In this document: positions 1 to 64,000 of the stretch, piece after piece
How the letters are laid out: each line of letters opens with the position of its first letter
Numbering within the stretch: the stretch's first letter is position 1
Assembly: GCA_905478195.1 (NCBI GenBank)
Contig: CAJQHM010000014.1
Location: 62,001 to 126,000, forward strand
Direction of reading: 5' to 3'
Length of the DNA stretch: 64,000 bases
From: an uncultured Pseudomonadales bacterium
Lineage (GTDB): Bacteria; Pseudomonadota; Gammaproteobacteria; Pseudomonadales; Pseudohongiellaceae
Position numbers and translations under genes: made by a program
The notes under the pieces: model-generated
What the model was told of the DNA's origin: nothing
Seen by the model: only the letters and a program-made list of their open reading frames with translations
Database searches by the model: none

Positions 1-1
1 G

Positions 2-139
2 GCGATTTCGCTGTCTTTCGGCGTGCTCTTCGCTACTGTGATTACGCTATTCCTGGTGCCTAGCCTATACGTGATCCTGCAAGATTTTCAAGGTCACACC
101 GACACGGCTGAAGAGAGAGCGCTGGCATATCAACATTAG
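2..139 (+). CDS. C-terminal end of an RND-type efflux transporter (partial)
   Basis: The frame is open from the window edge to TAG at 137-139 and gives 45 residues. They form a hydrophobic helix (ISLSFGVLFATVITLFLVPSLY) followed by a short charged tail. The LFLVPSLYVI stretch is typical of the last transmembrane helix of AcrB/HAE-type RND inner-membrane pumps, whose final helix is followed by a short cytoplasmic tail. The rest of the gene lies outside the window, so substrate and subfamily cannot be stated. The identification rests on this short helix only. Confidence 0.6.
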   Translation, partial: AISLSFGVLFATVITLFLVPSLYVILQDFQGHTDTAEERALAYQH

Positions 140-188
140 GCGATTCATAATGTGTGAATCGCTTTATTTTTTTGACAGGGCTTTTCGT

Positions 189-1490
189 ATGAGATTGTTT
201 GGCTTGGCAGTACTGTTCTCTAGTATGGTTTCCATGGGAGTTGCACAGGAAAACCGCATCGATATTGTCAGGCCTGATGCGCCAGAATTGGCGGGTTTCG
301 GCGAGTATGATATTGGGGTGCAGACTCTCAAATTAATCGATCCTGATAGAATAGATATTCTAAATACAAAGCGTGGCGGTGAGAGCGCTATCTATGATCG
401 AAGCCTAACCGTCGAAGTCTGGTACCCTGCACAGCTTGCTGCGAATCAATCAGCCGGCGGCGAGTATCAGGCCATAACTCGCAATCCCGATATCACTGCG
501 ACGCTTCGGGGTCGCGCGGTACGTGACGCCGAGCCCAACAGTGCAGATGCGCGCTATCCACTCGTTATTATTTCCCATGGCTACCCCGGCAACCGTTTTC
601 TTATTAGTCATCTCGGTGAGAATCTAGCGAGCAAGGGCTATGTTGTCGCATCGATCGATCACACCGATAGCACCTATGATGATCAACAGGCATTCACCAG
701 CACACTCTATAACCGTCCGCTCGATCAGCGCTTTGTGCTCAATACGCTGGATAATCTTTCTCATGATCCCAGTAGCTTCCTGAGTGGACTGCTTGATGCC
801 GATACTACAGGCATTGTCGGTTATTCCATGGGTGGCTATGGCTTGGTAAATAACCTCGGCGGTGGTTACAGCGATGACGTGGTCACTTCCCTGATGGCGC
901 CTCCGAACGAGCTGCTCCATGAGCACGCGACGGGAAATCCAGAATACCGATCTAATCTAGATCCGCGCATCAAGGCAGGCTTCGCAGTCGCGCCCTGGGG
1001 TATGGCCTCTGGATTCTGGCGCGAGCAGGACCTTGCTGGAATAGACGTTCCTACCTTTTATCTGGCTGGCGATAATGACACCGTCGCAGGATATGAGGCC
1101 GGCGTGCGAGCGATCTATGAAGCGGCGGTGAACAGCGATCGCTATTTACTTACCTACAAGAATGCAGGCCACAACGCAGGTGCGCCTTATCCTGTTCCCG
1201 TTGAGATACTAGAAAGTGAGAGTGGAATCGGTGCCTCGCATTACACCGATCCGGTATGGGACAACACCCGTATGAACAACATAATGGATCATTTCGCGAC
1301 TGCCTACTTCGACCATTACCTTAAGCAGAAAGAGGGGAGCGTGTCGTATCTGGAAGTTGTCCCCGACGGTGCTGATGCTGTCTATTCCGTAACCAATGGC
1401 CAGCAGAACGATGACCATGATTACTGGAAGGGGTTTGGCCCGAATACGGCGGTAGGCCTAAAGCTGGAGCACCTCCAGATAGGCGAATGA
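189..1490 (+). CDS. Secreted alpha/beta hydrolase (dienelactone hydrolase / PAF-acetylhydrolase-like)
   Basis: The protein has 433 residues. I chose ATG 189 rather than the in-frame ATG 150 because it directly starts a signal peptide (MRLFGLAVLF..., cleavage near VAQ-E at residues 20/21) and has a GACAGGG ribosome site upstream. The region SHGYPGNR (about 129-136) looks like the oxyanion-hole loop. GYSMGG (211-216) is the nucleophile elbow with Ser213, and the GHNAG segment supplies a plausible catalytic His. The layout fits the large predicted dienelactone hydrolase/PAF-AH-like esterase group, acting in the periplasm. The substrate is unknown. It follows the RND gene tail by 49 bases and may be a separate unit. 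Confidence 0.8.
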   Translation: MRLFGLAVLFSSMVSMGVAQENRIDIVRPDAPELAGFGEYDIGVQTLKLIDPDRIDILNTKRGGESAIYDRSLTVEVWYPAQLAANQSAGGEYQAITRNPDITATLRGRAVRDAEPNSADARYPLVIISHGYPGNRFLISHLGENLASKGYVVASIDHTDSTYDDQQAFTSTLYNRPLDQRFVLNTLDNLSHDPSSFLSGLLDADTTGIVGYSMGGYGLVNNLGGGYSDDVVTSLMAPPNELLHEHATGNPEYRSNLDPRIKAGFAVAPWGMASGFWREQDLAGIDVPTFYLAGDNDTVAGYEAGVRAIYEAAVNSDRYLLTYKNAGHNAGAPYPVPVEILESESGIGASHYTDPVWDNTRMNNIMDHFATAYFDHYLKQKEGSVSYLEVVPDGADAVYSVTNGQQNDDHDYWKGFGPNTAVGLKLEHLQIGE

Positions 1491-1502
1491 CAGACGGGCG
1501 GT

Positions 1503-1790
1503 CTACCTAACGGCTAGCCGGATCTGTTGAACGTTAATATCCAGCCAAACCTTGCCGGTTACGTAGGGATCGCTTGCAAGCCACTGGTCCAGCTCTGCCT
1601 TGGAGTCGAAATCGACGAACATGGTGGAGCCTATCATCTGCTCCGTTTCATCGAGGATCGCTCCCCCGGCGATCAGATGTCCGGCCTCCTTAAGCTGCTT
1701 CGCTCCCTTGAGATGCGCATCGCGCACAGACAGGCGCCGCTCTAGCGCGTTCTTATCTTTGCCGTCATAGGCAGTAACCATAAATTGCAT
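1503..1790 (-). CDS. YciI family protein
   Basis: A small cytoplasmic protein of 95 residues. It starts MQFMVTAYDGKD and has the family pattern of an N-terminal beta strand, a central RxxHL segment (VRDAHLKGA) and the C-terminal stretch containing FVDFDSKAELDQWLASDPY, which is very characteristic of YciI-like dimeric alpha/beta ferredoxin-fold proteins. The conserved His (in DAHL) and Asp (in SDPY) proposed as active-site residues in the family are present. The biochemical role of most YciI proteins is unknown. It converges with the upstream hydrolase gene, with only 12 bases between their ends. Confidence 0.85.
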   Translation of the reverse strand: MQFMVTAYDGKDKNALERRLSVRDAHLKGAKQLKEAGHLIAGGAILDETEQMIGSTMFVDFDSKAELDQWLASDPYVTGKVWLDINVQQIRLAVR

Positions 1791-1873
1791 AGTGTCGTAT
1801 CCTCGTTTGCTTGTGCCGATTATCTCATGACTCTAGCTAAGGGCAAGTCTGTGCAGGTTTGTTTCGAATTTCT

Positions 1874-2485
1874 TCAAGCTGTAATTTGAGCGAGCAGTTC
1901 GAGGAAGACGGGTATCAGGGATCCCATCAGCAGAACCGCCATGCTGATATTGAAGATTCTCACGTAGCTTGGATTGCGCATGAGCGTCTTTAGCGAGGCG
2001 CCTCCCCAGAGCCAGAGCATGATGCAGGGTGCTCCGAATAGAAGGAAGATGAGGCCGATAGTAATGACCTGTAGCACATAGCCCTCACCAAGTGTCGTAT
2101 AGGTTACGGTGGCGCCTACCGCCAGAACCCAGGCTTTCGGGTTTACCCATTGAAAGGCGGCGGCCTGAATAAAAGAGAATGGCCTGCCTTCGATCTCGTT
2201 GGACCCGGTCACTGGTGCGCTCGCGATCTTGTAGGCGAGATAGCTAAGGTATGCGGCGCCGACAACCTTCAAGACTATATGCATTATCGGATACAGTTCG
2301 AATAGTTGTGCTATGCCAAGGCCGACGGCGAGCACCATAACTGGAAATCCCAATACGATGCCGCAGTAGTGGGGCAGGCTGCGCTTGATGCCGTAGTTCA
2401 GACCAGATGCCATGATCATGGCGTTATTGGGGCCGGGTGTCACACACGTGGTGATGGCGAAGGCGATTATCGCGAAATATTCCAT
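1874..2485 (-). CDS. LysE/RhtB family amino-acid exporter
   Basis: The protein has 203 residues from the ATG at 2485. A longer in-frame start at 2602 would add 39 polar residues not expected in the family, so I rejected it. The N-terminus MEYFAIIAFAITTCVTPGPNNAMIMASGLNYGI carries the family signature TPGPN. It is followed by about six hydrophobic helices and the typical F-Q-W-x-N-P-K-A-W segment. Family members export amino acids such as lysine, threonine, homoserine or cysteine across the inner membrane; the substrate here cannot be deduced. It is divergent from the AEC transporter gene at 2782. Confidence 0.88.
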   Translation of the reverse strand: MEYFAIIAFAITTCVTPGPNNAMIMASGLNYGIKRSLPHYCGIVLGFPVMVLAVGLGIAQLFELYPIMHIVLKVVGAAYLSYLAYKIASAPVTGSNEIEGRPFSFIQAAAFQWVNPKAWVLAVGATVTYTTLGEGYVLQVITIGLIFLLFGAPCIMLWLWGGASLKTLMRNPSYVRIFNISMAVLLMGSLIPVFLELLAQITA

Positions 2486-2781
2486 AGTGGTATTCTGGGT
2501 TCGACTCTCTGTATGTGCCCTGCACGAGCGATCGGAACCGAGGTCAACAGCAGGGCGAAGGCTCGGAAGAAGACTCAGAAGAACGCTATGTTTTTCTGGC
2601 ACACTTATGTTGGCTTGGGTTTTCGTTCCTGGAGTTTGTTAGTAGCCTTGGTAGGTTGGCTTCTCTTGGGCTACTCGGGAGTATCGCGCCGGCACTGAAT
2701 GTTGTCAAGGTGGTGGCGTTGGTCTGGCTCTGGCGGCGAAGAAGACTGGAATTGCAGGGCTGGTGAGGCTAGTATGCCGCC
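2486..2781. other. Divergent intergenic region between LysE-type and AEC transporter genes
   Basis: These 296 bases lie between two divergent transporter genes, so promoters for both must sit here. Several overlapping reading frames cross it on the plus strand, but their compositions (Arg/Cys/Trp-rich) and starts are not gene-like. I do not recognise a confident -35/-10 pair or an operator. Confidence 0.4.
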
Positions 2782-3699
2782 ATGATTGTAAGTGTCCTCA
2801 CTCCTATCTTTGCCATAATTTTTTTGGGCTTCTTAATTAGTCGATCTCCAGTTTCCAGCCAGGCGGCATGGGCGGAGCTGGAACGACTCACTTATTATAT
2901 ATTTTTTCCAGCCCTGCTCTTGGTGCGACTCTCGGATTCGAATTTCGATTGGGAGGACGTCGTCGATATCAGCAAAGTTATAGGCACTGCTCTATTCGTC
3001 ATCACGCTGCTTATATTCTCGCTGGAAAAATTTGTTATTGGCGACTCCGCCTCAGTTAGCTCTATCTATCAAGGTAGTATCCGTTTCAATACTTTTATTG
3101 GTTTAGCCTGTATCGATCTTCTGTATGGCGATAGTGGTCTGATCACTGCTGCCCTTTGCCTCGCTCTGTATATTCCGCTGGTAAATGTGTTGTGCGTAGT
3201 AGCTCTGACTGGTGGCGGGGAAGGAGGCACCAAAAGAATCAGTCGTGTCATCAACTCAGTTGTTAGTAATCCGCTGGTGTTGGCTTGTATGGCTGGTATT
3301 ACTGTCAGCTATTCAGGATTTACTATTCCGCCCTTAGCTGAATCTGTTCTGGATATTCTCAGTCAACCGGCATTACCAATTGGTCTTCTCGCAGTCGGTG
3401 CTGGGATTCGTTTTGTGGCACTAGGAGAGCAGAGTTGGCAAATGCTAGTGGCTTTAGTCAACAAGCTAGCGTTAGTTCCTGGGTTGGTGCTTGCTGCCTG
3501 TCTGCTTTTCGAAACGCCGAATTCGATAGCGGTAACTCTGCTGTTGCTCAGTGTATTGCCTGCGCCACCCTCGGCCTATATTCTGGCGCGGCAACTCGGC
3601 GGTAACGAGAGTCTTATGGCGAATATCATTACCGCGCAAACCCTTGCCGCATTTTTTGTGATTCCCATTTGGATTGAGGTCGCGAACCGCTATCTGTAA
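2782..3699 (+). CDS. AEC family (auxin efflux carrier-like) transporter
   Basis: A 305-residue membrane protein with about ten hydrophobic helices in two halves. The N-terminus (IVSVLTPIFAIIFLGFLISR), the mid-protein SNPLVLACMAGI segment and the final LLLSVLPAPPSAYILARQLGGNESLMANIITAQT region are typical of the AEC/Mem_Trans family, where the conserved P-x-A-x-x-A-x-x-x-A pattern and the TxxS/TxxA end are seen. Bacterial AEC proteins are proposed to move dicarboxylates such as malate or malonate; the substrate here is unknown. A GAGG sits 14 bases before the ATG, which is distant, so initiation may be weak. Confidence 0.85.
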   Translation: MIVSVLTPIFAIIFLGFLISRSPVSSQAAWAELERLTYYIFFPALLLVRLSDSNFDWEDVVDISKVIGTALFVITLLIFSLEKFVIGDSASVSSIYQGSIRFNTFIGLACIDLLYGDSGLITAALCLALYIPLVNVLCVVALTGGGEGGTKRISRVINSVVSNPLVLACMAGITVSYSGFTIPPLAESVLDILSQPALPIGLLAVGAGIRFVALGEQSWQMLVALVNKLALVPGLVLAACLLFETPNSIAVTLLLLSVLPAPPSAYILARQLGGNESLMANIITAQTLAAFFVIPIWIEVANRYL

Positions 3700-3750
3700 G
3701 AGTAGATAAGTCGGCGCTGCGGGAAATGGCCCTCAAGCTAAAGGGCTAAA

Positions 3751-4971
3751 CTAATTTCGTGTTTTGTCGGCGATCCAACGTGCAACAACGGGCTCACGCA
3801 CTCCGCGAGGTGGGCAGTGTCCTTCCATATCCAGTACTATGACTTCCTGATTGCTGGCGGAATCTAGAAAGATTGCCAGATCTTCTAGTGGCGATACCGG
3901 ATCGCGGTTGGTAGTTATTACGAATAATGGGGTGTCTATAGTCTTGTCTGCTTGCATATAGCCTTGCTTGATCAGAGACACTTCAGACAGTGGGGCGCTC
4001 AATGCTGCCGTAGAGCGATCCAACAAACCGAAGCGGGATTTGACCCCGTCGATGGTTAGTTTAGGCAGGCCATCCAAGGTGTCCGGGGGATATTGGAATG
4101 CAGTGTGCAGAGGAGCACACATACTCACTACGCCGGCGACCTCGAGTCGGTAGAAAGCTCTCGCCGCAGCGTTACCACCGAAGCTGCCTCCTACGATAAA
4201 GATATTAGCTTGATCAGCATAGTTGGCCTCTCGTAGTAACTTCAGTGCAGCCTCCATGACCACATCGGAACCGTCCGCCATCGACAGCTGCTTCGCTTCA
4301 CCGATGCCGGGCATATCCACCGCCAGCATGCCAATCCCGCGAGGTTCCAATTCGCGATGAAACAGGTCGAAGCTGTCTTCCTTAGTGACGTCGGAACCAA
4401 AACTGTTTATCACCATCGCAAAGGGCCCCGGACCGGCTGGCAGGTGGAGGTACCCTTTCACTTTTATCGCGCCTTGCTCCCCCACAGGGATGTCGATGTG
4501 AGCAACAGGGGTGTTCATTAGCGCGCCAGCAGCCATATAGGTTTCTATAGCTTTATTCAGCGCCTGAGTATCATCTTTTCTGCCTAGATGTGGCCAGGAT
4601 CCGGTGCTGTAATAGGCTAGTGCGGCACGGAGCTTTTGCAGCCTGGCGTACCCATTCAGACTATTTGCTTCGCTGCGCGCTCTATCCCCGGCTTGAATCC
4701 ACTCGTAAGACCAGTTCCCTGGTCCAAATTCTATTTGCGTATCCACCAGTTCTGGGAAACGCTTTGTGCCAGCACTGCGCTCAACCTTATCGAGTACCTC
4801 CATGATTACATCGATGTCGCCACCCTTGGTCGTCCAGGTCTGGATGTCGTGGGAGTGATACCAGCCCTCTATTGTTTCCTCTTCAGAATTGAATGCGTAT
4901 TGTTGGGCGATAGCAATTGGGGTGCCAAGTGTCAGCAGGCAAATAAATAGAAGGTGGCGAATATCTCTCAT
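3751..4971 (-). CDS. Secreted FrsA-like alpha/beta hydrolase
   Basis: The 406-residue protein starts with a signal peptide (residues 1-22, ...PIAIA-QQ) and has a clear AGGAGA ribosome site before ATG 4971. An N-terminal helical segment of about 150 residues precedes the hydrolase core, as in FrsA/DUF1100-type esterases. The nucleophile elbow is GGSFGG with Ser263. TTNRDPVSP carries a plausible catalytic Asp and DMEGHC the His near the C-terminus. It probably hydrolyses an ester in the periplasm; the substrate is unknown. It is convergent with the AEC gene. Confidence 0.75.
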   Translation of the reverse strand: MRDIRHLLFICLLTLGTPIAIAQQYAFNSEEETIEGWYHSHDIQTWTTKGGDIDVIMEVLDKVERSAGTKRFPELVDTQIEFGPGNWSYEWIQAGDRARSEANSLNGYARLQKLRAALAYYSTGSWPHLGRKDDTQALNKAIETYMAAGALMNTPVAHIDIPVGEQGAIKVKGYLHLPAGPGPFAMVINSFGSDVTKEDSFDLFHRELEPRGIGMLAVDMPGIGEAKQLSMADGSDVVMEAALKLLREANYADQANIFIVGGSFGGNAAARAFYRLEVAGVVSMCAPLHTAFQYPPDTLDGLPKLTIDGVKSRFGLLDRSTAALSAPLSEVSLIKQGYMQADKTIDTPLFVITTNRDPVSPLEDLAIFLDSASNQEVIVLDMEGHCPPRGVREPVVARWIADKTRN

Positions 4972-5016
4972 GGCTCTTGTCTCCTAAGGTCTTTCTGAAG
5001 AGGTGTTACTACTTTG

Positions 5017-5385
5017 CTATGCTGCAGCATAGAGAAGAAAGCCTCCCAACAATCCATAACAAATACCCAAAAGACGACCATAGGGTGAGAATATGTTTAG
5101 CTCCCAGGAAACTATGCTTTTGAAAATGCTTGGAGGAAGAAGCACACAAATCACCCCGCCAACGATGGAAAATAGCGCTAGCATTTCGAATAGGGCGGGG
5201 AATTTTGATGACGCGGCAGAATAATAGATCGCAACGGCCAGGATGAGGCTCGCCGCCACGGTGCCGTACTGAAACCCTGATTTTAGAAAATACTTACGAG
5301 CAAAATCGAAACCAGCTTCAGGCTTGAGTAGCAAGAAGATAGCGATGATGCCAAGGGTTATGCCCAACAGTATGAGTGTAGACAT
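5017..5385 (-). CDS. Small integral membrane protein, unknown function
   Basis: The 122 residues form four likely transmembrane helices (about 2-20, 38-57, 65-84 and 101-121) with short loops; the second loop holds several basic residues. I do not recognise the family. It lies 45 bases downstream of the FrsA-like gene on the same strand direction (transcribed first of the two), so the two might share a transcript. The start ATG at 5385 has only a weak purine-rich GAGAG upstream. Composition and the regular helix pattern suggest a real gene. Confidence 0.55.
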   Translation of the reverse strand: MSTLILLGITLGIIAIFLLLKPEAGFDFARKYFLKSGFQYGTVAASLILAVAIYYSAASSKFPALFEMLALFSIVGGVICVLLPPSIFKSIVSWELNIFSPYGRLLGICYGLLGGFLLYAAA

Positions 5386-5457
5386 CGTAGGTTTCTCTCT
5401 CCCTCAACCTGGTCTTTGATGAGATGCTAGGTTTCTATTTCCTAGTCTATCGGTTTG

Positions 5458-5634
5458 TTATACGTCCAGCTGTATCGAGAATCCAGCCGCAATTAGCAGT
5501 TTAGCTACTGTGATATCAGGTTTAGATGCCCAGATCAAACTAGTATAAGGCCTTTCGCCCGTTTTCTGCTCTAGCGCAGGCATTACCGTGGGTGCAGCGG
5601 CGAGTAGCACTGCAGCGAAAATTAGGGGCGACAT
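5458..5634 (-). CDS. Possible small secreted or membrane protein, unknown
   Basis: From the ATG at 5634 the frame gives 58 residues. A hydrophobic N-terminal segment (MSPLIFAAVLLAAAPTV) is followed by a soluble part with two Trp/Tyr-containing stretches and a hydrophobic end. A TTG start 15 bases further upstream is also in frame. A GGAA lies 6 bases before the ATG. I recognise no family. It could equally be the remnant of a larger gene or a chance frame. Confidence 0.3.
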   Translation of the reverse strand: MSPLIFAAVLLAAAPTVMPALEQKTGERPYTSLIWASKPDITVAKLLIAAGFSIQLDV

Positions 5635-5650
5635 GGAGTGTTCCAACAAC

Positions 5651-5678
5651 GGTGTCCTGTAGGAATCTTCGGGACACC
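5651..5678. repeat. Inverted repeat (7-bp arms) between small ORF and amidohydrolase
   Basis: GGTGTCC at 5651-5657 and GGACACC at 5672-5678 form a perfect 7-bp stem around a 14-base loop. It lies 73 bases beyond the stop codon of the YtcJ-like gene in its direction of transcription, so it may end that transcript. No T-run follows on either strand, so an intrinsic terminator is not certain. Confidence 0.35.
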
Positions 5679-5750
5679 TTCATTACAAGAGCGAGTGAGT
5701 ATCGTTATATTATTTGTTTCTAGCGGCTCTATGAAAATACAAGAGACATA

Positions 5751-7469
5751 CTAGGCGCCATACATTGTCCTTCCACCCACGACGGTTCTTACAATCTCTA
5801 TGTTCTTGATTGTATCTGGGTCAACCTCATGAGGGTTGTCAGCCAGAATGACGAAGTCGGCGAGCTTGCCTGCGGTGATGCTGCCCTTCATGTTCTCTTC
5901 AAAGGAGGCATAGGCGCCATTCATCGTGCAAATCTTGAGAGCCTGATCCAGCGTGATGCGCTGATTCGGCCCCCAGACGCGACCATCAAAATCTTTTCTC
6001 GTGACCATGCTTTGCAATGCCATCAGGGGTTCATAGGGGCCTGGTGTGTAATCGGAGGCAGGTGCAACAGGAATGTCATAATCGAGGAATGACTTGTGTG
6101 CAAACATCCACGCCATCTTGTCCTGGCCATACTCAACCCATTTATTGCCGTGGTAGTGCACGTAAGTATAGAAGGGTGCAGGTATAACGCCGGCGGCTTT
6201 AATGCGCCGTAATATGGAAGGGTTTACCAGAGAGCAATGCTCTATGCGGTGTCTCGCATCGGGTCTAGGCCACAGTGACTGCACTCTCTCGTAGGCATTC
6301 AAAACCATGTCGATGGTGACATCGCCATTGGCATGGATGCCGATCTGGAAATCATTTCGATGCGCGTTTTCAACCGCCTCATGAATTTCTTGCTGTGACA
6401 TGGTGAGGATGCCGTAGTCGTCAGGGCGGCCTACATAGGGGGTGCTCATGCGCATGGTTCGCTCAGAGGCTGAACCATCAGCAGAAAATTTAACGGCGCC
6501 AATCTTGAAGACTTCATCGCCAAAACCCGTGCGCACACCCGCGTTCACCAGGTCGGTGAATAGTTGGCCGCGCGGGAAAAGATACATACGAAAGCGCATG
6601 TCTCCGTCTGCGCGCGCATCTTGAAACGCGATCATATCGTTGCGACCGCCGCCGGTTTGATGCACCGAGGTCAGGCCTGCTTTAGTCATGAGTTCAGAGA
6701 TGAGCTTTACGCCATCACGACGCTGTTCTCTGGTGGAGCCGGAGGGAATCATCCCTCTGAAAACATTGCGTGCCTGTTCTGCGATAAGTCCCGTTAGCAC
6801 TCCGTCGGAATCTCTATAGAATCGGCCATCGTCAGGGTCAGGTGTCTCCGCTGTTATACCAGCTAGCGCCAGTGCCATGCTGTTGTAGATCCCGGTATGG
6901 CCGCCACGATGACCAACTACCACGGGATGGTTTGGAACCACTGCGTCTATATCGAACCTATTTAACGGACGTCCTTCGGCAAGCTTGGTGTCGTCGTATT
7001 TAAACCCTCTTATCCATTGGCCTTCAGGTGTCGCGTTGGCGCGCAGTCTCAACGCCTGCTGTATTTCTGTTACAGAGCGCAGGTCTACGTTGACTTGAAC
7101 GAGCTCATTTACGCCAGCGCCAGACGCATGGGAATGTGCGTCTATGAAGCCTGGGGTAATGGTCATGCCCTCGGCATCGATGATTTCTGTGCGCGATGTG
7201 GCCAGGTTTCTGATGTCTGCGCTTGAGCCCACGGCCGTGAAACGATCGTCTTTAACGGCGAAAGCCTCGGCAGTTGCTTGGTTGCTATCCACAGTGAGTA
7301 CGCGGGCATTCAGTACTACATAGTCCGGTGCTGAAGATTGAAGTGGGGCTGGTGCGGCCGCCGCTAGTGCAGACTGGGTCGGCAGTCCAAGGCCCGCCGC
7401 TGCCAATGCGCTGCTTGAACCGATGAATTTTCGTCGAGAGAACTTGCGTGAAGAGTTGTGCTTAGCCAT
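5751..7469 (-). CDS. Tat-exported YtcJ-like amidohydrolase (Amidohydro_3)
   Basis: The protein has 572 residues from ATG 7469. GGAGG five bases upstream of this ATG decides the start over the in-frame ATG at 7481. Residues 9-38 form a twin-arginine signal (FSRRKFIGSS then a hydrophobic Ala-rich segment). The metal-dependent hydrolase core follows: PGFIDAHSH (about 107-114, His112 and His114 as metal ligands), later GHRGGHTG, HANGDV and RHRIEHC, all conserved in YtcJ-like amidohydrolases (HisF/AtzF superfamily). Family members hydrolyse N-acyl or formamide-type bonds and most are uncharacterised. The Tat signal implies periplasmic action after cytoplasmic metal loading. Confidence 0.85.
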   Translation of the reverse strand: MAKHNSSRKFSRRKFIGSSSALAAAGLGLPTQSALAAAAPAPLQSSAPDYVVLNARVLTVDSNQATAEAFAVKDDRFTAVGSSADIRNLATSRTEIIDAEGMTITPGFIDAHSHASGAGVNELVQVNVDLRSVTEIQQALRLRANATPEGQWIRGFKYDDTKLAEGRPLNRFDIDAVVPNHPVVVGHRGGHTGIYNSMALALAGITAETPDPDDGRFYRDSDGVLTGLIAEQARNVFRGMIPSGSTREQRRDGVKLISELMTKAGLTSVHQTGGGRNDMIAFQDARADGDMRFRMYLFPRGQLFTDLVNAGVRTGFGDEVFKIGAVKFSADGSASERTMRMSTPYVGRPDDYGILTMSQQEIHEAVENAHRNDFQIGIHANGDVTIDMVLNAYERVQSLWPRPDARHRIEHCSLVNPSILRRIKAAGVIPAPFYTYVHYHGNKWVEYGQDKMAWMFAHKSFLDYDIPVAPASDYTPGPYEPLMALQSMVTRKDFDGRVWGPNQRITLDQALKICTMNGAYASFEENMKGSITAGKLADFVILADNPHEVDPDTIKNIEIVRTVVGGRTMYGA

Positions 7470-7730
7470 GAGGGCCTCCAATTATTGAAGAGCGTTACTG
7501 CCAGCGAATTACTTTTTTCAAAAAATGAGAGTCTTACTATAGTCCTAGAGTGGCGGAAGGGGAAGTCCGTGCTGAGTCCATAAACAGCCACTGTGCTCCA
7601 ACTGCTTAAAACTCAGCAGAGATCGGCTTAGCAAATTCGTCACGGTTTTCCGTATTTAACTACTAACGTGGGGTGTAACTTCTCTTGCCGGAAGGTATTA
7701 TCGGTCTAGCTACTTTGCCAAGGAAATCCC

Positions 7731-9302
7731 ATGCTCGAGAAATACCTAATGATCGTCATCTACTTTGGAATCTTGATGTTCCTGGGGTATCTGGCATCGA
7801 AGCGCGTAAAGAGTATGAGCGATTTCGTCATTGGTGGTAAGTCTCTTAGCTTTTGGGTTGCCGCCTTTTCGGCGCAGGCCACGGGTGAGTCTGCCTGGCT
7901 GCTATTGGGGCTGACAGGCATGGGGGCCATGCTTGGATTCAGCACCTATTGGGTCGTGGTCGGCGAGCTATTCGGTGTGGGCGTCGCCTGGTTCTTGATG
8001 GCGAATCGCTTCAAGCGTCTCACTGATAAATACGATTCGATCACAGTCATCGACTACATGGCTAGTCGCTTCAAGTCGAAGACCAATGTGTTGCGCCTCG
8101 TCTCTTCCGCAGGGCTTTCCATCTTCGTATTGATCTATATCTCCGCGCAGATAGACGCGACTGGCTCGGCCTTCGAATCTTTTCTAGGCTGGAACTATCA
8201 CACCGGAGCCGTAGTGGGTTTTCTGGTCGTCGCGACTTACTGCATAGCCGGTGGCTTCCTGGCTGCCGCCTGGACCGATATGTTTCAGGGAGCGGTAATG
8301 CTGGTCTGTCTCGTGTTGCTGCCCTTGGTCGCCTATCTATCTCTTTCCAATAGTGGTTCTATCTATGATGGCCTGTATGCCATCGAACCGGGTCTGGTCA
8401 ACATGTGGGGCGCCGGTGGGTTCACGTTGATGAATGTGGCCGTGGTAGTTGGCATGATGTTAATCGGCTTGGGGTTCCTGGGGTCACCACAGGTGTTCGC
8501 CCGACTCATCGCCATACGTAGTGAAGATCAGATAAATCGCGGTAAATGGGTGGCGATGCTGTTTACTCTTTTAGTCGATTTCTCTGCCGTCAGCATCGGT
8601 GTTCTCGGCCGCTACATTTTTACTACTCAGGGTGTCGAACCCGATACCGTCTTGGGCAACGGTGCGCAGAACGTGCTGTCTGAACTGGTAGAATTTACTT
8701 TTCCTCCGCTACTAGTCGGGCTCTATGTGGCTGCCGTGTTATCGGCAATCATGTCCACAGTTTCCTCCCTGTTGGTCATGGCGGCAGGGTCGGTCACCCA
8801 TGACCTGTATGCAAAGATCATCAATCCAGAATTAACCGATAGTCAGGCTGCCAGGCTCTGTCGCAGTATAACGATTGTGTTCGCAGCGCTCTCTCTGGGT
8901 TTGGCGATCACTGTGTCAATTGCATCTCCGGATCGAACGATCTTCTGGTTCGTGATATTCGGATGGGCGGGAATCGCGGCCACGTTCTGTCCGATGATGC
9001 TCATGTCTCTGTTCTGGACAAAGTTCACTGAAAGAGCGGCGATCGCAGCAATGGTTACTGGTTTCTCTATGACCATGATCTGCAAGTTTGTCATTCAGGA
9101 CATGGAAACTATCGGTCCTTATTTCGTGGCGCTGGAGACAATGCCGCCATCCTTCCTCTCGGCGGGGATCGTTGGCTACATAGTTGCCGTGCTCTGGCCC
9201 GATGATGAGCTGGCGGCGCAGTATCAGGCCGATCTGGATAGTATAGGGCATGGCGCGGTGGACCAAGATGTTGCCCGTGCCGAGCCGGTAGTGAATAGTT
9301 AA
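7731..9302 (+). CDS. Sodium:solute symporter (SSS family, PutP-like)
   Basis: A 523-residue inner-membrane protein with about 13 hydrophobic helices. The N-terminal pattern (YFGILMFLGYLASKR, then SDFVIGGKSLSFW and AFSAQATGESAWLLLG) and the helix containing IAGGFLAAAWTDMFQG match Na+/proline symporters of the SSS family. Conserved Na+-site Ser/Thr residues occur in the segment SAIMSTVSSLLVMAAGSVTHDLY. It lies 35 bases upstream of the aminotransferase/MmsA pair, so its substrate may be a beta- or omega-amino acid rather than proline; this is inference from context. Confidence 0.88.
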   Translation: MLEKYLMIVIYFGILMFLGYLASKRVKSMSDFVIGGKSLSFWVAAFSAQATGESAWLLLGLTGMGAMLGFSTYWVVVGELFGVGVAWFLMANRFKRLTDKYDSITVIDYMASRFKSKTNVLRLVSSAGLSIFVLIYISAQIDATGSAFESFLGWNYHTGAVVGFLVVATYCIAGGFLAAAWTDMFQGAVMLVCLVLLPLVAYLSLSNSGSIYDGLYAIEPGLVNMWGAGGFTLMNVAVVVGMMLIGLGFLGSPQVFARLIAIRSEDQINRGKWVAMLFTLLVDFSAVSIGVLGRYIFTTQGVEPDTVLGNGAQNVLSELVEFTFPPLLVGLYVAAVLSAIMSTVSSLLVMAAGSVTHDLYAKIINPELTDSQAARLCRSITIVFAALSLGLAITVSIASPDRTIFWFVIFGWAGIAATFCPMMLMSLFWTKFTERAAIAAMVTGFSMTMICKFVIQDMETIGPYFVALETMPPSFLSAGIVGYIVAVLWPDDELAAQYQADLDSIGHGAVDQDVARAEPVVNS

Positions 9303-9337
9303 CATAAGTAATTAGCAAAGATTCTAGGGAGAATTCT

Positions 9338-10654
9338 GTGACTCTGAGTAGAGAACAGCTCGAAGCGCACTGGATGCCGTATACGGGCAATAGACAATTT
9401 AAAGATAATCCAAGGCTTATGGCCTCAGCGAAAGGAGCCTACTATACCGACATCAACGGTAAAGAAATATTTGATGGTCTCTCGGGGCTATGGACCTGTG
9501 GGCTTGGTCATGGTCGTGATGAAATCACAGCTGCAGTGAGCTCGCAGATGACGAAGCTTGATTATTCGCCAGGCTTTCAATACGGGCACGAACTGTCTTT
9601 CGAATTGGCGAACAAAGTAGTAGAGCTGACTCCTTCGAAGTTGGATCATGTGTTCTTCACTGACTCCGGTTCGGAAACAATAGATACCGCATTAAAAATG
9701 GCGCGCGGCTATTGGCGCAGCAAGGGTCAACCAGGGAAGTCTAAATTTATCGGCCGAATGAAGGGCTATCACGGCGTTAACTATGGTGGCGTAGGAGTCG
9801 GAGGAATAGGTTTTAATCGGAAGTTGTTCGGTCAATCTGTAGATGCCGATCATATAGGTGATACGCTGCTCGAAGAGAATAAATTCAGCCGGGGAATGCC
9901 CTTGGCAGGCGCTCACCTTGCCGATGAATTGGAAGAACTGGTACTCCTTCACGATGCATCTAACATTGCCGCCGTCATCGTCGAACCCTTGTCAGGAACG
10001 GCAGGTGTATTGCCGCCACCGGTAGGTTATCTCAATCGACTTCGAGAGCTATGCGATAAGCACAATCTGTTGTTGATCTTCGATGAGGTAATCACCGGCT
10101 TTGGGCGCATGGGTTCTCTGACCGGTGCCGAAGAGTTTGGTGTCACTCCTGACATCATGACGCTGGCGAAGCAGATTACTAATGGTGCAGTGCCGCTAGG
10201 TGCGGTAGTAGTGGGCTCCGAGATCTACGATGCCTTCATAGACAATGGAGGGCCTGAGTATATGGTTGAGTTTCCCCATGGCTATACCTATTCGGCCCAC
10301 CCGGTTGCCTGCGCCGCCGGGCTTGCGGCATTGAAGACCCTGGTCGATGACAGCTTAATAGACAATGTTAAAGCCATGTCGCCAATATTCGAAGAGGCAG
10401 TGCATTCCTTGCAGGGAAGCCCCTTCGTTACCGACATTCGCAACTACGGCCTGGCCGCTGGCATCTCGCTAGAGCATTACCCGGGTGAACCACTGCGTCG
10501 CCCTTTCGAGCTTGGCTTGAAGTGTCTCGAGAAAGGTTTCTATGTGCGCTGGGGAGGAGACACTATTCAACTGGCACCGCCGTTCATAGTGAATGAGAAG
10601 CAGATCCATGATCTGGTCAATGCCGTGGGGGAGTCGTTACATGAGTTCAAATAA
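9338..10654 (+). CDS. Omega-amino acid (beta-alanine):pyruvate aminotransferase
   Basis: A 438-residue class III PLP aminotransferase. The start is GTG 9338 with an AGGGAGA ribosome site six bases upstream. The N-terminus (LEAHWMPYTGNRQFKDNPR) is typical of beta-alanine:pyruvate aminotransferases. FDEVITGFGR (248-257) binds the PLP pyridine N, and Lys278 in LAKQITNG is the Schiff-base lysine. The enzyme moves the amino group from beta-alanine or another omega-amino acid to pyruvate, giving malonate semialdehyde. The stop overlaps the start of mmsA by 14 bases, which argues for translational coupling and for a shared catabolic pathway. Confidence 0.9.
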   Translation: MTLSREQLEAHWMPYTGNRQFKDNPRLMASAKGAYYTDINGKEIFDGLSGLWTCGLGHGRDEITAAVSSQMTKLDYSPGFQYGHELSFELANKVVELTPSKLDHVFFTDSGSETIDTALKMARGYWRSKGQPGKSKFIGRMKGYHGVNYGGVGVGGIGFNRKLFGQSVDADHIGDTLLEENKFSRGMPLAGAHLADELEELVLLHDASNIAAVIVEPLSGTAGVLPPPVGYLNRLRELCDKHNLLLIFDEVITGFGRMGSLTGAEEFGVTPDIMTLAKQITNGAVPLGAVVVGSEIYDAFIDNGGPEYMVEFPHGYTYSAHPVACAAGLAALKTLVDDSLIDNVKAMSPIFEEAVHSLQGSPFVTDIRNYGLAAGISLEHYPGEPLRRPFELGLKCLEKGFYVRWGGDTIQLAPPFIVNEKQIHDLVNAVGESLHEFK

Positions 10655-12170
10655 AGGCCTCGAGACCCTCGGTCACTATATAGGTGGTCGCGAGAGTTTT
10701 GGTGTAGGTATTGGCATCGATAGTGGCGAAACGCTCGATGTCTACAACCCAGCTACGGGAAAGGTTTCCAAAAAGTTGTCCTGTGCCGGCAGCGCCGAAC
10801 TGGAAGAGGCAATAACGACGGCGAGTATCGCATTCGCTGCCTGGCGCAATACCCCGCCGCAGAAACGTGCGCAGGTTTTATTTCGCTTCAAACAATTGCT
10901 AGAGGCGAACGCGGATGATATCTGCGCGGCGATCACCGCCGAACATGGCAAGGTGCTCGACGATGCGCGTGGCGAATTAATTCGCGGAATCGAAGTTGTG
11001 GAGTACGCCTGTGGAATCTCCGAGTTGCTAAAAGGTGAGCACTCCAAGAACGCAGGGCCAGAGATAGATAGCTGGTCAGAATTTCAGGCGCTGGGGATAG
11101 TGGCAGGCATAACTCCTTTTAATTTTCCGGCGATGGTTCCTATGTGGATGTTTCCCATGGCGATCGCCTGTGGCAATACCTTTATTCTAAAGCCATCGGA
11201 GCGAGATCCTAGCGCCGCTCTTTTATTGGCGAAGCTATTCACAGAGGCAGGATTACCCAGTGGGGTGTTCAATGTGGTGCATGGTGATAGGCGCGTCGTC
11301 GAAATGATTTTGGATGATCCGCGCATACAGGCAGTCAGTTTTGTCGGTTCTACGCCTATCGCCGAGTCGATCTACCAGCGTGCCAGCAATTCCGGTAAAC
11401 GGGTGCAGGCTTTAGGCGGCGCGAAGAATCATGCGGTAATAATGCCCGATGCGGATCTTGATAATGCCGTGAATGCGTTAATGGGTGCGGCCTATGGATC
11501 CTGTGGCGAACGCTGCATGGCAATCTCGGTCGCCGTCTGTGTTGGTGAGGAGACGGCAGACAAGGTCGTTGCTGAACTAGAGAAGCGAGTCAGAGCATTG
11601 AAGGTGGGTCCGGGCACGGATACCGAGAATGATATGGGGCCACTAATTAGCGCCGATGCGCTGGCTCGAATCAATGATTATCTCGAGCAGGGGCTGGATC
11701 AAGGTGCGAACTTGATAGTGGATGGCCGGAGCTTGAGTATTGAAGGCTTCGAGGAAGGGTATTTCATAGGTGGCTGTCTGTTTGATGAAGTTACAGAATC
11801 TATGAGTATTCATAGCGATGAAATTTTTGGTCCCGTATTGTGTGTTATGCGGGTGAAGAACATCGATCAGGCAATGTCTATAATCAATCGTCATGAATAC
11901 GGAAACGGGACCTGTGTTTTTACGCGCGATGGTGCGGCGGCACGTTACTTCTCTGATCATATACAGGTAGGTATGGTGGGTGTGAATGTCGCGCTGCCCG
12001 TACCCGTGGCAAGCCACAGTTTCGGTGGATGGAAGCGGTCATTATTTGGTGATCTTAGTATCTATGGTCCAGACTCTATTCGTTTCTATACGCGCCGTAA
12101 GACAATGACACAGAAATGGCCGGCTCATGGTGACAGTGAAAGCACTAGGTTTTCTTTCCCGAGCAGTTAG
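10641..12170 (+). CDS. mmsA: Methylmalonate-semialdehyde dehydrogenase (CoA-acylating)
   Basis: The protein has 509 residues from ATG 10641, chosen because GGGGGAG lies just upstream and because the in-frame 10593 start would add a non-homologous leader inside the previous gene. It has the ALDH superfamily core: TPFNFPAMVPMWM (158-170, typical of MmsA/IolA), the NAD-binding FVGST region and the catalytic Cys292 in GERCMA. The C-terminal RRKTMTQKWP is also characteristic. It converts malonate or methylmalonate semialdehyde plus CoA and NAD+ to acetyl- or propionyl-CoA with loss of CO2. With the aminotransferase it completes beta-alanine degradation. Confidence 0.95.
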   Translation: MSSNKGLETLGHYIGGRESFGVGIGIDSGETLDVYNPATGKVSKKLSCAGSAELEEAITTASIAFAAWRNTPPQKRAQVLFRFKQLLEANADDICAAITAEHGKVLDDARGELIRGIEVVEYACGISELLKGEHSKNAGPEIDSWSEFQALGIVAGITPFNFPAMVPMWMFPMAIACGNTFILKPSERDPSAALLLAKLFTEAGLPSGVFNVVHGDRRVVEMILDDPRIQAVSFVGSTPIAESIYQRASNSGKRVQALGGAKNHAVIMPDADLDNAVNALMGAAYGSCGERCMAISVAVCVGEETADKVVAELEKRVRALKVGPGTDTENDMGPLISADALARINDYLEQGLDQGANLIVDGRSLSIEGFEEGYFIGGCLFDEVTESMSIHSDEIFGPVLCVMRVKNIDQAMSIINRHEYGNGTCVFTRDGAAARYFSDHIQVGMVGVNVALPVPVASHSFGGWKRSLFGDLSIYGPDSIRFYTRRKTMTQKWPAHGDSESTRFSFPSS

Positions 12171-12210
12171 ATTTATAAATTTGTCTTTAAACAAGTTCAA
12201 TGGCGATACA

Positions 12211-12228
12211 AGTGAATATCGATTCACT
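12211..12228. repeat. Inverted repeat AGTGAAT-ATCG-ATTCACT
   Basis: Perfect 7-bp arms flank a 4-base spacer, 40 bases downstream of mmsA and 42 bases before the next gene. It could be the mmsA terminator stem or an operator. No T-run follows it directly, but a second hairpin with a T-run begins 14 bases later. Confidence 0.4.
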
Positions 12229-12241
12229 GAGTTGTTGTAAT

Positions 12242-12267
12242 TACCCTGTAGGGTACTAAATTTTTTC
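12242..12267 (+). terminator. Terminator-like hairpin and T-run abutting the next start codon
   Basis: TACCCT-GT-AGGGTA (12242-12255) is a 14-base inverted repeat followed by CTAAATTTTTTC. The tract ends only a few bases before ATG 12270 of the lipoprotein gene. It may end the symporter-aminotransferase-mmsA transcript. Its position would also hide the ribosome site of the lipoprotein gene, so an attenuator role is possible. Confidence 0.45.
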
Positions 12268-12269
12268 TT

Positions 12270-12719
12270 ATGGCTATTCTTTCGACTAGTTTTCGCGTGA
12301 CAGTATTGTTCAGCGCTGCTCTTGCCCTGAACGGCTGCAGCGGTATTAACTTTGCTAATCCACCCGCTAACAGCCTCTACTGCGATAATTTTCTAATCTA
12401 CGAGATGTGCGCACGGGACAGTAACCGAGACGGTATTGTCGATTACACCTATTTTCAAGACAGCAAAGAAATATTCATGTACCGAGAAAGGCTGCCGCGG
12501 CGAATACCGTCGGGCCTTGGAGTGCATCGCTGTGCCAGGGTAATGGATGAGGATCTCGTCGCAACTACTTCCCGTGTGTTCTACATAGAAGAATCTACGT
12601 CCCTGCTAGAAAAAACAGATATTCGTGGCGCCATGATGATTAAGTATATTGCTCAGTTGCCCGAGGTTACGGCTTGCAATATGCGAGCGGATGCAGCACT
12701 TGAGGATGAAGACAGCTAG
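12270..12719 (+). CDS. Hypothetical lipoprotein
   Basis: A 149-residue protein with a lipoprotein signal: an N-terminal hydrophobic segment ending in the lipobox LNGC (Cys23). The mature part has a DSNRDGIVDYTYF stretch that resembles an EF-hand-like calcium loop (D-x-N-x-D-G-x-x-D) and four further Cys residues that could form disulfides. I do not recognise the family. The closest upstream AGGG is about 16 bases from the ATG and part of a hairpin, so translation may be weak or regulated. Its TAG overlaps the stop of the convergent response-regulator gene. Confidence 0.6.
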   Translation: MAILSTSFRVTVLFSAALALNGCSGINFANPPANSLYCDNFLIYEMCARDSNRDGIVDYTYFQDSKEIFMYRERLPRRIPSGLGVHRCARVMDEDLVATTSRVFYIEESTSLLEKTDIRGAMMIKYIAQLPEVTACNMRADAALEDEDS

Positions 12720-13120
12720 AGCGGTTCGGCTGAGGCGCTGCTGATCATCGATGAAATCAGATCAGGTATTATATTTATATCGTAGGGCTTAGCTACTCCA
12801 GCTATGTTGGAAGAATGTGCAGCTTTATCTATGAGTGCCTCGGCCTTGTCCAAGTAACCCGTTGCGAGAAGAATCAAGATGTGCGGGTTTTGCACTAGTA
12901 TTTCCTTCGACATTTCTATTCCGCTAGTGCCGCCTGGCATGATGACGTCGGTAAAAACCAGGTCAATCTGCGGGTTTTCTTTGAATCGTTGCAGGCCGCT
13001 TGCCGCATCAACGGCTTCGATGACATCGAAGCCAGCAAATTCAAGCATCTGCACGGTAACGTCTCTGACGCCGGGTTCGTCTTCCACAACTAGGATGGTG
13101 CCTGACTTATTGTTTTCCAT
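12716..13120 (-). CDS. Single-domain response regulator (CheY-like receiver)
   Basis: The protein has 134 residues from ATG 13120 (an in-frame TTG at 13126 is an alternative). It is a lone REC domain: the acidic pair in VVEDEPG, the phospho-acceptor Asp in LVFTDVIMPGG, the Thr in LLATGY and the switch Lys in GVAKPYD are all present. No output domain follows, so it probably acts by protein-protein contact or in a phosphorelay. No histidine kinase is nearby, so it is an orphan regulator here. Its stop overlaps the convergent lipoprotein gene by four bases. Confidence 0.9.
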   Translation of the reverse strand: MENNKSGTILVVEDEPGVRDVTVQMLEFAGFDVIEAVDAASGLQRFKENPQIDLVFTDVIMPGGTSGIEMSKEILVQNPHILILLATGYLDKAEALIDKAAHSSNIAGVAKPYDINIIPDLISSMISSASAEPL

Positions 13121-13465
13121 CAGCAATTGCCAAATTCTTTTTTAATATTTGTCGCCTTAGCTGCGCAAGGCTTCTCTTCAGTCCGTGGTATTCAGTACTA
13201 TGAATCGATTTAGTGTAACTTGCTAATAGCGGCCTGTCTCCCTATATTTGTGGGATATTACAGGCTGGTTCAGCGCCACGTTAATTCTCTACAGCCCAGC
13301 ATCGCCGGATATTCTGGCTCTATGAAGGGGGTAGATCTAAGCTTGGCTCAATGGCGGTCTATGCGCTGGCTATTTGTGCTAATCTTTGCTGCAAGCGCCT
13401 ACAATCAGCGCTTTCGTATTCGATACTCGCCATTATTAACTGCCTAAATAGGAACAGCTTTCCTG
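13121..13465. other. Intergenic region, no convincing gene
   Basis: These 345 bases separate the divergent response-regulator and DUF1080 genes. A plus-strand TTG-started frame (13220-13447) and another at 13351 exist but have no ribosome site, an Arg/Ser-rich composition and no recognisable domain. Promoters for both neighbours must lie here. I see no clear motif. Confidence 0.4.
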
Positions 13466-14227
13466 ATGAGAAAACTACCAACCCTGATTATATCTCTAGC
13501 GGGCGCTCTCTCGCTAGCGAGTCAAGCCGCCCATGCCGCCGAAGTCTATTCACCAACCCCTGCAAAGATCAGTGGCGTGACGAATGGCGTCCCTCCCTCG
13601 GATGCCATTATCCTGTTCGATGGCAGTAACCTTGATGCATGGCATTCGGTAAATGGCGAACAGCAGGCCGACTGGACGCTCGCAGACGGTGTCGTCACGG
13701 TGAAAAATGGCGCGGGTTCTATCAAGACGAAACAGGCGTTCGCGGATATGCAGCTGCATATTGAATTCTCGCCTACTGCCGTTATCGCGGGTGAGGGTCA
13801 GAGTCGAGGCAATAGTGGCATCTTTCTCCACTCGCTATTCGAAGTGCAGGTACTCGATAGCTGGGAGAACCCAACCTATGTAAATGGCCAGGCAGGCTCG
13901 GTCTATCTGCAGCACGCACCCTTGGTGAATGTGTCAAAACCACCAGGGCAATGGCAGAGCTACGATATTGTTTTTACGGCACCTGTCTTCGCTGCGAGTG
14001 GCGCCCTCGAAGTGCCCGCCTTTGTTACAGTGTTTCACAATGGCGTGCTTGTTTTGAATAACGTTGAAATTTTGGGTGCAACCTATACCCAGCGCCCGGA
14101 ATATTCGAATCGTTGTACGCCCTATGGGCACACCACTGAGCAGGATTGCAGCGGCAGGATGCCGATTACTCTGCAGGATCATGGGCAGGTAGTTTCCTTC
14201 AGAAATATCTGGTTGCGTGAACTGTAG
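13466..14227 (+). CDS. Secreted DUF1080 (3-keto-disaccharide hydrolase-like) protein
   Basis: The protein has 253 residues with a signal peptide (residues 1-24, cleavage near AHA-AE). The core matches the DUF1080 laminin-G/concanavalin-like jelly roll: IILFDGSNLDAWHSVNG, DWTLADGVVTVK, the RGNSGIFLHSLFEVQVLDSW region and a C-terminal SFRNIWLREL, which is the usual last strand. DUF1080 proteins in Planctomycetes and Bacteroidetes include 3-keto-glycoside hydrolases acting in the periplasm. The activity of this one is inferred from family only. AGGAA lies 11 bases before ATG. It is followed after 177 bases by the M28 peptidase, probably in a separate unit. Confidence 0.85.
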   Translation: MRKLPTLIISLAGALSLASQAAHAAEVYSPTPAKISGVTNGVPPSDAIILFDGSNLDAWHSVNGEQQADWTLADGVVTVKNGAGSIKTKQAFADMQLHIEFSPTAVIAGEGQSRGNSGIFLHSLFEVQVLDSWENPTYVNGQAGSVYLQHAPLVNVSKPPGQWQSYDIVFTAPVFAASGALEVPAFVTVFHNGVLVLNNVEILGATYTQRPEYSNRCTPYGHTTEQDCSGRMPITLQDHGQVVSFRNIWLREL

Positions 14228-14404
14228 CCGGCTATTGGTTCCTCCCGAGATGTCTAAGCGGAGCCGCATAGGATATCGCGAAGAAGCAGCCAGGTAGGTG
14301 CACGCTGCGGAGGTTTCGTGTTGAAATTCTGCTAGTCAGAAGTTACTGTCTGTTATTATTCAAGCTATCTACATTGTCTCTTCTGTGAGCTATTAGGAGT
14401 ATTC

Positions 14405-15637
14405 ATGGGCACTACACTAAAATTTCTAGCGATTACCATTACGGGTACGGCTCTGGTTGGCATGAGCCAACTCACCTTCGCTCAAGATGCAGATGATCCC
14501 ATAGCGGAGTTAGTCTCACGGCTGGAGCTGGAAAGTTACAAGACTACTCTCAAGGGCCTGACTCAATTTGGTGACCGTCGCCAAGGCACTAGCCGCAATC
14601 GAGCCGCAGTGGATTGGATTGAGGAGCAACTCATCTCCTACGGCTGTAGCAACGTTGAACGGCTTCACTACACTTTTAGCACACGACCGCGTGGTAGCGG
14701 CCGCAGGGCTGCTACGGAGACTCCAGACCTGACTACGCCTACCGGAGGCCTGGTTGGCCGCAATGGTAGTGGGCCGGGGGGAAGCTCGATCTATGGCTAC
14801 CGGGCTAATACAGGAGTCAATCGAGATCTGCAGGCGCAGCCCGATGAGAGTATTCGCCTACTGAATGCAGAGGAGCCGGTCGATGGTCCCAGATCAGAAG
14901 TTTATTGCACGAAGATTGGTACGACGCGCCCCGATGAGATGTACATAGTCAGTGCACACATGGATGGACATGGAGTTAACGAGGCCGTCAACGACGATGG
15001 TTCTGGCACGGCATTAGTTATGGAGTTGGCCCGCATCTTCAGTGACCCCAATGTGCAGACAGAAAGGTCCATTCGTTTTGCTCTATGGAATAATGAAGAA
15101 ACTGGCCTTAATGGTTCGTCAGCCTACGTCGAACAGCGCAAAGATCTGCAGGGCATAGAAGAGCCGGCTGGATCTGGAAACTATCCTGAGCCTACATGGT
15201 TGGGGATGATTCAACACGACATGATGCTTTGGGATCACGGTGCGCCACGCGCCGACGGCACGGTGAGCTGGGATCAGAGACCCGAGGCCGATGTGAACAT
15301 AGAATTTCAATCGGCTTCCGACCTTGCGGACGATTCGATGCGTCTCGCCTTTGTGTTCAAGGCGGCCGCAGATGCTTACAACACCGACTATCCGGCGACT
15401 GTAGGCCCGCATATGACTAACACCGACTCCACGCCCTTTATGAACGAGGTGCCCTCGATCAGTCTGCGTGAGAATGAAAGAGGCTCTCAGACAGGGGGAG
15501 GTTGGAATCCGACCTGGCACACACCTCTGGATGTGTGGACGAATTTCACGGACAAGGATTTTCGACTTGGCTTGAATGCTGCGCAGACTACGCTTTCTGC
15601 TGTAGCCAAATTAACTGCTGCTACGGTAAACGATTAA
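14405..15637 (+). CDS. Secreted M28 family zinc metallopeptidase
   Basis: The 410-residue protein begins with a signal peptide (about residues 1-26, ...LTFA-QD) after a TAGGAG ribosome site. The M28 zinc-peptidase core contains the metal ligands in SAHMDGHG (His), VNDDGSGTA (bridging Asp), NNEETGL (catalytic Glu and ligand Glu) and a later HMTNTDSTPF (His). An unusual Gly/Arg-rich insertion lies around residues 98-135 between the N-terminal segment and the catalytic core. It is likely a periplasmic or secreted aminopeptidase. Confidence 0.88.
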   Translation: MGTTLKFLAITITGTALVGMSQLTFAQDADDPIAELVSRLELESYKTTLKGLTQFGDRRQGTSRNRAAVDWIEEQLISYGCSNVERLHYTFSTRPRGSGRRAATETPDLTTPTGGLVGRNGSGPGGSSIYGYRANTGVNRDLQAQPDESIRLLNAEEPVDGPRSEVYCTKIGTTRPDEMYIVSAHMDGHGVNEAVNDDGSGTALVMELARIFSDPNVQTERSIRFALWNNEETGLNGSSAYVEQRKDLQGIEEPAGSGNYPEPTWLGMIQHDMMLWDHGAPRADGTVSWDQRPEADVNIEFQSASDLADDSMRLAFVFKAAADAYNTDYPATVGPHMTNTDSTPFMNEVPSISLRENERGSQTGGGWNPTWHTPLDVWTNFTDKDFRLGLNAAQTTLSAVAKLTAATVND

Positions 15638-15657
15638 TCGCATCTCTTCCGACAATA

Positions 15658-15690
15658 GCTAACGACAGTAATCGAACCGCTGTCGTTAGC
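15658..15690. terminator. Strong bidirectional terminator-like hairpin
   Basis: GCTAACGACAG (15658-15668) and CTGTCGTTAGC (15680-15690) form a perfect 11-bp stem with an 11-base loop, followed by CTATTCTCTT. It lies between the convergent M28 peptidase and DUF1993 genes, as expected for a shared terminator. The following T content is moderate only. Confidence 0.7.
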
Positions 15691-15724
15691 CTATTCTCTT
15701 AGAAGCTAGCCAGAGATGTTGCTG

Positions 15725-16231
15725 CTATGGCTTGCCGACGAAATCGATCTTGCCAAGCGCTACACCGTTGTGACGCAAGATGTTGTAGGTCGTGGTCACG
15801 TGAAAATGGATGTTTGGCAGGGCCCACATCAACAGGTAGCTCGTACCGGTAAAATCGACCTCAAAGGTGCCGGCCTGCATCTTAATCGCCTTCTCTTCTG
15901 TTCCATTGATCTTGTCCTCGGGTACTGACTCGAGGAATTCGATCGTCTTCTTGATGCGCTCCTGTAATTCATCGAAACTCGATTCCGTGTCTTCGAAGCT
16001 AGGTGCCTCTATGCCGGAAATTCGAGAGGCGGCGCCCTTGCTCACGTCGCAGGCTATCTGCACCTGACGCGAGAGTGGAAACATATCCGGAAACAGGCGA
16101 GCTGTTGCCAGTATAGTGGGATCTATTTCATGAGTGTCAGCATGATCGGAGCCTTTCTTAAGAATCGCGGATAAATTGTTTAATGCTCGAATGAAATAGG
16201 GGATGGAGCTGGAATACATAGTTAGTGACAT
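15725..16231 (-). CDS. DUF1993 family protein
   Basis: The 168-residue protein starts MSLTMYSSSIPYFIRALNNLSAILKK and includes DLSPDMF-like (RLFPDMFPLSRQVQIACD) and the C-terminal PNIHFHVTTTYNILRHNGVALGKIDFVG stretch. These are typical of DUF1993, a helical bundle related to the DinB-like superfamily with a conserved His-x-x-x-x-Tyr-x-x-L-R-H pattern that may bind metal. Function is unknown in the family. An AAGG ribosome site precedes ATG 16231. Confidence 0.85.
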   Translation of the reverse strand: MSLTMYSSSIPYFIRALNNLSAILKKGSDHADTHEIDPTILATARLFPDMFPLSRQVQIACDVSKGAASRISGIEAPSFEDTESSFDELQERIKKTIEFLESVPEDKINGTEEKAIKMQAGTFEVDFTGTSYLLMWALPNIHFHVTTTYNILRHNGVALGKIDFVGKP

Positions 16232-16370
16232 GATGAGCCTTAGATTAGGAAATAGGAAAAATCACCTTATGGTGATTGAAAAGAGAGGCGATATTAACGG
16301 AGTCTTCATCTATGAGGAACGTCGAAAGACATAATAATAAGTGAATTCCCAATCGCTAGAGGGCACGCAT

Positions 16371-16514
16371 GTGAACGAAGAAGAAAGAAGAGCCGCAGGT
16401 CGCCGCCGCGAGGATCGCAGAGCGCAGAGTCAGGCAGAAAATTGGTCGGGAGAAGAACGTCGTCAGTCAGACCGCCGTCAGGGTGAACGACGATCCGAGG
16501 CTAGTACTAAATAG
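16371..16514 (+). CDS. Arginine-rich micro-protein with repeated RR pairs
   Basis: A GTG-started frame of 47 codons ends with TAG at 16512-16514. The product is almost entirely Arg, Glu, Gln, Ser and Ala, with Arg pairs recurring as GRRREDRR, GEERRQSDRR and GERRSE. Such (E/D)RRxxxRR strings are found as short leaders or stand-alone proteins in proteobacteria. A GAGGG lies 7 bases before the GTG. An ATG two bases upstream is followed at once by TGA and cannot be the start. It sits between divergent DUF1993 and the ABC exporter. Function is unknown; it may bind nucleic acid or stay unfolded. Confidence 0.5.
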   Translation: MNEEERRAAGRRREDRRAQSQAENWSGEERRQSDRRQGERRSEASTK

Positions 16515-16612
16515 GAACTGGCTAGCCAGAATTAGCCCTGTCAGAGCCGCTCAACGCGGCTATCAGTGCAGCATTTCCTTGCTTTTATGCCCGTAGTTGC
16601 TACATTGCGTCC

Positions 16613-18376
16613 ATGCCAGAATCCAGTACCTCCTTACTCGTCAAAGCCTCTTCTTTTCTAAAGCCTTATACGAAGCAGATCATCATAGCGTCTATTGCGT
16701 TGGTTTTTACCGCGGCGCTAACCCTAGGTCTCGTTCAGTATGTAAGAATCATCGTCGACCGAGGCTTTGTCGAGGGCTCGACTGAATCGCTCAACACGGC
16801 AATAGTAGGCTTCCTCGTTGTCGCCCTCTTGCAGGCGGTGGGAACTTTTGCTCGGTTCTATTGGGTCTCCTGGCTTGGCGAGCGGGTAACCGCCGATATT
16901 CGCAAGGCGGTGTATTCCCATATCATCGATCTGCATCCCGGATATTTCGAGGATAATCTAAGCGGCGAGATTCAGTCGCGCATCACGACCGATACTACCC
17001 TCATACAATCCGTCATCGGTTCCTCTGCCTCGATTGCGCTGCGTAATCTGTTGATGATGGTTGGCGGCACCATCTTTCTCTTTATAACAAACCCAAAACT
17101 GACCAGCGTAGTCATGATCTGTATACCGCTGGTGATTGGGCCAATCCTGTTCTTCGGCAGGAAAGTGAGGGTGCTATCGAGAAGCAGTCAGGATGAGATT
17201 GCCAATGTAGGTGCCTATGTCGGTGAGAGCATTCAGCAGATCAAGACGGTTCAGGCCTATAATCATCAGACTCATGATGATAGAAAATTCTCTGACCATG
17301 TAGAGACGGCCTTCGATGTGGCTCTGCGCCGCATCATGATGCGTTCTTTCCTTATAACAATTGTTATAACTTTAGTTTTTGGCGCGCTCGCAGCAATGAT
17401 CTGGGTCGGGGGTCAAGACGTTATCAATGGAACGATGTCGGCGGGTGAGCTGACGGCATTCGTGGCCTATGCGGTGCTGGTGGCATCTGCTGTAGGGGCG
17501 ATAAGTCAGGTTATCAGTGAGTTGCAGAGAGCGGCCGGCGCTATGGAGAGATTGATGGAGCTGCTGGAGGCCAAGAATGAAATCATGGCACCAGAAAAGC
17601 CACTGCAGTTAAATGGTGAGTTCAAGGGCCTGATATCCCTGGAGGCTGTAACCTTTTCCTATCCATCACGACCCGAGACCCCGGCGCTGGACAATGTCAC
17701 TCTGCGTATTCTGCCGGGGGAGAGCGTAGCTCTAGTAGGGCCTTCTGGTGCAGGCAAGTCGACCCTGTTCGATCTGGTGTTGCGCTTCTACGACCCGCAA
17801 GCTGGAAGCTTGGCCCTCGATGGCATCGACATTCGAGAACTCGATCCGCAGGAACTGCGCAGTCATATCGCCATTGTGTCGCAGCAGCCAACCATGTTCA
17901 CCGGTAATGTTTGGGACAATATTCGCTACGGCAGGCCCGATGCAAGTGACGATGAGGTGCGCGAAGCAGCAGAATCAGCCTTCGCCAGCGAGTTCATCGA
18001 GAAGTTACCCGAGGGCTTTGACAGCTATTTGGGCGAGTCCGGAATTCGTCTCTCAGGTGGCCAGAAGCAGCGCATCGCGATAGCGCGTGCGATTCTGAAA
18101 GATCCAGAAATCTTATTACTCGACGAGGCTACGAGTGCGCTGGACGCCGAGAGTGAACGCAAGGTGCAGATGGCTCTGGAAAAGCTCATGGTCAATCGAA
18201 CCTCCTTGGTCATTGCACATCGCCTTGCAACTGTCATGAACGTCAGCAGGATAGCCGTGCTGGATTCTGGTAAGTTAATCGCGCAGGGTTCTCATAAGGA
18301 GTTGCTCCTCGAGAGTGAGCTGTATGCGAATCTGGCGAAGCTGCAGTTCTCGGCCAATTCCGATCACGTGAGTTAA
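16613..18376 (+). CDS. MsbA-like ABC exporter (fused permease and ATPase)
   Basis: The 587-residue half-transporter has an N-terminal membrane domain of six helices (about 1-310) and a C-terminal nucleotide-binding domain. Visible ATPase motifs are Walker A GPSGAGKST, the signature LSGGQKQRIAIARA, Walker B ILLLDEATSALD and the H-loop AHRLATV. The pattern matches the ABCB/MsbA-type lipid or multidrug exporters, working as a homodimer in the inner membrane. Without lpxK or other lipid A genes next to it I do not call it msbA. The DUF1415 gene follows 22 bases later on the same strand. Confidence 0.9.
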   Translation: MPESSTSLLVKASSFLKPYTKQIIIASIALVFTAALTLGLVQYVRIIVDRGFVEGSTESLNTAIVGFLVVALLQAVGTFARFYWVSWLGERVTADIRKAVYSHIIDLHPGYFEDNLSGEIQSRITTDTTLIQSVIGSSASIALRNLLMMVGGTIFLFITNPKLTSVVMICIPLVIGPILFFGRKVRVLSRSSQDEIANVGAYVGESIQQIKTVQAYNHQTHDDRKFSDHVETAFDVALRRIMMRSFLITIVITLVFGALAAMIWVGGQDVINGTMSAGELTAFVAYAVLVASAVGAISQVISELQRAAGAMERLMELLEAKNEIMAPEKPLQLNGEFKGLISLEAVTFSYPSRPETPALDNVTLRILPGESVALVGPSGAGKSTLFDLVLRFYDPQAGSLALDGIDIRELDPQELRSHIAIVSQQPTMFTGNVWDNIRYGRPDASDDEVREAAESAFASEFIEKLPEGFDSYLGESGIRLSGGQKQRIAIARAILKDPEILLLDEATSALDAESERKVQMALEKLMVNRTSLVIAHRLATVMNVSRIAVLDSGKLIAQGSHKELLLESELYANLAKLQFSANSDHVS

Positions 18377-18398
18377 ACAAGCTAGCAGAGGGCTTCAT

Positions 18399-18938
18399 TT
18401 GAATTCGAATGAATACATTGATGCGGTTCGTTATTGGCTGGAATCTTTCGTCGTCGAACTAAATCTTTGTCCCTTCGCGAAGCGAGAGCTGGTGAAAGAT
18501 CGCGTTCGATTCTCGACTACCTCCGCCGAATCACTCGAATCCCTGTTGGCTGATCTATTGCTGGAGATGCAGCTACTCGAGAGCGACCCTGAGATAGAAA
18601 CGACCCTCCTCATCCATCCCAATGCCATGCAGGAATTCGCGGACTATAATCAGTTTCTCGATTTGGTGGATGCACTCATCGAACAAGAGGGTTATACGGG
18701 AGTGTTTCAGGTTGCCAGCTTCCACCCCAACTATCAGTTCGCCGAGACCGCAACCGATGCAGCTGAAAACTACAGCAATCGATCTCCCTACCCACTTCTG
18801 CATATCTTGAGAGAGGCGAGTGTTGAGCGGGAGATAGTTAACTATCCCGGTGTCGATGAGATTGGGCAGCGTAATATTCGCCTGTTACGAGAGTTGGGCG
18901 TGGCGAGACTAAAGACCCTACTGCGACAGGGTGAATAG
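18399..18938 (+). CDS. DUF1415 family protein
   Basis: The protein has 179 residues, with a TTG start at 18399 and AGAGGG five bases upstream; no in-frame ATG fits the family N-terminus. The conserved segments are ESFVVELNLCPFAKRE, LLIHPNAMQEFADYNQFLDLVD, VASFHPNYQFAET, NRSPYPLLHILREASVE and the final RLKTLL. DUF1415 is widespread in gammaproteobacteria and has no established function; the LCPFA Cys and the FHPxYxF His suggest metal or redox chemistry, which is inference. It probably shares a transcript with the ABC exporter. Confidence 0.85.
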   Translation: MNSNEYIDAVRYWLESFVVELNLCPFAKRELVKDRVRFSTTSAESLESLLADLLLEMQLLESDPEIETTLLIHPNAMQEFADYNQFLDLVDALIEQEGYTGVFQVASFHPNYQFAETATDAAENYSNRSPYPLLHILREASVEREIVNYPGVDEIGQRNIRLLRELGVARLKTLLRQGE

Positions 18939-19039
18939 GATGATTAATTGTCCCCGCCTCGCGATATCGTTGGACAATTTGTGCCGGCCTTTATTAGGAT
19001 GAAGCCTCTACTTTCGTGACACTGAATTGAGGTGGCATC

Positions 19040-21688
19040 ATCGACAATCTCCGCGACAACAGCATCCGTAAGCTAAAGACCAGCTCCTCCAACTATAAAT
19101 ACTATAGCCTGGAGTCCCTGCAAGAATCAGGGTTCGAGGGCATAGCATCTCTTCCTGTCTCCATAAAAATACTGCTGGAGAACCTATTGCGCCACTATGA
19201 TGGCGAAGTCGTGACCAGGAAGCACATCGAGAAGCTTGCCGACTGGGAGAATTCACAACACAGTAGTGAAGAGATTATGTTTCTGCCTGTTCGCGTGCTA
19301 ATGCAGGACTTCACCGGCGTGCCCGCTGTAGTGGATCTGGCGGCGATGCGCGATGCCGTAGCCAGAGGAGGCAAGGATCCTTCGCTCATCAACCCTACCA
19401 ACCCGGTGGATCTGGTCATCGATCACTCGGTCATGGTCGACAAGTTTGCTGTCGATTCGGCCTATCGCGAGAATGTGAAGATTGAGATGCAGCGCAATCG
19501 TGAGCGCTATCAATTCCTGCGCTGGGGGCAGACCGCTTTCGATAACTTTCGCGTAGTGCCTCCCGGTACCGGTATCTGTCATCAGGTTAATTTGGAATAC
19601 CTCGCCAAATCCGTTTGGCAGGGGGAGATCGATGGCGAGCTCTTCGCCTACCCCGATACGCTAGTCGGTACGGACAGCCACACCACCATGATCAATGGCC
19701 TAGCCGTTCTCGGTTGGGGTGTGGGTGGCATCGAAGCTGAGGCGGCAATGCTTGGGCAGCCCCTGTCTATGAATATTCCTCAGGTTGTAGGCTTTAAGTT
19801 GGAAGGAGATCTGGCCGAGGGTATTACCGCGACAGATCTGGTACTTACGATTACCGAGATGCTCAGAGAGCATGGCGTGGTGGGAAAGTTTGTCGAGTTC
19901 TATGGCGCGGGATTGGACAATCTGAGTCTGGCAGATCGCGCTACTATCGCTAATATGACGCCAGAATATGGTGCCACGTGTAGTTTTTTTTCGGTAGACC
20001 AGAAGACACTGGACTATCTAACGCTTACCGGACGAGACGAGCAATTGGTAGAACTGGTGGAAGCCTATAGCAAGGCTCAGGGTCTGTGGCGTGATGATGA
20101 TGTTACTGTGAACTACTCTAGCGAGCTGAGTCTCAACATGGGCAAAGTGGTGCCTTGCCTCGCCGGCCCGAAGCGTCCACAGGATCGAGTGCCGGTTACC
20201 GATCTGGCAAGTCGCTTTCAGAGAGAATTTGATCTTGCCAAGCCTAGGTCGGTAGCCGTCACCGGCGAAGACTACGACTTGGAAGAAGGTGCCGTGGTCA
20301 TTGCGGCAATCACATCCTGCACAAACACATCGAATCCCGAGGTTATGATGGCCGCCGGTCTAATGGCGAAAAAGGCTCTGGAGAAGGGCTTGCAGAGGAA
20401 GCCCTGGGTCAAGACATCGCTGGCGCCGGGTTCCAAGGTTGTATCGGAATACCTGCAGCAGGCGGGATTGCAGCAGTCGCTGGACGATCTTGGCTTTAAC
20501 CTGGTGGGCTACGGCTGCACGACCTGTATCGGTAATTCTGGCCCGCTGCCGGAGCCGATCGACGCGGCAATTGCCGAGAACGATCTAACAGTGTGTTCGG
20601 TGCTTTCCGGAAACAGAAACTTCGAGGGCCGGATTCATCAGCGCGTCAAGGCGAACTGGCTGGCCTCGCCACCGCTGGTGGTTGCCTACGCACTCGCTGG
20701 CAGCGTTAATGTCGATATTAGTTCGGAACCACTGGGTGAGAATGCCGCCGGAGAGTCTATCTATCTGAAAGACATCTGGCCCAGCAACGAAGAGATAGCC
20801 GAGGCGGTGAAATTGGTACGCAGACAGATGTTCGATTCTGGCTACAGCGAAGTCTTCGACGGCGACGAGCAATGGAATAGCTTGCCGATAGAGCCTCAGA
20901 AGACCTACTCGTGGCAGCAAGACTCTACCTATATACGCAATCCTCCCTTCTTTGATCCGTCGATTACCGAGGCGGCTGGCGATATCTTATCGGCGAGTAT
21001 ATTGGCGGTTTTGGGAGACTCGGTGACAACAGACCATATATCCCCGGCTGGATCGATAGCGCAGGACAGTCCGGCTGGTGACTATCTGAGGTCTCACGGG
21101 GTGGAGAAAGCGCAGTTCAATTCCTATGGGTCGAGACGCGGCAATCATGAAGTCATGATGCGCGGCACGTTTGCCAATATTCGTATCAAAAATGAGATGC
21201 TAGCGGGCATAGAGGGTGGCTATACCCATATGGCTGGCGAGACGGCGGCGCTGCCGATCTATGACGCCGCCATGCAATACCAGCAGAGAGACACGGCGCT
21301 GGTAGTCGTTGCGGGGAAGGAATATGGCACTGGGTCCAGTCGTGACTGGGCGGCGAAGGGCACGCGCCTGCTTGGCGTGCGTGCGGTAATTGCCGAAAGC
21401 TTCGAGCGAATCCATCGCTCCAACCTGGCTGGTATGGGCGTTTTGCCACTGCAATTTATCGATGGTGTCGATCGCAAGTCGCTCACGCTCAGTGGTAATG
21501 AACAGATTAGCCTAATCGGTCTGGCGAAGGTCGTATCAGGCATGAAGGTTATGATGGAAGTGAAGTATGTGGACGGAACTACCGCGTCATGTGAGTTACT
21601 ATGCAGGCTGGATACCGAGTTAGAAGTTCAGTACTTCAATAGCGGAGGCATAATGCCATTCGTGGTGAATAAGTTATTGAGATCATAG
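19040..21688 (+). CDS. acnA: Aconitate hydratase A with non-canonical start
   Basis: Aconitase of the AcnA/IRP type, converting citrate to isocitrate in the TCA cycle. [4Fe-4S] cysteines are in ITSCTNTSNP and GYGCTTCIGNSGP. VCSVLSGNRNFEGR and the C-terminal swivel-domain motif GSSRDWAAKG are also present. Conserved N-terminal residues (a KYYSLESL segment, then SLPVSIKILLENLLRH) lie upstream of the first usual start codon, TTG 19187. The frame is closed by TGA at 19028-19030, and no ATG, GTG or TTG lies between. GAGGTGG at 19029-19035 places an ATC at 19040 (or 19037) at ribosome-site distance, giving 882 residues, close to the family length of about 890. A one-base indel after GTG 19032 is the alternative. 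Confidence 0.93.
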   Translation: MDNLRDNSIRKLKTSSSNYKYYSLESLQESGFEGIASLPVSIKILLENLLRHYDGEVVTRKHIEKLADWENSQHSSEEIMFLPVRVLMQDFTGVPAVVDLAAMRDAVARGGKDPSLINPTNPVDLVIDHSVMVDKFAVDSAYRENVKIEMQRNRERYQFLRWGQTAFDNFRVVPPGTGICHQVNLEYLAKSVWQGEIDGELFAYPDTLVGTDSHTTMINGLAVLGWGVGGIEAEAAMLGQPLSMNIPQVVGFKLEGDLAEGITATDLVLTITEMLREHGVVGKFVEFYGAGLDNLSLADRATIANMTPEYGATCSFFSVDQKTLDYLTLTGRDEQLVELVEAYSKAQGLWRDDDVTVNYSSELSLNMGKVVPCLAGPKRPQDRVPVTDLASRFQREFDLAKPRSVAVTGEDYDLEEGAVVIAAITSCTNTSNPEVMMAAGLMAKKALEKGLQRKPWVKTSLAPGSKVVSEYLQQAGLQQSLDDLGFNLVGYGCTTCIGNSGPLPEPIDAAIAENDLTVCSVLSGNRNFEGRIHQRVKANWLASPPLVVAYALAGSVNVDISSEPLGENAAGESIYLKDIWPSNEEIAEAVKLVRRQMFDSGYSEVFDGDEQWNSLPIEPQKTYSWQQDSTYIRNPPFFDPSITEAAGDILSASILAVLGDSVTTDHISPAGSIAQDSPAGDYLRSHGVEKAQFNSYGSRRGNHEVMMRGTFANIRIKNEMLAGIEGGYTHMAGETAALPIYDAAMQYQQRDTALVVVAGKEYGTGSSRDWAAKGTRLLGVRAVIAESFERIHRSNLAGMGVLPLQFIDGVDRKSLTLSGNEQISLIGLAKVVSGMKVMMEVKYVDGTTASCELLCRLDTELEVQYFNSGGIMPFVVNKLLRS

Positions 21689-21756
21689 GCGGCAACGATG
21701 CGTTCTTACTGTGAAGTTAATGCGCGAATCTGCGTTCTCATCTTGGTCGTGATTTC

Positions 21757-23103
21757 ATGACCGCATCGCTGCTGCCAGAGGACGATGTTACGCGCTATCA
21801 GCCACTCGCTGCACGTCTGCGCCCGCTCAATCTAGGAGAATTCGTCGGGCAGGAACACCTGCTTAGCCCGGGTAAGTCCATTTTTGAAGCGATACAGAAC
21901 AAGCTTCCTCACTCGATGATTCTCTGGGGGCCGCCCGGTGTAGGCAAGACGACGCTCGCTAAGATTATCGCCGCTACCTGCGATTACCATTTCGAATCGC
22001 TGTCGGCGGTGCTCGATGGGGTAAAGGAAATTCGAGCGACCATCGAGCGCGCCAAGTTTCATCAGGCAGGTGGCACTAGCCAGACCATCCTCTTCGTCGA
22101 CGAGGTGCACAGGTTTAACAAGGCGCAGCAAGACGCATTCCTCCCACACATAGAGAACGGCACCGTGTTGTTCATCGGGGCTACTACCGAGAATCCTTCC
22201 TTCGAACTGAACAACGCCTTGCTGTCCAGAGCTAGAGTCTATCTGTTAAAGCCGTTGACCGAGGATGATCTGCTCGGGGTTATCGACCATGCTTTGCAGG
22301 ACACGGAGCGCGGGCTGGGCGCATTAAACCTGAAATTAAGTGAGTCGCAGCGAAACATGTTGGCGCGTGCCGGCGATGGCGATGCGCGTCGCGTTCTGAA
22401 TTATCTCGAAGTGTTAAGCGACATGTCCGAGTTAGTGGAGGGCAGAAGGCAAATTGCAGACGGGCATATTCAGCAGGTCCTGGAAGAGGGCAGCCGTCGT
22501 TTCGATAAGGGGGGCGACAGCTTCTATGAGCAGATATCGGCACTGCACAAGGCGGTGCGGGGTTCGTCACCCGACGCAGCCCTGTATTGGCTGGCGCGCA
22601 TGTTAGATGGCGGCTGCGATCCGGTCTATCTGGCGCGGCGATTGGTGCGCATGGCATCGGAAGATATTGGAATCGCCGACCCAAGAGCGCTGCCACTAAC
22701 ACTGAGTTGTTGGGATACCTTTACGCGGCTGGGCAGTCCGGAGGGGGAGTTAGCCCTGGCACAGGCGACGGTCTATTTAGCCAGCGCTCCGAAGAGCAAC
22801 GCCGTTTATGTCGCATTCAATGCGGCGAAGCAGGCGGTAAGCCAGAATGGAAGTTTGGAAGTGCCGCTGCATCTACGCAATGCCAGTACCTCGCTGACCA
22901 AATCACTGGGCTATGGTGATGAGTACCGCTATGCCCATGATGAGGAGAACGGTTTCGCCGCGGGTGAAAATTATTTTCCGCCGCAGTTGCAGGACGAGCA
23001 GTTCTATTTTCCAAGAAACAGCGGTCTGGAAACCCGCATCAAGGAGAAGCTGGATGCCTATCGTTCGCTGAATGAGCAGTCCGGTAATAAACGCTACGAC
23101 TAG
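21757..23103 (+). CDS. rarA: Replication-associated recombination protein A (RarA/MgsA)
   Basis: A 448-residue AAA+ ATPase. The N-terminus (LAARLRPLNLGEFVGQEHLL) and ATPase motifs GPPGVGKTT (Walker A), ILFVDEVHRFNK (Walker B) and GATTENPSFELN (sensor 1) are those of the RarA/MgsA/WRNIP1 clamp-loader-like family. The C-terminal helical part contains RLVRMASEDIG, typical of the tetramerisation domain. It acts at stalled replication forks with SSB. The ATG lies 68 bases after acnA; in many gammaproteobacteria rarA follows lolA and ftsK, so the neighbourhood here differs. Confidence 0.93.
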   Translation: MTASLLPEDDVTRYQPLAARLRPLNLGEFVGQEHLLSPGKSIFEAIQNKLPHSMILWGPPGVGKTTLAKIIAATCDYHFESLSAVLDGVKEIRATIERAKFHQAGGTSQTILFVDEVHRFNKAQQDAFLPHIENGTVLFIGATTENPSFELNNALLSRARVYLLKPLTEDDLLGVIDHALQDTERGLGALNLKLSESQRNMLARAGDGDARRVLNYLEVLSDMSELVEGRRQIADGHIQQVLEEGSRRFDKGGDSFYEQISALHKAVRGSSPDAALYWLARMLDGGCDPVYLARRLVRMASEDIGIADPRALPLTLSCWDTFTRLGSPEGELALAQATVYLASAPKSNAVYVAFNAAKQAVSQNGSLEVPLHLRNASTSLTKSLGYGDEYRYAHDEENGFAAGENYFPPQLQDEQFYFPRNSGLETRIKEKLDAYRSLNEQSGNKRYD

Positions 23104-23196
23104 CAGACACGGCTGCTATTGATAGTGTAATTGACAGTGCAATTTACTGTGGTTAAGGTTGATTACTCGGCACAAATACTAAAAAAGTGGAAAGAC

Positions 23197-23574
23197 ATGA
23201 ATACCAGGCTGTCCAGAATACTCATTATTATGTCAATCGCCGGGCTGCTCAATGCCTGCTCGAGCATTGCCAGTCAAGATCCCCGGTTCGATGGCCAGTT
23301 TAGGCCTCCCGTCGTTACTAGCAGTGTTGCTGAAGCGGATATGATGGCTAAGTGGTCGCGAAGCTGCGCCCTGTGTCATATCACCGGCGAAGCGGGTGCC
23401 CCGGTCGTGGGCGATAGAAGCGATTGGCAACAACGTTTAGCGAAGGGAGAGGAAGCCATTCTCGACAATGTGATAAAGGGTTTTAATTCCATGCCGCCTC
23501 TTGGCTATTGCATGGCCTGTGAGGTGTCGGATTTTCGCGCGATGGTCGCCTATATGGCGGGAGTCGATCGATGA
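23197..23574 (+). CDS. Lipoprotein cytochrome c5-type electron carrier
   Basis: The protein has 125 residues from ATG 23197, which starts a lipoprotein signal with lipobox LNAC (Cys21). The heme site is C57-A-L-C60-H61. Met99 in MPP is the likely axial ligand, and Cys105/Cys108 in GYCMAC match the disulfide found near the C-terminus of cytochrome c5 proteins, followed by the usual SDFRAMVAYM helix. The protein would be anchored in a membrane facing the periplasm and carry single electrons. Its TGA overlaps the ATG of the next gene (ATGA at 23571-23574), so it probably accepts electrons from that flavoprotein. Confidence 0.85.
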   Translation: MNTRLSRILIIMSIAGLLNACSSIASQDPRFDGQFRPPVVTSSVAEADMMAKWSRSCALCHITGEAGAPVVGDRSDWQQRLAKGEEAILDNVIKGFNSMPPLGYCMACEVSDFRAMVAYMAGVDR

Positions 23575-24938
23575 AAAAAATCTCACGACGCTCTTTTCTG
23601 GCATCCAGTGTCAAGGCTGCGATGTTTAGTGGCTTCGCTGCAAAGGGCGGGGCCTTCGCGCAATCAGCCTCTTGGAGTAACTGGTCCGGTGGTCAGACCT
23701 GTCAGCCCGCTGGACGCTATGATATTAGCAGCGAGCAGCAACTCACTAGTCTCCTCAGAAATACCCTGGGCCCTATTCGGCCCGTGGGGTCAGGTCACTC
23801 ATTTAGTGCGCTGGTGCCCACAGACGGGCATCTCGTCGTTATAGATCAGTTGAGCGGTATCCTGGATTCAGATGCGCAGACGAAGCAGGTAACTCTGGGT
23901 GCTGGATCGCGTCTGGGCGACCTTGGGGCGCAGCTAGAGGCGATTGGGCAGGGCATGATCAATCTGCCCGATATCGACAGACAGACCGTCGCCGGCGCCA
24001 TCGCTACCGGCACTCACGGCACCGGCGTAACCCTGCAAGCGCTGTCGTCCTTCATTACCTCACTGCGTCTTATCACGCCTAACGGCAACGTCATGGACAT
24101 TGACTCCAGCGACGAAGACTTGCTGCATGCTGCTCGTGTAAACGTAGGGGCGTTGGGCATAGTGACGCAGGTAACGATGCAGAACCGTGAATCTTATAAA
24201 CTAAAGAAGCGTGAGTGGGCAGCACCCACCGAAGATATTCTTGCCAATTTCGATGAGCTTGCGGCAAGCCACAGACATTTCGAAATCTTCCCTCTGGTAT
24301 ATTCCGATTATTCTTTGGTGCTCTCTATCGATGAGACCGATGAGCCTATAGGGCAGAGCGAAGTAGAGGAAGAGCCCAGCGACGATGCGTCCATCGCCGA
24401 GTCACTAGGTCTTAGCGACAATCCCACTCCTGCCGAGCGACTGCGGCTGTCCAATGCTACGGCGTCACGTATTCAGCCCACCGAGGCGGTAGATGTGTCC
24501 CATAAGATACTTTCCAATGTACGTAATAGTCGCTTCAACGAGATGGAGTATTCGGTGCCGGCGGAGGTTGGAGCCGAATGTCTGAGAGAGATTCTGAAGA
24601 CGATATACGACGAGGCTATCGATGTGCAGTTCGTGCTCGAGTATCGTTATGTAGGTGCCGATGACGATTGGTTAAGCATGTCCTATGGCGATCACCCCCA
24701 CGCCACGATCTCTATACATCGAACGGCCAGTGCCGATTATCGTCCCTATTTTAACAGAATCGAACCCATTTTCTGGAAGTACGGTGGGCGCCCACACTGG
24801 GGTAAGGTGCATAACCTGACTCATGTGGAGTTGACTGAGCTGTATCCTCGTTTTAAGGATTTCATGGAACTAAGACGAGAGCTAGACCCGCAGGGTAGAA
24901 TGTTGAATCCACACCTGCGTGCCCTGTTTAATGCCTAA
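23571..24938 (+). CDS. Tat-exported FAD-linked lactone-oxidase-like dehydrogenase (ALO family)
   Basis: The 455-residue protein begins with a twin-arginine signal (SRRSFLASS, then hydrophobic to AFA at about 30). A PCMH-type FAD domain follows, with GSGHSFSA in which His76 is at the position of covalent FAD attachment in vanillyl-alcohol/aldonolactone oxidases. AGAIATGTHGTG is the second flavin motif. The C-terminal ALO domain ends with PHWGKVHNL and LDPQGRMLNPHL, as in gulono-, arabinono- and alditol oxidases. An acidic insertion (around residues 262-275) is unusual. Four-base overlap with the cytochrome suggests it works as a dehydrogenase passing electrons to heme. The substrate is likely a sugar lactone or alditol, not determinable. 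Confidence 0.85.
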   Translation: MKKISRRSFLASSVKAAMFSGFAAKGGAFAQSASWSNWSGGQTCQPAGRYDISSEQQLTSLLRNTLGPIRPVGSGHSFSALVPTDGHLVVIDQLSGILDSDAQTKQVTLGAGSRLGDLGAQLEAIGQGMINLPDIDRQTVAGAIATGTHGTGVTLQALSSFITSLRLITPNGNVMDIDSSDEDLLHAARVNVGALGIVTQVTMQNRESYKLKKREWAAPTEDILANFDELAASHRHFEIFPLVYSDYSLVLSIDETDEPIGQSEVEEEPSDDASIAESLGLSDNPTPAERLRLSNATASRIQPTEAVDVSHKILSNVRNSRFNEMEYSVPAEVGAECLREILKTIYDEAIDVQFVLEYRYVGADDDWLSMSYGDHPHATISIHRTASADYRPYFNRIEPIFWKYGGRPHWGKVHNLTHVELTELYPRFKDFMELRRELDPQGRMLNPHLRALFNA

Positions 24939-24959
24939 GCTTACTACACTGACTTAGGC
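24933..24959. terminator. Bidirectional hairpin containing both stop codons of convergent genes
   Basis: GCCTAAG (24933-24939) and CTTAGGC (24953-24959) form a perfect 7-bp stem with a 13-base loop. The TAA stop of the flavoprotein gene (24936-24938) lies in one arm and the TAA stop of the DSD1-type gene (24954-24956, minus strand) lies in the other. No strong T-run follows, so its efficiency as a terminator is uncertain. Confidence 0.5.
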
Positions 24960-26195
24960 GGACATGCCTCTGGCGGATATTGGCCAGACCGCCTCAACCA
25001 CATCCCCGCGAATCGCATACATCTGGTCGTAGAGATTAACCACCGGGTCGCAGTGTGAAACGATGACCTCGAGTTTGTCGCCAACCTTGTAATCGCGTGA
25101 GGGATCGTCCCCGTACAGAATCGTTCCGAACTCATCGGACCCGGAGCGATATGTCATACCTGATTCACCCTTGATGATAGGCCATGGCTGATTTATGGTG
25201 CAGGCCTTGGCGCCGGCATCGGAAGTGGCACGGCCTTCGTACTGATCGTTCAATACCGTGGTCATGACGGTGAGCGATGTAGCAAAGTCGGAATAGACCT
25301 CAGCATCCTGCTCGCCGCCTATGGAAATATATTGTGCGTCCATGAAGACATAGCTTCCTACTTGCACGTCGGTCATACCTACCGTGTCATGATCGATGTT
25401 GTAGGTGCCGGTACCGCCGCCGCTGAATATCTCGGTATTGAGCCCCGAGGCGTTCATTAGATTAAAGGTATCGGTGGCTTGCACCATGCGCTCCAGAGTC
25501 TGCGCCTTGCGTGTCTGGAAACCCACTACATGCTGTGCTGCCGCGTCGTAGCAGAGCATGCCGCGAAAACGCAGGCCCGGTAATTGATCTATAAGTTGCG
25601 CAAGTTGCAGGGCGCTCTGGCCGAAAGGTGTGCCCGTACGTCTTATGCCTGGGTCCACATCCACTACCACATCGGCAACTATACCCTTGGCGACCGCTGC
25701 CTCCGACAACAGGCGAGCATTGGGCTGCGAGTCAGTAGCCTGGATGAAGCCCGGGCATTGCTGCGCCAGGTTCATCGCGCGGTTTATCTTCGTTGGGGTG
25801 ACATTGCCCGTGGTATTTAGAATCTGATCGATGCCATTGAGAAACATCGCCTCTGCCTCGCTGACCTTCGCGGTGCAGATGCCCACGGAGCCTCTATCCA
25901 TCTGCATATGAGCGATGGTGGGGCATTTGTGTGTCTTCGCATGGGGACGGCTGGCGATGCCATTGGTACTCATCGTGGTCGCCATCTTGTCGAGGTTGGC
26001 TTCCAGCAGATCCAGGTCTACGCACAGGGCTGGCGTATCCAACTCCCACTTGGACACGTTTACCGACATCTCGCCGTTGGCATAGAAATCGCGCATCTCC
26101 TGGGAGGTGTAGCCTTGGGCTGATGTGGGTATCCAGATGGCGGCGGCGCCACTGGCCTGCAAGAAACGACGTCTTGAGATGCTATTGTTCTTCAT
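24954..26195 (-). CDS. Tat-exported DSD1-type PLP enzyme (D-threonine aldolase / D-serine dehydratase-like)
   Basis: The 413-residue protein has a twin-arginine signal (SRRRFLQASGAAAIW). An alanine-racemase-type TIM barrel follows, in which RPHAKTHK (83-90) holds the likely PLP lysine Lys87, with EIFSGGGTGTYN as the phosphate-binding region. The C-terminal beta domain ends with a His-x-Cys-Asp pair (VSHCDPVVNLYDQMY), the zinc site typical of DSD1/D-threonine aldolase enzymes. These enzymes cleave D-3-hydroxyamino acids or dehydrate D-serine. Export by Tat is unusual and suggests action on extracellular D-amino acids. Confidence 0.85.
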   Translation of the reverse strand: MKNNSISRRRFLQASGAAAIWIPTSAQGYTSQEMRDFYANGEMSVNVSKWELDTPALCVDLDLLEANLDKMATTMSTNGIASRPHAKTHKCPTIAHMQMDRGSVGICTAKVSEAEAMFLNGIDQILNTTGNVTPTKINRAMNLAQQCPGFIQATDSQPNARLLSEAAVAKGIVADVVVDVDPGIRRTGTPFGQSALQLAQLIDQLPGLRFRGMLCYDAAAQHVVGFQTRKAQTLERMVQATDTFNLMNASGLNTEIFSGGGTGTYNIDHDTVGMTDVQVGSYVFMDAQYISIGGEQDAEVYSDFATSLTVMTTVLNDQYEGRATSDAGAKACTINQPWPIIKGESGMTYRSGSDEFGTILYGDDPSRDYKVGDKLEVIVSHCDPVVNLYDQMYAIRGDVVEAVWPISARGMSA

Positions 26196-26258
26196 GGGGA
26201 GCCTCTTCTTTTTCTAAGTTCGTCACTGAGACTAAATAGTACTCGAATCTGAGCCCTT

Positions 26259-26274
26259 ACAGTAAAAATACTGT
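26259..26274. promoter_or_regulatory. Inverted repeat ACAGTA-AAAA-TACTGT, candidate operator
   Basis: Perfect 6-bp arms with a 4-base spacer lie in the 250-base divergent region between the DSD1-type gene and the TonB receptor gene, 64 bases upstream of the former. The position and symmetry fit a dimeric repressor or activator site. No regulator gene is adjacent, so its owner is unknown. Confidence 0.35.
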
Positions 26275-26445
26275 CGTATAGTTGGGTGTTCACGACTAAT
26301 AGAAAATGAGATAATCTGCATAGTGCAACGCTCAGCGTTTCGCTATACTGGTTAGTCGAAATCTCAATGCGGTGTGCCTATAGATCTTATCTAGGATCTT
26401 GTTGAGGGCTGGTCTGCTTTCTAAGATGTAGCTCAGGATCGAATA

Positions 26446-28584
26446 GTGCGGTATTCAACAAGAATAATAAGTGTTCTTCTAGCAATTTATAGTGTCGTTG
26501 CGACTGCACAAGACGCACCCGCAGACGAATCCACGATCTCCTACCCAGCCTCTTTCTTCGCGCAATACGGGCCAGTGTCAGTCAATGACATGCTCAATGT
26601 TATACCCGGAATCAGTCTGGCACTCGAAGGAAACGAGGTTCGATCCTTTACTAGCGCAGATCGCGGTCTCGGGGCTAGCGAACAGATTCTCATTAACGGG
26701 AAGCGCATGGCTGGTAAGGCTAATGAGGCTAGCAGCCAGCTTGCCAGAATTTCGGCTGATCAGGTTCAATACATTGAAATCATTCGCGGTACCTCGGGCG
26801 ATCTCGATGTCCGCAACACCGGCCAGTTAATCAATATTGTCCTTCTCGAGTCACAATCGAGTTCCAATATATCGACAGAACTGGGCGCGACGCATTTTAA
26901 AGATGGGAATGTAGAGCCCATAGGTACCTTTTCATTCAGTGGTCAGACCGGGCAGTTTGATTACCTTGTCAGTGCTCAGGTCGCTTCAGGCTATGAGGCT
27001 TTGGACAGCTATGAGATCAGTGTACTGCCTCCAGAGCTTGGCTTAAATGACGTTCGCGAGATCGAGCGCTTTCGAGATCAGACCATCACTACTCTAAACT
27101 CGAATATCACCTATCAGATATCACCGGATAGCAGGATCGCCTTCAATGGACTTTACCAGCAGAAAGATCCGCCCACGAAACTGACTAGGACTATTACGAA
27201 TTTCCTGAATACCCCGCCATCGATTCTGGTGGAGCGTGAGTCGATTCCCGCCAATTCCGATAATTGGGAATTCGGTGGCGACTATGAGCTCAATTTTGAC
27301 GGTGGCGGAAAATACAAGGTCCTCTTTATCGTCAATGAGAGTAACAACGAAATAACCCGCGAGCGTTTTGTATCCCTGGGCCTCGGTGATCCGGAAGCCA
27401 AGAACCTGTTTCTCGATACTGGTAGCAGAGAGCGTGAACGCATTGTGCGCACCTCCTATACCTGGGACCCGTTCGAGGGTCAGAATCTGGAGCTTGGCAT
27501 CGAGCGGGCGCAGACTATTCTCGATTCTACATTAAAGATTGGTTTGCCTATTCCCGGACTGCCCTCCGCTGATCACGGTGGCTTAACTCCTATTCCCCTG
27601 CCGAATGCGGTGTCATCGGTGGAGGAGATTCGCTACGAGGGATTCGCCATACACAACTGGCAGATTAATCAGCGTATGTCGCTGGAAAGCAGCCTGTTCT
27701 ATGAGGACTCGGAGATCTCACAGTCAGGCGATGTGAATGTTAGTAGAAGCTTCGACTTCCTAAAACCCAAGTTCGATTTTAGATTTAATATGAGTAGCAG
27801 CCTGCAGCTTAGTATGTCGGCCGAGTTGGATGTATCGCAGCTGAGATTCTCGGATTTCTCGGCTGCGGCGAATGACCGCGATGAAACTCAGGATACTATC
27901 GCCGGCAACCCTGAGTTGGAACAGGAGCAGGTGTGGCGTTACATCGCCAATCTGGACTACCGTCTGCCTAACGATGGTGGCGTGCTCAATTCTAGGCTGT
28001 TCTATTACGATGTTGGCAATTCAATCGATCGTATTGATATCTCAACGAGCCCAACGAATCTCGCATCGACCAATGGAAATGTGGGTGACGGCAAGGTGCT
28101 GGGGCTGAATTTGAATGCCAGCATTAGATTGGCTTTCCTTAACCTGCCCCAGGTGGTAGTTACCGCAGGGTTATTGGTTCAGGACTCTTCTATTTATGCC
28201 CCACTAATTGGCAAGAAGCGAAAGGTCGTGCCATTCGACAGAGGAAATGTCCGCTTCGGCTTTCGGCACGATATCCCATCACAGAATTTTAACTACGGTC
28301 TAAATTACCGAGATGGCATCGACGGCAATAGGCCCTTCTATGATATCGACAATGTGATATTTATTGGCTCAGGCATGGTTAGCAATCTAAGTCTGTTCGC
28401 TGAAAAAAACAGTGTAGGTGCATTTACCTTCAGAGCTGAGGTAGATAACCTCCTAGATCAGGATGCTTGTCGAGAACGCAGGCGCTTCAATGGTTATTTG
28501 CGCGATGGTGATGTCAGAGAGATCGAGCGTTTCTGTACCACTACCGGTGTGCGTTTTACCTTCAAGGTGCGGGCTACTTTTTAA
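26446..28584 (+). CDS. TonB-dependent outer-membrane receptor
   Basis: A 712-residue outer-membrane protein. The GTG start at 26446 has AGGA eight bases upstream and begins a signal peptide (cleavage near ATA-QD). The plug domain shows SVNDMLNVIPGISL, LINGKRMAG and QVQYIEIIRGTSGDLDVRNTGQLINIVL, which are standard TonB-receptor plug motifs. The rest has alternating aromatic/polar strands of a beta barrel and ends in the C-terminal phenylalanine (VRFTFKVRATF) needed for BAM recognition. No siderophore or vitamin gene is nearby, so the ligand is unknown. Confidence 0.88.
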   Translation: MRYSTRIISVLLAIYSVVATAQDAPADESTISYPASFFAQYGPVSVNDMLNVIPGISLALEGNEVRSFTSADRGLGASEQILINGKRMAGKANEASSQLARISADQVQYIEIIRGTSGDLDVRNTGQLINIVLLESQSSSNISTELGATHFKDGNVEPIGTFSFSGQTGQFDYLVSAQVASGYEALDSYEISVLPPELGLNDVREIERFRDQTITTLNSNITYQISPDSRIAFNGLYQQKDPPTKLTRTITNFLNTPPSILVERESIPANSDNWEFGGDYELNFDGGGKYKVLFIVNESNNEITRERFVSLGLGDPEAKNLFLDTGSRERERIVRTSYTWDPFEGQNLELGIERAQTILDSTLKIGLPIPGLPSADHGGLTPIPLPNAVSSVEEIRYEGFAIHNWQINQRMSLESSLFYEDSEISQSGDVNVSRSFDFLKPKFDFRFNMSSSLQLSMSAELDVSQLRFSDFSAAANDRDETQDTIAGNPELEQEQVWRYIANLDYRLPNDGGVLNSRLFYYDVGNSIDRIDISTSPTNLASTNGNVGDGKVLGLNLNASIRLAFLNLPQVVVTAGLLVQDSSIYAPLIGKKRKVVPFDRGNVRFGFRHDIPSQNFNYGLNYRDGIDGNRPFYDIDNVIFIGSGMVSNLSLFAEKNSVGAFTFRAEVDNLLDQDACRERRRFNGYLRDGDVREIERFCTTTGVRFTFKVRATF

Positions 28585-28714
28585 GGATGCCTCCGGGTTT
28601 ACCGGTTTCACTCTACCAATCTATTCCTAATAGGTTTCCATTTTCTTATTCCTATGCATAATAGGCAACGCTGCCGCTTGGCGTGTTGAATAATAAAGGA
28701 ATGGAGTAAGAAAC

Positions 28715-29389
28715 GTGGATTTTGAGACACTTGTACAGACCAGACGCAGCGTGCGTGGATACCAGGATAAGCCGGTCCCCCGTGAAGTCATCGAAGAGAT
28801 AATCCAGGTCGCCAAGGGTGCACCTTCCTCCATGAATACCCAGCCCTGGCATCTTTATGTGGTTACCGGGGAAGCTCTGGATAAAATTCGCAAGGGCAAC
28901 ACAGAAAACATGGTGGCGGGGATAAAGCCGCAGCGCGACTTCCCCACCAAGGAAGCCTACGAGGGTATTCACCGGCAACGCCAGATTGAGATAGCAGTAC
29001 AGCTATTCGAAGCCATGGGTATAGAGCGCGACGACAAAGAGAAGCGCACCGATTGGGTCATGCGCGGCTTTCGCCAGTTCGATGCACCGGTTTCTATCGT
29101 GCTCACCTATGACAAGGTTATGGAACCTGCGGCCATAGCGCAGTTTGATCTGGGCGCAATCTCTTACGGCATCTGTCTCGCAGCTTGGGATAGGGGGCTG
29201 GGTACGGTTATCAACGGTCAGGGTGTAATGCAGACGCCGGTGGTCAGAGAGCACGCGGGGATACCCGATGATCAGAATATCCTGACCTGTATAGCCATGG
29301 GTTATCCCAACGATGAGTTTTCGGCGAATAGCGTGAAGTCTAGGCGTGCCGAGCTTGAGGACTTCGTTAATTTTGTGGGGTTCGAGTAG
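28715..29389 (+). CDS. Nitroreductase family FMN oxidoreductase
   Basis: The 224-residue protein starts at GTG 28715 with GGAG eight bases upstream. VQTRRSVRGYQDKPVPREVIEEII is the canonical FMN-phosphate-binding start of the family, followed by APSSMNTQPWHLYVVTG. The C-terminal part has the usual GIPDDQNILTCIAMGYPNDE region. Such enzymes are homodimeric and reduce nitro compounds, quinones or enones using NAD(P)H. The segment around RKRTDWVMRGFRQFDAP is typical of the larger nitroreductases with a helical insertion. It appears to be monocistronic. Confidence 0.9.
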   Translation: MDFETLVQTRRSVRGYQDKPVPREVIEEIIQVAKGAPSSMNTQPWHLYVVTGEALDKIRKGNTENMVAGIKPQRDFPTKEAYEGIHRQRQIEIAVQLFEAMGIERDDKEKRTDWVMRGFRQFDAPVSIVLTYDKVMEPAAIAQFDLGAISYGICLAAWDRGLGTVINGQGVMQTPVVREHAGIPDDQNILTCIAMGYPNDEFSANSVKSRRAELEDFVNFVGFE

Positions 29390-29564
29390 GAAGCGCTGTA
29401 GGTCCGCTGCGGCTCGATTGGTCGTGCAGTGCAAAGATTGATATCGAATGCTTTTCTTTGATCGAGCGTTTGATTAAGCGACTGATCGTTAGTAAGTGAG
29501 TACAGATCTGTAGTTGCAGCTTTACTAGTTCAATAGACTCTCAATCACTCAGGAGATAAGTAGA

Positions 29565-30524
29565 ATGAATAGGCCCGCTGTCGGTACGATGATACTTCTT
29601 CTTCCCTTTGTTTCTGCCTGTGCTCAGTTATCTGCGCAGCCCGCCGTGTCAGTCGAAGCGACGGTGGCCTTCACTGAAGGGCCCACCGTCGCAGAAGATG
29701 GCACGGTGTATTTCACCGACCTTTACAGTAATCGGATAATGCGGCGCTCTCCTGCTGGTGCGGTCTCCGTATTTCGCCAGCCCAGTAATCGTGCAAACGG
29801 GCTAATCTTCGACAGCGAATGGCGCTTGCTAGCCTGTGAAGGCGGTGACGGTGAATCAGTATTGCCGCGTGTCACTCGAACCAATATGGAAACCGGCGAT
29901 ATTGAAGTTATTGCTGACGAATACAATGGTAAGCAATTGCATCAGCCCAACGATCTAAGCTTCGATGCACAGGGACGCATCTATTTTACTGATAGGCCAG
30001 GCGCCAACCGGCGGCCCGAACAGACTGGCGTTCACGGTGTGTACCGAATTGATACAGATGGGTCGATAGAACGCATTCTCACTGAGCCGGAGGTGTTACG
30101 GCCAAATGGCATAGTGATTTCGCCGGACGATAGCACCCTGTACATTATCGAGACTGAGCAGAGCGAAGGCGGCCCCCGGCTGATTCGTGCCTACGATCTT
30201 AGCGCTGAAGGCAGGGTGAGTAACTCGCGCGTATTTCACAATTTTTACCCGGGGCGCAGCGGGGACGGTATGACCATCGACAGCGAAGGCAATTTATATG
30301 TCGCTGCTGGCTTGAATAATCTGCGTGGGACCAGTGAAACTCTCGATACAGTAGCCGGCATTCATGTGTTCTCACCCTCAGGAGAGCTGCTCGAGCATAT
30401 TCCAATTCCTGAGGATACTATTACTAACGCTGCCTTTGGTGGGCTGGACTTGCGAACCTTGTATATTACGGCTGGCAAGACTTTGTTTAGTGTTAGAACG
30501 GAGATTGTGGGAACTAGGCGCTAG
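29565..30524 (+). CDS. SMP-30/gluconolactonase-like lipoprotein
   Basis: The 319-residue protein has a lipoprotein signal with lipobox VSAC (Cys19) after an AGGAGAT ribosome site. The six-bladed propeller motifs of the SMP-30/gluconolactonase family are visible: FTEGPTVAEDGTVYFTD, RANGLIFD, QPNDLSFDAQGRIYFTD, RPNGIVISPD and SGDGMTIDSEGNLYVA. Glu, Asn and Asp residues in these motifs supply the divalent-metal site. It probably hydrolyses a lactone at the cell envelope. A functional link with the ALO-type flavoprotein 5 kb upstream (lactone chemistry) is possible but only inferred. Confidence 0.88.
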   Translation: MNRPAVGTMILLLPFVSACAQLSAQPAVSVEATVAFTEGPTVAEDGTVYFTDLYSNRIMRRSPAGAVSVFRQPSNRANGLIFDSEWRLLACEGGDGESVLPRVTRTNMETGDIEVIADEYNGKQLHQPNDLSFDAQGRIYFTDRPGANRRPEQTGVHGVYRIDTDGSIERILTEPEVLRPNGIVISPDDSTLYIIETEQSEGGPRLIRAYDLSAEGRVSNSRVFHNFYPGRSGDGMTIDSEGNLYVAAGLNNLRGTSETLDTVAGIHVFSPSGELLEHIPIPEDTITNAAFGGLDLRTLYITAGKTLFSVRTEIVGTRR

Positions 30525-30595
30525 GGTGCATACCTGAAAAGCATGGGCGCAGGAGCGCGCTGCGCTGCGTGTGCCTTGATTAATCCCGGTTTGAG

Positions 30596-30763
30596 TTAAT
30601 TGTAGAAAGCAGGAGCCAAATTCAGGCTTTGGGCAAGTTCCTTGCTGTACTCGATCCAGAAAGTGGCATCTGTGGTTTCAATAAGCTGCTCAACTCTATT
30701 CATTGAGTCCAATGTCTCCTCGGCGTATGCGAAGCTCGAGACTAGTAATAGTAGCAGTGTCAA
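30596..30763 (-). CDS. Small secreted peptide (55 residues), unknown function
   Basis: The frame runs from TTG 30763 to TAA 30596-30598. It starts with a compact signal peptide (MTLLLLLVSSFAYA, cleavage near AYA-EE) and has a mature part of about 41 residues that is acidic and helical (ETLDSMNRVEQLIETTDATFWIEYSKELAQSLN is not broken by Pro or Gly). CAGG lies nine bases before TTG. It begins 21 bases after the stop of the Tat-exported amidohydrolase, so it is the probable second gene of that transcript. I recognise no family. Signal-peptide logic and position support it, but the start codon is uncertain. Confidence 0.5.
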   Translation of the reverse strand: MTLLLLLVSSFAYAEETLDSMNRVEQLIETTDATFWIEYSKELAQSLNLAPAFYN

Positions 30764-30783
30764 AATTCTAAACCTGAAATACT

Positions 30784-31899
30784 TTAAACCTGAGGTAAGC
30801 GATAAACTCGCTTGGCTGTATCATGAAACATTGCCGCACGTTCGTTCGCGGAATATCCCTTAGTTAACTTCTTAAACTGATTCCACAGTACCGTATACGA
30901 GCAAGATAATTTATCGACAGGGAAGTTGCTTTCAAACATGCAGCGCTGCGGCCCAAATTGCTCAATGATGTAATCGTACCAGTCTTGATTCGCTGCAACG
31001 AGTTCGTCAGAACTCGGGGGTGCGGCACGTTCATGCCAGCCGTAGCCATTCACTACCATCTGAATTCCACCTACCTTAGCTACCACGTTAGGATATTGAG
31101 CGAGTTTGGCAATTGCAGGTTTCCACGCTGCAAAGACTTCATCTCTGCGACCCGCATAAGTGCCGATTCCAATAGGGCCGCCAAGATGATTCAGTATGAT
31201 AGTAGTATCGGGAAAGGTCTTGGCTAGATCAGTGAGGTCAGCGATGTGGGTGTGATACAACCAGCCTTCAAAGGAGAGGCCGTATGTTCGCAGATGCGCA
31301 TAGCCTTTGCGAAAATCAGGATCCAGCAAAACATGTTCCAACGCATTGGGGGAGCGATTTGGAGTAACGGACAGATCGGCCCAGGCAGCACGATGGCGAA
31401 TTCCCCTAAAGCGCTGCGGGCTGGCAGCCATGTGAGCCTCTAATACTGGGGCCACAGCATCACCGAGTCGTAGATTGGCAGAGCCAACTATGCCGGTGGC
31501 TACGCGCGTTTCACCGTAGTTGCCACTAGCACTTTTTGCGGCTACGCCTTGCACAAACTCTGTTTCACCGATTACTTTTAGTTCGTCGGGTCCATCGGCG
31601 CGGTACATCGACGTGCATTCGACGAAAACCGTCTGGCGCACATTGTGCGCACTCGTGTCCTTTAGAAGATCTGCTAGCATGTAGGTATTGCCAGGCCGCT
31701 CCCAGAGATGATGGTGAGGATCGATTATCGGTAGGTCTGGCTCAACGGCTGCTTCGGCGGTCAAGGAAAGCCATTCGAGAGCTGGCTGAGCCATCGATTT
31801 CTTGCCGGCTAAGCCGGGCAGGGCACCCGATAGAGCAAGTCCGCCAGCGGTATACAGCCCCGCATGATTGAAAAAATCCCGCCGCGTGATTTTAGTCAT
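30784..31899 (-). CDS. Tat-exported amidohydrolase (Amidohydro_2, TIM-barrel metal hydrolase)
   Basis: The 371-residue protein starts after GGAGA and carries a twin-arginine signal (TRRDFFNHAGLY). The metal-binding start motif IIDPHHHLW is that of the Amidohydro_2 family (sugar-lactonase/ACMS-decarboxylase-like). TIILNHLGGPIG is the usual beta-strand with a ligand His, and CMFESNFPVDK supplies the late Asp-equivalent region. Known relatives hydrolyse lactones such as L-fucono- or galactarolactone. Together with SMP-30 and the ALO-type enzyme it suggests periplasmic lactone or sugar-acid processing; this is inference. Confidence 0.85.
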   Translation of the reverse strand: MTKITRRDFFNHAGLYTAGGLALSGALPGLAGKKSMAQPALEWLSLTAEAAVEPDLPIIDPHHHLWERPGNTYMLADLLKDTSAHNVRQTVFVECTSMYRADGPDELKVIGETEFVQGVAAKSASGNYGETRVATGIVGSANLRLGDAVAPVLEAHMAASPQRFRGIRHRAAWADLSVTPNRSPNALEHVLLDPDFRKGYAHLRTYGLSFEGWLYHTHIADLTDLAKTFPDTTIILNHLGGPIGIGTYAGRRDEVFAAWKPAIAKLAQYPNVVAKVGGIQMVVNGYGWHERAAPPSSDELVAANQDWYDYIIEQFGPQRCMFESNFPVDKLSCSYTVLWNQFKKLTKGYSANERAAMFHDTAKRVYRLPQV

Positions 31900-32100
31900 T
31901 GCACTATCTCCGGTGATCGATGAGCAGTGGTCGATTATTTATCTTTTAGCAACGACTAACAAGCCATCTCTTTTAAAGAGCATTCATTTACTACTGACAC
32001 AATCTGGCAGTGATAGTCTTCCACTTTTATTGCGGGGGTGCCAGTGCTAGCTGCTTGGTCTACAACATTTAGCTTGGCAGGTTAATTGTAATTCATGTAC

Positions 32101-32122
32101 TTTATTCCTCTAACGGAATAAA
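32101..32122. repeat. Hairpin upstream of NHL gene
   Basis: TTTATTCC (32101-32108) and GGAATAAA (32115-32122) form a perfect 8-bp AT-rich stem with a 6-base loop, followed by AAATAAAAGG. It ends about 16 bases before ATG 32139, next to the ribosome site. It may influence translation of the downstream gene. Confidence 0.35.
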
Positions 32123-32138
32123 AATAAAAGGAAAAGCC

Positions 32139-33335
32139 ATGTTCAGATCGAGAAAATTACTCTATATCATTCTGTTGACCGGCTCCTTGTTTGTGCTGAA
32201 TATAGGTCAAGAATTGCTAACTGTGCAGCTAAGCGCGGCAAGTAGCGACCAAAGCGTTCCTCGCTTTGAGGTCGATCCTTTTTGGCCTCAACCGCTTCCT
32301 AATAAATGGATTCTCGGTCGAACCATTGGCGTCGATGTTGATGCGAGAGACCATGTGTTTATCGTACACCGTGATTCTGACGACATGTTCATGTCCCAGG
32401 AGATAGGTTTAGATTTAGGAAACTCTCAATGCTGCACGGCAGCTCCGCCCATATTGGAATTTGATGCCGAAGGAAATTTGTTCAGCTCCTGGGGTGGTCC
32501 TTCTTGAAGTGGTGAATTCGAATGGCCTGCGTCCAACCATGGAATCGAGGTTGCAGCCAATGGCGATATTTGGATAGGCGGAAATGGAAGCGGCGATTCC
32601 CATGTGTTGGTATTCACTCGCAATGGCGAATATATTCGCACCATCGGTGAGCCAGGTAATGGGCGCGACAGCAATAGTACTACCCATTTCGCCCGCGTTG
32701 CCGAGATTGCTATCGATAGATCGGGCACCGAGGCCTATCTGGCGGATGGCTACACCAACCGGCGAGTCGACGTGATAGATGTGGCAACCGGAGCCTTCAA
32801 ACGCTATTGGGGAGCCTATGGCAATCGTCCGGATGATGACGCTGATAACAGCTATGTTCCGGATCAGGCATTACCTCAGCAATTCAAGGGACCGGTGCAC
32901 TGTGCCGAGCCATCGAATGATGACTTGATCTATGTCTGTGATAGGGGCGGAGACAGAATTCAGGTGTGCAGGCCCGATGGAACCTTCATTAAGGAGGGGA
33001 TGATTGCGCCGCAAACGCTTGCGATGGGCTCAACCTGGGATATTGCTTTTTCTCAAGACGATGATCAGGAGTTTATCTATGTTGCTGACGGCTCCAATAT
33101 GAAGGTTCACATACTCGACAGGACCTCTTTGGAGGTACTTTACACCTTTGGCGAAGGGGGTAGGCAGCCGGGTATGTTCTTCTCGCCGCATAGCATAGCT
33201 ACCGACTCGGAAGGGAATATTTATACGACAGAAACCTATGAGGGTAAGCGGGTGCAGAAGTTTTTGTACACGGGTTTGGTGCCGCTTCAGAATGTTCGCG
33301 AAGGTGCGGCTTGGCCAATGCAGGAACGCAACTGA
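32139..33335 (+). pseudogene. NHL-repeat / peptidylglycine-lyase-like exported protein, interrupted by one in-frame TGA
   Basis: A single frame of 398 codons is broken only by TGA at 32505-32507 (codon 123). The first part (122 residues) begins with a hydrophobic export signal and reads RFEVDPFWPQPLPNKWILG, typical of NHL/PAL-like six-bladed propellers. After the TGA the same frame continues at once with SGEFEWPASNHGIEVAANGDIWIGG and further blades (VLVFTRNGEYIRTIGEPG, GTEAYLADGYTNRRV, DRGGDRIQVCRPDG, PHSIATDSEGNIYTTE). Known relatives read WGGPG-x-x-x-WP here, so the TGA is within the conserved blade. It could be a recent nonsense mutation, a sequencing error or recoding. A TTG at 32604 could restart translation but would lose blade one. 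Confidence 0.75.
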
Positions 33336-33362
33336 ATTTGAAGCCAGCATCTAGGGGTATCT

Positions 33363-33402
33363 AAGGGGTTCAGCTAGTTCTATTGAACCCTTCGATAGTC
33401 TT
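33363..33402. terminator. Terminator-like hairpin between convergent genes
   Basis: GGGTTCA (33366-33372) pairs with TGAACCC (33384-33390), extended by weaker outer pairs to about nine bp, with an 11-base loop. CTTTCT follows on the plus strand. It lies between the NHL gene and the convergent RIO kinase gene and could serve both. Confidence 0.55.
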
Positions 33403-33421
33403 TCTAAAAAACTCGCTGCCG

Positions 33422-34279
33422 CTAAGGCTGGTTCTCTGCCTCGATCTTGCGTTCCTGCCGCTGCTGCTCTTCCTCTTTGACGGATTCTATTACCTCTAGA
33501 ACGCCGTCTACGTCGGCGTCAGTCAGGTTCTCCGCGAAGGTGCCGGTCAGCTTGCTCTCCGCCTGCAGTTCACCGTCTTCGAACAGCTTCCAGATTTCCT
33601 TGGCGTATTGTGTCTTCAGTAGTTGAGGAGCGAACTGGCCGTAGTAGTTGCGAATCTTGTTTACGTCACGCTCCAGCATGGCCTCGGCATTATTATTTGC
33701 TGCGGCATCCACGGCCTGTGGTAGGTCGATGATTACAGGACCGTTCTCATCCACTAATATATTAAACTCCGACAGATCGCCGTGAACCAGTCCTGCACAG
33801 AGCATACGCACGACGAAGCGCATCACCGTGGCGTGATCGCGCACGGCATCCTCGGCGGACAGCATCACTTCGCTGAGGCGTGGTGCCACAAGGCCATCGC
33901 TGTCGGTGACCAATTCCATCAACAGGACGCCATCGACACAGGTATAGGGCTGGGGAACCCGTACCCCAGCAGCGGCGAGCTTGTTCAGCGCGTCTACCTC
34001 GGCGTTGTGCCAGGTCTGTTCTTGCTGCTCGCGGCCGAACTTCGAGCCTTTATCCATGGCACGGCTGCGGCGGCTGTTGCGCGACTTGCGACCTTCTCTA
34101 TAGAGCACCGCCTGCTTAAAGCCACGGTTCGCAGCCTCTTTGTAGACCTTGGCGCAACGAATCTCGGCGTTGCAGCGCACTACATAGACATCGGCTTCCT
34201 TGCCGCTCATTAGTCTGCTGACGACCTCATCTATAAGGCCTTCCTCTATAAGGGGCTGGATTCGCTTGGGGATTTTCAT
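33422..34279 (-). CDS. RIO1-like serine kinase (PA4780 family)
   Basis: The 285-residue protein has an N-terminal winged-helix-like segment (MKIPKRIQPLIEEGLIDEVVSRLMSGKEADVYVV) with the ATP-loop Lys in AKVYK. The kinase catalytic loop HGDLSEFNIL and the metal-binding VIIDLPQAVD replace the eukaryotic HRD and DFG motifs, as in RIO kinases. The Arg/Ser-rich stretch after the P-loop and the Glu/Gln-rich C-terminus are usual for the bacterial group. The target and role in bacteria are not established, though members of this family have been linked to stress responses and ribosome biology by analogy with RIO1. Confidence 0.9.
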   Translation of the reverse strand: MKIPKRIQPLIEEGLIDEVVSRLMSGKEADVYVVRCNAEIRCAKVYKEAANRGFKQAVLYREGRKSRNSRRSRAMDKGSKFGREQQEQTWHNAEVDALNKLAAAGVRVPQPYTCVDGVLLMELVTDSDGLVAPRLSEVMLSAEDAVRDHATVMRFVVRMLCAGLVHGDLSEFNILVDENGPVIIDLPQAVDAAANNNAEAMLERDVNKIRNYYGQFAPQLLKTQYAKEIWKLFEDGELQAESKLTGTFAENLTDADVDGVLEVIESVKEEEQQRQERKIEAENQP

Positions 34280-34488
34280 GGCGTCTTTTTACAGTACTTG
34301 GGTTGGGGATGCTAGGGGAAGCTTGAACTATTGAAAGATAGAAGTGTGGGAAATACGGGCAGGGCGCTGTAATGGTGCCGAGTTGGAGCTAAGCGGCTAG
34401 CTTGTTTTGTTTATGGAGGACCTGTGTTTACTTCTCATTGTTATCCGGTTTGGGCCTCGGGTGATGTCCCACCTTCTCCGGCTTGAGT

Positions 34489-35415
34489 TCATAGCACCAT
34501 CGTTAATGCCACCGCGCCGCACATGGCATATAGCCCCTTTGGCACCCACATCATCACGGTGTCTTGAAAATGTTCCAGCTGCTGATCGGCTATGCGTCGC
34601 TGCTGCTGCAGAGTCTCTGCTAGTCGGCCGCTGGCTTCGGCAGAGATCAAAATAGAACGAAACTCAGGGTTCGGCAGGAGAGAGTAATCGGCAAGAGACT
34701 GACTTAATGGATGCCCGTTTTCCAGATCTTTTGATGCCGCTTTAATTGCCTTGCGATAGGAAGCTTGATTCAGTAGATCGGCCATCTGGCGCAATGCAGA
34801 CACCAGGTCTACACCGGCTGCCACTTGTGTGCCCAGTAAGGCGTACCAGTGTGCTATTAATGCCCATTGATAAGCCTTGTGTTGCTGCATTCCAAATCGC
34901 CAGGCTTTTTCCAGCCACCACCAGCCATCCTTCAATACAACGCTTACAGTCTTGTGAATAATGGCATAGCAGATAAGACACCAGAGAGTATTGCTGACGA
35001 ATGCGGCGAGCAGCCCCTGTCCCTGTGCGGCTACCAGTGCGAGGCTGGCACCCCAGCCAACAAATAGCAGCAAACAGAGTAGATAGAACTTTGATTTCAG
35101 TTTGCGCTGATGCGCCTCTCGATTTTCATAGTCTGCGGCAAGCTGCTGCAGTGCCTGACTGAGCGTTCCGGCATTATTAGCGGCGCTGAGTGTGACCTGC
35201 TGCGGCGCGCTAATCAGCTCAAGAAACTTCATTGCAGCCGGCAGGCTGGAGCCCTTCTGCAGTTGTTGCAATATGACAGGTCCAGCAGGATGAGCCATGG
35301 TAGCAGCTTTGGCCCAGGCATCAGCAAGCGGTATTCCTGAAGTAATCAAGGTCGCCAACTCGCGTAGCTGTTGGGCTTTCAATGGTCGATAGTTGAATCG
35401 CGATTTGCTGGGCAT
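34489..35415 (-). CDS. Orphan type II secretion/pilus F-domain membrane protein
   Basis: The 308-residue protein contains two T2SF-type helical domains (about 12-90 and 188-275). Each carries the pattern of LATLITSGIPLADA / ALLGTQVAAGVDLVSAL and a small-residue-rich helix (PEFRSILISAEASGRLAETL in the second). Three likely transmembrane helices lie between and after them. GspF and PilC platform proteins are about 400 residues; this one lacks the usual N-terminal cytoplasmic segment of 60-80 residues. No other secretion or pilus genes are near. It may be a diverged platform protein for a distant system. Start ATG 35415 has a poor ribosome site. Confidence 0.75.
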   Translation of the reverse strand: MPSKSRFNYRPLKAQQLRELATLITSGIPLADAWAKAATMAHPAGPVILQQLQKGSSLPAAMKFLELISAPQQVTLSAANNAGTLSQALQQLAADYENREAHQRKLKSKFYLLCLLLFVGWGASLALVAAQGQGLLAAFVSNTLWCLICYAIIHKTVSVVLKDGWWWLEKAWRFGMQQHKAYQWALIAHWYALLGTQVAAGVDLVSALRQMADLLNQASYRKAIKAASKDLENGHPLSQSLADYSLLPNPEFRSILISAEASGRLAETLQQQRRIADQQLEHFQDTVMMWVPKGLYAMCGAVALTMVL

Positions 35416-35562
35416 ATTGTTTTTTTAGTCGCTCCTATACTCATTCTACAGAATGCCGCAAGCAAAGCGACAAATCGGAGGGTAGACAGATTGTTAATCT
35501 ATTCGTCGGGATGGGATACTTCATCACAATCATACTGCTGGGCTTAATGGGAGGAAATAATT

Positions 35563-36120
35563 GTGGAAGTTTTCGATGTTTTGATTTTGGGTGCAGAGCT
35601 GTCGATGGCGCTGGCGGGATTCGCGGGTATTATCGCGACATTTCAGTTTCGCGACACAGAGAAGATACGCCGGGCTGACGTGGTCGGGCTTAGCATTATC
35701 GTGGTCTATTCTCTTCTGGCCGCACTGCAATGTGGTGTGATTCTAATCTTAAACCTAATCGGAATTTCCGAAGCAGCTCTTTGGACAACCGGTAGCATCC
35801 TCTCTATGTCCTGCATGGGCTACAACCTCTATGCCTTCTCCAAAAATATGAAGGGTGCCGTCAGGAATAGAAAATTGATCGCTACGATGTGGGCGCTGCA
35901 ATGGGTGTCTGTGATCGTGTTTGCTGTCAACGTGCTTAACGCTTTAGATATCGTCTTTCACAGAACACCTGGCCCATTTCTAGTAGGCCTAGCGTGGGGA
36001 TTAGGGCTTGCGGGATGGATGTTTATTCGTTTGTTACTCCTTCCCATCTGGCGAACTATTTACAAGCAGGAGGCGCGCGAGAAAACGACTATGGAGGATG
36101 GTTTGGGTTCCCAGATCTAA
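35563..36120 (+). CDS. Multi-pass membrane protein, unknown function
   Basis: The 185-residue protein starts with GTG 35563 after GGGAGG eight bases upstream, a strong ribosome site. It has five likely transmembrane helices (about 8-26, 44-66, 73-92, 107-127 and 141-163) and a charged C-terminal tail. Loops between are short. I recognise no family. The terminator-like hairpin at 36197-36218 follows its stop by about 80 bases, consistent with a monocistronic unit. Confidence 0.6.
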   Translation: MEVFDVLILGAELSMALAGFAGIIATFQFRDTEKIRRADVVGLSIIVVYSLLAALQCGVILILNLIGISEAALWTTGSILSMSCMGYNLYAFSKNMKGAVRNRKLIATMWALQWVSVIVFAVNVLNALDIVFHRTPGPFLVGLAWGLGLAGWMFIRLLLLPIWRTIYKQEAREKTTMEDGLGSQI

Positions 36121-36194
36121 GTCATAATATATTTGTTAGAAAAAAGAAACTGAGCCCGAGTTTTCCTTTAGAAAATAACAGAGTTTCTGGGATC

Positions 36195-36220
36195 AAAAAG
36201 CAGCCTCTGGCGGCTGCTTT
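36195..36220 (+). terminator. Intrinsic terminator-like hairpin
   Basis: AGCAGCC (36199-36205) and GGCTGCT (36212-36218) form a perfect 7-bp GC-rich stem with a 6-base loop, preceded by AAAAA and followed by TTTC. It lies between the plus-strand membrane-protein gene and the convergent small lipoprotein gene. The A-run on the other side makes it suitable for both strands. Confidence 0.65.
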
Positions 36221-36298
36221 CGGTCAAGCGCGGGCGCTGTTCGATCAGCATGTCTATGTACGGCGACAACCCACTTAAACTATTAATGTCTCTGGTTC

Positions 36299-36586
36299 CT
36301 AATTGTTCCCTCCATTCTGGTTCGCCCGAATGGAATCAATTTCCTCGCGTGCCTGCAAGGCTAGGCGCTCTTTCTGATCGAAGGTCATGCAGGTAAATCG
36401 GCTTATGTTGCTGGTCGTTGACCTTTCCCTGGAGCAAACGAGTTTTTCACCTTCGGAGCTGACTGTCGCATTGTAAGCCTCTACCTGTCGCTGCGACGTG
36501 ATTCTGGGGATGCCACTATTGTCATACAGGTTCGCGCAACCGCCGAGTGATAGTAAGAGAACAGCGCTGGTTATTAGTATTTTCAT
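36299..36586 (-). CDS. Small hypothetical lipoprotein
   Basis: The 95-residue protein begins MKILITSAVLLLSLGGC, a lipoprotein signal with lipobox LGGC (Cys17), after GGAAGCA. The mature part is polar, with two Cys (in LVCSRE and FTCMTF) that may form a disulfide, and ends with a predicted helix rich in Arg and Glu. I recognise no family. The neighbours give no clue. Confidence 0.6.
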   Translation of the reverse strand: MKILITSAVLLLSLGGCANLYDNSGIPRITSQRQVEAYNATVSSEGEKLVCSRERSTTSNISRFTCMTFDQKERLALQAREEIDSIRANQNGGNN

Positions 36587-37399
36587 TTCATTGCTTCCGT
36601 TCTTTGTGTCGGTTCGAGTACTACTAGTTCATGGCGAACTTACCCCTATTCGGGGTATTTGTCATGGAATATTCAGTTCAAACCTGACCGTGCGAATTTC
36701 CTCCTATTGCTTGGTAACCGGGTGTAGTAGTGGAGTGTAAGCTTCGATTAGAAGCCGCTACTTGAACTCGGTAGCGGTAGGGCGAATATTAAGATCTTAC
36801 GCGCTGGTTCGGCTGGGTGAATTCATTGTCATGGCTGCGCTTGGCACTATTCGATTGGTTTCAGGATGCTTTCAGATATCGCCTCCATTAGACGCCACCT
36901 GTCTTTTCTGTACTGATCAGGGTGTTTCTTGTCTGACCCTACCCGACAGCCCTGCAAACCCTGAAATTGGCGGGGAAAGAAGATAGTAAATGCCCTGTCT
37001 GCTTGCAAGAGCCGGAGTCTCTTTTTGAGAGCTCGGATAGAGAAGAATATCTGCTTTAAGTAACTGGAGAGGGAGGCTGTTAATTAGTGTTCATATTGCA
37101 CGATTATTGAAATGCGCAGTTATTTCAATATTTGATAAGCATTAGCTCTCAATAACAGCCACATCTGCGGCGATTTCCATACAAAGAGAGGGTGTAATCG
37201 TAATATAATCGACCACTGTTGGACCACGGGCCCGTGCCGCGCACAGCATCCACAAGGATTAAATAGCTGCATTGACGCTAGTCTCTTGATCCGAGTCAAT
37301 GAACACATATTCGTAGCAAAATTTCAAAAACACTTACTTTGAGCTGAATTGGATTAGGTTCGTCCGTAGCTTTAAGTGAGTCATAAGGAGAATTGGACA
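36587..37399. other. Long intergenic region, no convincing gene
   Basis: These 813 bases form the longest gap in the window. Short frames exist (for example 36762-36986 plus and 37120-37308 minus), but they lack ribosome sites and recognisable domains and seem to be chance. A 12-base perfect palindrome CACGGGCCCGTG lies at 37225-37236, about 165 bases upstream of the cytochrome/monooxygenase gene. It could be an operator. The region would also hold promoters for both divergent neighbours, and a small RNA or a decayed gene cannot be excluded. Confidence 0.45.
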
Positions 37400-38848
37400 A
37401 TGCAAAAATTTAACCCTATCAGCCTGCTAGGCCTGTTGCTGGCATTTGCCGCACCCGCCGCAGTATTTGCCCAGGCCGACCAGATTACTTTTCACAAGGA
37501 CATTGAGCCAATCCTGCAGCGCAGCTGTCAGAGTTGCCATAGAGATGGCGGCGTTGGCCCAATGCCATTGGTAAGTTACGATCAGGTAGCGCCTTTCGCT
37601 GGCTTGATAGAATACAAGACTGCGATAAGAGATCGCGCCGGTGCCATGCCGCCTTGGTATGTTGAAAAAGGCATCGGAATCCAAGAATTCAAGAACGATG
37701 TCTCTCTAACGGACGAAGAGATCGCTGCTATCTCTACCTGGGCGCGAAGTGGTACGCCCAAGGGTAACGAAGCAGACGCGCCCGCTGCGCTGGTCTTCGA
37801 TGACAGCGTTAAATGGACTGCCGGCGAGCCGGATCTGGTTCTAGTCAGCAACACAGTGACCAAGCTTGCAGGCACGGCGGACTGGTGGGGCGAGATCGAC
37901 AGCATGCTCATCGATATTCCAGAAGATCGCTGGGTGAAGTCAGTTGAGGTTGTTGAAGTAAATGACGTCAACAATCAGGCAGACAAGGGACGCGACACCG
38001 TAGGTGGCGCCTACATCTTCCACCATATGATCTGGGGCACGGCTGATCTAGACGAGAACGGCAATCGCACTGGCCCTTCTCTGGCGTGGCCGGTTCATGA
38101 AGTGGGTCGTAACGCTGACATCTTCGATGAGGAAGCAGGCCGTCTGTTAAGAGCTGGTAGCTATCTGGTATCCGATTCAGTGCATTTGCATTCCAACGGT
38201 CGAGATACTGACGCCCACCTGGAAATCGGCTTTCGTTTTCATCCAGTAGGCTATGCACCGAAATTTAAGGATGCCTTCTTCAATGCTCAGGGCAATGGCG
38301 TAGATATCAGTATCCGCGGCAACGAGAAAGACCAAGAGCTTCACGCCTACACCACGCTGACCGAGCACACCAAGATTTCTACCTTCGAGCCGCATCTGCA
38401 CGCTCCGGGTGAGCGCATGTGTCTCGAAGCGATTTGGGGCTACAACGTGGAAACGCTTTCATGCGTAGGCTACGACCACAACTGGGTTCGTGGCTATGCC
38501 TATGCAGATGATTCTGCTCCTCTCTTACCTAAGGGTACGATCTTGCACATTGTTGGTTACATGAACAACACAGAAACCAATCCTAACGTGCCAGATGCCA
38601 GAAACTGGCAGGGTTCGGGCAACCGCTCTGTGACCAATATGTTTATCGACCTGGGTATTCGGGTAACCATGACTGACGAGCAGTTCTTCGCCGAGATGGA
38701 GAAGCGTCGCCAGAACTTAAATTTGGGTCCTAATGACCATGTGGTTGGCTGCCCTCTCTGTCTATTGCCTTTGGTTCAGCCACTAGGCAACGCATCGGCA
38801 AGCCAGGAGCCTGCTAACGATGTTGCACTTCAGGGAGCGGGCCAATAA
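37400..38848 (+). CDS. Cytochrome c fused to copper type II (PHM-like) monooxygenase domain
   Basis: The protein has 482 residues from ATG 37400, chosen because AAGGAG lies nine bases upstream and it starts a signal peptide (cleavage near VFA-QA at 24). A cytochrome c domain holds C43-Q-S-C46-H47 and likely axial Met83 in GAMPP. The larger C-terminal part carries paired His motifs: H208-H209 in YIFHHM, H262-x-H264 in VHLH, and H332-x-H334 in EPHLH followed by Met340. This spacing resembles the CuH and CuM sites of peptidylglycine monooxygenase/dopamine hydroxylase-type enzymes. A heme domain could supply electrons in place of ascorbate. Substrate is unknown. Its TAA shares one base with the next ATG. 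Confidence 0.75.
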   Translation: MQKFNPISLLGLLLAFAAPAAVFAQADQITFHKDIEPILQRSCQSCHRDGGVGPMPLVSYDQVAPFAGLIEYKTAIRDRAGAMPPWYVEKGIGIQEFKNDVSLTDEEIAAISTWARSGTPKGNEADAPAALVFDDSVKWTAGEPDLVLVSNTVTKLAGTADWWGEIDSMLIDIPEDRWVKSVEVVEVNDVNNQADKGRDTVGGAYIFHHMIWGTADLDENGNRTGPSLAWPVHEVGRNADIFDEEAGRLLRAGSYLVSDSVHLHSNGRDTDAHLEIGFRFHPVGYAPKFKDAFFNAQGNGVDISIRGNEKDQELHAYTTLTEHTKISTFEPHLHAPGERMCLEAIWGYNVETLSCVGYDHNWVRGYAYADDSAPLLPKGTILHIVGYMNNTETNPNVPDARNWQGSGNRSVTNMFIDLGIRVTMTDEQFFAEMEKRRQNLNLGPNDHVVGCPLCLLPLVQPLGNASASQEPANDVALQGAGQ

Positions 38849-39831
38849 TGAAAATCAGTAATCAGCTAATCCGCAAGGCAGCGGCCCTTGGCTTCGCTGC
38901 TCTAGCTTTCGCTTCGATAAATCTGGCGCAGGCTGAATCTTACAATTTCGGTAAGAACATAGAAGTAGCCTATGAAGGCTGGCGCCCGCTGGAAGACGGG
39001 ACCTTCAACTTCATGTTCGGTTACATGAATGAAAATTGGGAAGAGGAGATCGATATAGAGGTAGGCGAGAATAACTTTCTTTCCCCAGGTCCGGCCGATC
39101 GCGGTCAGCCCACTCATTTCCTCCCCAGACGCAATCGCTTCACTTTCGAGGTGAACGTCCCTTCAGACTGGGGTGATCGTGAATTGGTTTGGGAATTAAC
39201 TGTCCGTGGTGAGACGCGCCGTGCCTATGCGACGCTAAAGCCCGATTACCTGGTAGATAATATGGTGATCGCCTCAGAGACTGGCTCTTTGGGTGCTGGT
39301 ACCTCAAGCCCGGAATCCAGAGCCAATATCGCGCCGGTAGTCACACTTCAGGGTGACACTGTCGATGGCAAGCACATGCGTACAGTGCGTGTAGGTGAGC
39401 CGCTGAGCTTTGAAACAAACCTTGTCGATGATGGTATTCCCAGAACGCGAAGCATGGTGGACACGGTGCGTGCTATCGCGGCGGGTAGCGGCGAAGGAAC
39501 AACCGAGCAGATGGTGCAGAATCAGATGGCCCTGCGGATTCCATGGAAGCCCACGGTGCAGAAGATCAATGGACTGTTCCTGTCATGGAATGTCTATCGT
39601 GGCGCAGGCAAGGTGACTTTTGACCCACCTCAGCCGAAAGTATGGGAAGACACACGCCCCGGTTCTAACTCCGCATGGGGTTTATCCTGGTCGCCGCCTG
39701 AGATTCCTGCCAACGGCATGATCGGAACTACAGTCACATTCGAGGAGCCTGGCGAGTACGTCTTATGGGGCCGCGGCGATGACGGTGGTCTCTATCACGA
39801 TGCCTATATGACAGTGACGGTAACTCCTTAG
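38848..39831 (+). CDS. Periplasmic partner protein of the cytochrome/monooxygenase, unknown function
   Basis: The 327-residue protein starts at ATG 38848 inside the TAATG junction and has a signal peptide (cleavage near AQA-ES at about 29). It looks beta-rich, with conserved-looking stretches FMFGYMNENWEEE, DRGQPTHFLPRRNRF and ELVWELTVRGETRRAYATLKPDY, and ends with a strand pattern (GEYVLWGRGDDGGLYHDAYMTVTVTP) like an immunoglobulin-type fold. I recall similar proteins in environmental genomes but no named function. One-base overlap with the monooxygenase-like gene suggests they form a complex or share a substrate. Confidence 0.65.
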   Translation: MKISNQLIRKAAALGFAALAFASINLAQAESYNFGKNIEVAYEGWRPLEDGTFNFMFGYMNENWEEEIDIEVGENNFLSPGPADRGQPTHFLPRRNRFTFEVNVPSDWGDRELVWELTVRGETRRAYATLKPDYLVDNMVIASETGSLGAGTSSPESRANIAPVVTLQGDTVDGKHMRTVRVGEPLSFETNLVDDGIPRTRSMVDTVRAIAAGSGEGTTEQMVQNQMALRIPWKPTVQKINGLFLSWNVYRGAGKVTFDPPQPKVWEDTRPGSNSAWGLSWSPPEIPANGMIGTTVTFEEPGEYVLWGRGDDGGLYHDAYMTVTVTP

Positions 39832-40067
39832 AAAGATCCCTAAGTGGGCACTCGATAGTTTCGCACGATCAACTTTATTATTGACAACAAAGGAAATAAA
39901 ACCTGATCGCTCTTTCGAATTTGATAGATTCTTAGGCATACCTGAGCAATCCACTCATATGACTACAGAGAATTCATGCTACTTTGATTTTTTCGGTTTC
40001 AAGTTAGACATAGGTTAGACACGAAGGTACTATCAAAACTGATTCGTGCCTAACCTATTGATCTATA

Positions 40068-40144
40068 TGGTAGCAATGGGTGGACTTGAACCACCGACCC
40101 CAGCATTATGAATGCTGTGCTCTAACCAGCTGAGCTACATTGCC
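40068..40144 (-). tRNA. tRNA-Met (CAU), elongator type
   Basis: The minus strand folds as a 77-base tRNA. The acceptor GGCAATG/CATTGCT has one G-T pair at the end. The D-arm contains TAGCTCAGCTGGTTAGAGCA, the anticodon stem CAGCA/TGCTG encloses the loop TTCATAA with anticodon CAT, and the T-arm has GGTTCAAGTCC. The CCA end is encoded. The absence of an initiator-type acceptor mismatch (the first pair is G-T, not C-A) suggests elongator tRNA-Met. It lies upstream of ychF's 3' end, as in Pseudomonas. Confidence 0.95.
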
Positions 40145-40339
40145 AAAATTTTTACTGCGGTCTCCGATAGCACGTCATCTGCGAATTTCATTTCCCATTT
40201 CATGCTCGATGTATTCATATACACCTGCGCGTGAAATAGGAAATAAAATCCACATCTAACGCACTCTCGAAAACCTCGCTACAAAATTCTTGTTTCCGAA
40301 AGGCCGCGAATTTTCGGCATTTCGGGGGAATTTGTCAAG

Positions 40340-41431
40340 TTAGACGTTAAATCGAAAGTGGACTACGTCGCCGTCCTGTACGATGTACTCTTTTCCTTCA
40401 AGGCGCCATTTTCCGGCGTCTTTGGCGCCGTTCTCGCCGTTATTGTCCACGAAATCCCGATATCCCACCACTTCAGCTCTGATGAAGCCCTTCTCGAAGT
40501 CGGTATGTATCACTGCGGCGGCCTGTGGGGCTGTAGCACCTACTCTTACCGTCCATGCTCTAACTTCCTTAGGCCCGGCGGTAAAATAGGTCTGTAGGCC
40601 CAGCAGGGTGTAGCCTGCGCGGATTACGCGGTCCAGGCCGGGCTCTTCCATGCCCAGGTCTTGCAGGAATTCGAGCTTCTCGTCGTCTTCTAGCTCGGCG
40701 ATCTCGGCCTCCAGCTTGTTGCAGATGGCTACGACCTCGGCACCTTCTTCTGCGGCTATGGCTGTTACCGTATCAAGATGGGGGTTGTCCTCGAAGCCTT
40801 CCTCATCGACGTTGGCGATGTACATCACCGGCTTGATGGTGAGTAGATGGAGGCTATACAGATCGGCAAGCTCTTCTTTGCTGAGATTGAGGGAGCGCAC
40901 AGGCTTCGCCTCGTCCAGATGGGTCTTGGCCTTCTCGAGCACGGCAACCTGACGCTGTGCGTCTTTGTCGCCGCTCTTGGCAACGCGTGATGCCTTGTCC
41001 AGGAATTTCTCTACACTCTCCAAGTCAGACAGCGCGAGTTCGGTGTTGATGGTTTCGATATCCGAGGCTGGGTCGATCTTGTCGGAAACGTGGGTTACGT
41101 TGTTGTCTTCGAAGCAGCGCACTACGTGGGAGATGGCATCGCACTCGCGGATGTTGGCGAGGAACTGATTGCCGAGGCCTTCACCCTTTGACGCGCCCGC
41201 TACCAGACCGGCGATATCGGTGAACTCCATCGTGGTTGGAATAACCTTCTGGGGCTGGACTATCTCGGCCAATTTATCCAGGCGCGCATCGGGAATGGAA
41301 ACGATACCCGAGTTTGGCTCTATGGTGCAGAACGGGAAGTTCTCCGCAGCGATGCCGGCCTTGGTTAGCGCATTAAACAGTGTCGACTTGCCCACGTTGG
41401 GTAGTCCGACGATTCCACATTTAACTGCCAT
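40340..41431 (-). CDS. ychF: Redox-regulated GTPase/ATPase YchF (Obg family)
   Basis: The 363-residue protein has the G1 motif [12 protein letters not shown], the switch region [11 protein letters not shown], the G3 motif DIAGLV and the G4-like NVDEEG segment in place of the NKxD of other GTPases; the latter explains the ATP preference of YchF. A coiled-coil insertion (residues about 130-200) and a C-terminal TGS domain ([24 protein letters not shown]) complete the fold. It binds ribosomes and influences translation-start choice and oxidative stress response. It is next to pth, a widely conserved order. Confidence 0.97.
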
Positions 41432-41470
41432 TGCTGATTCTCTACTACTGGGTTAAGTAAAAATAGTTGT

Positions 41471-42052
41471 TTAGGTATGTAACAGGCGCATGGCTTCTTC
41501 CCATTCGCCCTTGACCGCTTTCGGTGTAACCCGAATCGCGTCTTCTATGTTCGACATGATGATATCGGCTTCTGATCTGGAAGGGTTGCCCAGTACATAG
41601 TTAGCCACCATGGACTTGTGCCCCGGATGACCTACGCCTATACGCAGCCTATAGAAATCCTTCTTTCCGCCCAAGGCGCTGATGATGTCGCGTATTCCGT
41701 TATGGCCTCCATGACCGCCGCCGTGTTTGAACCGTGTTACCCCGACCTCAAAATCAATCTCGTCATAAGCGACCAGCATATTCTCCGGCTCGATCTTGAA
41801 GAAATTGCACACGGCAGCTACAGACTTGCCGCTGTTGTTCATGAAGGTAGTCGGGAACAAGAGTTTGATGTCGTCTCCGGCAATATTTATAGTGCCGAAT
41901 TCACCGAAAAACTTACTCTCTCCGCGCAGGCTGCCAGAATAACTCTTGGCAAGATGGTGGAGAAAGATGACGCCGGCGTTATGCCGATTGGAGTCATATT
42001 GTTGGCCTGGATTACCCAGGCCAACAATAAGCTTTAAGGAATTGCCTGGCAT
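41471..42052 (-). CDS. pth: Peptidyl-tRNA hydrolase
   Basis: The protein has 193 residues from ATG 42052. AGGTGG lies five bases upstream of it, so I preferred it over GTG 42061. LIVGLGNPG is the signature start, followed by the substrate-binding NRHNAG (Asn and catalytic His), FMNNSGKSV and GHGGHNGIRDI. It recycles peptidyl-tRNA released prematurely from ribosomes by cleaving the ester bond. The gene follows rplY with 30 bases between. Confidence 0.97.
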   Translation of the reverse strand: MPGNSLKLIVGLGNPGQQYDSNRHNAGVIFLHHLAKSYSGSLRGESKFFGEFGTINIAGDDIKLLFPTTFMNNSGKSVAAVCNFFKIEPENMLVAYDEIDFEVGVTRFKHGGGHGGHNGIRDIISALGGKKDFYRLRIGVGHPGHKSMVANYVLGNPSRSEADIIMSNIEDAIRVTPKAVKGEWEEAMRLLHT

Positions 42053-42082
42053 ATTTTCCACCTGGCTAGACTAGAAACGAGA

Positions 42083-42757
42083 CTAGTCTTCCTTCTCGGA
42101 GTCGTCTTCTGCATCGTCAGTATCATTCGCAGGAGCTTCTGGTGCGCCTTCTTCTTCGGCGACCTCGGCTCTAGGCGCTTGTACTGTGGCTACGCTTAGA
42201 TCGCTATCTTCATCGCCGTGTGAAAGTGCAACGCTGGTTACGCCTTCAGGCAATGCGATATCGGACAGGTGAACCGCTTCGCCAATATCCAGCTCGATCA
42301 TGTCGACTTCGATATATTCTGGAAGATCTTTCGGGAAACAGACGATTTCAATCTCATTCAATGTCTTGAGAATGCTGCCGCCGCCCAGTTTGACGCCCAC
42401 GCATTTATCTTCGTTGAGGAAGTGAATCGGTACGTTAACTGTAATTTCTTCGTTATCGCTCACGCGCTGGAAGTCAGCATGCATGATGAAAGGCTTGGCA
42501 GGATGACGTTGCAGTGCCTTGATCACAGCCTTTTGCTTCTTCTTGTCGACATTCAAGGTGATGATGTGTGAAAAGAAAGCTTCGTTCTCAGTAGCCTTAA
42601 TGATGTCCTTGTGGGCAATCGTTAAGGAAACAGGGTCTTCGCTACCACCGTAAAGTACGGCGGGAATGTTGTTGTCCAAACGGCGTAGGCGGCGGCTCGC
42701 ACCTTTCCCTAGATCCGTTCGAACCGTGCAGTTCAATTCAAATTCTTTAGCAGACAT
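42083..42757 (-). CDS. rplY: 50S ribosomal protein L25 (CTC form)
   Basis: The 224-residue protein has the N-terminal 5S rRNA-binding domain ([33 protein letters not shown]) and the C-terminal TL5/CTC domain of the long form ([24 protein letters not shown]). It ends with an unusually acidic tail of about 30 residues rich in Glu, Asp and Ala. TTAGGAGAG precedes ATG 42757. It binds 5S rRNA in the large subunit. The prs-rplY-pth-ychF order is conserved in gammaproteobacteria. Confidence 0.96.
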
Positions 42758-42889
42758 AAGTCTCTCCTAAGAAGTACTGTAGCCAACTTGCGACCGGTTA
42801 GTTACAGGATTAAAAAAGGACATACGATGAAAGCATCGTTGTCCGTTGGTTTATCCGCTCGATCTCAATATAAACCCAGAACAAAAGTT

Positions 42890-43840
42890 CTAGGTATTAT
42901 CAAACATCGCGCTAATGGATTCTTCATTGCTCACTCGACGAATCGATTCGGCTAGTAGTTTAGCCATAGAGAGTTGTCGTATGCGCTTACAATTTTTTGC
43001 TGCATCGTTCAGTGGAATAGTATCGGTAACTACCAGTGAGTCGAGGCTGGAATTTTCTATGTTCTCGATTGCCGGGCCCGAAAGAACCGGGTGCGTACAA
43101 TAGGCCATTACCTTCGCGGCGCCGTGTTCCTTAAGTGCGTCTGCTGCCTTGCAAAGCGTGCCGGCCGTATCGACCATGTCGTCGACGATGAGGCAGCTGC
43201 GTCCCTCCACATCACCGATGATGTGCATGACTTGGGCAACATTGGCCGATGGTCTACGTTTATCGATAATGGCGAGATCCACGTTCAGCTGCTTGGCTAC
43301 TGCTCGTGCTCTAACCACACCGCCGATGTCAGGCGAGACGACCAATAGGTTTTCGTACTTCTGGCGCTCAATGTCATCGGTTAGTACCGGTGAGCCGTAG
43401 ACGTTGTCCACGGGGATATTGAAAAAGCCTTGTATCTGTTCCGCGTGCAGGTCTACCGTAAGCACGCGATTTACGCCTACGGTGCCGATCATGTCGGCAA
43501 CAACCTTGGCGCTAATGGCAACACGTGCCGAGCGTACGCGGCGATCTTGTCTTGCATATCCGAAGTACGGAACGACCGCTGTAATTCTATTTGCCGAAGC
43601 GCGATGCAGCGCGTCGGCCATTAACAACAACTCCATGATGCTGTCGTTAGTTGGTGCGCAGGTGGGCTGAATGAGGAATACGTCCTTGCCGCGAACATTC
43701 TCATTGAGTTCTACAGAAATTTCTCCATCGCTGAACTTGCTGATGCTGGCATATCCCAGGGGAATACCGATATGCTTGGCAATATTGTCCGCCAATTCTG
43801 GATTGGCATTGCCGGTAAAAACCATCAAATTATTTGGCAC
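42890..43840 (-). CDS. prs: Ribose-phosphate pyrophosphokinase
   Basis: The 316-residue protein makes PRPP from ribose 5-phosphate and ATP for nucleotide, histidine and tryptophan synthesis. The start is GTG 43840 with AGGAA six bases upstream. Motifs seen are [32 protein letters not shown] (substrate site), the ATP/flexible-loop region [26 protein letters not shown] and the PRPP-binding [10 protein letters not shown]. The length matches the class I family. tRNA-Gln lies upstream and rplY downstream, as in Pseudomonas. Confidence 0.97.
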
Positions 43841-43968
43841 GGTAAGTTCCTATAAATGTCGGTAGTCGCAGTTCGGGATGAAACGTTCTGTTCGGCATGA
43901 ATCGTTCTGATCAGATCACAGCTGTATTAAATATTGTTCTAATTTGCTCTGACACTGACTGAGTAAAA

Positions 43969-44043
43969 TGGCTGGGGTGGCTGGATTCGAACCAACGCAT
44001 GCAAGGATCAAAACCTTGTGCCTTACCACTTGGCGACACCCCA
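43969..44043 (-). tRNA. tRNA-Gln (UUG)
   Basis: The minus strand folds as a 75-base tRNA. The acceptor TGGGGTG pairs with CACCCCA, followed by G and an encoded CCA. The D-arm has TCGCCAAGTGGTAAGGC, the anticodon stem CAAGG/CCTTG holds the loop TTTTGAT with anticodon TTG, and the T-arm contains GGTTCGAATCC. The U1-A72 pair is typical of tRNA-Gln. It sits between prs and ispE, which is the usual place in Pseudomonas and other gammaproteobacteria. Confidence 0.96.
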
Positions 44044-44084
44044 ATAATTCGTCGTTCCTTTACTAGTGCTCTTGCTGCTGGCTT

Positions 44085-44939
44085 CTAGATCCAGCTCAGT
44101 GTGAAAGAATCGATGCCCTTGGCAACGAAGCTCGGCAATTCTTCCGGAAGTTCATTCAGCATTTTCGCAGCGGCAGCCTCGCTATCGAAGCGAGCAAAGA
44201 GGCTAGAGCCAGTGCCAGTCATCCTAAAATCAGCAAACTTTGCCAATAATTCGAATGCCTGATCTACTTCTGGATACAGTTCTCTAGTGACTGATTCGCA
44301 GTCATTTCGGGCTCTGCCTGCCAGAAAGTCGGCCATTTTGATGGCTTGGGAGTTCCGTGTCAAATGTTCATGACAAAAAATCTCCACGGTCGCCACCGAA
44401 CACTTGGGAGATACCACCAGATACCAGCTATCCCCCAATTCTATAGGGCTCAGTCGCTCTCCGATTCCCTCGGCCCAGGCCGATTTTCCGCGGATAAATA
44501 CCGGCACATCGGCTCCCAGTTTAATGCCGATTTCACAGAGTTTGTCTTCACTGAAATCTAAAGCCCAGAGTCGATTGAGGGCTAGCAGACAGGTGGCTGC
44601 ATTCGAGCTGCCACCACCTAGCCCGGCCCCGCTGGGGAGCTTCTTGTCCAGGCTGATACTGGCGCCAAGCTGCGGCATGGCGGCCTCTTCTCGCAATAGC
44701 TGGGCTGCACGGGTGACCAGGTTATTGTCCAGAGGGGCATCATGCCGTGAGCCTTGGCTGGATGCGATATGCAAGCTGAGTATGCCGCTACTGTCGACCT
44801 CGAATTCCATGTGATCGCCATAATCGAGCAGTTGGAAAAGTGTCTGTAGCTCGTGATAGCCATCTTTGCGGCGGCCGGTGATATGCAGAAACAGGTTCAG
44901 TTTGGCAGGAGCCAGAAATTGTGCGGATTGCAGTGTCAT
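44085..44939 (-). CDS. ispE: 4-diphosphocytidyl-2-C-methyl-D-erythritol kinase
   Basis: The 284-residue GHMP-family kinase phosphorylates CDP-methylerythritol in the MEP isoprenoid pathway. The substrate-binding start LAPAKLNLFLHITGRRKDGYHEL and the glycine-rich ATP motif PSGAGLGGGSSNAA are clear, with the late MTGTGSSLFA motif of the GHMP fold. Its ATG shares a base with the lolB stop (TAATG at 44937-44941), so the two are translationally coupled. Confidence 0.97.
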   Translation of the reverse strand: MTLQSAQFLAPAKLNLFLHITGRRKDGYHELQTLFQLLDYGDHMEFEVDSSGILSLHIASSQGSRHDAPLDNNLVTRAAQLLREEAAMPQLGASISLDKKLPSGAGLGGGSSNAATCLLALNRLWALDFSEDKLCEIGIKLGADVPVFIRGKSAWAEGIGERLSPIELGDSWYLVVSPKCSVATVEIFCHEHLTRNSQAIKMADFLAGRARNDCESVTRELYPEVDQAFELLAKFADFRMTGTGSSLFARFDSEAAAAKMLNELPEELPSFVAKGIDSFTLSWI

Positions 44940-45538
44940 TACTCGTTTAACGCGTCGCCAGTCCAGTTCAGACCAATAAAGCGCAAGCGAATAGCGTTTC
45001 TTGGTCGTGTTAGCTCTACGCGGCGCGGCAGGCTGAGCGCACCATATTGACGCATATCGCTCAGATTGATGGTCCAGTCCGCCTGTTGAATCGTGGTGAG
45101 CTGATTGAGTTCGTTAAAGGCGAGTTGGGCTTCTGAATCGGGAGCGGGCAGGCCCTTGATCCAGTAGTTTAATTGCGAGACGGGAAGTTCATAGCCTAGT
45201 TGCTCAAGAATAAGTTCTTCGGGGCTGTTTGCAGAAAGCATCTGGCCGTCATTTTCCATGGTGACGAACCCGGGGCGGCCAACAATCTCGGTGGCGCCTG
45301 CATTAAAGGTTCCCCACAGGCGAATATTGTAGTCGACGTTCTGTTGCAGCCATATTATGCGGGGCGTATGGGATTCATTGTCGTAGCGGACATTGACGCG
45401 ACCACGCAGTTCCCATGAGTTCAGTTTTTGCAGCTGGTCGCGCTGGCGTGACCAGTCACTGTTCTCGGAAGCCGGTGGCGCAATGGCGCAATTCGATAGA
45501 AATGTGCCAAGAAGAACCAGGCGTAGCATCCGGCCCAT
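44939..45538 (-). CDS. lolB: Outer-membrane lipoprotein insertase LolB
   Basis: The protein has 199 residues from ATG 45538. AGGA lies five bases upstream of it and it starts a lipoprotein signal with a Cys at residue 17 in LSNC, so I preferred it to the in-frame start at 45577. The mature part (WELRGRVNVRYDNESHTPRIIWLQQNVDYNIRLWG...) is the beta-barrel-like LolB fold that accepts lipoproteins from LolA and inserts them into the outer membrane. The lolB-ispE-prs order supports the assignment. Confidence 0.9.
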   Translation of the reverse strand: MGRMLRLVLLGTFLSNCAIAPPASENSDWSRQRDQLQKLNSWELRGRVNVRYDNESHTPRIIWLQQNVDYNIRLWGTFNAGATEIVGRPGFVTMENDGQMLSANSPEELILEQLGYELPVSQLNYWIKGLPAPDSEAQLAFNELNQLTTIQQADWTINLSDMRQYGALSLPRRVELTRPRNAIRLRFIGLNWTGDALNE

Positions 45539-45573
45539 AGCTATCCTATAGAGATCATGGTTGATTGCCGCTT

Positions 45574-47325
45574 TCATTCTGCAACTTGCAGTCTTTCCAT
45601 CGCCTCGAGAATGAGGGGGCTCTCGGGATCGCTTTCCAGAGCGTCTTGCCAGACGCGCATGGCCTCATCGAAGCGTTCGAGTGCCCACAATACTTCGCCC
45701 AGGTGGGAGGCAACCTCGTCATCGGGAAAGGCGGAGAAGGCACGGCGCATCTGCACCAGGGCTTCCTCAAAACGGCCAACCTTATACAGTGCCCAACCTA
45801 GACTATCGATGATAGCCGGGTCGTCGGGAGAGATCGCGATGGCACGCTCGATCAACTCCAATGCTTCGTCATAGCGGGTAGTCTGATCGGCGAGCATATA
45901 GCCCAGATGATTCAATGCGCGTGAATCCTCCGGCAACATGCTAATGATCTGCTGTAGGTCACGCTCTGAACCTTCTCGGTCACCAATGGAGTCGTAGTAG
46001 ATTACGCGCGAGAAGAGCAGGTCTGTCTCGTTGGGGTATTTATTCAAGGCGGTATTTAGCAGCTGCTCAGCCGCATCGGGGTGGCCTTCCTGGATGAGCA
46101 GGCCAGACTCGATGGTAGTGAACAGTATGTCGAGTCGAGGTTGTCCGCGAGAGAGGCGACTAAGCCAGGCATGGGCATCGTCTAGGCGGCCAAGCTGAAT
46201 CGAGAGTCGAGTCGACTGTTGCTGTGCGGCGAGAAAATTATTGGTGCCTATGCGTACCTGTCGAAAGTGCTCTATCGATTTCTCTAGCTCACCCTGTTCC
46301 TGATAGATGATGCCCAGGTTGTATTGACTCTCATCGGCACGCTGATCGACACCGATCAACTTCGTGTAGGCGGCGATAGCACGATCGAAATTTTCCAATT
46401 GTGTGTCTATCAGTGCGATCGAATACAGGGTTTCCCAGTCTTGTGGATCCTGCTCTACAAGGATTTGGAACTGCTGTTGCGCGAGCTCGAAGTCTTCATT
46501 CCCGATGAGTAGTCGCGCGTAGGTCAGGCGCAGATTCTTGTTGGTGTCGAATCTTGCTACGCCGTTGCGCATCACGCGAAGCGCGCGTGTGGTTTGGTTC
46601 AGGTTCTGCAGTATCTGCGCTTCTATTACCACTATATTGGCAGTGAGAGCTGTCGCGTCTTTTAATAACTCGATTTCCTCCAGGGCTTCTTCGAAATTGC
46701 CATTTTGTGCCAGTAATTGAATCAGCGTGGCCTGAATAGTTATCTGCTCGCTGTATTCAGTCCGCAATTGACGCAGGTTCTCAATCAATACTGCTCTGTC
46801 TTGTGGGTTAAGTTCGCCCGTGCGTGCTGCTAATGCGGCGAAGTCTATGCTGCCGCCAAATTCAAGCACCCTTGCCATATGGGACATTGCCTGTTCGAAG
46901 GCGCCGCTCTCGAGAAACTGTATGCTCAATAATAACTGGGGTTGCGGGTTCCGTGGTTCTATCTCTGCCCAGAGCATGCCCAGTTGCAAGAGGGCGTTGG
47001 TATCACGGTTGACCGAGGCAAACTGAATGGCGCGCTGAATGACGGTGAGGTCCCGGGTGGACATGGCGAGGTCGAAATAGCTCTCTCCGGCCTCGGAGAC
47101 ACGGCCGCGCTGGGCGCTCAACTCGCTAATTATGGCCTCATAGAGCTGGTCTTCGGTAAAGTTGCCGTATTCTATCTCAGCGATTGTAGGTGCAGGCGCC
47201 GCTGCAGGGGGCATAGAATCTGCGCTGGCGGTGCCCTCAGCGACATCGACTGGTGTTGTTTGAGTAGTGCAGCCTAGAAGGCTGGTGCAGGCGAGAGCGA
47301 AGACAAAGCTTTTGATTTGATTCAT
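45574..47325 (-). CDS. Tetratricopeptide-repeat lipoprotein (PA4667-like)
   Basis: The 583-residue protein has a lipoprotein signal with lipobox LLGC (Cys19), an Ala/Pro-rich linker, and then TPR repeats across almost the whole length. Clear units include QLLLSIQFLESGAFEQAMSHMARVL, AIAAYTKLIGVDQRADESQYNLGIIYQEQGELEKS, ALNHLGYMLADQTTRYDEALELIERAI and DSLGWALYKVGRFEEALVQMRRAF. TPR lipoproteins act as scaffolds at the outer-membrane inner face. The position beside lolB and divergent from hemA matches the Pseudomonas locus. Function unknown. Confidence 0.88.
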   Translation of the reverse strand: MNQIKSFVFALACTSLLGCTTQTTPVDVAEGTASADSMPPAAAPAPTIAEIEYGNFTEDQLYEAIISELSAQRGRVSEAGESYFDLAMSTRDLTVIQRAIQFASVNRDTNALLQLGMLWAEIEPRNPQPQLLLSIQFLESGAFEQAMSHMARVLEFGGSIDFAALAARTGELNPQDRAVLIENLRQLRTEYSEQITIQATLIQLLAQNGNFEEALEEIELLKDATALTANIVVIEAQILQNLNQTTRALRVMRNGVARFDTNKNLRLTYARLLIGNEDFELAQQQFQILVEQDPQDWETLYSIALIDTQLENFDRAIAAYTKLIGVDQRADESQYNLGIIYQEQGELEKSIEHFRQVRIGTNNFLAAQQQSTRLSIQLGRLDDAHAWLSRLSRGQPRLDILFTTIESGLLIQEGHPDAAEQLLNTALNKYPNETDLLFSRVIYYDSIGDREGSERDLQQIISMLPEDSRALNHLGYMLADQTTRYDEALELIERAIAISPDDPAIIDSLGWALYKVGRFEEALVQMRRAFSAFPDDEVASHLGEVLWALERFDEAMRVWQDALESDPESPLILEAMERLQVAE

Positions 47326-47552
47326 ATTTTACGGTTTTGGCTCCTATGGATGAGCGGTTCGGTAGACGTAGGTCTGCATTGTAGCAGCTACTTTGACCCT
47401 GTTCAGAGCAGAATTAGCTCTAGTTTTTGTCCAGGTCGCCAGAACAGACTCTAATGGGAACTGGAGAGGATATTTAGTAACATAGCGACCCCTTTAAAAT
47501 GGCCCGCGGCAGGTTTCGCGATTTCACCAAGATCCGCTCTAACGGTTAGTTC

Positions 47553-48902
47553 ATGGCATTGGTACTAGTAGGCATAAACCACAATACGGCGAATATCGAG
47601 ATGCGCGAGAAGGTGGCATTCCCGCCGGAGATCGTGGAGTCTGCACTTGCCGATATTCATGGCCTGCCTGTGATCGAGGAAGTCGTGCTCGTGTCTACCT
47701 GTAATAGGACAGAAATCTATCTCGATTTCAGGGAAGAAGACGAGGCGGGTGACAGTAGTGAAGTGCCAGGCGAGCTGTCTGCAAATCGCCAGCTACTAGA
47801 CAGACAGGCGGAGGTTGTCGCCTGGTTATCCAAGTTTCACGATCTCGAGATAAGCGAGCTGGAGCAGTGCAGCTACTCCTTCGCCGACGAAGACGTTATC
47901 CGGCATCTGATGAAGGTGTCCTGCGGTCTGGATTCAATGGTGTTGGGTGAGCCGCAGATATTGGGACAGATTAAATCTGCCTATGCCGTGTCGAAGGATA
48001 GGGGTGTTGTCGGGCCTGCCTTGGCTCGCGCTTTTGAAGAGGCGTTCTCCATCGCCAAGCAGGTACGAACGGATACCGCCATCGGCGAGAATCCGGTATC
48101 GGTTGCCTATGCAGCGGTGACGCTGGCGGAGCGTATCTTCTCAGACCTGCCCAGCCTGAGTGTTCTGCTTATCGGTGCCGGTCGCACTATCGAGCTGGTG
48201 GTAAAGCATCTCGTCGATAAGGGTGTAAACAAGATCGTGGTGGCGAATAGAACCCTGAATAATGCCCTGGAGATAGCGAATCGTTTCGATGCCCACGGTG
48301 TACTACTGTCGGAAATACCGGAGCAGTTAGTCAAGGCTGATATCGTTGTTTCATCGACTAACAGCCAATTACCCTTGTTAGGAAAGGGTGCGGTCGAGCG
48401 CGCGTTGAAATTGCGCAAACACAAACCGATGCTGTTAGTAGATCTGGCGGTGCCACGGGATATCGAAGCGGAAGTCGCAGAGATCGCTGATGCGTATCTG
48501 TATAGTATCGATGATATTAGCGAAGTGATCGAAGATGGCGTCAAGAGTAGGGCCGATGCCGCGGCGCAGGCCGAATCGATAATTGAGCGCGGTGTAGAAG
48601 AATATCTCAAGCAGCTACGCTCTCTGAATGCGGTGAGTACACTGCGCGCTTTTCGTGACAAGGCGGATGCAATTCGAGAACAAGAATTGGAGCGCGCATT
48701 AAAGGCGCTGGAGAAAGGCGAGTCGGCCCAGAACGTTGTCAGCAGTCTGGCGAGATCGATTACACAGAAATTAGTACATTCGCCTAGCGTGCAGATGAAG
48801 AAGGCGAGCGCCGAGGGTCGTGATGAACTGCTAGAGTTAACGGCAGAACTCTATGAATTAAATTCAGATTCCAAGCCGAAGTCCGGCAAAGACTCGAAAT
48901 AG
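47553..48902 (+). CDS. hemA: Glutamyl-tRNA reductase
   Basis: The 449-residue enzyme catalyses the first committed step of tetrapyrrole synthesis, reducing Glu-tRNA to glutamate-1-semialdehyde with NADPH. The start (VLVGINHNTANIEMREKVAF) and the catalytic Cys in VSTCNRTEIYL are present, followed by MVLGEPQILGQIK and the NADP-binding LLIGAGRTIELVVKHL. The C-terminal helical dimerisation domain is complete. A Glu/Asp-rich insertion after the catalytic segment (EEDEAGDSSEVPGE) is longer than usual. It leads the hemA-prfA-prmC-moeB set. Confidence 0.97.
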   Translation: MALVLVGINHNTANIEMREKVAFPPEIVESALADIHGLPVIEEVVLVSTCNRTEIYLDFREEDEAGDSSEVPGELSANRQLLDRQAEVVAWLSKFHDLEISELEQCSYSFADEDVIRHLMKVSCGLDSMVLGEPQILGQIKSAYAVSKDRGVVGPALARAFEEAFSIAKQVRTDTAIGENPVSVAYAAVTLAERIFSDLPSLSVLLIGAGRTIELVVKHLVDKGVNKIVVANRTLNNALEIANRFDAHGVLLSEIPEQLVKADIVVSSTNSQLPLLGKGAVERALKLRKHKPMLLVDLAVPRDIEAEVAEIADAYLYSIDDISEVIEDGVKSRADAAAQAESIIERGVEEYLKQLRSLNAVSTLRAFRDKADAIREQELERALKALEKGESAQNVVSSLARSITQKLVHSPSVQMKKASAEGRDELLELTAELYELNSDSKPKSGKDSK

Positions 48903-48926
48903 AAAGCGGGAAGTATGAAGTAACGC

Positions 48927-50015
48927 ATGAAAGACTCAATACGCAACAAGTTAGATAATTTGAAAGACCGTTTCGATGAATTGGAGGCATTGCTTAGTGA
49001 TGCCGAGATAATTTCCGATCAGAATCGCTTCCGTGATCTATCTAAAGAATACGCAGAAATCGAGGAGCTGGTAAAAAGTTACGATCACTTCGTGCAGGTG
49101 ACTGAAGACCTTGATCAGGCGAAGGAAATGCAGAAAGACGCCGATCCGGATATACGCGAGATGGCAGACGAAGAATTCAAAAGTAGTAGCGAAGAGCTGG
49201 AAAAGTTAGAGCTGACATTGCAGACTTTGCTATTGCCCAAGGACAGCAAAGATAGGCTCAACGTCTTTATTGAAATCCGCGCGGGCACAGGTGGCGATGA
49301 GGCAGCGATATTTTCCGGAGACTTGCTGCGCATGTATTCCCGTTATGCAGAACTGCAAGGTTGGAAGCTCGAGGTTATTAACGAGCGTCAGGGCGAACAC
49401 GGCGGTTATAAGGAAGTAGTTGTCCGTATCGAAGGCAAGAATGTTTATGAGAAGCTCAAGTTTGAATCCGGTGCGCATCGTGTTCAGCGTGTTCCCGAGA
49501 CTGAAACTCAGGGCCGCATCCATACCTCGGCCTGCACCGTTGCCATCATGCCCGAGATGGACGAGTTAGATGATATAGAGATTAATAAAGGTGACCTGCG
49601 GGTGGATACCTTTCGCGCAAGTGGTGCCGGTGGACAGCACGTAAACAAGACCGACTCCGCCATTCGATTGACCCATATTCCTTCGGGCATTGTTGTTGAG
49701 TGTCAGGACGAACGCTCGCAGCACAAGAACAAGGCGCGGGCGATGTCATTGTTGCAGGCCAAACTAATGGACGAGGCGCAGCAGGCGCAGCAACAGGAAG
49801 AGTCTGACAACAGACGTAAATTGGTAGGAAGCGGCGATCGCTCCGAGAAGATCCGCACCTATAATTATCCCCAGGGCCGCGTCACCGATCATCGCATCAA
49901 GCTCACTCTGTATAACCTGGCTGAGATCATGTCCGGTGAGCTGGGCTCGGTGATTCAGCCGCTGATCAATGAGTATCAGGCAGACTTGCTTGCGGGTTTG
50001 GCTGAAGACGAATAG
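48927..50015 (+). CDS. prfA: Peptide chain release factor 1
   Basis: The 362-residue protein recognises UAA and UAG stop codons. The N-terminal coiled coil is followed by the codon-recognition domain, where [23 protein letters not shown] contains the PxT-type recognition segment (PETE region). The catalytic GGQ lies in [23 protein letters not shown]. The GGQ glutamine would be methylated by the product of prmC, which follows 14 bases later. Confidence 0.98.
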
Positions 50016-50029
50016 GCGCGAACCTTCCC

Positions 50030-50875
50030 ATGGAAACGATCAAGCAAGCGCTAGAGAAGGCCAGCTCCCTGCAGAAGATTAGTGATACCTGGCAGCTCGA
50101 TTCCGAGCTGCTTCTCGCCAGTGCCATCGAAAAATCCAGAGAATACCTTTTTACCTGGCCCGAGCGAGAGCTCGCCGATACACAGCTGCGGGCGTTTCAG
50201 GAATTCTGTGAGCGGCGCAGTGCGGGTGAGCCCATCGCCTATATACTAGGCAGGCAATCATTCTGGGATTTCGAGCTCAAAGTAAACCCATCGGTACTGA
50301 TTCCGCGGCCAGAGACCGAGTTGTTAGTAGAGACCGCATTGGAGTTGCTCGAGGATGCTTACCCCGGCACCGCCAATATTCTTGATCTGGGTACAGGCAG
50401 TGGTGCGATTGCCCTGGCCTTAGCGGCGAATAACGACGCCTGGCAAGTCACCGCTGTTGATAGCAGCGCGCAGGCCCTGGCCGTTGCCAGGGAGAATGCC
50501 GAGTCGCTGCAGATTGCTAATATTGAGTTTGTGCAGACATCGTGGTGTGATGGTCTCGAAGCAAATTATTACGACCTGGTGGCGGCGAACCCGCCCTATG
50601 TACAGGAAGGCGATAGACATCTATTAGAGGGAAGTCTACCCTTCGAGCCGGTTTCGGCACTGGTTGCAGGCGACGGCGGCCTGGCAGATATTCGGACTAT
50701 CGCAGAACAGGCCCGGCATTGTATGCAGCTGGGTGCATGGCTGTTGATCGAACACGGTTATGAGCAGAAGCTTGCAGTAGCGAAAATCTTGGCCGATGCC
50801 GGCTATAAGAATATCGAATGTGTTCTGGACCTGGCGAAGCTGGATAGACTGACCAAGGCGCAGTTCTTGAGCTGA
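50030..50875 (+). CDS. prmC: Release-factor glutamine N5-methyltransferase
   Basis: The 281-residue protein methylates the GGQ glutamine of RF1 and RF2. The N-terminal helical domain (about 1-90) contains PIAYILGRQSFWDFELKVNPSVLIPRPETELLVE, which is diagnostic. The SAM site is ILDLGTGSGAIALALA, and the NPPY motif lies in DLVAANPPYVQ. Its place directly after prfA supports the call. Confidence 0.97.
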   Translation: METIKQALEKASSLQKISDTWQLDSELLLASAIEKSREYLFTWPERELADTQLRAFQEFCERRSAGEPIAYILGRQSFWDFELKVNPSVLIPRPETELLVETALELLEDAYPGTANILDLGTGSGAIALALAANNDAWQVTAVDSSAQALAVARENAESLQIANIEFVQTSWCDGLEANYYDLVAANPPYVQEGDRHLLEGSLPFEPVSALVAGDGGLADIRTIAEQARHCMQLGAWLLIEHGYEQKLAVAKILADAGYKNIECVLDLAKLDRLTKAQFLS

Positions 50876-50962
50876 GTCATTTTGTGAATTCTCTATAAAG
50901 AGAAGCAGGTAGTCACGCCAGTACTCAAATAGTTAGCGAGATAGAGAGTGAAGTAGCGAGTA

Positions 50963-51706
50963 ATGAAAGACGAACAACTACTCAGATATAGCCGTCAGAT
51001 TATGTTGCCGGAGATGGATATAGCGGGCCAACAGAAACTCGTCGATGCGACCGTGCTGATTGTCGGCATGGGTGGTTTGGGCTGTCCCGCCGCCATGTAT
51101 CTTGCGAGCGCGGGGGTCGGACATCTGATAATCGCAGACGACGATGTAGTGGATTTGAGTAACCTGCAGAGGCAGGTCGCTCATAGTCAGGCAAAGATAG
51201 GTGAGCCCAAGGTATTGTCAGCACAGCAAACCTTATTGGGTTTAAACCCAGACCTAAAGATCACCCCATTGCAGAAGCGCCTGCTGGGCACAGAACTGAG
51301 TGAGGCCGTGAGTCAGGCAGACCTGGTAGTCGATGCCTGCGACAATTTCAGCACGCGATTCGCGATTAATGCGAGTTGTATCGAACACGGCAAGCCCTTG
51401 GTCTCAGGCGCAGCTATCCGCATGGAGGGGCAGGTTGCGGTGTTTGACGCGCGTAGTCCCCAGAGTCCCTGTTACCAGTGCCTGTACAGTGAGGGGGATG
51501 ATGACGATACAAGCTGTTCCCAGAATGGGGTGATGGCACCGGTGGTTGGTATAATAGGTGCGGTTCAGGCCATGGAAGCGATTAAACTGCTCTGCGGCAT
51601 AGGAGAATCACTGACCGGCAGGCTGTTGTTGCTAGACGCGGTCACCATGCAGTGGCGCGAGATGCGACTCCCGCGGGATAGTAGCTGCGGGGCTTGTGGC
51701 GGTTAA
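50963..51706 (+). CDS. moeB: Molybdopterin-synthase adenylyltransferase-like protein (MoeB/ThiF family)
   Basis: The 247-residue E1-like enzyme activates a sulfur-carrier protein by adenylation of its C-terminal glycine. The start RYSRQIMLPEMDIAGQQKL is typical, followed by the nucleotide motif VGMGGLGCPAAMYLASAGVG, the Asp/Arg region DDDVVDLSNLQRQVAHS and zinc cysteines in CYQCLY and SCGACGG. MoaD and ThiS are not in the window, so MoeB or ThiF duty cannot be separated. The hemA-prfA-prmC-moeB order is that of Pseudomonas; there murI follows, here it does not. Confidence 0.88.
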   Translation: MKDEQLLRYSRQIMLPEMDIAGQQKLVDATVLIVGMGGLGCPAAMYLASAGVGHLIIADDDVVDLSNLQRQVAHSQAKIGEPKVLSAQQTLLGLNPDLKITPLQKRLLGTELSEAVSQADLVVDACDNFSTRFAINASCIEHGKPLVSGAAIRMEGQVAVFDARSPQSPCYQCLYSEGDDDDTSCSQNGVMAPVVGIIGAVQAMEAIKLLCGIGESLTGRLLLLDAVTMQWREMRLPRDSSCGACGG

Positions 51707-51879
51707 ATGCCCGTATCTAGGGGTGGTGTAGCTTATGCCAGCCTACTTTTACCGTTAAAATAGCCAGTACAAAGTTTGAAGTGTCCAGCGCATAGGGCTA
51801 TGATGCTCGCGCTCCACTCGATACCCTCTTTTATTCGTCGAAAGCCATTAACTATTTTTAACCATAAATTGCCCTCTAT

Positions 51880-53202
51880 ATGGATTCACAGCCAGAACAA
51901 TTAGAAAAGCCGGTCGAACCAGATCAGCCGGAAAAGCCAAAGCAGCCGAAACTTCCTTTTAGCACCTTCGATTTACAGAAGCCGCTTGCTGATGCGATCA
52001 AGAAAATGGGCTTTGAATACTGTACGCCGATTCAAGCGCAGTCCCTGGTGCATACTCTTGCCGGCCATGACGTTACTGGTAAGGCGCAGACGGGAACCGG
52101 CAAGACGGCGGCGTTTCTTATTACTATTATTAACGACTTGCTTTCGAACCCTATAGAAGAAGAGCGCTACATCGCCGAGCCAAGGGCGCTAGTGGTTGCC
52201 CCGACACGTGAGCTCGCGATTCAGATCGCCAGCGATGCACAGCTACTTACACACGATTGCGGCATGAGTGTCGTAACCCTGGTCGGTGGTGAAGACTATC
52301 AGAAGCAAAATCGCGCTTTGGATGCGAAGCCTGTGGACATCGTGGTGGCGACACCGGGCAGACTTTTGGACTTCGTGCAGAACGGCAATTTACATTTGGG
52401 CGGAATCGAAGTACTGGTATTAGACGAGGCAGACCGGATGCTCGACATGGGTTTTATCCCGCAGGTTCGAGCAGTAGTCTCGAGGACGCCAAAGAAAGAA
52501 TGTCGCCAGACCCTGTTGTTCAGCGCAACGTTTACCCCGGCAATAATAGAGCTCGCGCAGCGTTGGGCGGTCGACCCGATCATGGTCGAAATAGAACCTT
52601 TGCAGGTGGCGGCGGATGCGGTAGATCAGGTCGTCTATCTGGTCACCACGGCAGACAAATACAATCTGCTCTTCAACCTGATCTCCGAGCCTCAAGCCGA
52701 GAAAATTATTGTTTTTAGCAATCGTCGCGATCAAGTCAGAAAGCTGGCAGACAATCTCTATAGAAACGGAATCGAGTGCGGCATGCTATCCGGTGAGATT
52801 GCACAGAACCAAAGAGTTCGCACACTGGACGCATTTAAGAGCGGCAAACTGAAAGTGTTGGTTGCAACCGATGTTGCCGGGCGTGGTTTGCATATCGACG
52901 ACGTCACCCACGTAATCAACTACACGCTTCCCGAAGAAGCGGAAGATTATGTGCATCGTATTGGGAGAACCGGTAGGGCGGGGGCGATAGGTACATCTAT
53001 CAGTTTCGCCTGCGAAGAAGATTCGTTTATATTGCCCGATATCGAAGCCAAGCTTGGTGCGAAACTGGACTGTATTCACCCGCAAGAATCGCAGTTGGTT
53101 AGTGCGCCAGCCTTCGAGAGAGCTTCCAAATTTAAGGCTAAGCCAGCTGGCAGACCAGCGCCTAAGTCAGGCGCAGGACGACGTCCAAGTCGTCCCCGCT
53201 AA
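51880..53202 (+). CDS. DEAD-box ATP-dependent RNA helicase (RhlB-like)
   Basis: The 440-residue protein has all SF2 helicase motifs: the Q motif GFEYCTPIQAQSL, Walker A AQTGTGKT, PTRELAIQ, DEAD in VLDEADRM, SAT in LLFSATF, and ATDVAGRGLHID with HRIGRTGRAG. A short Gln/Lys/Pro-rich N-terminal segment and a basic C-terminal tail (rich in Lys, Pro and Arg) probably aid RNA binding. It most resembles RhlB, a degradosome partner, but RhlE-type function cannot be excluded. Its TAA overlaps the stop of the convergent PA4642-like gene by four bases. Confidence 0.88.
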   Translation: MDSQPEQLEKPVEPDQPEKPKQPKLPFSTFDLQKPLADAIKKMGFEYCTPIQAQSLVHTLAGHDVTGKAQTGTGKTAAFLITIINDLLSNPIEEERYIAEPRALVVAPTRELAIQIASDAQLLTHDCGMSVVTLVGGEDYQKQNRALDAKPVDIVVATPGRLLDFVQNGNLHLGGIEVLVLDEADRMLDMGFIPQVRAVVSRTPKKECRQTLLFSATFTPAIIELAQRWAVDPIMVEIEPLQVAADAVDQVVYLVTTADKYNLLFNLISEPQAEKIIVFSNRRDQVRKLADNLYRNGIECGMLSGEIAQNQRVRTLDAFKSGKLKVLVATDVAGRGLHIDDVTHVINYTLPEEAEDYVHRIGRTGRAGAIGTSISFACEEDSFILPDIEAKLGAKLDCIHPQESQLVSAPAFERASKFKAKPAGRPAPKSGAGRRPSRPR

Positions 53203-53525
53203 ACGGTTTTTCCGCTCGCGCCAGCCTGCTTGAGTATTTCTGCATATTCCGTCGATAAGCGATGACGCGACACCAGATCGAGAAAGGTGCTGCCGTCTTC
53301 GAGGCTCACATTGATGTCGTGATCGGCCTCTTGATAGAGCGCTATAAAGCGTGCAAACAGCTCGGCGGTCATTCCGCGATAGGCGCGTAGCAGAATATTA
53401 TAGTCCTGCGGCATGCCCTCGGGGGGCAGTACATCAAGGCAAGCCTTTAATCGCTCGTCGGACCATTCTTCATCTCGGGTTGCCTGTTGCGTCCTTTGCG
53501 CTCCCGACTTTTTACCTTCCTTCAT
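53199..53525 (-). CDS. PA4642 family protein
   Basis: The 108-residue cytoplasmic protein reads [54 protein letters not shown], a pattern I recognise from the Pseudomonas PA4642 family, whose function is unknown. The second half resembles a small helical domain ending with [19 protein letters not shown]. The ATG overlaps the gatB TGA by four bases (ATGA), so it is the last gene of the gatCAB transcript and translationally coupled to it. Confidence 0.8.
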
Positions 53526-54952
53526 TGCATCTTCTCGCGTAGCAGTTCGTTCACTTGCGCCGGGTTAGCCTTACCTTTCGATAGCTGCATACACTGCCCT
53601 ACAAGAAAGCCGATGACCTGCTGCTTGCCGTCTTTGTATTGCTGAACCTGGTCTGGATTATTGCTGATAACCTCGTCCACAAACTTTTCGATCTCGCCAG
53701 AATCTGTGACTTGTTTCAGCCCCTTATTCTCGATGATAGTGTCGACATCCGATTCATCCTCGAGCATGGTCTCGAACACTGTCTTGGCAATCTTGCCCGA
53801 GATCGTTTTGTCTTTGATGCGCGTGATCAGCATCGCCAGGCGTTCGGCCTGAATGGGCGAATCTGCTAATTCCCAGTTATTCTTGTTGAGCAGGCCCAGT
53901 AGATCCTGGCTTACCCAGTTTGCTGCCAGCTTTGCATCATCACTTTGGCTCGCAACTATCTCATAGTATTCCGCCAGCTCTCTGCTACTCACCAAGACGC
54001 CCGCATCGTATTCGCTTAGAGCATATTCTTCGGCGAAACGACTTCTCTTGGCATCGGGAAGTTCAGGCAGCTGCGCTTTAACGGCGGCTATGTATTCGTC
54101 ATCGATAACGACGGGCAGCAGGTCTGGCTCGGGGAAGTAGCGATAGTCGTTCGCGACTTCCTTGCTGCGCATCGAGGTCGTTTCGTCTTTGTCGGCGTTA
54201 TAGCGTCTGGTTTCCTGAATGATGCGGCCACCGTCCTCGAGAATTTCCTGCTGTCTTTGCACCTCTGAGATGATCGCCTTTTCCACGAAGCGAAACGAGT
54301 TGATGTTCTTTATTTCTGTCCTGGTACCTAGTTCTGTTTCGCCCACGGGTCGAATAGAGACGTTGACGTCGCAGCGCATAGAGCCCTGGGCCATGATGGC
54401 ATCGGAGATGTCGAGATAGCGAATAATGGTATGCAGCTTCTTTAGATAGGCTACCGCTTCTTCAGCGCTGGCTATCTCGGGCTCTGAAACGATCTCTAAC
54501 AGAGGCTCTCCGGCACGATTAAGATCGATTCCGGACATGCCGTGAAATTCTTCATGCAGAGACTTGCCGGCATTCTCTTCGATGTGCGCACGGGTGACAC
54601 CGATAACTTTCTCGCTGCCATCACTTAGAGTGACTGTCAGAGCGCCCTTGCCTACAGTGGGGAAATCCAGCTGTGTGACCTGGTAGCCCTTGGGTAGATC
54701 CGGATAGAAGTAGTTCTTGCGATCGAATACCGATTGCTTACCAATCTCGGCGCCTATCGCCACGCCGAAGCGAACCGCCATGCGCAAGGCTTCTTCGTTG
54801 AACACGGGCAGGGTGCCGGGAAGGGCGCAATCGAAGATGCTTGCCTGCGTGTTGGGGTCCGCACCAAATTCTGTGGAGCTGCCCGAAAATAACTTCGACT
54901 TCGTGGAGAGTGATACATGCACTTCAAGGCCAATAACTGTTTCCCATTCCAT
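53522..54952 (-). CDS. gatB: Asp-tRNA(Asn)/Glu-tRNA(Gln) amidotransferase subunit B
   Basis: The 476-residue tRNA-binding and kinase subunit of the GatCAB complex. [25 protein letters not shown] is the diagnostic N-terminus, followed by [14 protein letters not shown], the [20 protein letters not shown] motif and [12 protein letters not shown]-terminal YqeY-like helical domain completes it. It phosphorylates the Glu or Asp on the misacylated tRNA. A strong GGGGAGG ribosome site lies inside the end of gatA. Confidence 0.97.
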
Positions 54953-54954
54953 GA

Positions 54955-56424
54955 TTAAGCCTCCCCTTCATTAGAAGCAATCGGACCGGGCTTCTGTTTG
55001 TGCCAATCGGTGTGCTGCTGGAACTGATGAGCAACATTCAGAATCTTCGCTTCGTCGAAGTAAGCGCCGATAATTTGCATACCCATGGGTAGGCCATTGG
55101 CCACGCCTACCGGTATCGAGGCGGCTGGAAGTCCGGCCAGGTTGACGGCGATAGTGTAGATGTCTTCGAGATACATCGAGACAGGGTCGCTCTTGGAGCC
55201 CAGCTTGAATGCCGTATGCGGCGATGTAGGCCCGATGATGACGTCGACCTCCTCGAAGGCCCTGTCGAAGTCGTCCTTTATAAGGCGGCGAATCTTCTGC
55301 GCCTTGCGGTAGTAGGCATCATAATAACCGGCAGACAGTGCATAGGTGCCGATCATGATGCGACGCTTCACTTCCTCGCCAAAGCCTTCACTGCGTGTTC
55401 TCTTGTACATGTCTTCGAGATCCACCGGGTCTTCGCAGCGATAACCATAGCGCACGCCATCGAAGCGGGAGAGGTTGGCCGATGCTTCGGCCGGCGCTAC
55501 AACGTAATAGGCTGAAACCGACAGGTGGCTGTTGGTGAGATCGACCTCTTTGATTGTCGCGCCCAGTTTTTCGTACTCCGCCAGCGCGTTGCGAACTGCT
55601 TCCTCGACCTCCATGCTCAGGCCTTGTGCAAAGTGCTGCTTGGGGACGCCGATGCGCAAACCTTTCAGTGGCTGGTTGAGAGAGGCGGTGAAATCCTCCG
55701 CTGGCCTGTCGATGCTGGTAGAGTCTTTTTCATCCAGACCCACCATAGCGTTTAGCATAAGTGCGGCGTCTTCGGCGCTCTTGGTGATTGGCCCTGCCTG
55801 ATCGAGGCTGGAGGCGAAGGCGATCATGCCCCAGCGAGAGACGCGGCCGTAACTGGGCTTGAACCCGGTAATGCCGCAGAAAGCAGCCGGCTGGCGAATC
55901 GAGCCGCCGGTGTCGGTTCCAGTAGCCATGGCGCAGAGATCGGCGGCGACTGCGGCGGCGGATCCACCAGAAGAGCCACCTGGCACACATTCCGTATTCC
56001 ATGGGTTCTTCACGTCACCAAAGAAGCTTGTTTCATTGGATGAGCCCATCGCAAACTCATCCATATTGGTTTTTCCCAATAAGACGGTGCCGGCGTCATT
56101 GAAGCGTTCCACAACGGTCGCGTTATAGGGCGAGACAAAGTTGTGCAGCATGCGTGAGCCGCAGGTGGTCAGGATATCCTTGGTGCAGAAAATATCCTTA
56201 TGCGCTATTGGAATGCCGAGGAGCGGGCTGGTGTTGCCAGCGCTACGGCCTGCATCTGCGGCTGCTGCCTGCTCTAGAGCGGATTCCTCGCATACTGTTA
56301 TATAGGCATTTAGTTCGCCATTTAATTTGGCGATGCGGTTCAGATATGCCTGCGTTATTTCAACACTGGAGATGTCGCCCGCCTTTAGAGCGGCGGAGAT
56401 TTCGGCGACGGTACTATTAATCAT
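54955..56424 (-). CDS. gatA: Asp-tRNA(Asn)/Glu-tRNA(Gln) amidotransferase subunit A
   Basis: The 489-residue amidase-signature enzyme liberates ammonia from glutamine for the GatCAB complex. The catalytic Lys lies in PIAHKDIFC, and the glycine/serine-rich amidase signature reads [36 protein letters not shown], with the cis-Ser and nucleophile Ser. The C-terminal [15 protein letters not shown] is typical. It lies two bases before gatB. The genome therefore uses the indirect route to Asn-tRNA or Gln-tRNA. Confidence 0.97.
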
Positions 56425-56488
56425 CTGTGCATTCCGTGTGGTGTAGTTCGTTGGTGAGTTATTTAGATTCGCGGCATGGTTTGCGCGG

Positions 56489-56776
56489 TCACTCTAGTAC
56501 CTTCGGTACCAGGTAGAGTCCATCTTCACTGGCCGGAGCGAGTTTCTGCAGAGACTCACGCTGATTCTCTTCGGTGACCTCATCGATGCGCAGACGCTGT
56601 ACCACATCCAGCGGATGTGCCAGAGGCTCGACAGACTCGGTATCCACAGACTGCATCTGGTCGATTAGCGCGAGAATATCCGTAATTCGGGTCGTGACTT
56701 CTTCAGCCTCAGAATCGCTGACGTGCAGCCTGGCCAAATGGGCGATTTTTTCTACTTCAGACTTGTCTAAAGCCAT
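56489..56776 (-). CDS. gatC: Asp-tRNA(Asn)/Glu-tRNA(Gln) amidotransferase subunit C
   Basis: The protein has 95 residues from ATG 56776. The frame stays open a further 285 bases upstream, but GGAGA just before 56776 and the family length fix the start. The sequence [51 protein letters not shown] is diagnostic. The C-terminal [13 protein letters not shown] is the usual end. GatC stabilises the GatA-GatB contact. It is the first gene of the gatCAB-PA4642 transcript. Confidence 0.96.
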
Positions 56777-58188
<1,412 letters not shown>

Positions 58189-58306
58189 GCTTTCAGGGTC
58201 CTGTTCGTGCAGGCCTTTCTAGGCTGCTATACTTTACTTTTTGGGGTCCTGGTTCGTAGATTCGAATAGGGCCTCGACTCAATTCCAGTGAAGAGGTTCG
58301 GCCGCC

Positions 58307-59293
58307 ATCGACAAGACTCTGTTTATAAAAGGTGTCGCACTCGAGTATCGGGCGCTTACCTTTATATTCCTGTCAGTTTGCATCATGTTCGCAGATGCCC
58401 GCTTCGGCTATCTGGAGCGAATCCGCTATGGCCTAGGCTTTGCCACCACTCCAGTCTATTGGGTGGCGGATATACCCACTCGAGTCTCTTTCTGGATCGA
58501 TGATGTGTTCGTCTCTCGCACCGACCTCTTAGAGGAAAACGACAATCTGCGCGCCGATCTGCTGATAGCGCAGCGAGAGCTGCAGCTACTTGAGAGCCTG
58601 GTTAGCGAGAATAATCGACTGCTTGCATTAAACGAGGCTACTCAAGGTATCAACGGTGCAGTTCTTGCCGCGGAGATTATCAATATATCCCCTGACCCTT
58701 ATTCTAAGAGAGTGCTGCTCAATAAGGGCGCTCGCGACGGAGTGTTCATCGGTCAGGCCTTGCTCGATGCAAACGGTTTGATGGGTCAGGTTGACGAGGT
58801 GCTGCCCTATACTGCCTGGGTTTTGCTGATTACCGATTCTCATCATGTGACGCCGGTGGAGGTGAATCGCAATGGCGAACGCGCCTTGGCTAGGGGCAGT
58901 CGTACCACCGCAACCGAGTTGGAGCTGGAGTTTGTGACACAGACTCAGGATATGAGGGCTGGAGACAGGCTGGTCAGTTCTGGTATGGGACAGGTCTATC
59001 CTAAGAACTATCCAGTGGCCGAAATCATTAGCGTCTATGCCGACCCCGGTCAGGACTTCGCTACTGTCAGGGCTAGGCCTCTGGCGCAACTTGAGAGCAC
59101 GCGTCATGTGATGTTGGTTTATAATAATGCCTCAGTCCAGTTAAGCGATCTTCCCGCCGCCTTGCCCCTGGATACCGCATTAGAAGTGCCTCTTGATACG
59201 GAAACAAGCCCCCTCGATGCAGCGCCAGAAGCAGTTGAGAGTGCCACAGTCGCGGCCGAAGAGGCCCCTCTCGTAAGAGAGACGGTGGAATAG
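58307..59293 (+). CDS. mreC: Rod-shape-determining protein MreC with non-canonical start
   Basis: MreC is a bitopic periplasmic scaffold linking MreB to the elongasome. The first usual start, ATG 58385, would delete the membrane anchor. The same frame upstream reads IDKTLFIKGVALEYRALTF... and then the helix LTFIFLSVCIMFADARF, which matches the known MreC pattern (I-K-x-L-F-x-K-G-x-S-L-x-x-R...). TGA at 58289-58291 closes the frame, and no ATG, GTG or TTG lies between. An ATC at 58307 with AAGAGG ten bases upstream gives 328 residues. A shifted GTG at 58288 could be used if one base were lost. The rest contains a coiled coil (DLLEENDNLRADLLIAQRELQLLE) and the beta domain; the tail is Ala/Glu/Pro-rich. 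Confidence 0.9.
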   Translation: MDKTLFIKGVALEYRALTFIFLSVCIMFADARFGYLERIRYGLGFATTPVYWVADIPTRVSFWIDDVFVSRTDLLEENDNLRADLLIAQRELQLLESLVSENNRLLALNEATQGINGAVLAAEIINISPDPYSKRVLLNKGARDGVFIGQALLDANGLMGQVDEVLPYTAWVLLITDSHHVTPVEVNRNGERALARGSRTTATELELEFVTQTQDMRAGDRLVSSGMGQVYPKNYPVAEIISVYADPGQDFATVRARPLAQLESTRHVMLVYNNASVQLSDLPAALPLDTALEVPLDTETSPLDAAPEAVESATVAAEEAPLVRETVE

Positions 59294-59301
59294 GCGGGTC
59301 G

Positions 59302-59790
59302 ATGCAAAATAGAGCACATTCTATATGGGTAATTTTGCTGAGCTTCTTCATAGCCTATCTGTTGGCTATTGTGCCCTTTCCGGAGTGGGCCATGAACTAT
59401 CGCCCGGAGTGGGTGCCCATGGTCCTGATCTATTGGGCTATGGCTCTGCCATATCGGGTTGGTATTGGTTCTGCCTGGGCGGCGGGGCTAGTGCTGGACG
59501 TACTTGAGGGATCCACTCTGGGGGTCAATGCACTAGCCTTGGTGGTTGTTGCCTACGTGGCGCTTAGCTTGCATCTGCGTATGCGCATGTTTTCGACGCT
59601 GAAGCAGAGCGGTCTGGTTCTTGCCTTGGTTGGCTTGAATTTGATGCTGTGTAATTGGCTGCAGATCGTAACCGGCCAGAGTGTATCCTCCAATCTGATG
59701 TTCCTTATGGCTGCGGTAACCAGTGCGGTTATCTGGCCCTCTCTCTTTCAACTGCTTCGACAAATTCGCCGTAGCTTCGATGTGCGCTAA
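59302..59790 (+). CDS. mreD: Rod-shape-determining protein MreD
   Basis: The 162-residue integral membrane protein has about five helices. YRPEWVPMVLIYWAMALPYRVGIGSAWAAGLVLDVLEGSTLGVNALAL matches the MreD family (the R-P-x-W and D-x-x-x-G-x-x-x-G-x-x-A features). It works with MreB, MreC and RodA/PBP2. It begins eight bases after mreC, so the genes are co-transcribed. Confidence 0.95.
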   Translation: MQNRAHSIWVILLSFFIAYLLAIVPFPEWAMNYRPEWVPMVLIYWAMALPYRVGIGSAWAAGLVLDVLEGSTLGVNALALVVVAYVALSLHLRMRMFSTLKQSGLVLALVGLNLMLCNWLQIVTGQSVSSNLMFLMAAVTSAVIWPSLFQLLRQIRRSFDVR

Positions 59791-59802
59791 CTGAGGTTTG
59801 TA

Positions 59803-60408
59803 ATGGAGCCGATCATATTAGCTTCCGCCTCTGCCAGACGGCAGGAGTTGCTCGCTCAGATTGGCATTAGCTTCACTGTTCGCAGCCAGGATATCGATGA
59901 ATCGATTGGAAGTGCTGAGCTTGCGGAAGACTATGTCATGCGTATGGCGATGGAGAAGGCGATGTCAGCGCTTCGCCAACTGGCTGGCAGTCAGGGTGGC
60001 GATGACACTCTGGTCCTGGCGGCGGATACCAGTGTGGTCTGTGACGCCGACGTGCTAGGTAAACCCAGTAGCGAGAGCGATGCGCTGGAGATGCTGCTGC
60101 GTCTATCTGGCCGCGAGCATCGCGTACTGTCTGCGGTCATGCTTGCCACGAAAAACAAACAGGCTGCGCAATTATCGGAGTCGCGAGTTACGTTTCGTGA
60201 AATCAGCTTGGCCGAGGCCAGGCGCTATTATGCGAGCGGCGAGCCCGAAGGGAAGGCCGGCTCCTATGCTATTCAGGGCTGCGGGGCTGTTTTCGTGAAA
60301 CAATTACATGGCAGTTACAGCGGCGTCATGGGGCTGCCGCTGTTCGAGACCGCGCAGCTGCTTGCCGAGTTCGGTGTAAGCGGGCAACCACCTATTCAGT
60401 CGGATTAG
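59803..60408 (+). CDS. maf: Maf family nucleotide pyrophosphatase (YhdE-like)
   Basis: The 201-residue protein has the Maf start ILASASARRQELLAQIGISF and the acidic motif DIDES. LAADTSVVCDADVLGKPSS is the catalytic centre with Asp and the LGKP motif. The C-terminal YAIQGCGAVFVKQLHGSYSGVMGLPLFET is also characteristic. Maf/YhdE hydrolyses dTTP, UTP and modified nucleotides. Position between mreD and rng, as in Pseudomonas and E. coli, supports YhdE rather than YceF. GAGG lies seven bases before ATG. Confidence 0.95.
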   Translation: MEPIILASASARRQELLAQIGISFTVRSQDIDESIGSAELAEDYVMRMAMEKAMSALRQLAGSQGGDDTLVLAADTSVVCDADVLGKPSSESDALEMLLRLSGREHRVLSAVMLATKNKQAAQLSESRVTFREISLAEARRYYASGEPEGKAGSYAIQGCGAVFVKQLHGSYSGVMGLPLFETAQLLAEFGVSGQPPIQSD

Positions 60409-60417
60409 AAAAGACCT

Positions 60418-61899
60418 ATGAGCGAAGAAATTCTAATTAATGTAACGGCGTTGGAAACGCGAGTTGCACTTATTGAGAATGGCTTGCTGCAAGAGATATT
60501 CATCGAGCGCCATAATCACCGCGGGCACGTAGGGGATATCTTCTATGGCAAGGTTGTTAGAGTAATGCCCGGAATGGAGGCAGCCTTCGTCGATATTGGT
60601 CTGGAGAAAGCCGCCTTCATTCACGCCTCTGATATTGCCGCAATCGATGCCGATGGCTTCGAGGTCCGGGATGCGCAGCCACAATCGATACAGCAATTAC
60701 TGCGGGAAGGGCAGTTCATCGTGGTGCAAGTTGCCAAGGATGCTATCAGCACGAAGGGAGCCCGGCTCACTACGCATCTAACCCTGCCCTCACGCAATCT
60801 CGTCTATCTGCCTCGCAGCAAGCACGTAGGGCTCTCGCAGCGTCTCGAGGATGAGCAGGAAAGACAGCGTTTAATGGAACAACTTCAGCATAGCCTAGAG
60901 CGGGAATCCTGGGAGGAGTGTGGTGGTTTTATCGTGCGCACCGCGGCTGAGGGTGTGACAGCAGACGAATTTAGTGAAGATATACGTTACCTGCATAGAC
61001 TATGGCTAAAGGTCAATCAGCGTATCGAGAAAACAAAGAAGATCAGTACAGTGTATCGCGAAGAACCCTTGTACATGAGGATTGTACGCGACCTCATTTC
61101 CCCCCAGGTGGAAAAAATTCGTGTCGATAGCGGGCATTCGCAAAAAGAGATTAAGCAATTTCTACAGGACTTCATTCCCGAGTCAGTTGCGAAGCTGGAA
61201 GCTTATGGAGGCGATCGCCCGTTATTCGATCTATTCGGTATCGAGGGTGAGATTAACAAGGCCTTGGGTCGGCAGGTGATGTTGAAATCCGGTGGCGACT
61301 TGATAATCGATCAGACTGAAGCCATGACAACTATCGATGTCAACACCGGAGGGTATATTGGCAGCAAGAACCATGCAGAGACGGTTCTAAAAACAAATCT
61401 TGAAGCGGCCGCCGCTATCGCGAGACAGCTTCGCGTCAGAAATCTCGGTGGCATTATTATTTTAGACTTCATCGACATGATCGATGAAGAACATCAGCGT
61501 CAAGTTCATCGTGCGCTCGTCAAGGCGCTGGAAAAAGATCCTGCGCGAAGTTCCATAACAGGCATCTCTGAGCTCGGTCTGGTTGAGATGACACGCAAGC
61601 GGACCAGAGAGAGTTTGGGGCAAATTTTGAACAGCCCCTGTCCGGTCTGTGAGGGTCGCGGTACGCAAAAGTCTCCGGAAACGGTGTGCTATGAAATATT
61701 TCGAGAAATCATGCGTATCGCTCGTGCCTATGAGAATAAAGTATTGCTGGTCATGGCCTCAGAAGTCGTGGTTGAACGATTGCTCGATGAGGAGTCAGCA
61801 ACACTGGCCGAGCTACAAGAATTAGTGGCGAAGACGGTCAAATTTGAGGTTGAACCCATGTATACTCAAGAGCAGTTTGACGTTGTTCTCTCTGGCTAG
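60418..61899 (+). CDS. rng: Ribonuclease G
   Basis: The 493-residue RNase E/G family endonuclease processes 16S rRNA 5' ends and mRNA. The S1 domain is seen in FYGKVVRVMPGMEAAFVDIGLEKAAFIHASDI. The DNase I-like catalytic part has TIDVNTGGY and ILDFIDMID with the Mg-binding Asp residues, and the zinc-link cysteines are in SPCPVCEGRG. The length and lack of a long C-terminal scaffold identify RNase G rather than RNase E. It starts nine bases after maf. Confidence 0.96.
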   Translation: MSEEILINVTALETRVALIENGLLQEIFIERHNHRGHVGDIFYGKVVRVMPGMEAAFVDIGLEKAAFIHASDIAAIDADGFEVRDAQPQSIQQLLREGQFIVVQVAKDAISTKGARLTTHLTLPSRNLVYLPRSKHVGLSQRLEDEQERQRLMEQLQHSLERESWEECGGFIVRTAAEGVTADEFSEDIRYLHRLWLKVNQRIEKTKKISTVYREEPLYMRIVRDLISPQVEKIRVDSGHSQKEIKQFLQDFIPESVAKLEAYGGDRPLFDLFGIEGEINKALGRQVMLKSGGDLIIDQTEAMTTIDVNTGGYIGSKNHAETVLKTNLEAAAAIARQLRVRNLGGIIILDFIDMIDEEHQRQVHRALVKALEKDPARSSITGISELGLVEMTRKRTRESLGQILNSPCPVCEGRGTQKSPETVCYEIFREIMRIARAYENKVLLVMASEVVVERLLDEESATLAELQELVAKTVKFEVEPMYTQEQFDVVLSG

Positions 61900-62050
61900 A
61901 ATGCTTGAATTTTGCTGGCTTGCTGTTAGCTCACTTTCAGTTACGGTTAAGCAAGCCTGCGCTATACCGTGTTGTAAGCAGAGAAACCTTCAAGTCCACC
62001 TAGAGTGATGGCGGCAGGACATCTACTAAGAGCCGTAACAGTATCCGGGC

Positions 62051-64000
62051 ATGCGAAGTTCAATTCTTAAAAAGGCTCGTCAACAACTCATACTAATGCT
62101 GGCAGTTGCATTAGTACTGGTTGCAGCCTATGTCAGCGCGGGTCGTCAGTTCATGCCGGCGGTCTCCGGTTATGTCGATTTTTTCGAAGAGCAGGTATTT
62201 CAACGCAGTGGCGTCCCGATTCGCGTGGACTCACTCACTGGCGGCTTCGAGGGTTTCAATCCTATTCTCCATGTTAATGGCTTATCGCTTCTCGTAGCCG
62301 AGACTGGCACGGCAGAAGCGGAAGAAACAGCACTCTATTTGCAGAGTGCTACAGTAATTGTCGATATCCCCCAGAGTATTTGGCAGCGTACTTGGGTCTT
62401 GGAAGATTTCGTTGTCGAATCATTGGAGCTAAATCTCAATCAATCTGAGTCTGGTACCTGGCAATTGCGCGGCCTGTCTGGAAATAATTCTGAGGCCGTA
62501 GATTTTGATAGCCTTTATCGATCACTGCAGCAAGTTTCCCAGCTTAGTCTGCGCAATGTCGTCATCAATCTTCATACCTTTGAAGGCGATACCTTAAGTC
62601 TTAGCAACGGCCAGGCCACTATCGCGAACAGCGATAACACACACTATCTTCACGCCAATCTGACCCTGGCAGGTTCCGTAGAACAGATGGCGCTCTCGCT
62701 TGAGGTGACCGGTAACGAATTCGCAGACATGGCTGGGCAGCTGTATCTTGAGCTTCCTGATTCGAATTATGGCGATCTTTTCAGTCGGCAGAGTGTCGCA
62801 GACATGAGTGTTGAAGAATTATTCGGCGGCGGTAATTTTTGGTTCACATTCTCCCGCGGCGAGTTGAGCGAATTTGTGTCTGAGCTTGAGCTAGACACCT
62901 TGGCGCTACAGAACAGCGACTTGGACACTCTGTCGCTGCAAGATGTTTCGGGCAAGGCGAGTCTGCGCAGGCAGTCTGACGGAGAGACCTGGCAGCTGGC
63001 TCTGTCTGACATGGGGCTTTCATGGCAGCAATTACAGTGGGCGCCATTCAATGTGCTGGCTTCTCTAAACCCCCAGACTAGCGCAGAAATCTGGGCCGAC
63101 AATATTGATGTCTCACTAATCGCTCAATTTATCGAGGATAGCGGGTTGCTGAGTGTAAGTGCGCAGCAGCAACTTGCCGAATACGCGCCTAGAGGTAAGC
63201 TTGAAAACTTCAGTATTTCAGTGCCACTACAAGAGCAGACTCAAGAGCATATGCTAATCAAAACGAATCTGAATAACGTAGATGTAGGCTCGGTTCGTGG
63301 TTCACCCAATATCTGGGGCATAGATGGCTATGCCGAGATCGACTACGACATAGCGGATCGCAGTGCCTCTGGATTTGCGGATGTTGAATCCGATCGATTC
63401 CGCATAAATATACCGACCGTGTTTACCAGTACCTGGGATCATAATTATGTCAATGGCAGCGTTGGGTTCAGTCTGGATCTGAATGAAGGAATGCACCTCA
63501 GACTAAAGAGTAACGCCGTTGTCGCGGAGACGGATATTGTTGATGGGCGGGTGCAGTTTACATCGATAATAAATAGACCGAATGAGGGTGAGCCTAAAGC
63601 AGAGTTGGAATTGCTTGTTGGGGCTCTGCGTTTCGATGCGGCGGGCAGGGCTGCCTACCTCCCCGATGCACCGCAGGTCGAAGCGGGTCTGGCGAGTACC
63701 ATGCAGTGGCTGAATGGCGCGATACTCGATGGTGAACTAGCCAACAGCGGCGCACTCTTTCGAGGTTCTACTCTGCCGAATTCCCCGGCGCAGACAAAGA
63801 CTTTTCAGAGCTTCTATCTGATGAATGACGGTGAGCTCAATTTTAGTGATGAGTGGCCAAATCTGCAGGAAGTGACTGCCTTTGTCATTACCGATGACAG
63901 TAAAATAGATATCGAAGTGAACCGAGCCACCAGCCTCGATGTTGTTGCCACCTCGGTTCTAGGCACTGTGAGAGTGAATGCCCATGGAGAGAATTGGGTA
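62051..64000 (+). CDS. yhdP: YhdP-type AsmA-like envelope protein, N-terminal part (partial at window end)
   Basis: From ATG 62051 the frame is open for 650 codons and leaves the window. The N-terminus has basic residues then one transmembrane helix (LILMLAVALVLVAAYV). It continues FMPAVSGYVDFFEEQVFQRSGVPIRVDSLTGGFEGFNPILHVNGLSLL, the typical start of YhdP/TIGR02099 proteins, which are very long AsmA-like bridges of about 1200 residues. YhdP is implicated in phospholipid transport between inner and outer membranes. Position directly after rng agrees with E. coli and Pseudomonas. The downstream half lies outside the window. Confidence 0.92.
   Translation, partial: MRSSILKKARQQLILMLAVALVLVAAYVSAGRQFMPAVSGYVDFFEEQVFQRSGVPIRVDSLTGGFEGFNPILHVNGLSLLVAETGTAEAEETALYLQSATVIVDIPQSIWQRTWVLEDFVVESLELNLNQSESGTWQLRGLSGNNSEAVDFDSLYRSLQQVSQLSLRNVVINLHTFEGDTLSLSNGQATIANSDNTHYLHANLTLAGSVEQMALSLEVTGNEFADMAGQLYLELPDSNYGDLFSRQSVADMSVEELFGGGNFWFTFSRGELSEFVSELELDTLALQNSDLDTLSLQDVSGKASLRRQSDGETWQLALSDMGLSWQQLQWAPFNVLASLNPQTSAEIWADNIDVSLIAQFIEDSGLLSVSAQQQLAEYAPRGKLENFSISVPLQEQTQEHMLIKTNLNNVDVGSVRGSPNIWGIDGYAEIDYDIADRSASGFADVESDRFRINIPTVFTSTWDHNYVNGSVGFSLDLNEGMHLRLKSNAVVAETDIVDGRVQFTSIINRPNEGEPKAELELLVGALRFDAAGRAAYLPDAPQVEAGLASTMQWLNGAILDGELANSGALFRGSTLPNSPAQTKTFQSFYLMNDGELNFSDEWPNLQEVTAFVITDDSKIDIEVNRATSLDVVATSVLGTVRVNAHGENWV

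Follow-up and report, generated by a model that had tools for sequence, protein, structure and literature searches.

Where does translation of mreC begin when its reading frame offers no standard start codon ahead of the membrane anchor? The question arises in a 64,000-nucleotide stretch of DNA (the window) on contig C14 of the 2.97-Mb draft genome of a marine bacterium which, among named relatives, is closest to uncultured Pseudomonadales, Pseudohongiella-like organisms, and the OM182 clade. The locus comprises mreB, mreC, mreD, maf, and rng, in this order, and thus contains an mreB-mreC-mreD operon (coordinates refer to the forward strand unless stated otherwise). Both neighbors of mreC have ordinary ATG starts, namely, mreB (57145..58188; PF06723, 488 bits), which has GAGG upstream, and mreD (59302..59790; PF04093). 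The mreC frame is closed at its upstream end by a TGA, read directly from the sequence at 58289..58291, after which it continues AGA GGT TCG GCC GCC ATC (58307) GAC AAG ACT CTG TTT ATA AAA GGT. The first-pass annotation had described mreC as a gene without a standard start, and the sequence bears this out: there is no ATG, GTG, or TTG between the TGA and the ATG at 58385..58387, and the Shine-Dalgarno sequence AAGAGG (58291..58296) does precede the ATC at 58307..58309, 10 nt 5′ of it. Because ATG 58385, codon 27 when counted from the ATC, is the first standard codon in frame, a standard gene caller retrieves an ORF of only 302 amino acids, compared to the 328 amino acids encoded from the AUC (58307..59293).

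The encoded protein belongs to the MreC family, with scores of 128.8 bits against PF04085 (cut-off 28) and 168.4 bits against TIGR00219 (cut-off 92.75). When started at the AUC, its residues 6-274 align with residues 3-274 of the TIGR00219 profile. The cytoplasmic tip and single membrane helix of MreC are present only with the AUC start (IDKTLFIKGVALEYRALTFIFLSVCIMFAD). The ATG at 58385 lies within the membrane helix, and a protein beginning there would lack most of IDKTLFIKGVALEYRALTFIFLSVCIMFAD.

To locate the start, we compared mreC in 16 genomes of the genus, 80 named loci, and 43 close relatives. The first codon is ATC in 40 of the 43 relatives and ATT or ATA in the other 3, with variation confined to the third base. 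In the same relatives, the 25 triplets 5′ of the ATC accumulated 697, 694, and 731 changes at positions 1, 2, and 3, respectively, a pattern resembling noncoding DNA, whereas codons 2-26 show the coding-like distribution of 142, 18, and 544 changes. The substitution pattern thus switches at the ATC, so the coding sequence starts there. All 77 scorable named loci carry AUH (that is, AUN with N other than G) at this position, including 56 ATC, 12 ATT, and 9 ATA codons. By comparison, most other isoleucine residues of MreC are retained in 18% to 75% of the named set and one in 88%; a single further position is retained in 100%, but it lies within the stretch used to find the loci. In most congeners, in-frame stops are located 3-63 nt 5′ of the ATC, leaving no room for an upstream mreC start, and 64 of the 74 named loci with AUH contain no ATG, GTG, or TTG all the way up to the upstream stop. 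The ATG of Escherichia coli mreC (MKPIF) corresponds to the residue homologous to the AUH codon, a position that reads ATT AAA CCG or ATC AAG CCG in other genomes.

The AUH codon is accompanied by a ribosome-binding signal. GAGG or GGAG occupies positions -14 to -11 of the mreC start in all 43 close relatives, and a Shine-Dalgarno match was found 4-13 nt upstream of 148 of the 172 AUH starts placed by motif. The same test applied at shifted positions mostly yielded 8-30 matches out of 172; the 91 matches obtained with a shift of +30 are explained by conserved Lys-Gly codons, which resemble the motif. The gene therefore displays the features that define a conserved near-cognate (AUH) start: no standard codon in the relevant part of the frame, a first codon confined to AUN at the border of a coding signature, and a Shine-Dalgarno sequence. 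Taken together, these comparisons indicate that mreC is very probably initiated at AUC 58307. Given the conservation and the coding signature, neither a sequencing error, nor an indel, nor a start at ATG 58385 can account for the observations. A draft congener (L015; G015:C36) stands apart in having mreC with an ATA start and an in-frame TAA, possibly due to an assembly error.

The first-pass annotation had gone further and suggested that AUC might be used for initiation in this lineage, a general role that would involve an altered initiator tRNA or a lax IF3. The idea draws on the presence of 2 AUC-started genes, mreC and acnA, within one 64-kb window, and holds for these 2 genes; as a general property of the lineage, however, it is very unlikely. 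In the other conserved genes of the window, the first standard codon lies opposite ATG or GTG in the corresponding stretches of the relatives, with mreC alone differing (acnA, which is crossed by a stretch boundary, was treated separately). Among the named loci, all 74 mreB genes start with ATG or TTG, and all 80 mreD genes begin at a standard codon. Accordingly, use of AUC by unrelated genes, as expected under lineage-wide recoding of initiation, was not found among these window genes or in mreB and mreD, and the normal starts of the other conserved window genes imply that AUC is gene-specific rather than part of a lineage-wide code. The initiator tRNA and infC had both been singled out for inspection. 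The initiator-type tRNA pattern GGGCTNATAACCC has one match, and an altered initiator tRNA was rejected since this sole match carries the anticodon CAT (CAU in RNA). In this genus, infC invariably starts with ATG (ATG AGR RGY AGY) and lacks a Shine-Dalgarno sequence at normal spacing (L037, in G000:C10 near 103633; L032-L034; L038-L043; and L045), whereas other families of the order have ATT or ATC as the infC start; infC thus behaves in the opposite way to mreC. Finally, AUH in mreC occurs far beyond the lineage, being spread over much of Gammaproteobacteria, so that treating it as a lineage feature was too narrow.

Alternatively, ribosomes could initiate at a standard codon further downstream (ATG 58385 in the window; GTG codon 17 in Pseudomonas), with the segment upstream of it remaining untranslated. 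This is the choice of standard gene callers and agrees with the residue numbering in PMC8137920, but we consider it highly improbable, because the segment between the AUC and the ATG has the strongest coding signature (142/18/544), matches TIGR00219 from profile residue 3, and encodes the N-terminal half of the anchor helix, and because the place of the next standard codon varies among species. A sequencing or assembly indel that separated GTG 58288 from the mreC frame, for which the presence of GTGAAGAGG upstream of mreC in another frame might speak, is next to impossible and is refuted by the relatives, in which the identical frame and ATC recur across many independent assemblies, including single-contig genomes, and most of which, among the congeners, lack GTG 58288 altogether. 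Initiation of mreC at the AUC remains the preferred reading.

The AUC start of acnA (19040..21688; NF006757, 1409 bits, residues 7-881 against profile residues 8-886) is preceded by GAGG at 19029..19032, 7 nt 5′ of the AUC. The ATC is retained in L347 (97%), L348 (85%), L349 (81%), and L353, as is the GAGG, whereas the more distant congeners L047-L049 have ATG. L349 has ACC at the first of the 2 ATC codons found in the window, which identifies the second ATC as the start. The AUC start of acnA is therefore real but confined to about 5 close species, and represents a younger, local case. With the codons of both mreC and acnA conserved in relatives, the earlier view that neither reflects a sequencing error proved correct. 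The 9-mer CATCGACAA, which had been noted around both start codons, is indeed identical at the 2 sites (58306 and 19039) and occurs a third time on the reverse strand (39422); 0.67 occurrences are expected by chance, and 3 were reached in 2 of 100 shuffles. Relatives, however, retain the ATC and not its context, which reads ATC AAT AAT or ATC AGT AAT in acnA and ATC GAT AAG in mreC. The sharing is thus a coincidence, and CATCGACAA was rejected as a common initiation signal.

To assess the distribution of AUH starts, we recorded, in even samples of genomes, the candidate codons located before the membrane helix. A stricter rule, which allowed no standard codon as far as TM+6, was dropped because valine and leucine codons within the helix count as GTG and TTG. 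In the order to which the window belongs, 48 of 65 genomes have AUH only, 7 have standard codons only, and 10 have both; for the class outside this order, the respective numbers are 55, 33, and 30 of 118 genomes, so that AUH serves as the start in at least 55. AUH mreC was absent from the few loci of other classes of the phylum that were inspected, a subset selected by score. In the class sample (L174-L315), a Shine-Dalgarno sequence precedes 40 of 52 AUH starts and 1 of 14 standard starts (Fisher p 3e-6), and on a rough single-gene tree the AUH and standard states interchanged at least about 28 times, compared to 52 with shuffled labels, with kindred genomes taken as independent in both the Fisher test and the tree counts. 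On this tree, the AUH state of mreC is inherited but not fixed, and the roughly 28 changes indicate that AUH is not indispensable for mreC. AUH is conserved as the mreC start in a large part of Gammaproteobacteria, where AUC, AUU, and AUA can replace one another.

The distribution includes Pseudomonas. Using the sequence of the solved P. aeruginosa MreC as a query, we analyzed 25 Pseudomonas-like genomes of one genus (L375 and L376-L399), all of which have AUH at the mreC start (23 ATC, 1 ATA, and 1 ATT), most commonly in the form TAGGAG-n6-ATC AAA CCG. In the complete 6.6-Mb genome L375, MreC is 100% identical to the P. aeruginosa crystal sequence over 176 residues, and L375 is therefore P. 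aeruginosa or a very close relative. The crystallized construct, MreCPa(97-258) (6zm0), was described with the cytoplasmic part and membrane region placed in the first 14 residues of MreC (PMC8137920). Mapped onto a congener, the construct corresponds to residues 113-274 counted from the AUC, so that the published numbering is 16 short; codon 17 of mreC in L375 is a GTG located within the membrane helix. The published P. aeruginosa numbering thus appears to imply a truncated start at GTG codon 17, 16 codons late, and presumably follows a database model that starts there.

As for how the start would operate, the ordinary initiator tRNA probably reads the mreC AUC through a wobble mismatch, while AAGAGG pairs with 16S rRNA and so puts the near-cognate codon into the P site; IF3 would destabilize the resulting initiation complexes. 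Since IF3 rejects non-AUG starts, translation of mreC would presumably be low and sensitive to IF3. On the simplest reading, the weak start may hold the scaffold protein MreC scarce relative to MreB, encoded in the same operon, and lineages with an AUG-started mreC might arrive at the same output through a poor Shine-Dalgarno sequence. In E. coli, surplus MreC disturbs cell shape and MreD counteracts the effect (PMC7793260). We regard IF3 control, together with the MreC dosage step, as having an even chance of being correct, or slightly less. The extension of this scheme, in which most Gammaproteobacteria would place MreC under translational control by IF3 via AUH, tying wall growth to the translation machinery, and Enterobacterales-type lineages would rely on AUG with a poor Shine-Dalgarno sequence, is a proposal somewhat less probable than even.

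To our knowledge, conserved AUU and AUC starts have been described in very few bacterial genes, and a core morphogenesis gene that begins at AUH in a large part of a class, Pseudomonas among its members, would be a sizable and testable addition. Many annotations probably omit the N-terminal tip of MreC along with half of its membrane helix. The observations also raise the question of why MreC should be translated weakly and whether IF3 sets its level. No paper on a nonstandard mreC start was found in the open-access literature, to which the search was confined.

With its AUH start, mreC joins a small known class of genes and is unusual within it for its breadth. The E. coli gene pcnB has an AUU start and, although a different gene, resembles mreC in that a near-cognate start limits a protein harmful in excess. 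The AUU start of infC, the gene for IF3, is autoregulated through IF3, and Streptomyces sigR, with its GTC start, keeps balance with its partner; both starts are repressed by IF3 (PMC5472188). Like mreC, infC combines a conserved AUH codon (AUU or AUC) with a Shine-Dalgarno sequence, is a gene-specific case, and is often misannotated (PMC5472188, PMC5559785), but AUH mreC is absent in E. coli. Furthermore, mreC lies outside the translation machinery, and an effect of IF3 on it would therefore amount to control of a client, unlike the feedback on infC. The parallel with sigR is that a nonstandard start sets the ratio to a partner, which for MreC and MreB is a proposal; sigR differs in having GTC rather than AUH, in belonging to Actinobacteria, and in having been demonstrated experimentally, whereas the case of mreC is built on sequence. 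The closest counterpart is E. coli mreC itself, an ortholog with the same place in the operon and a start at the homologous residue, which has AUG without a clear Shine-Dalgarno sequence, whereas mreC of the window has AUH with one.
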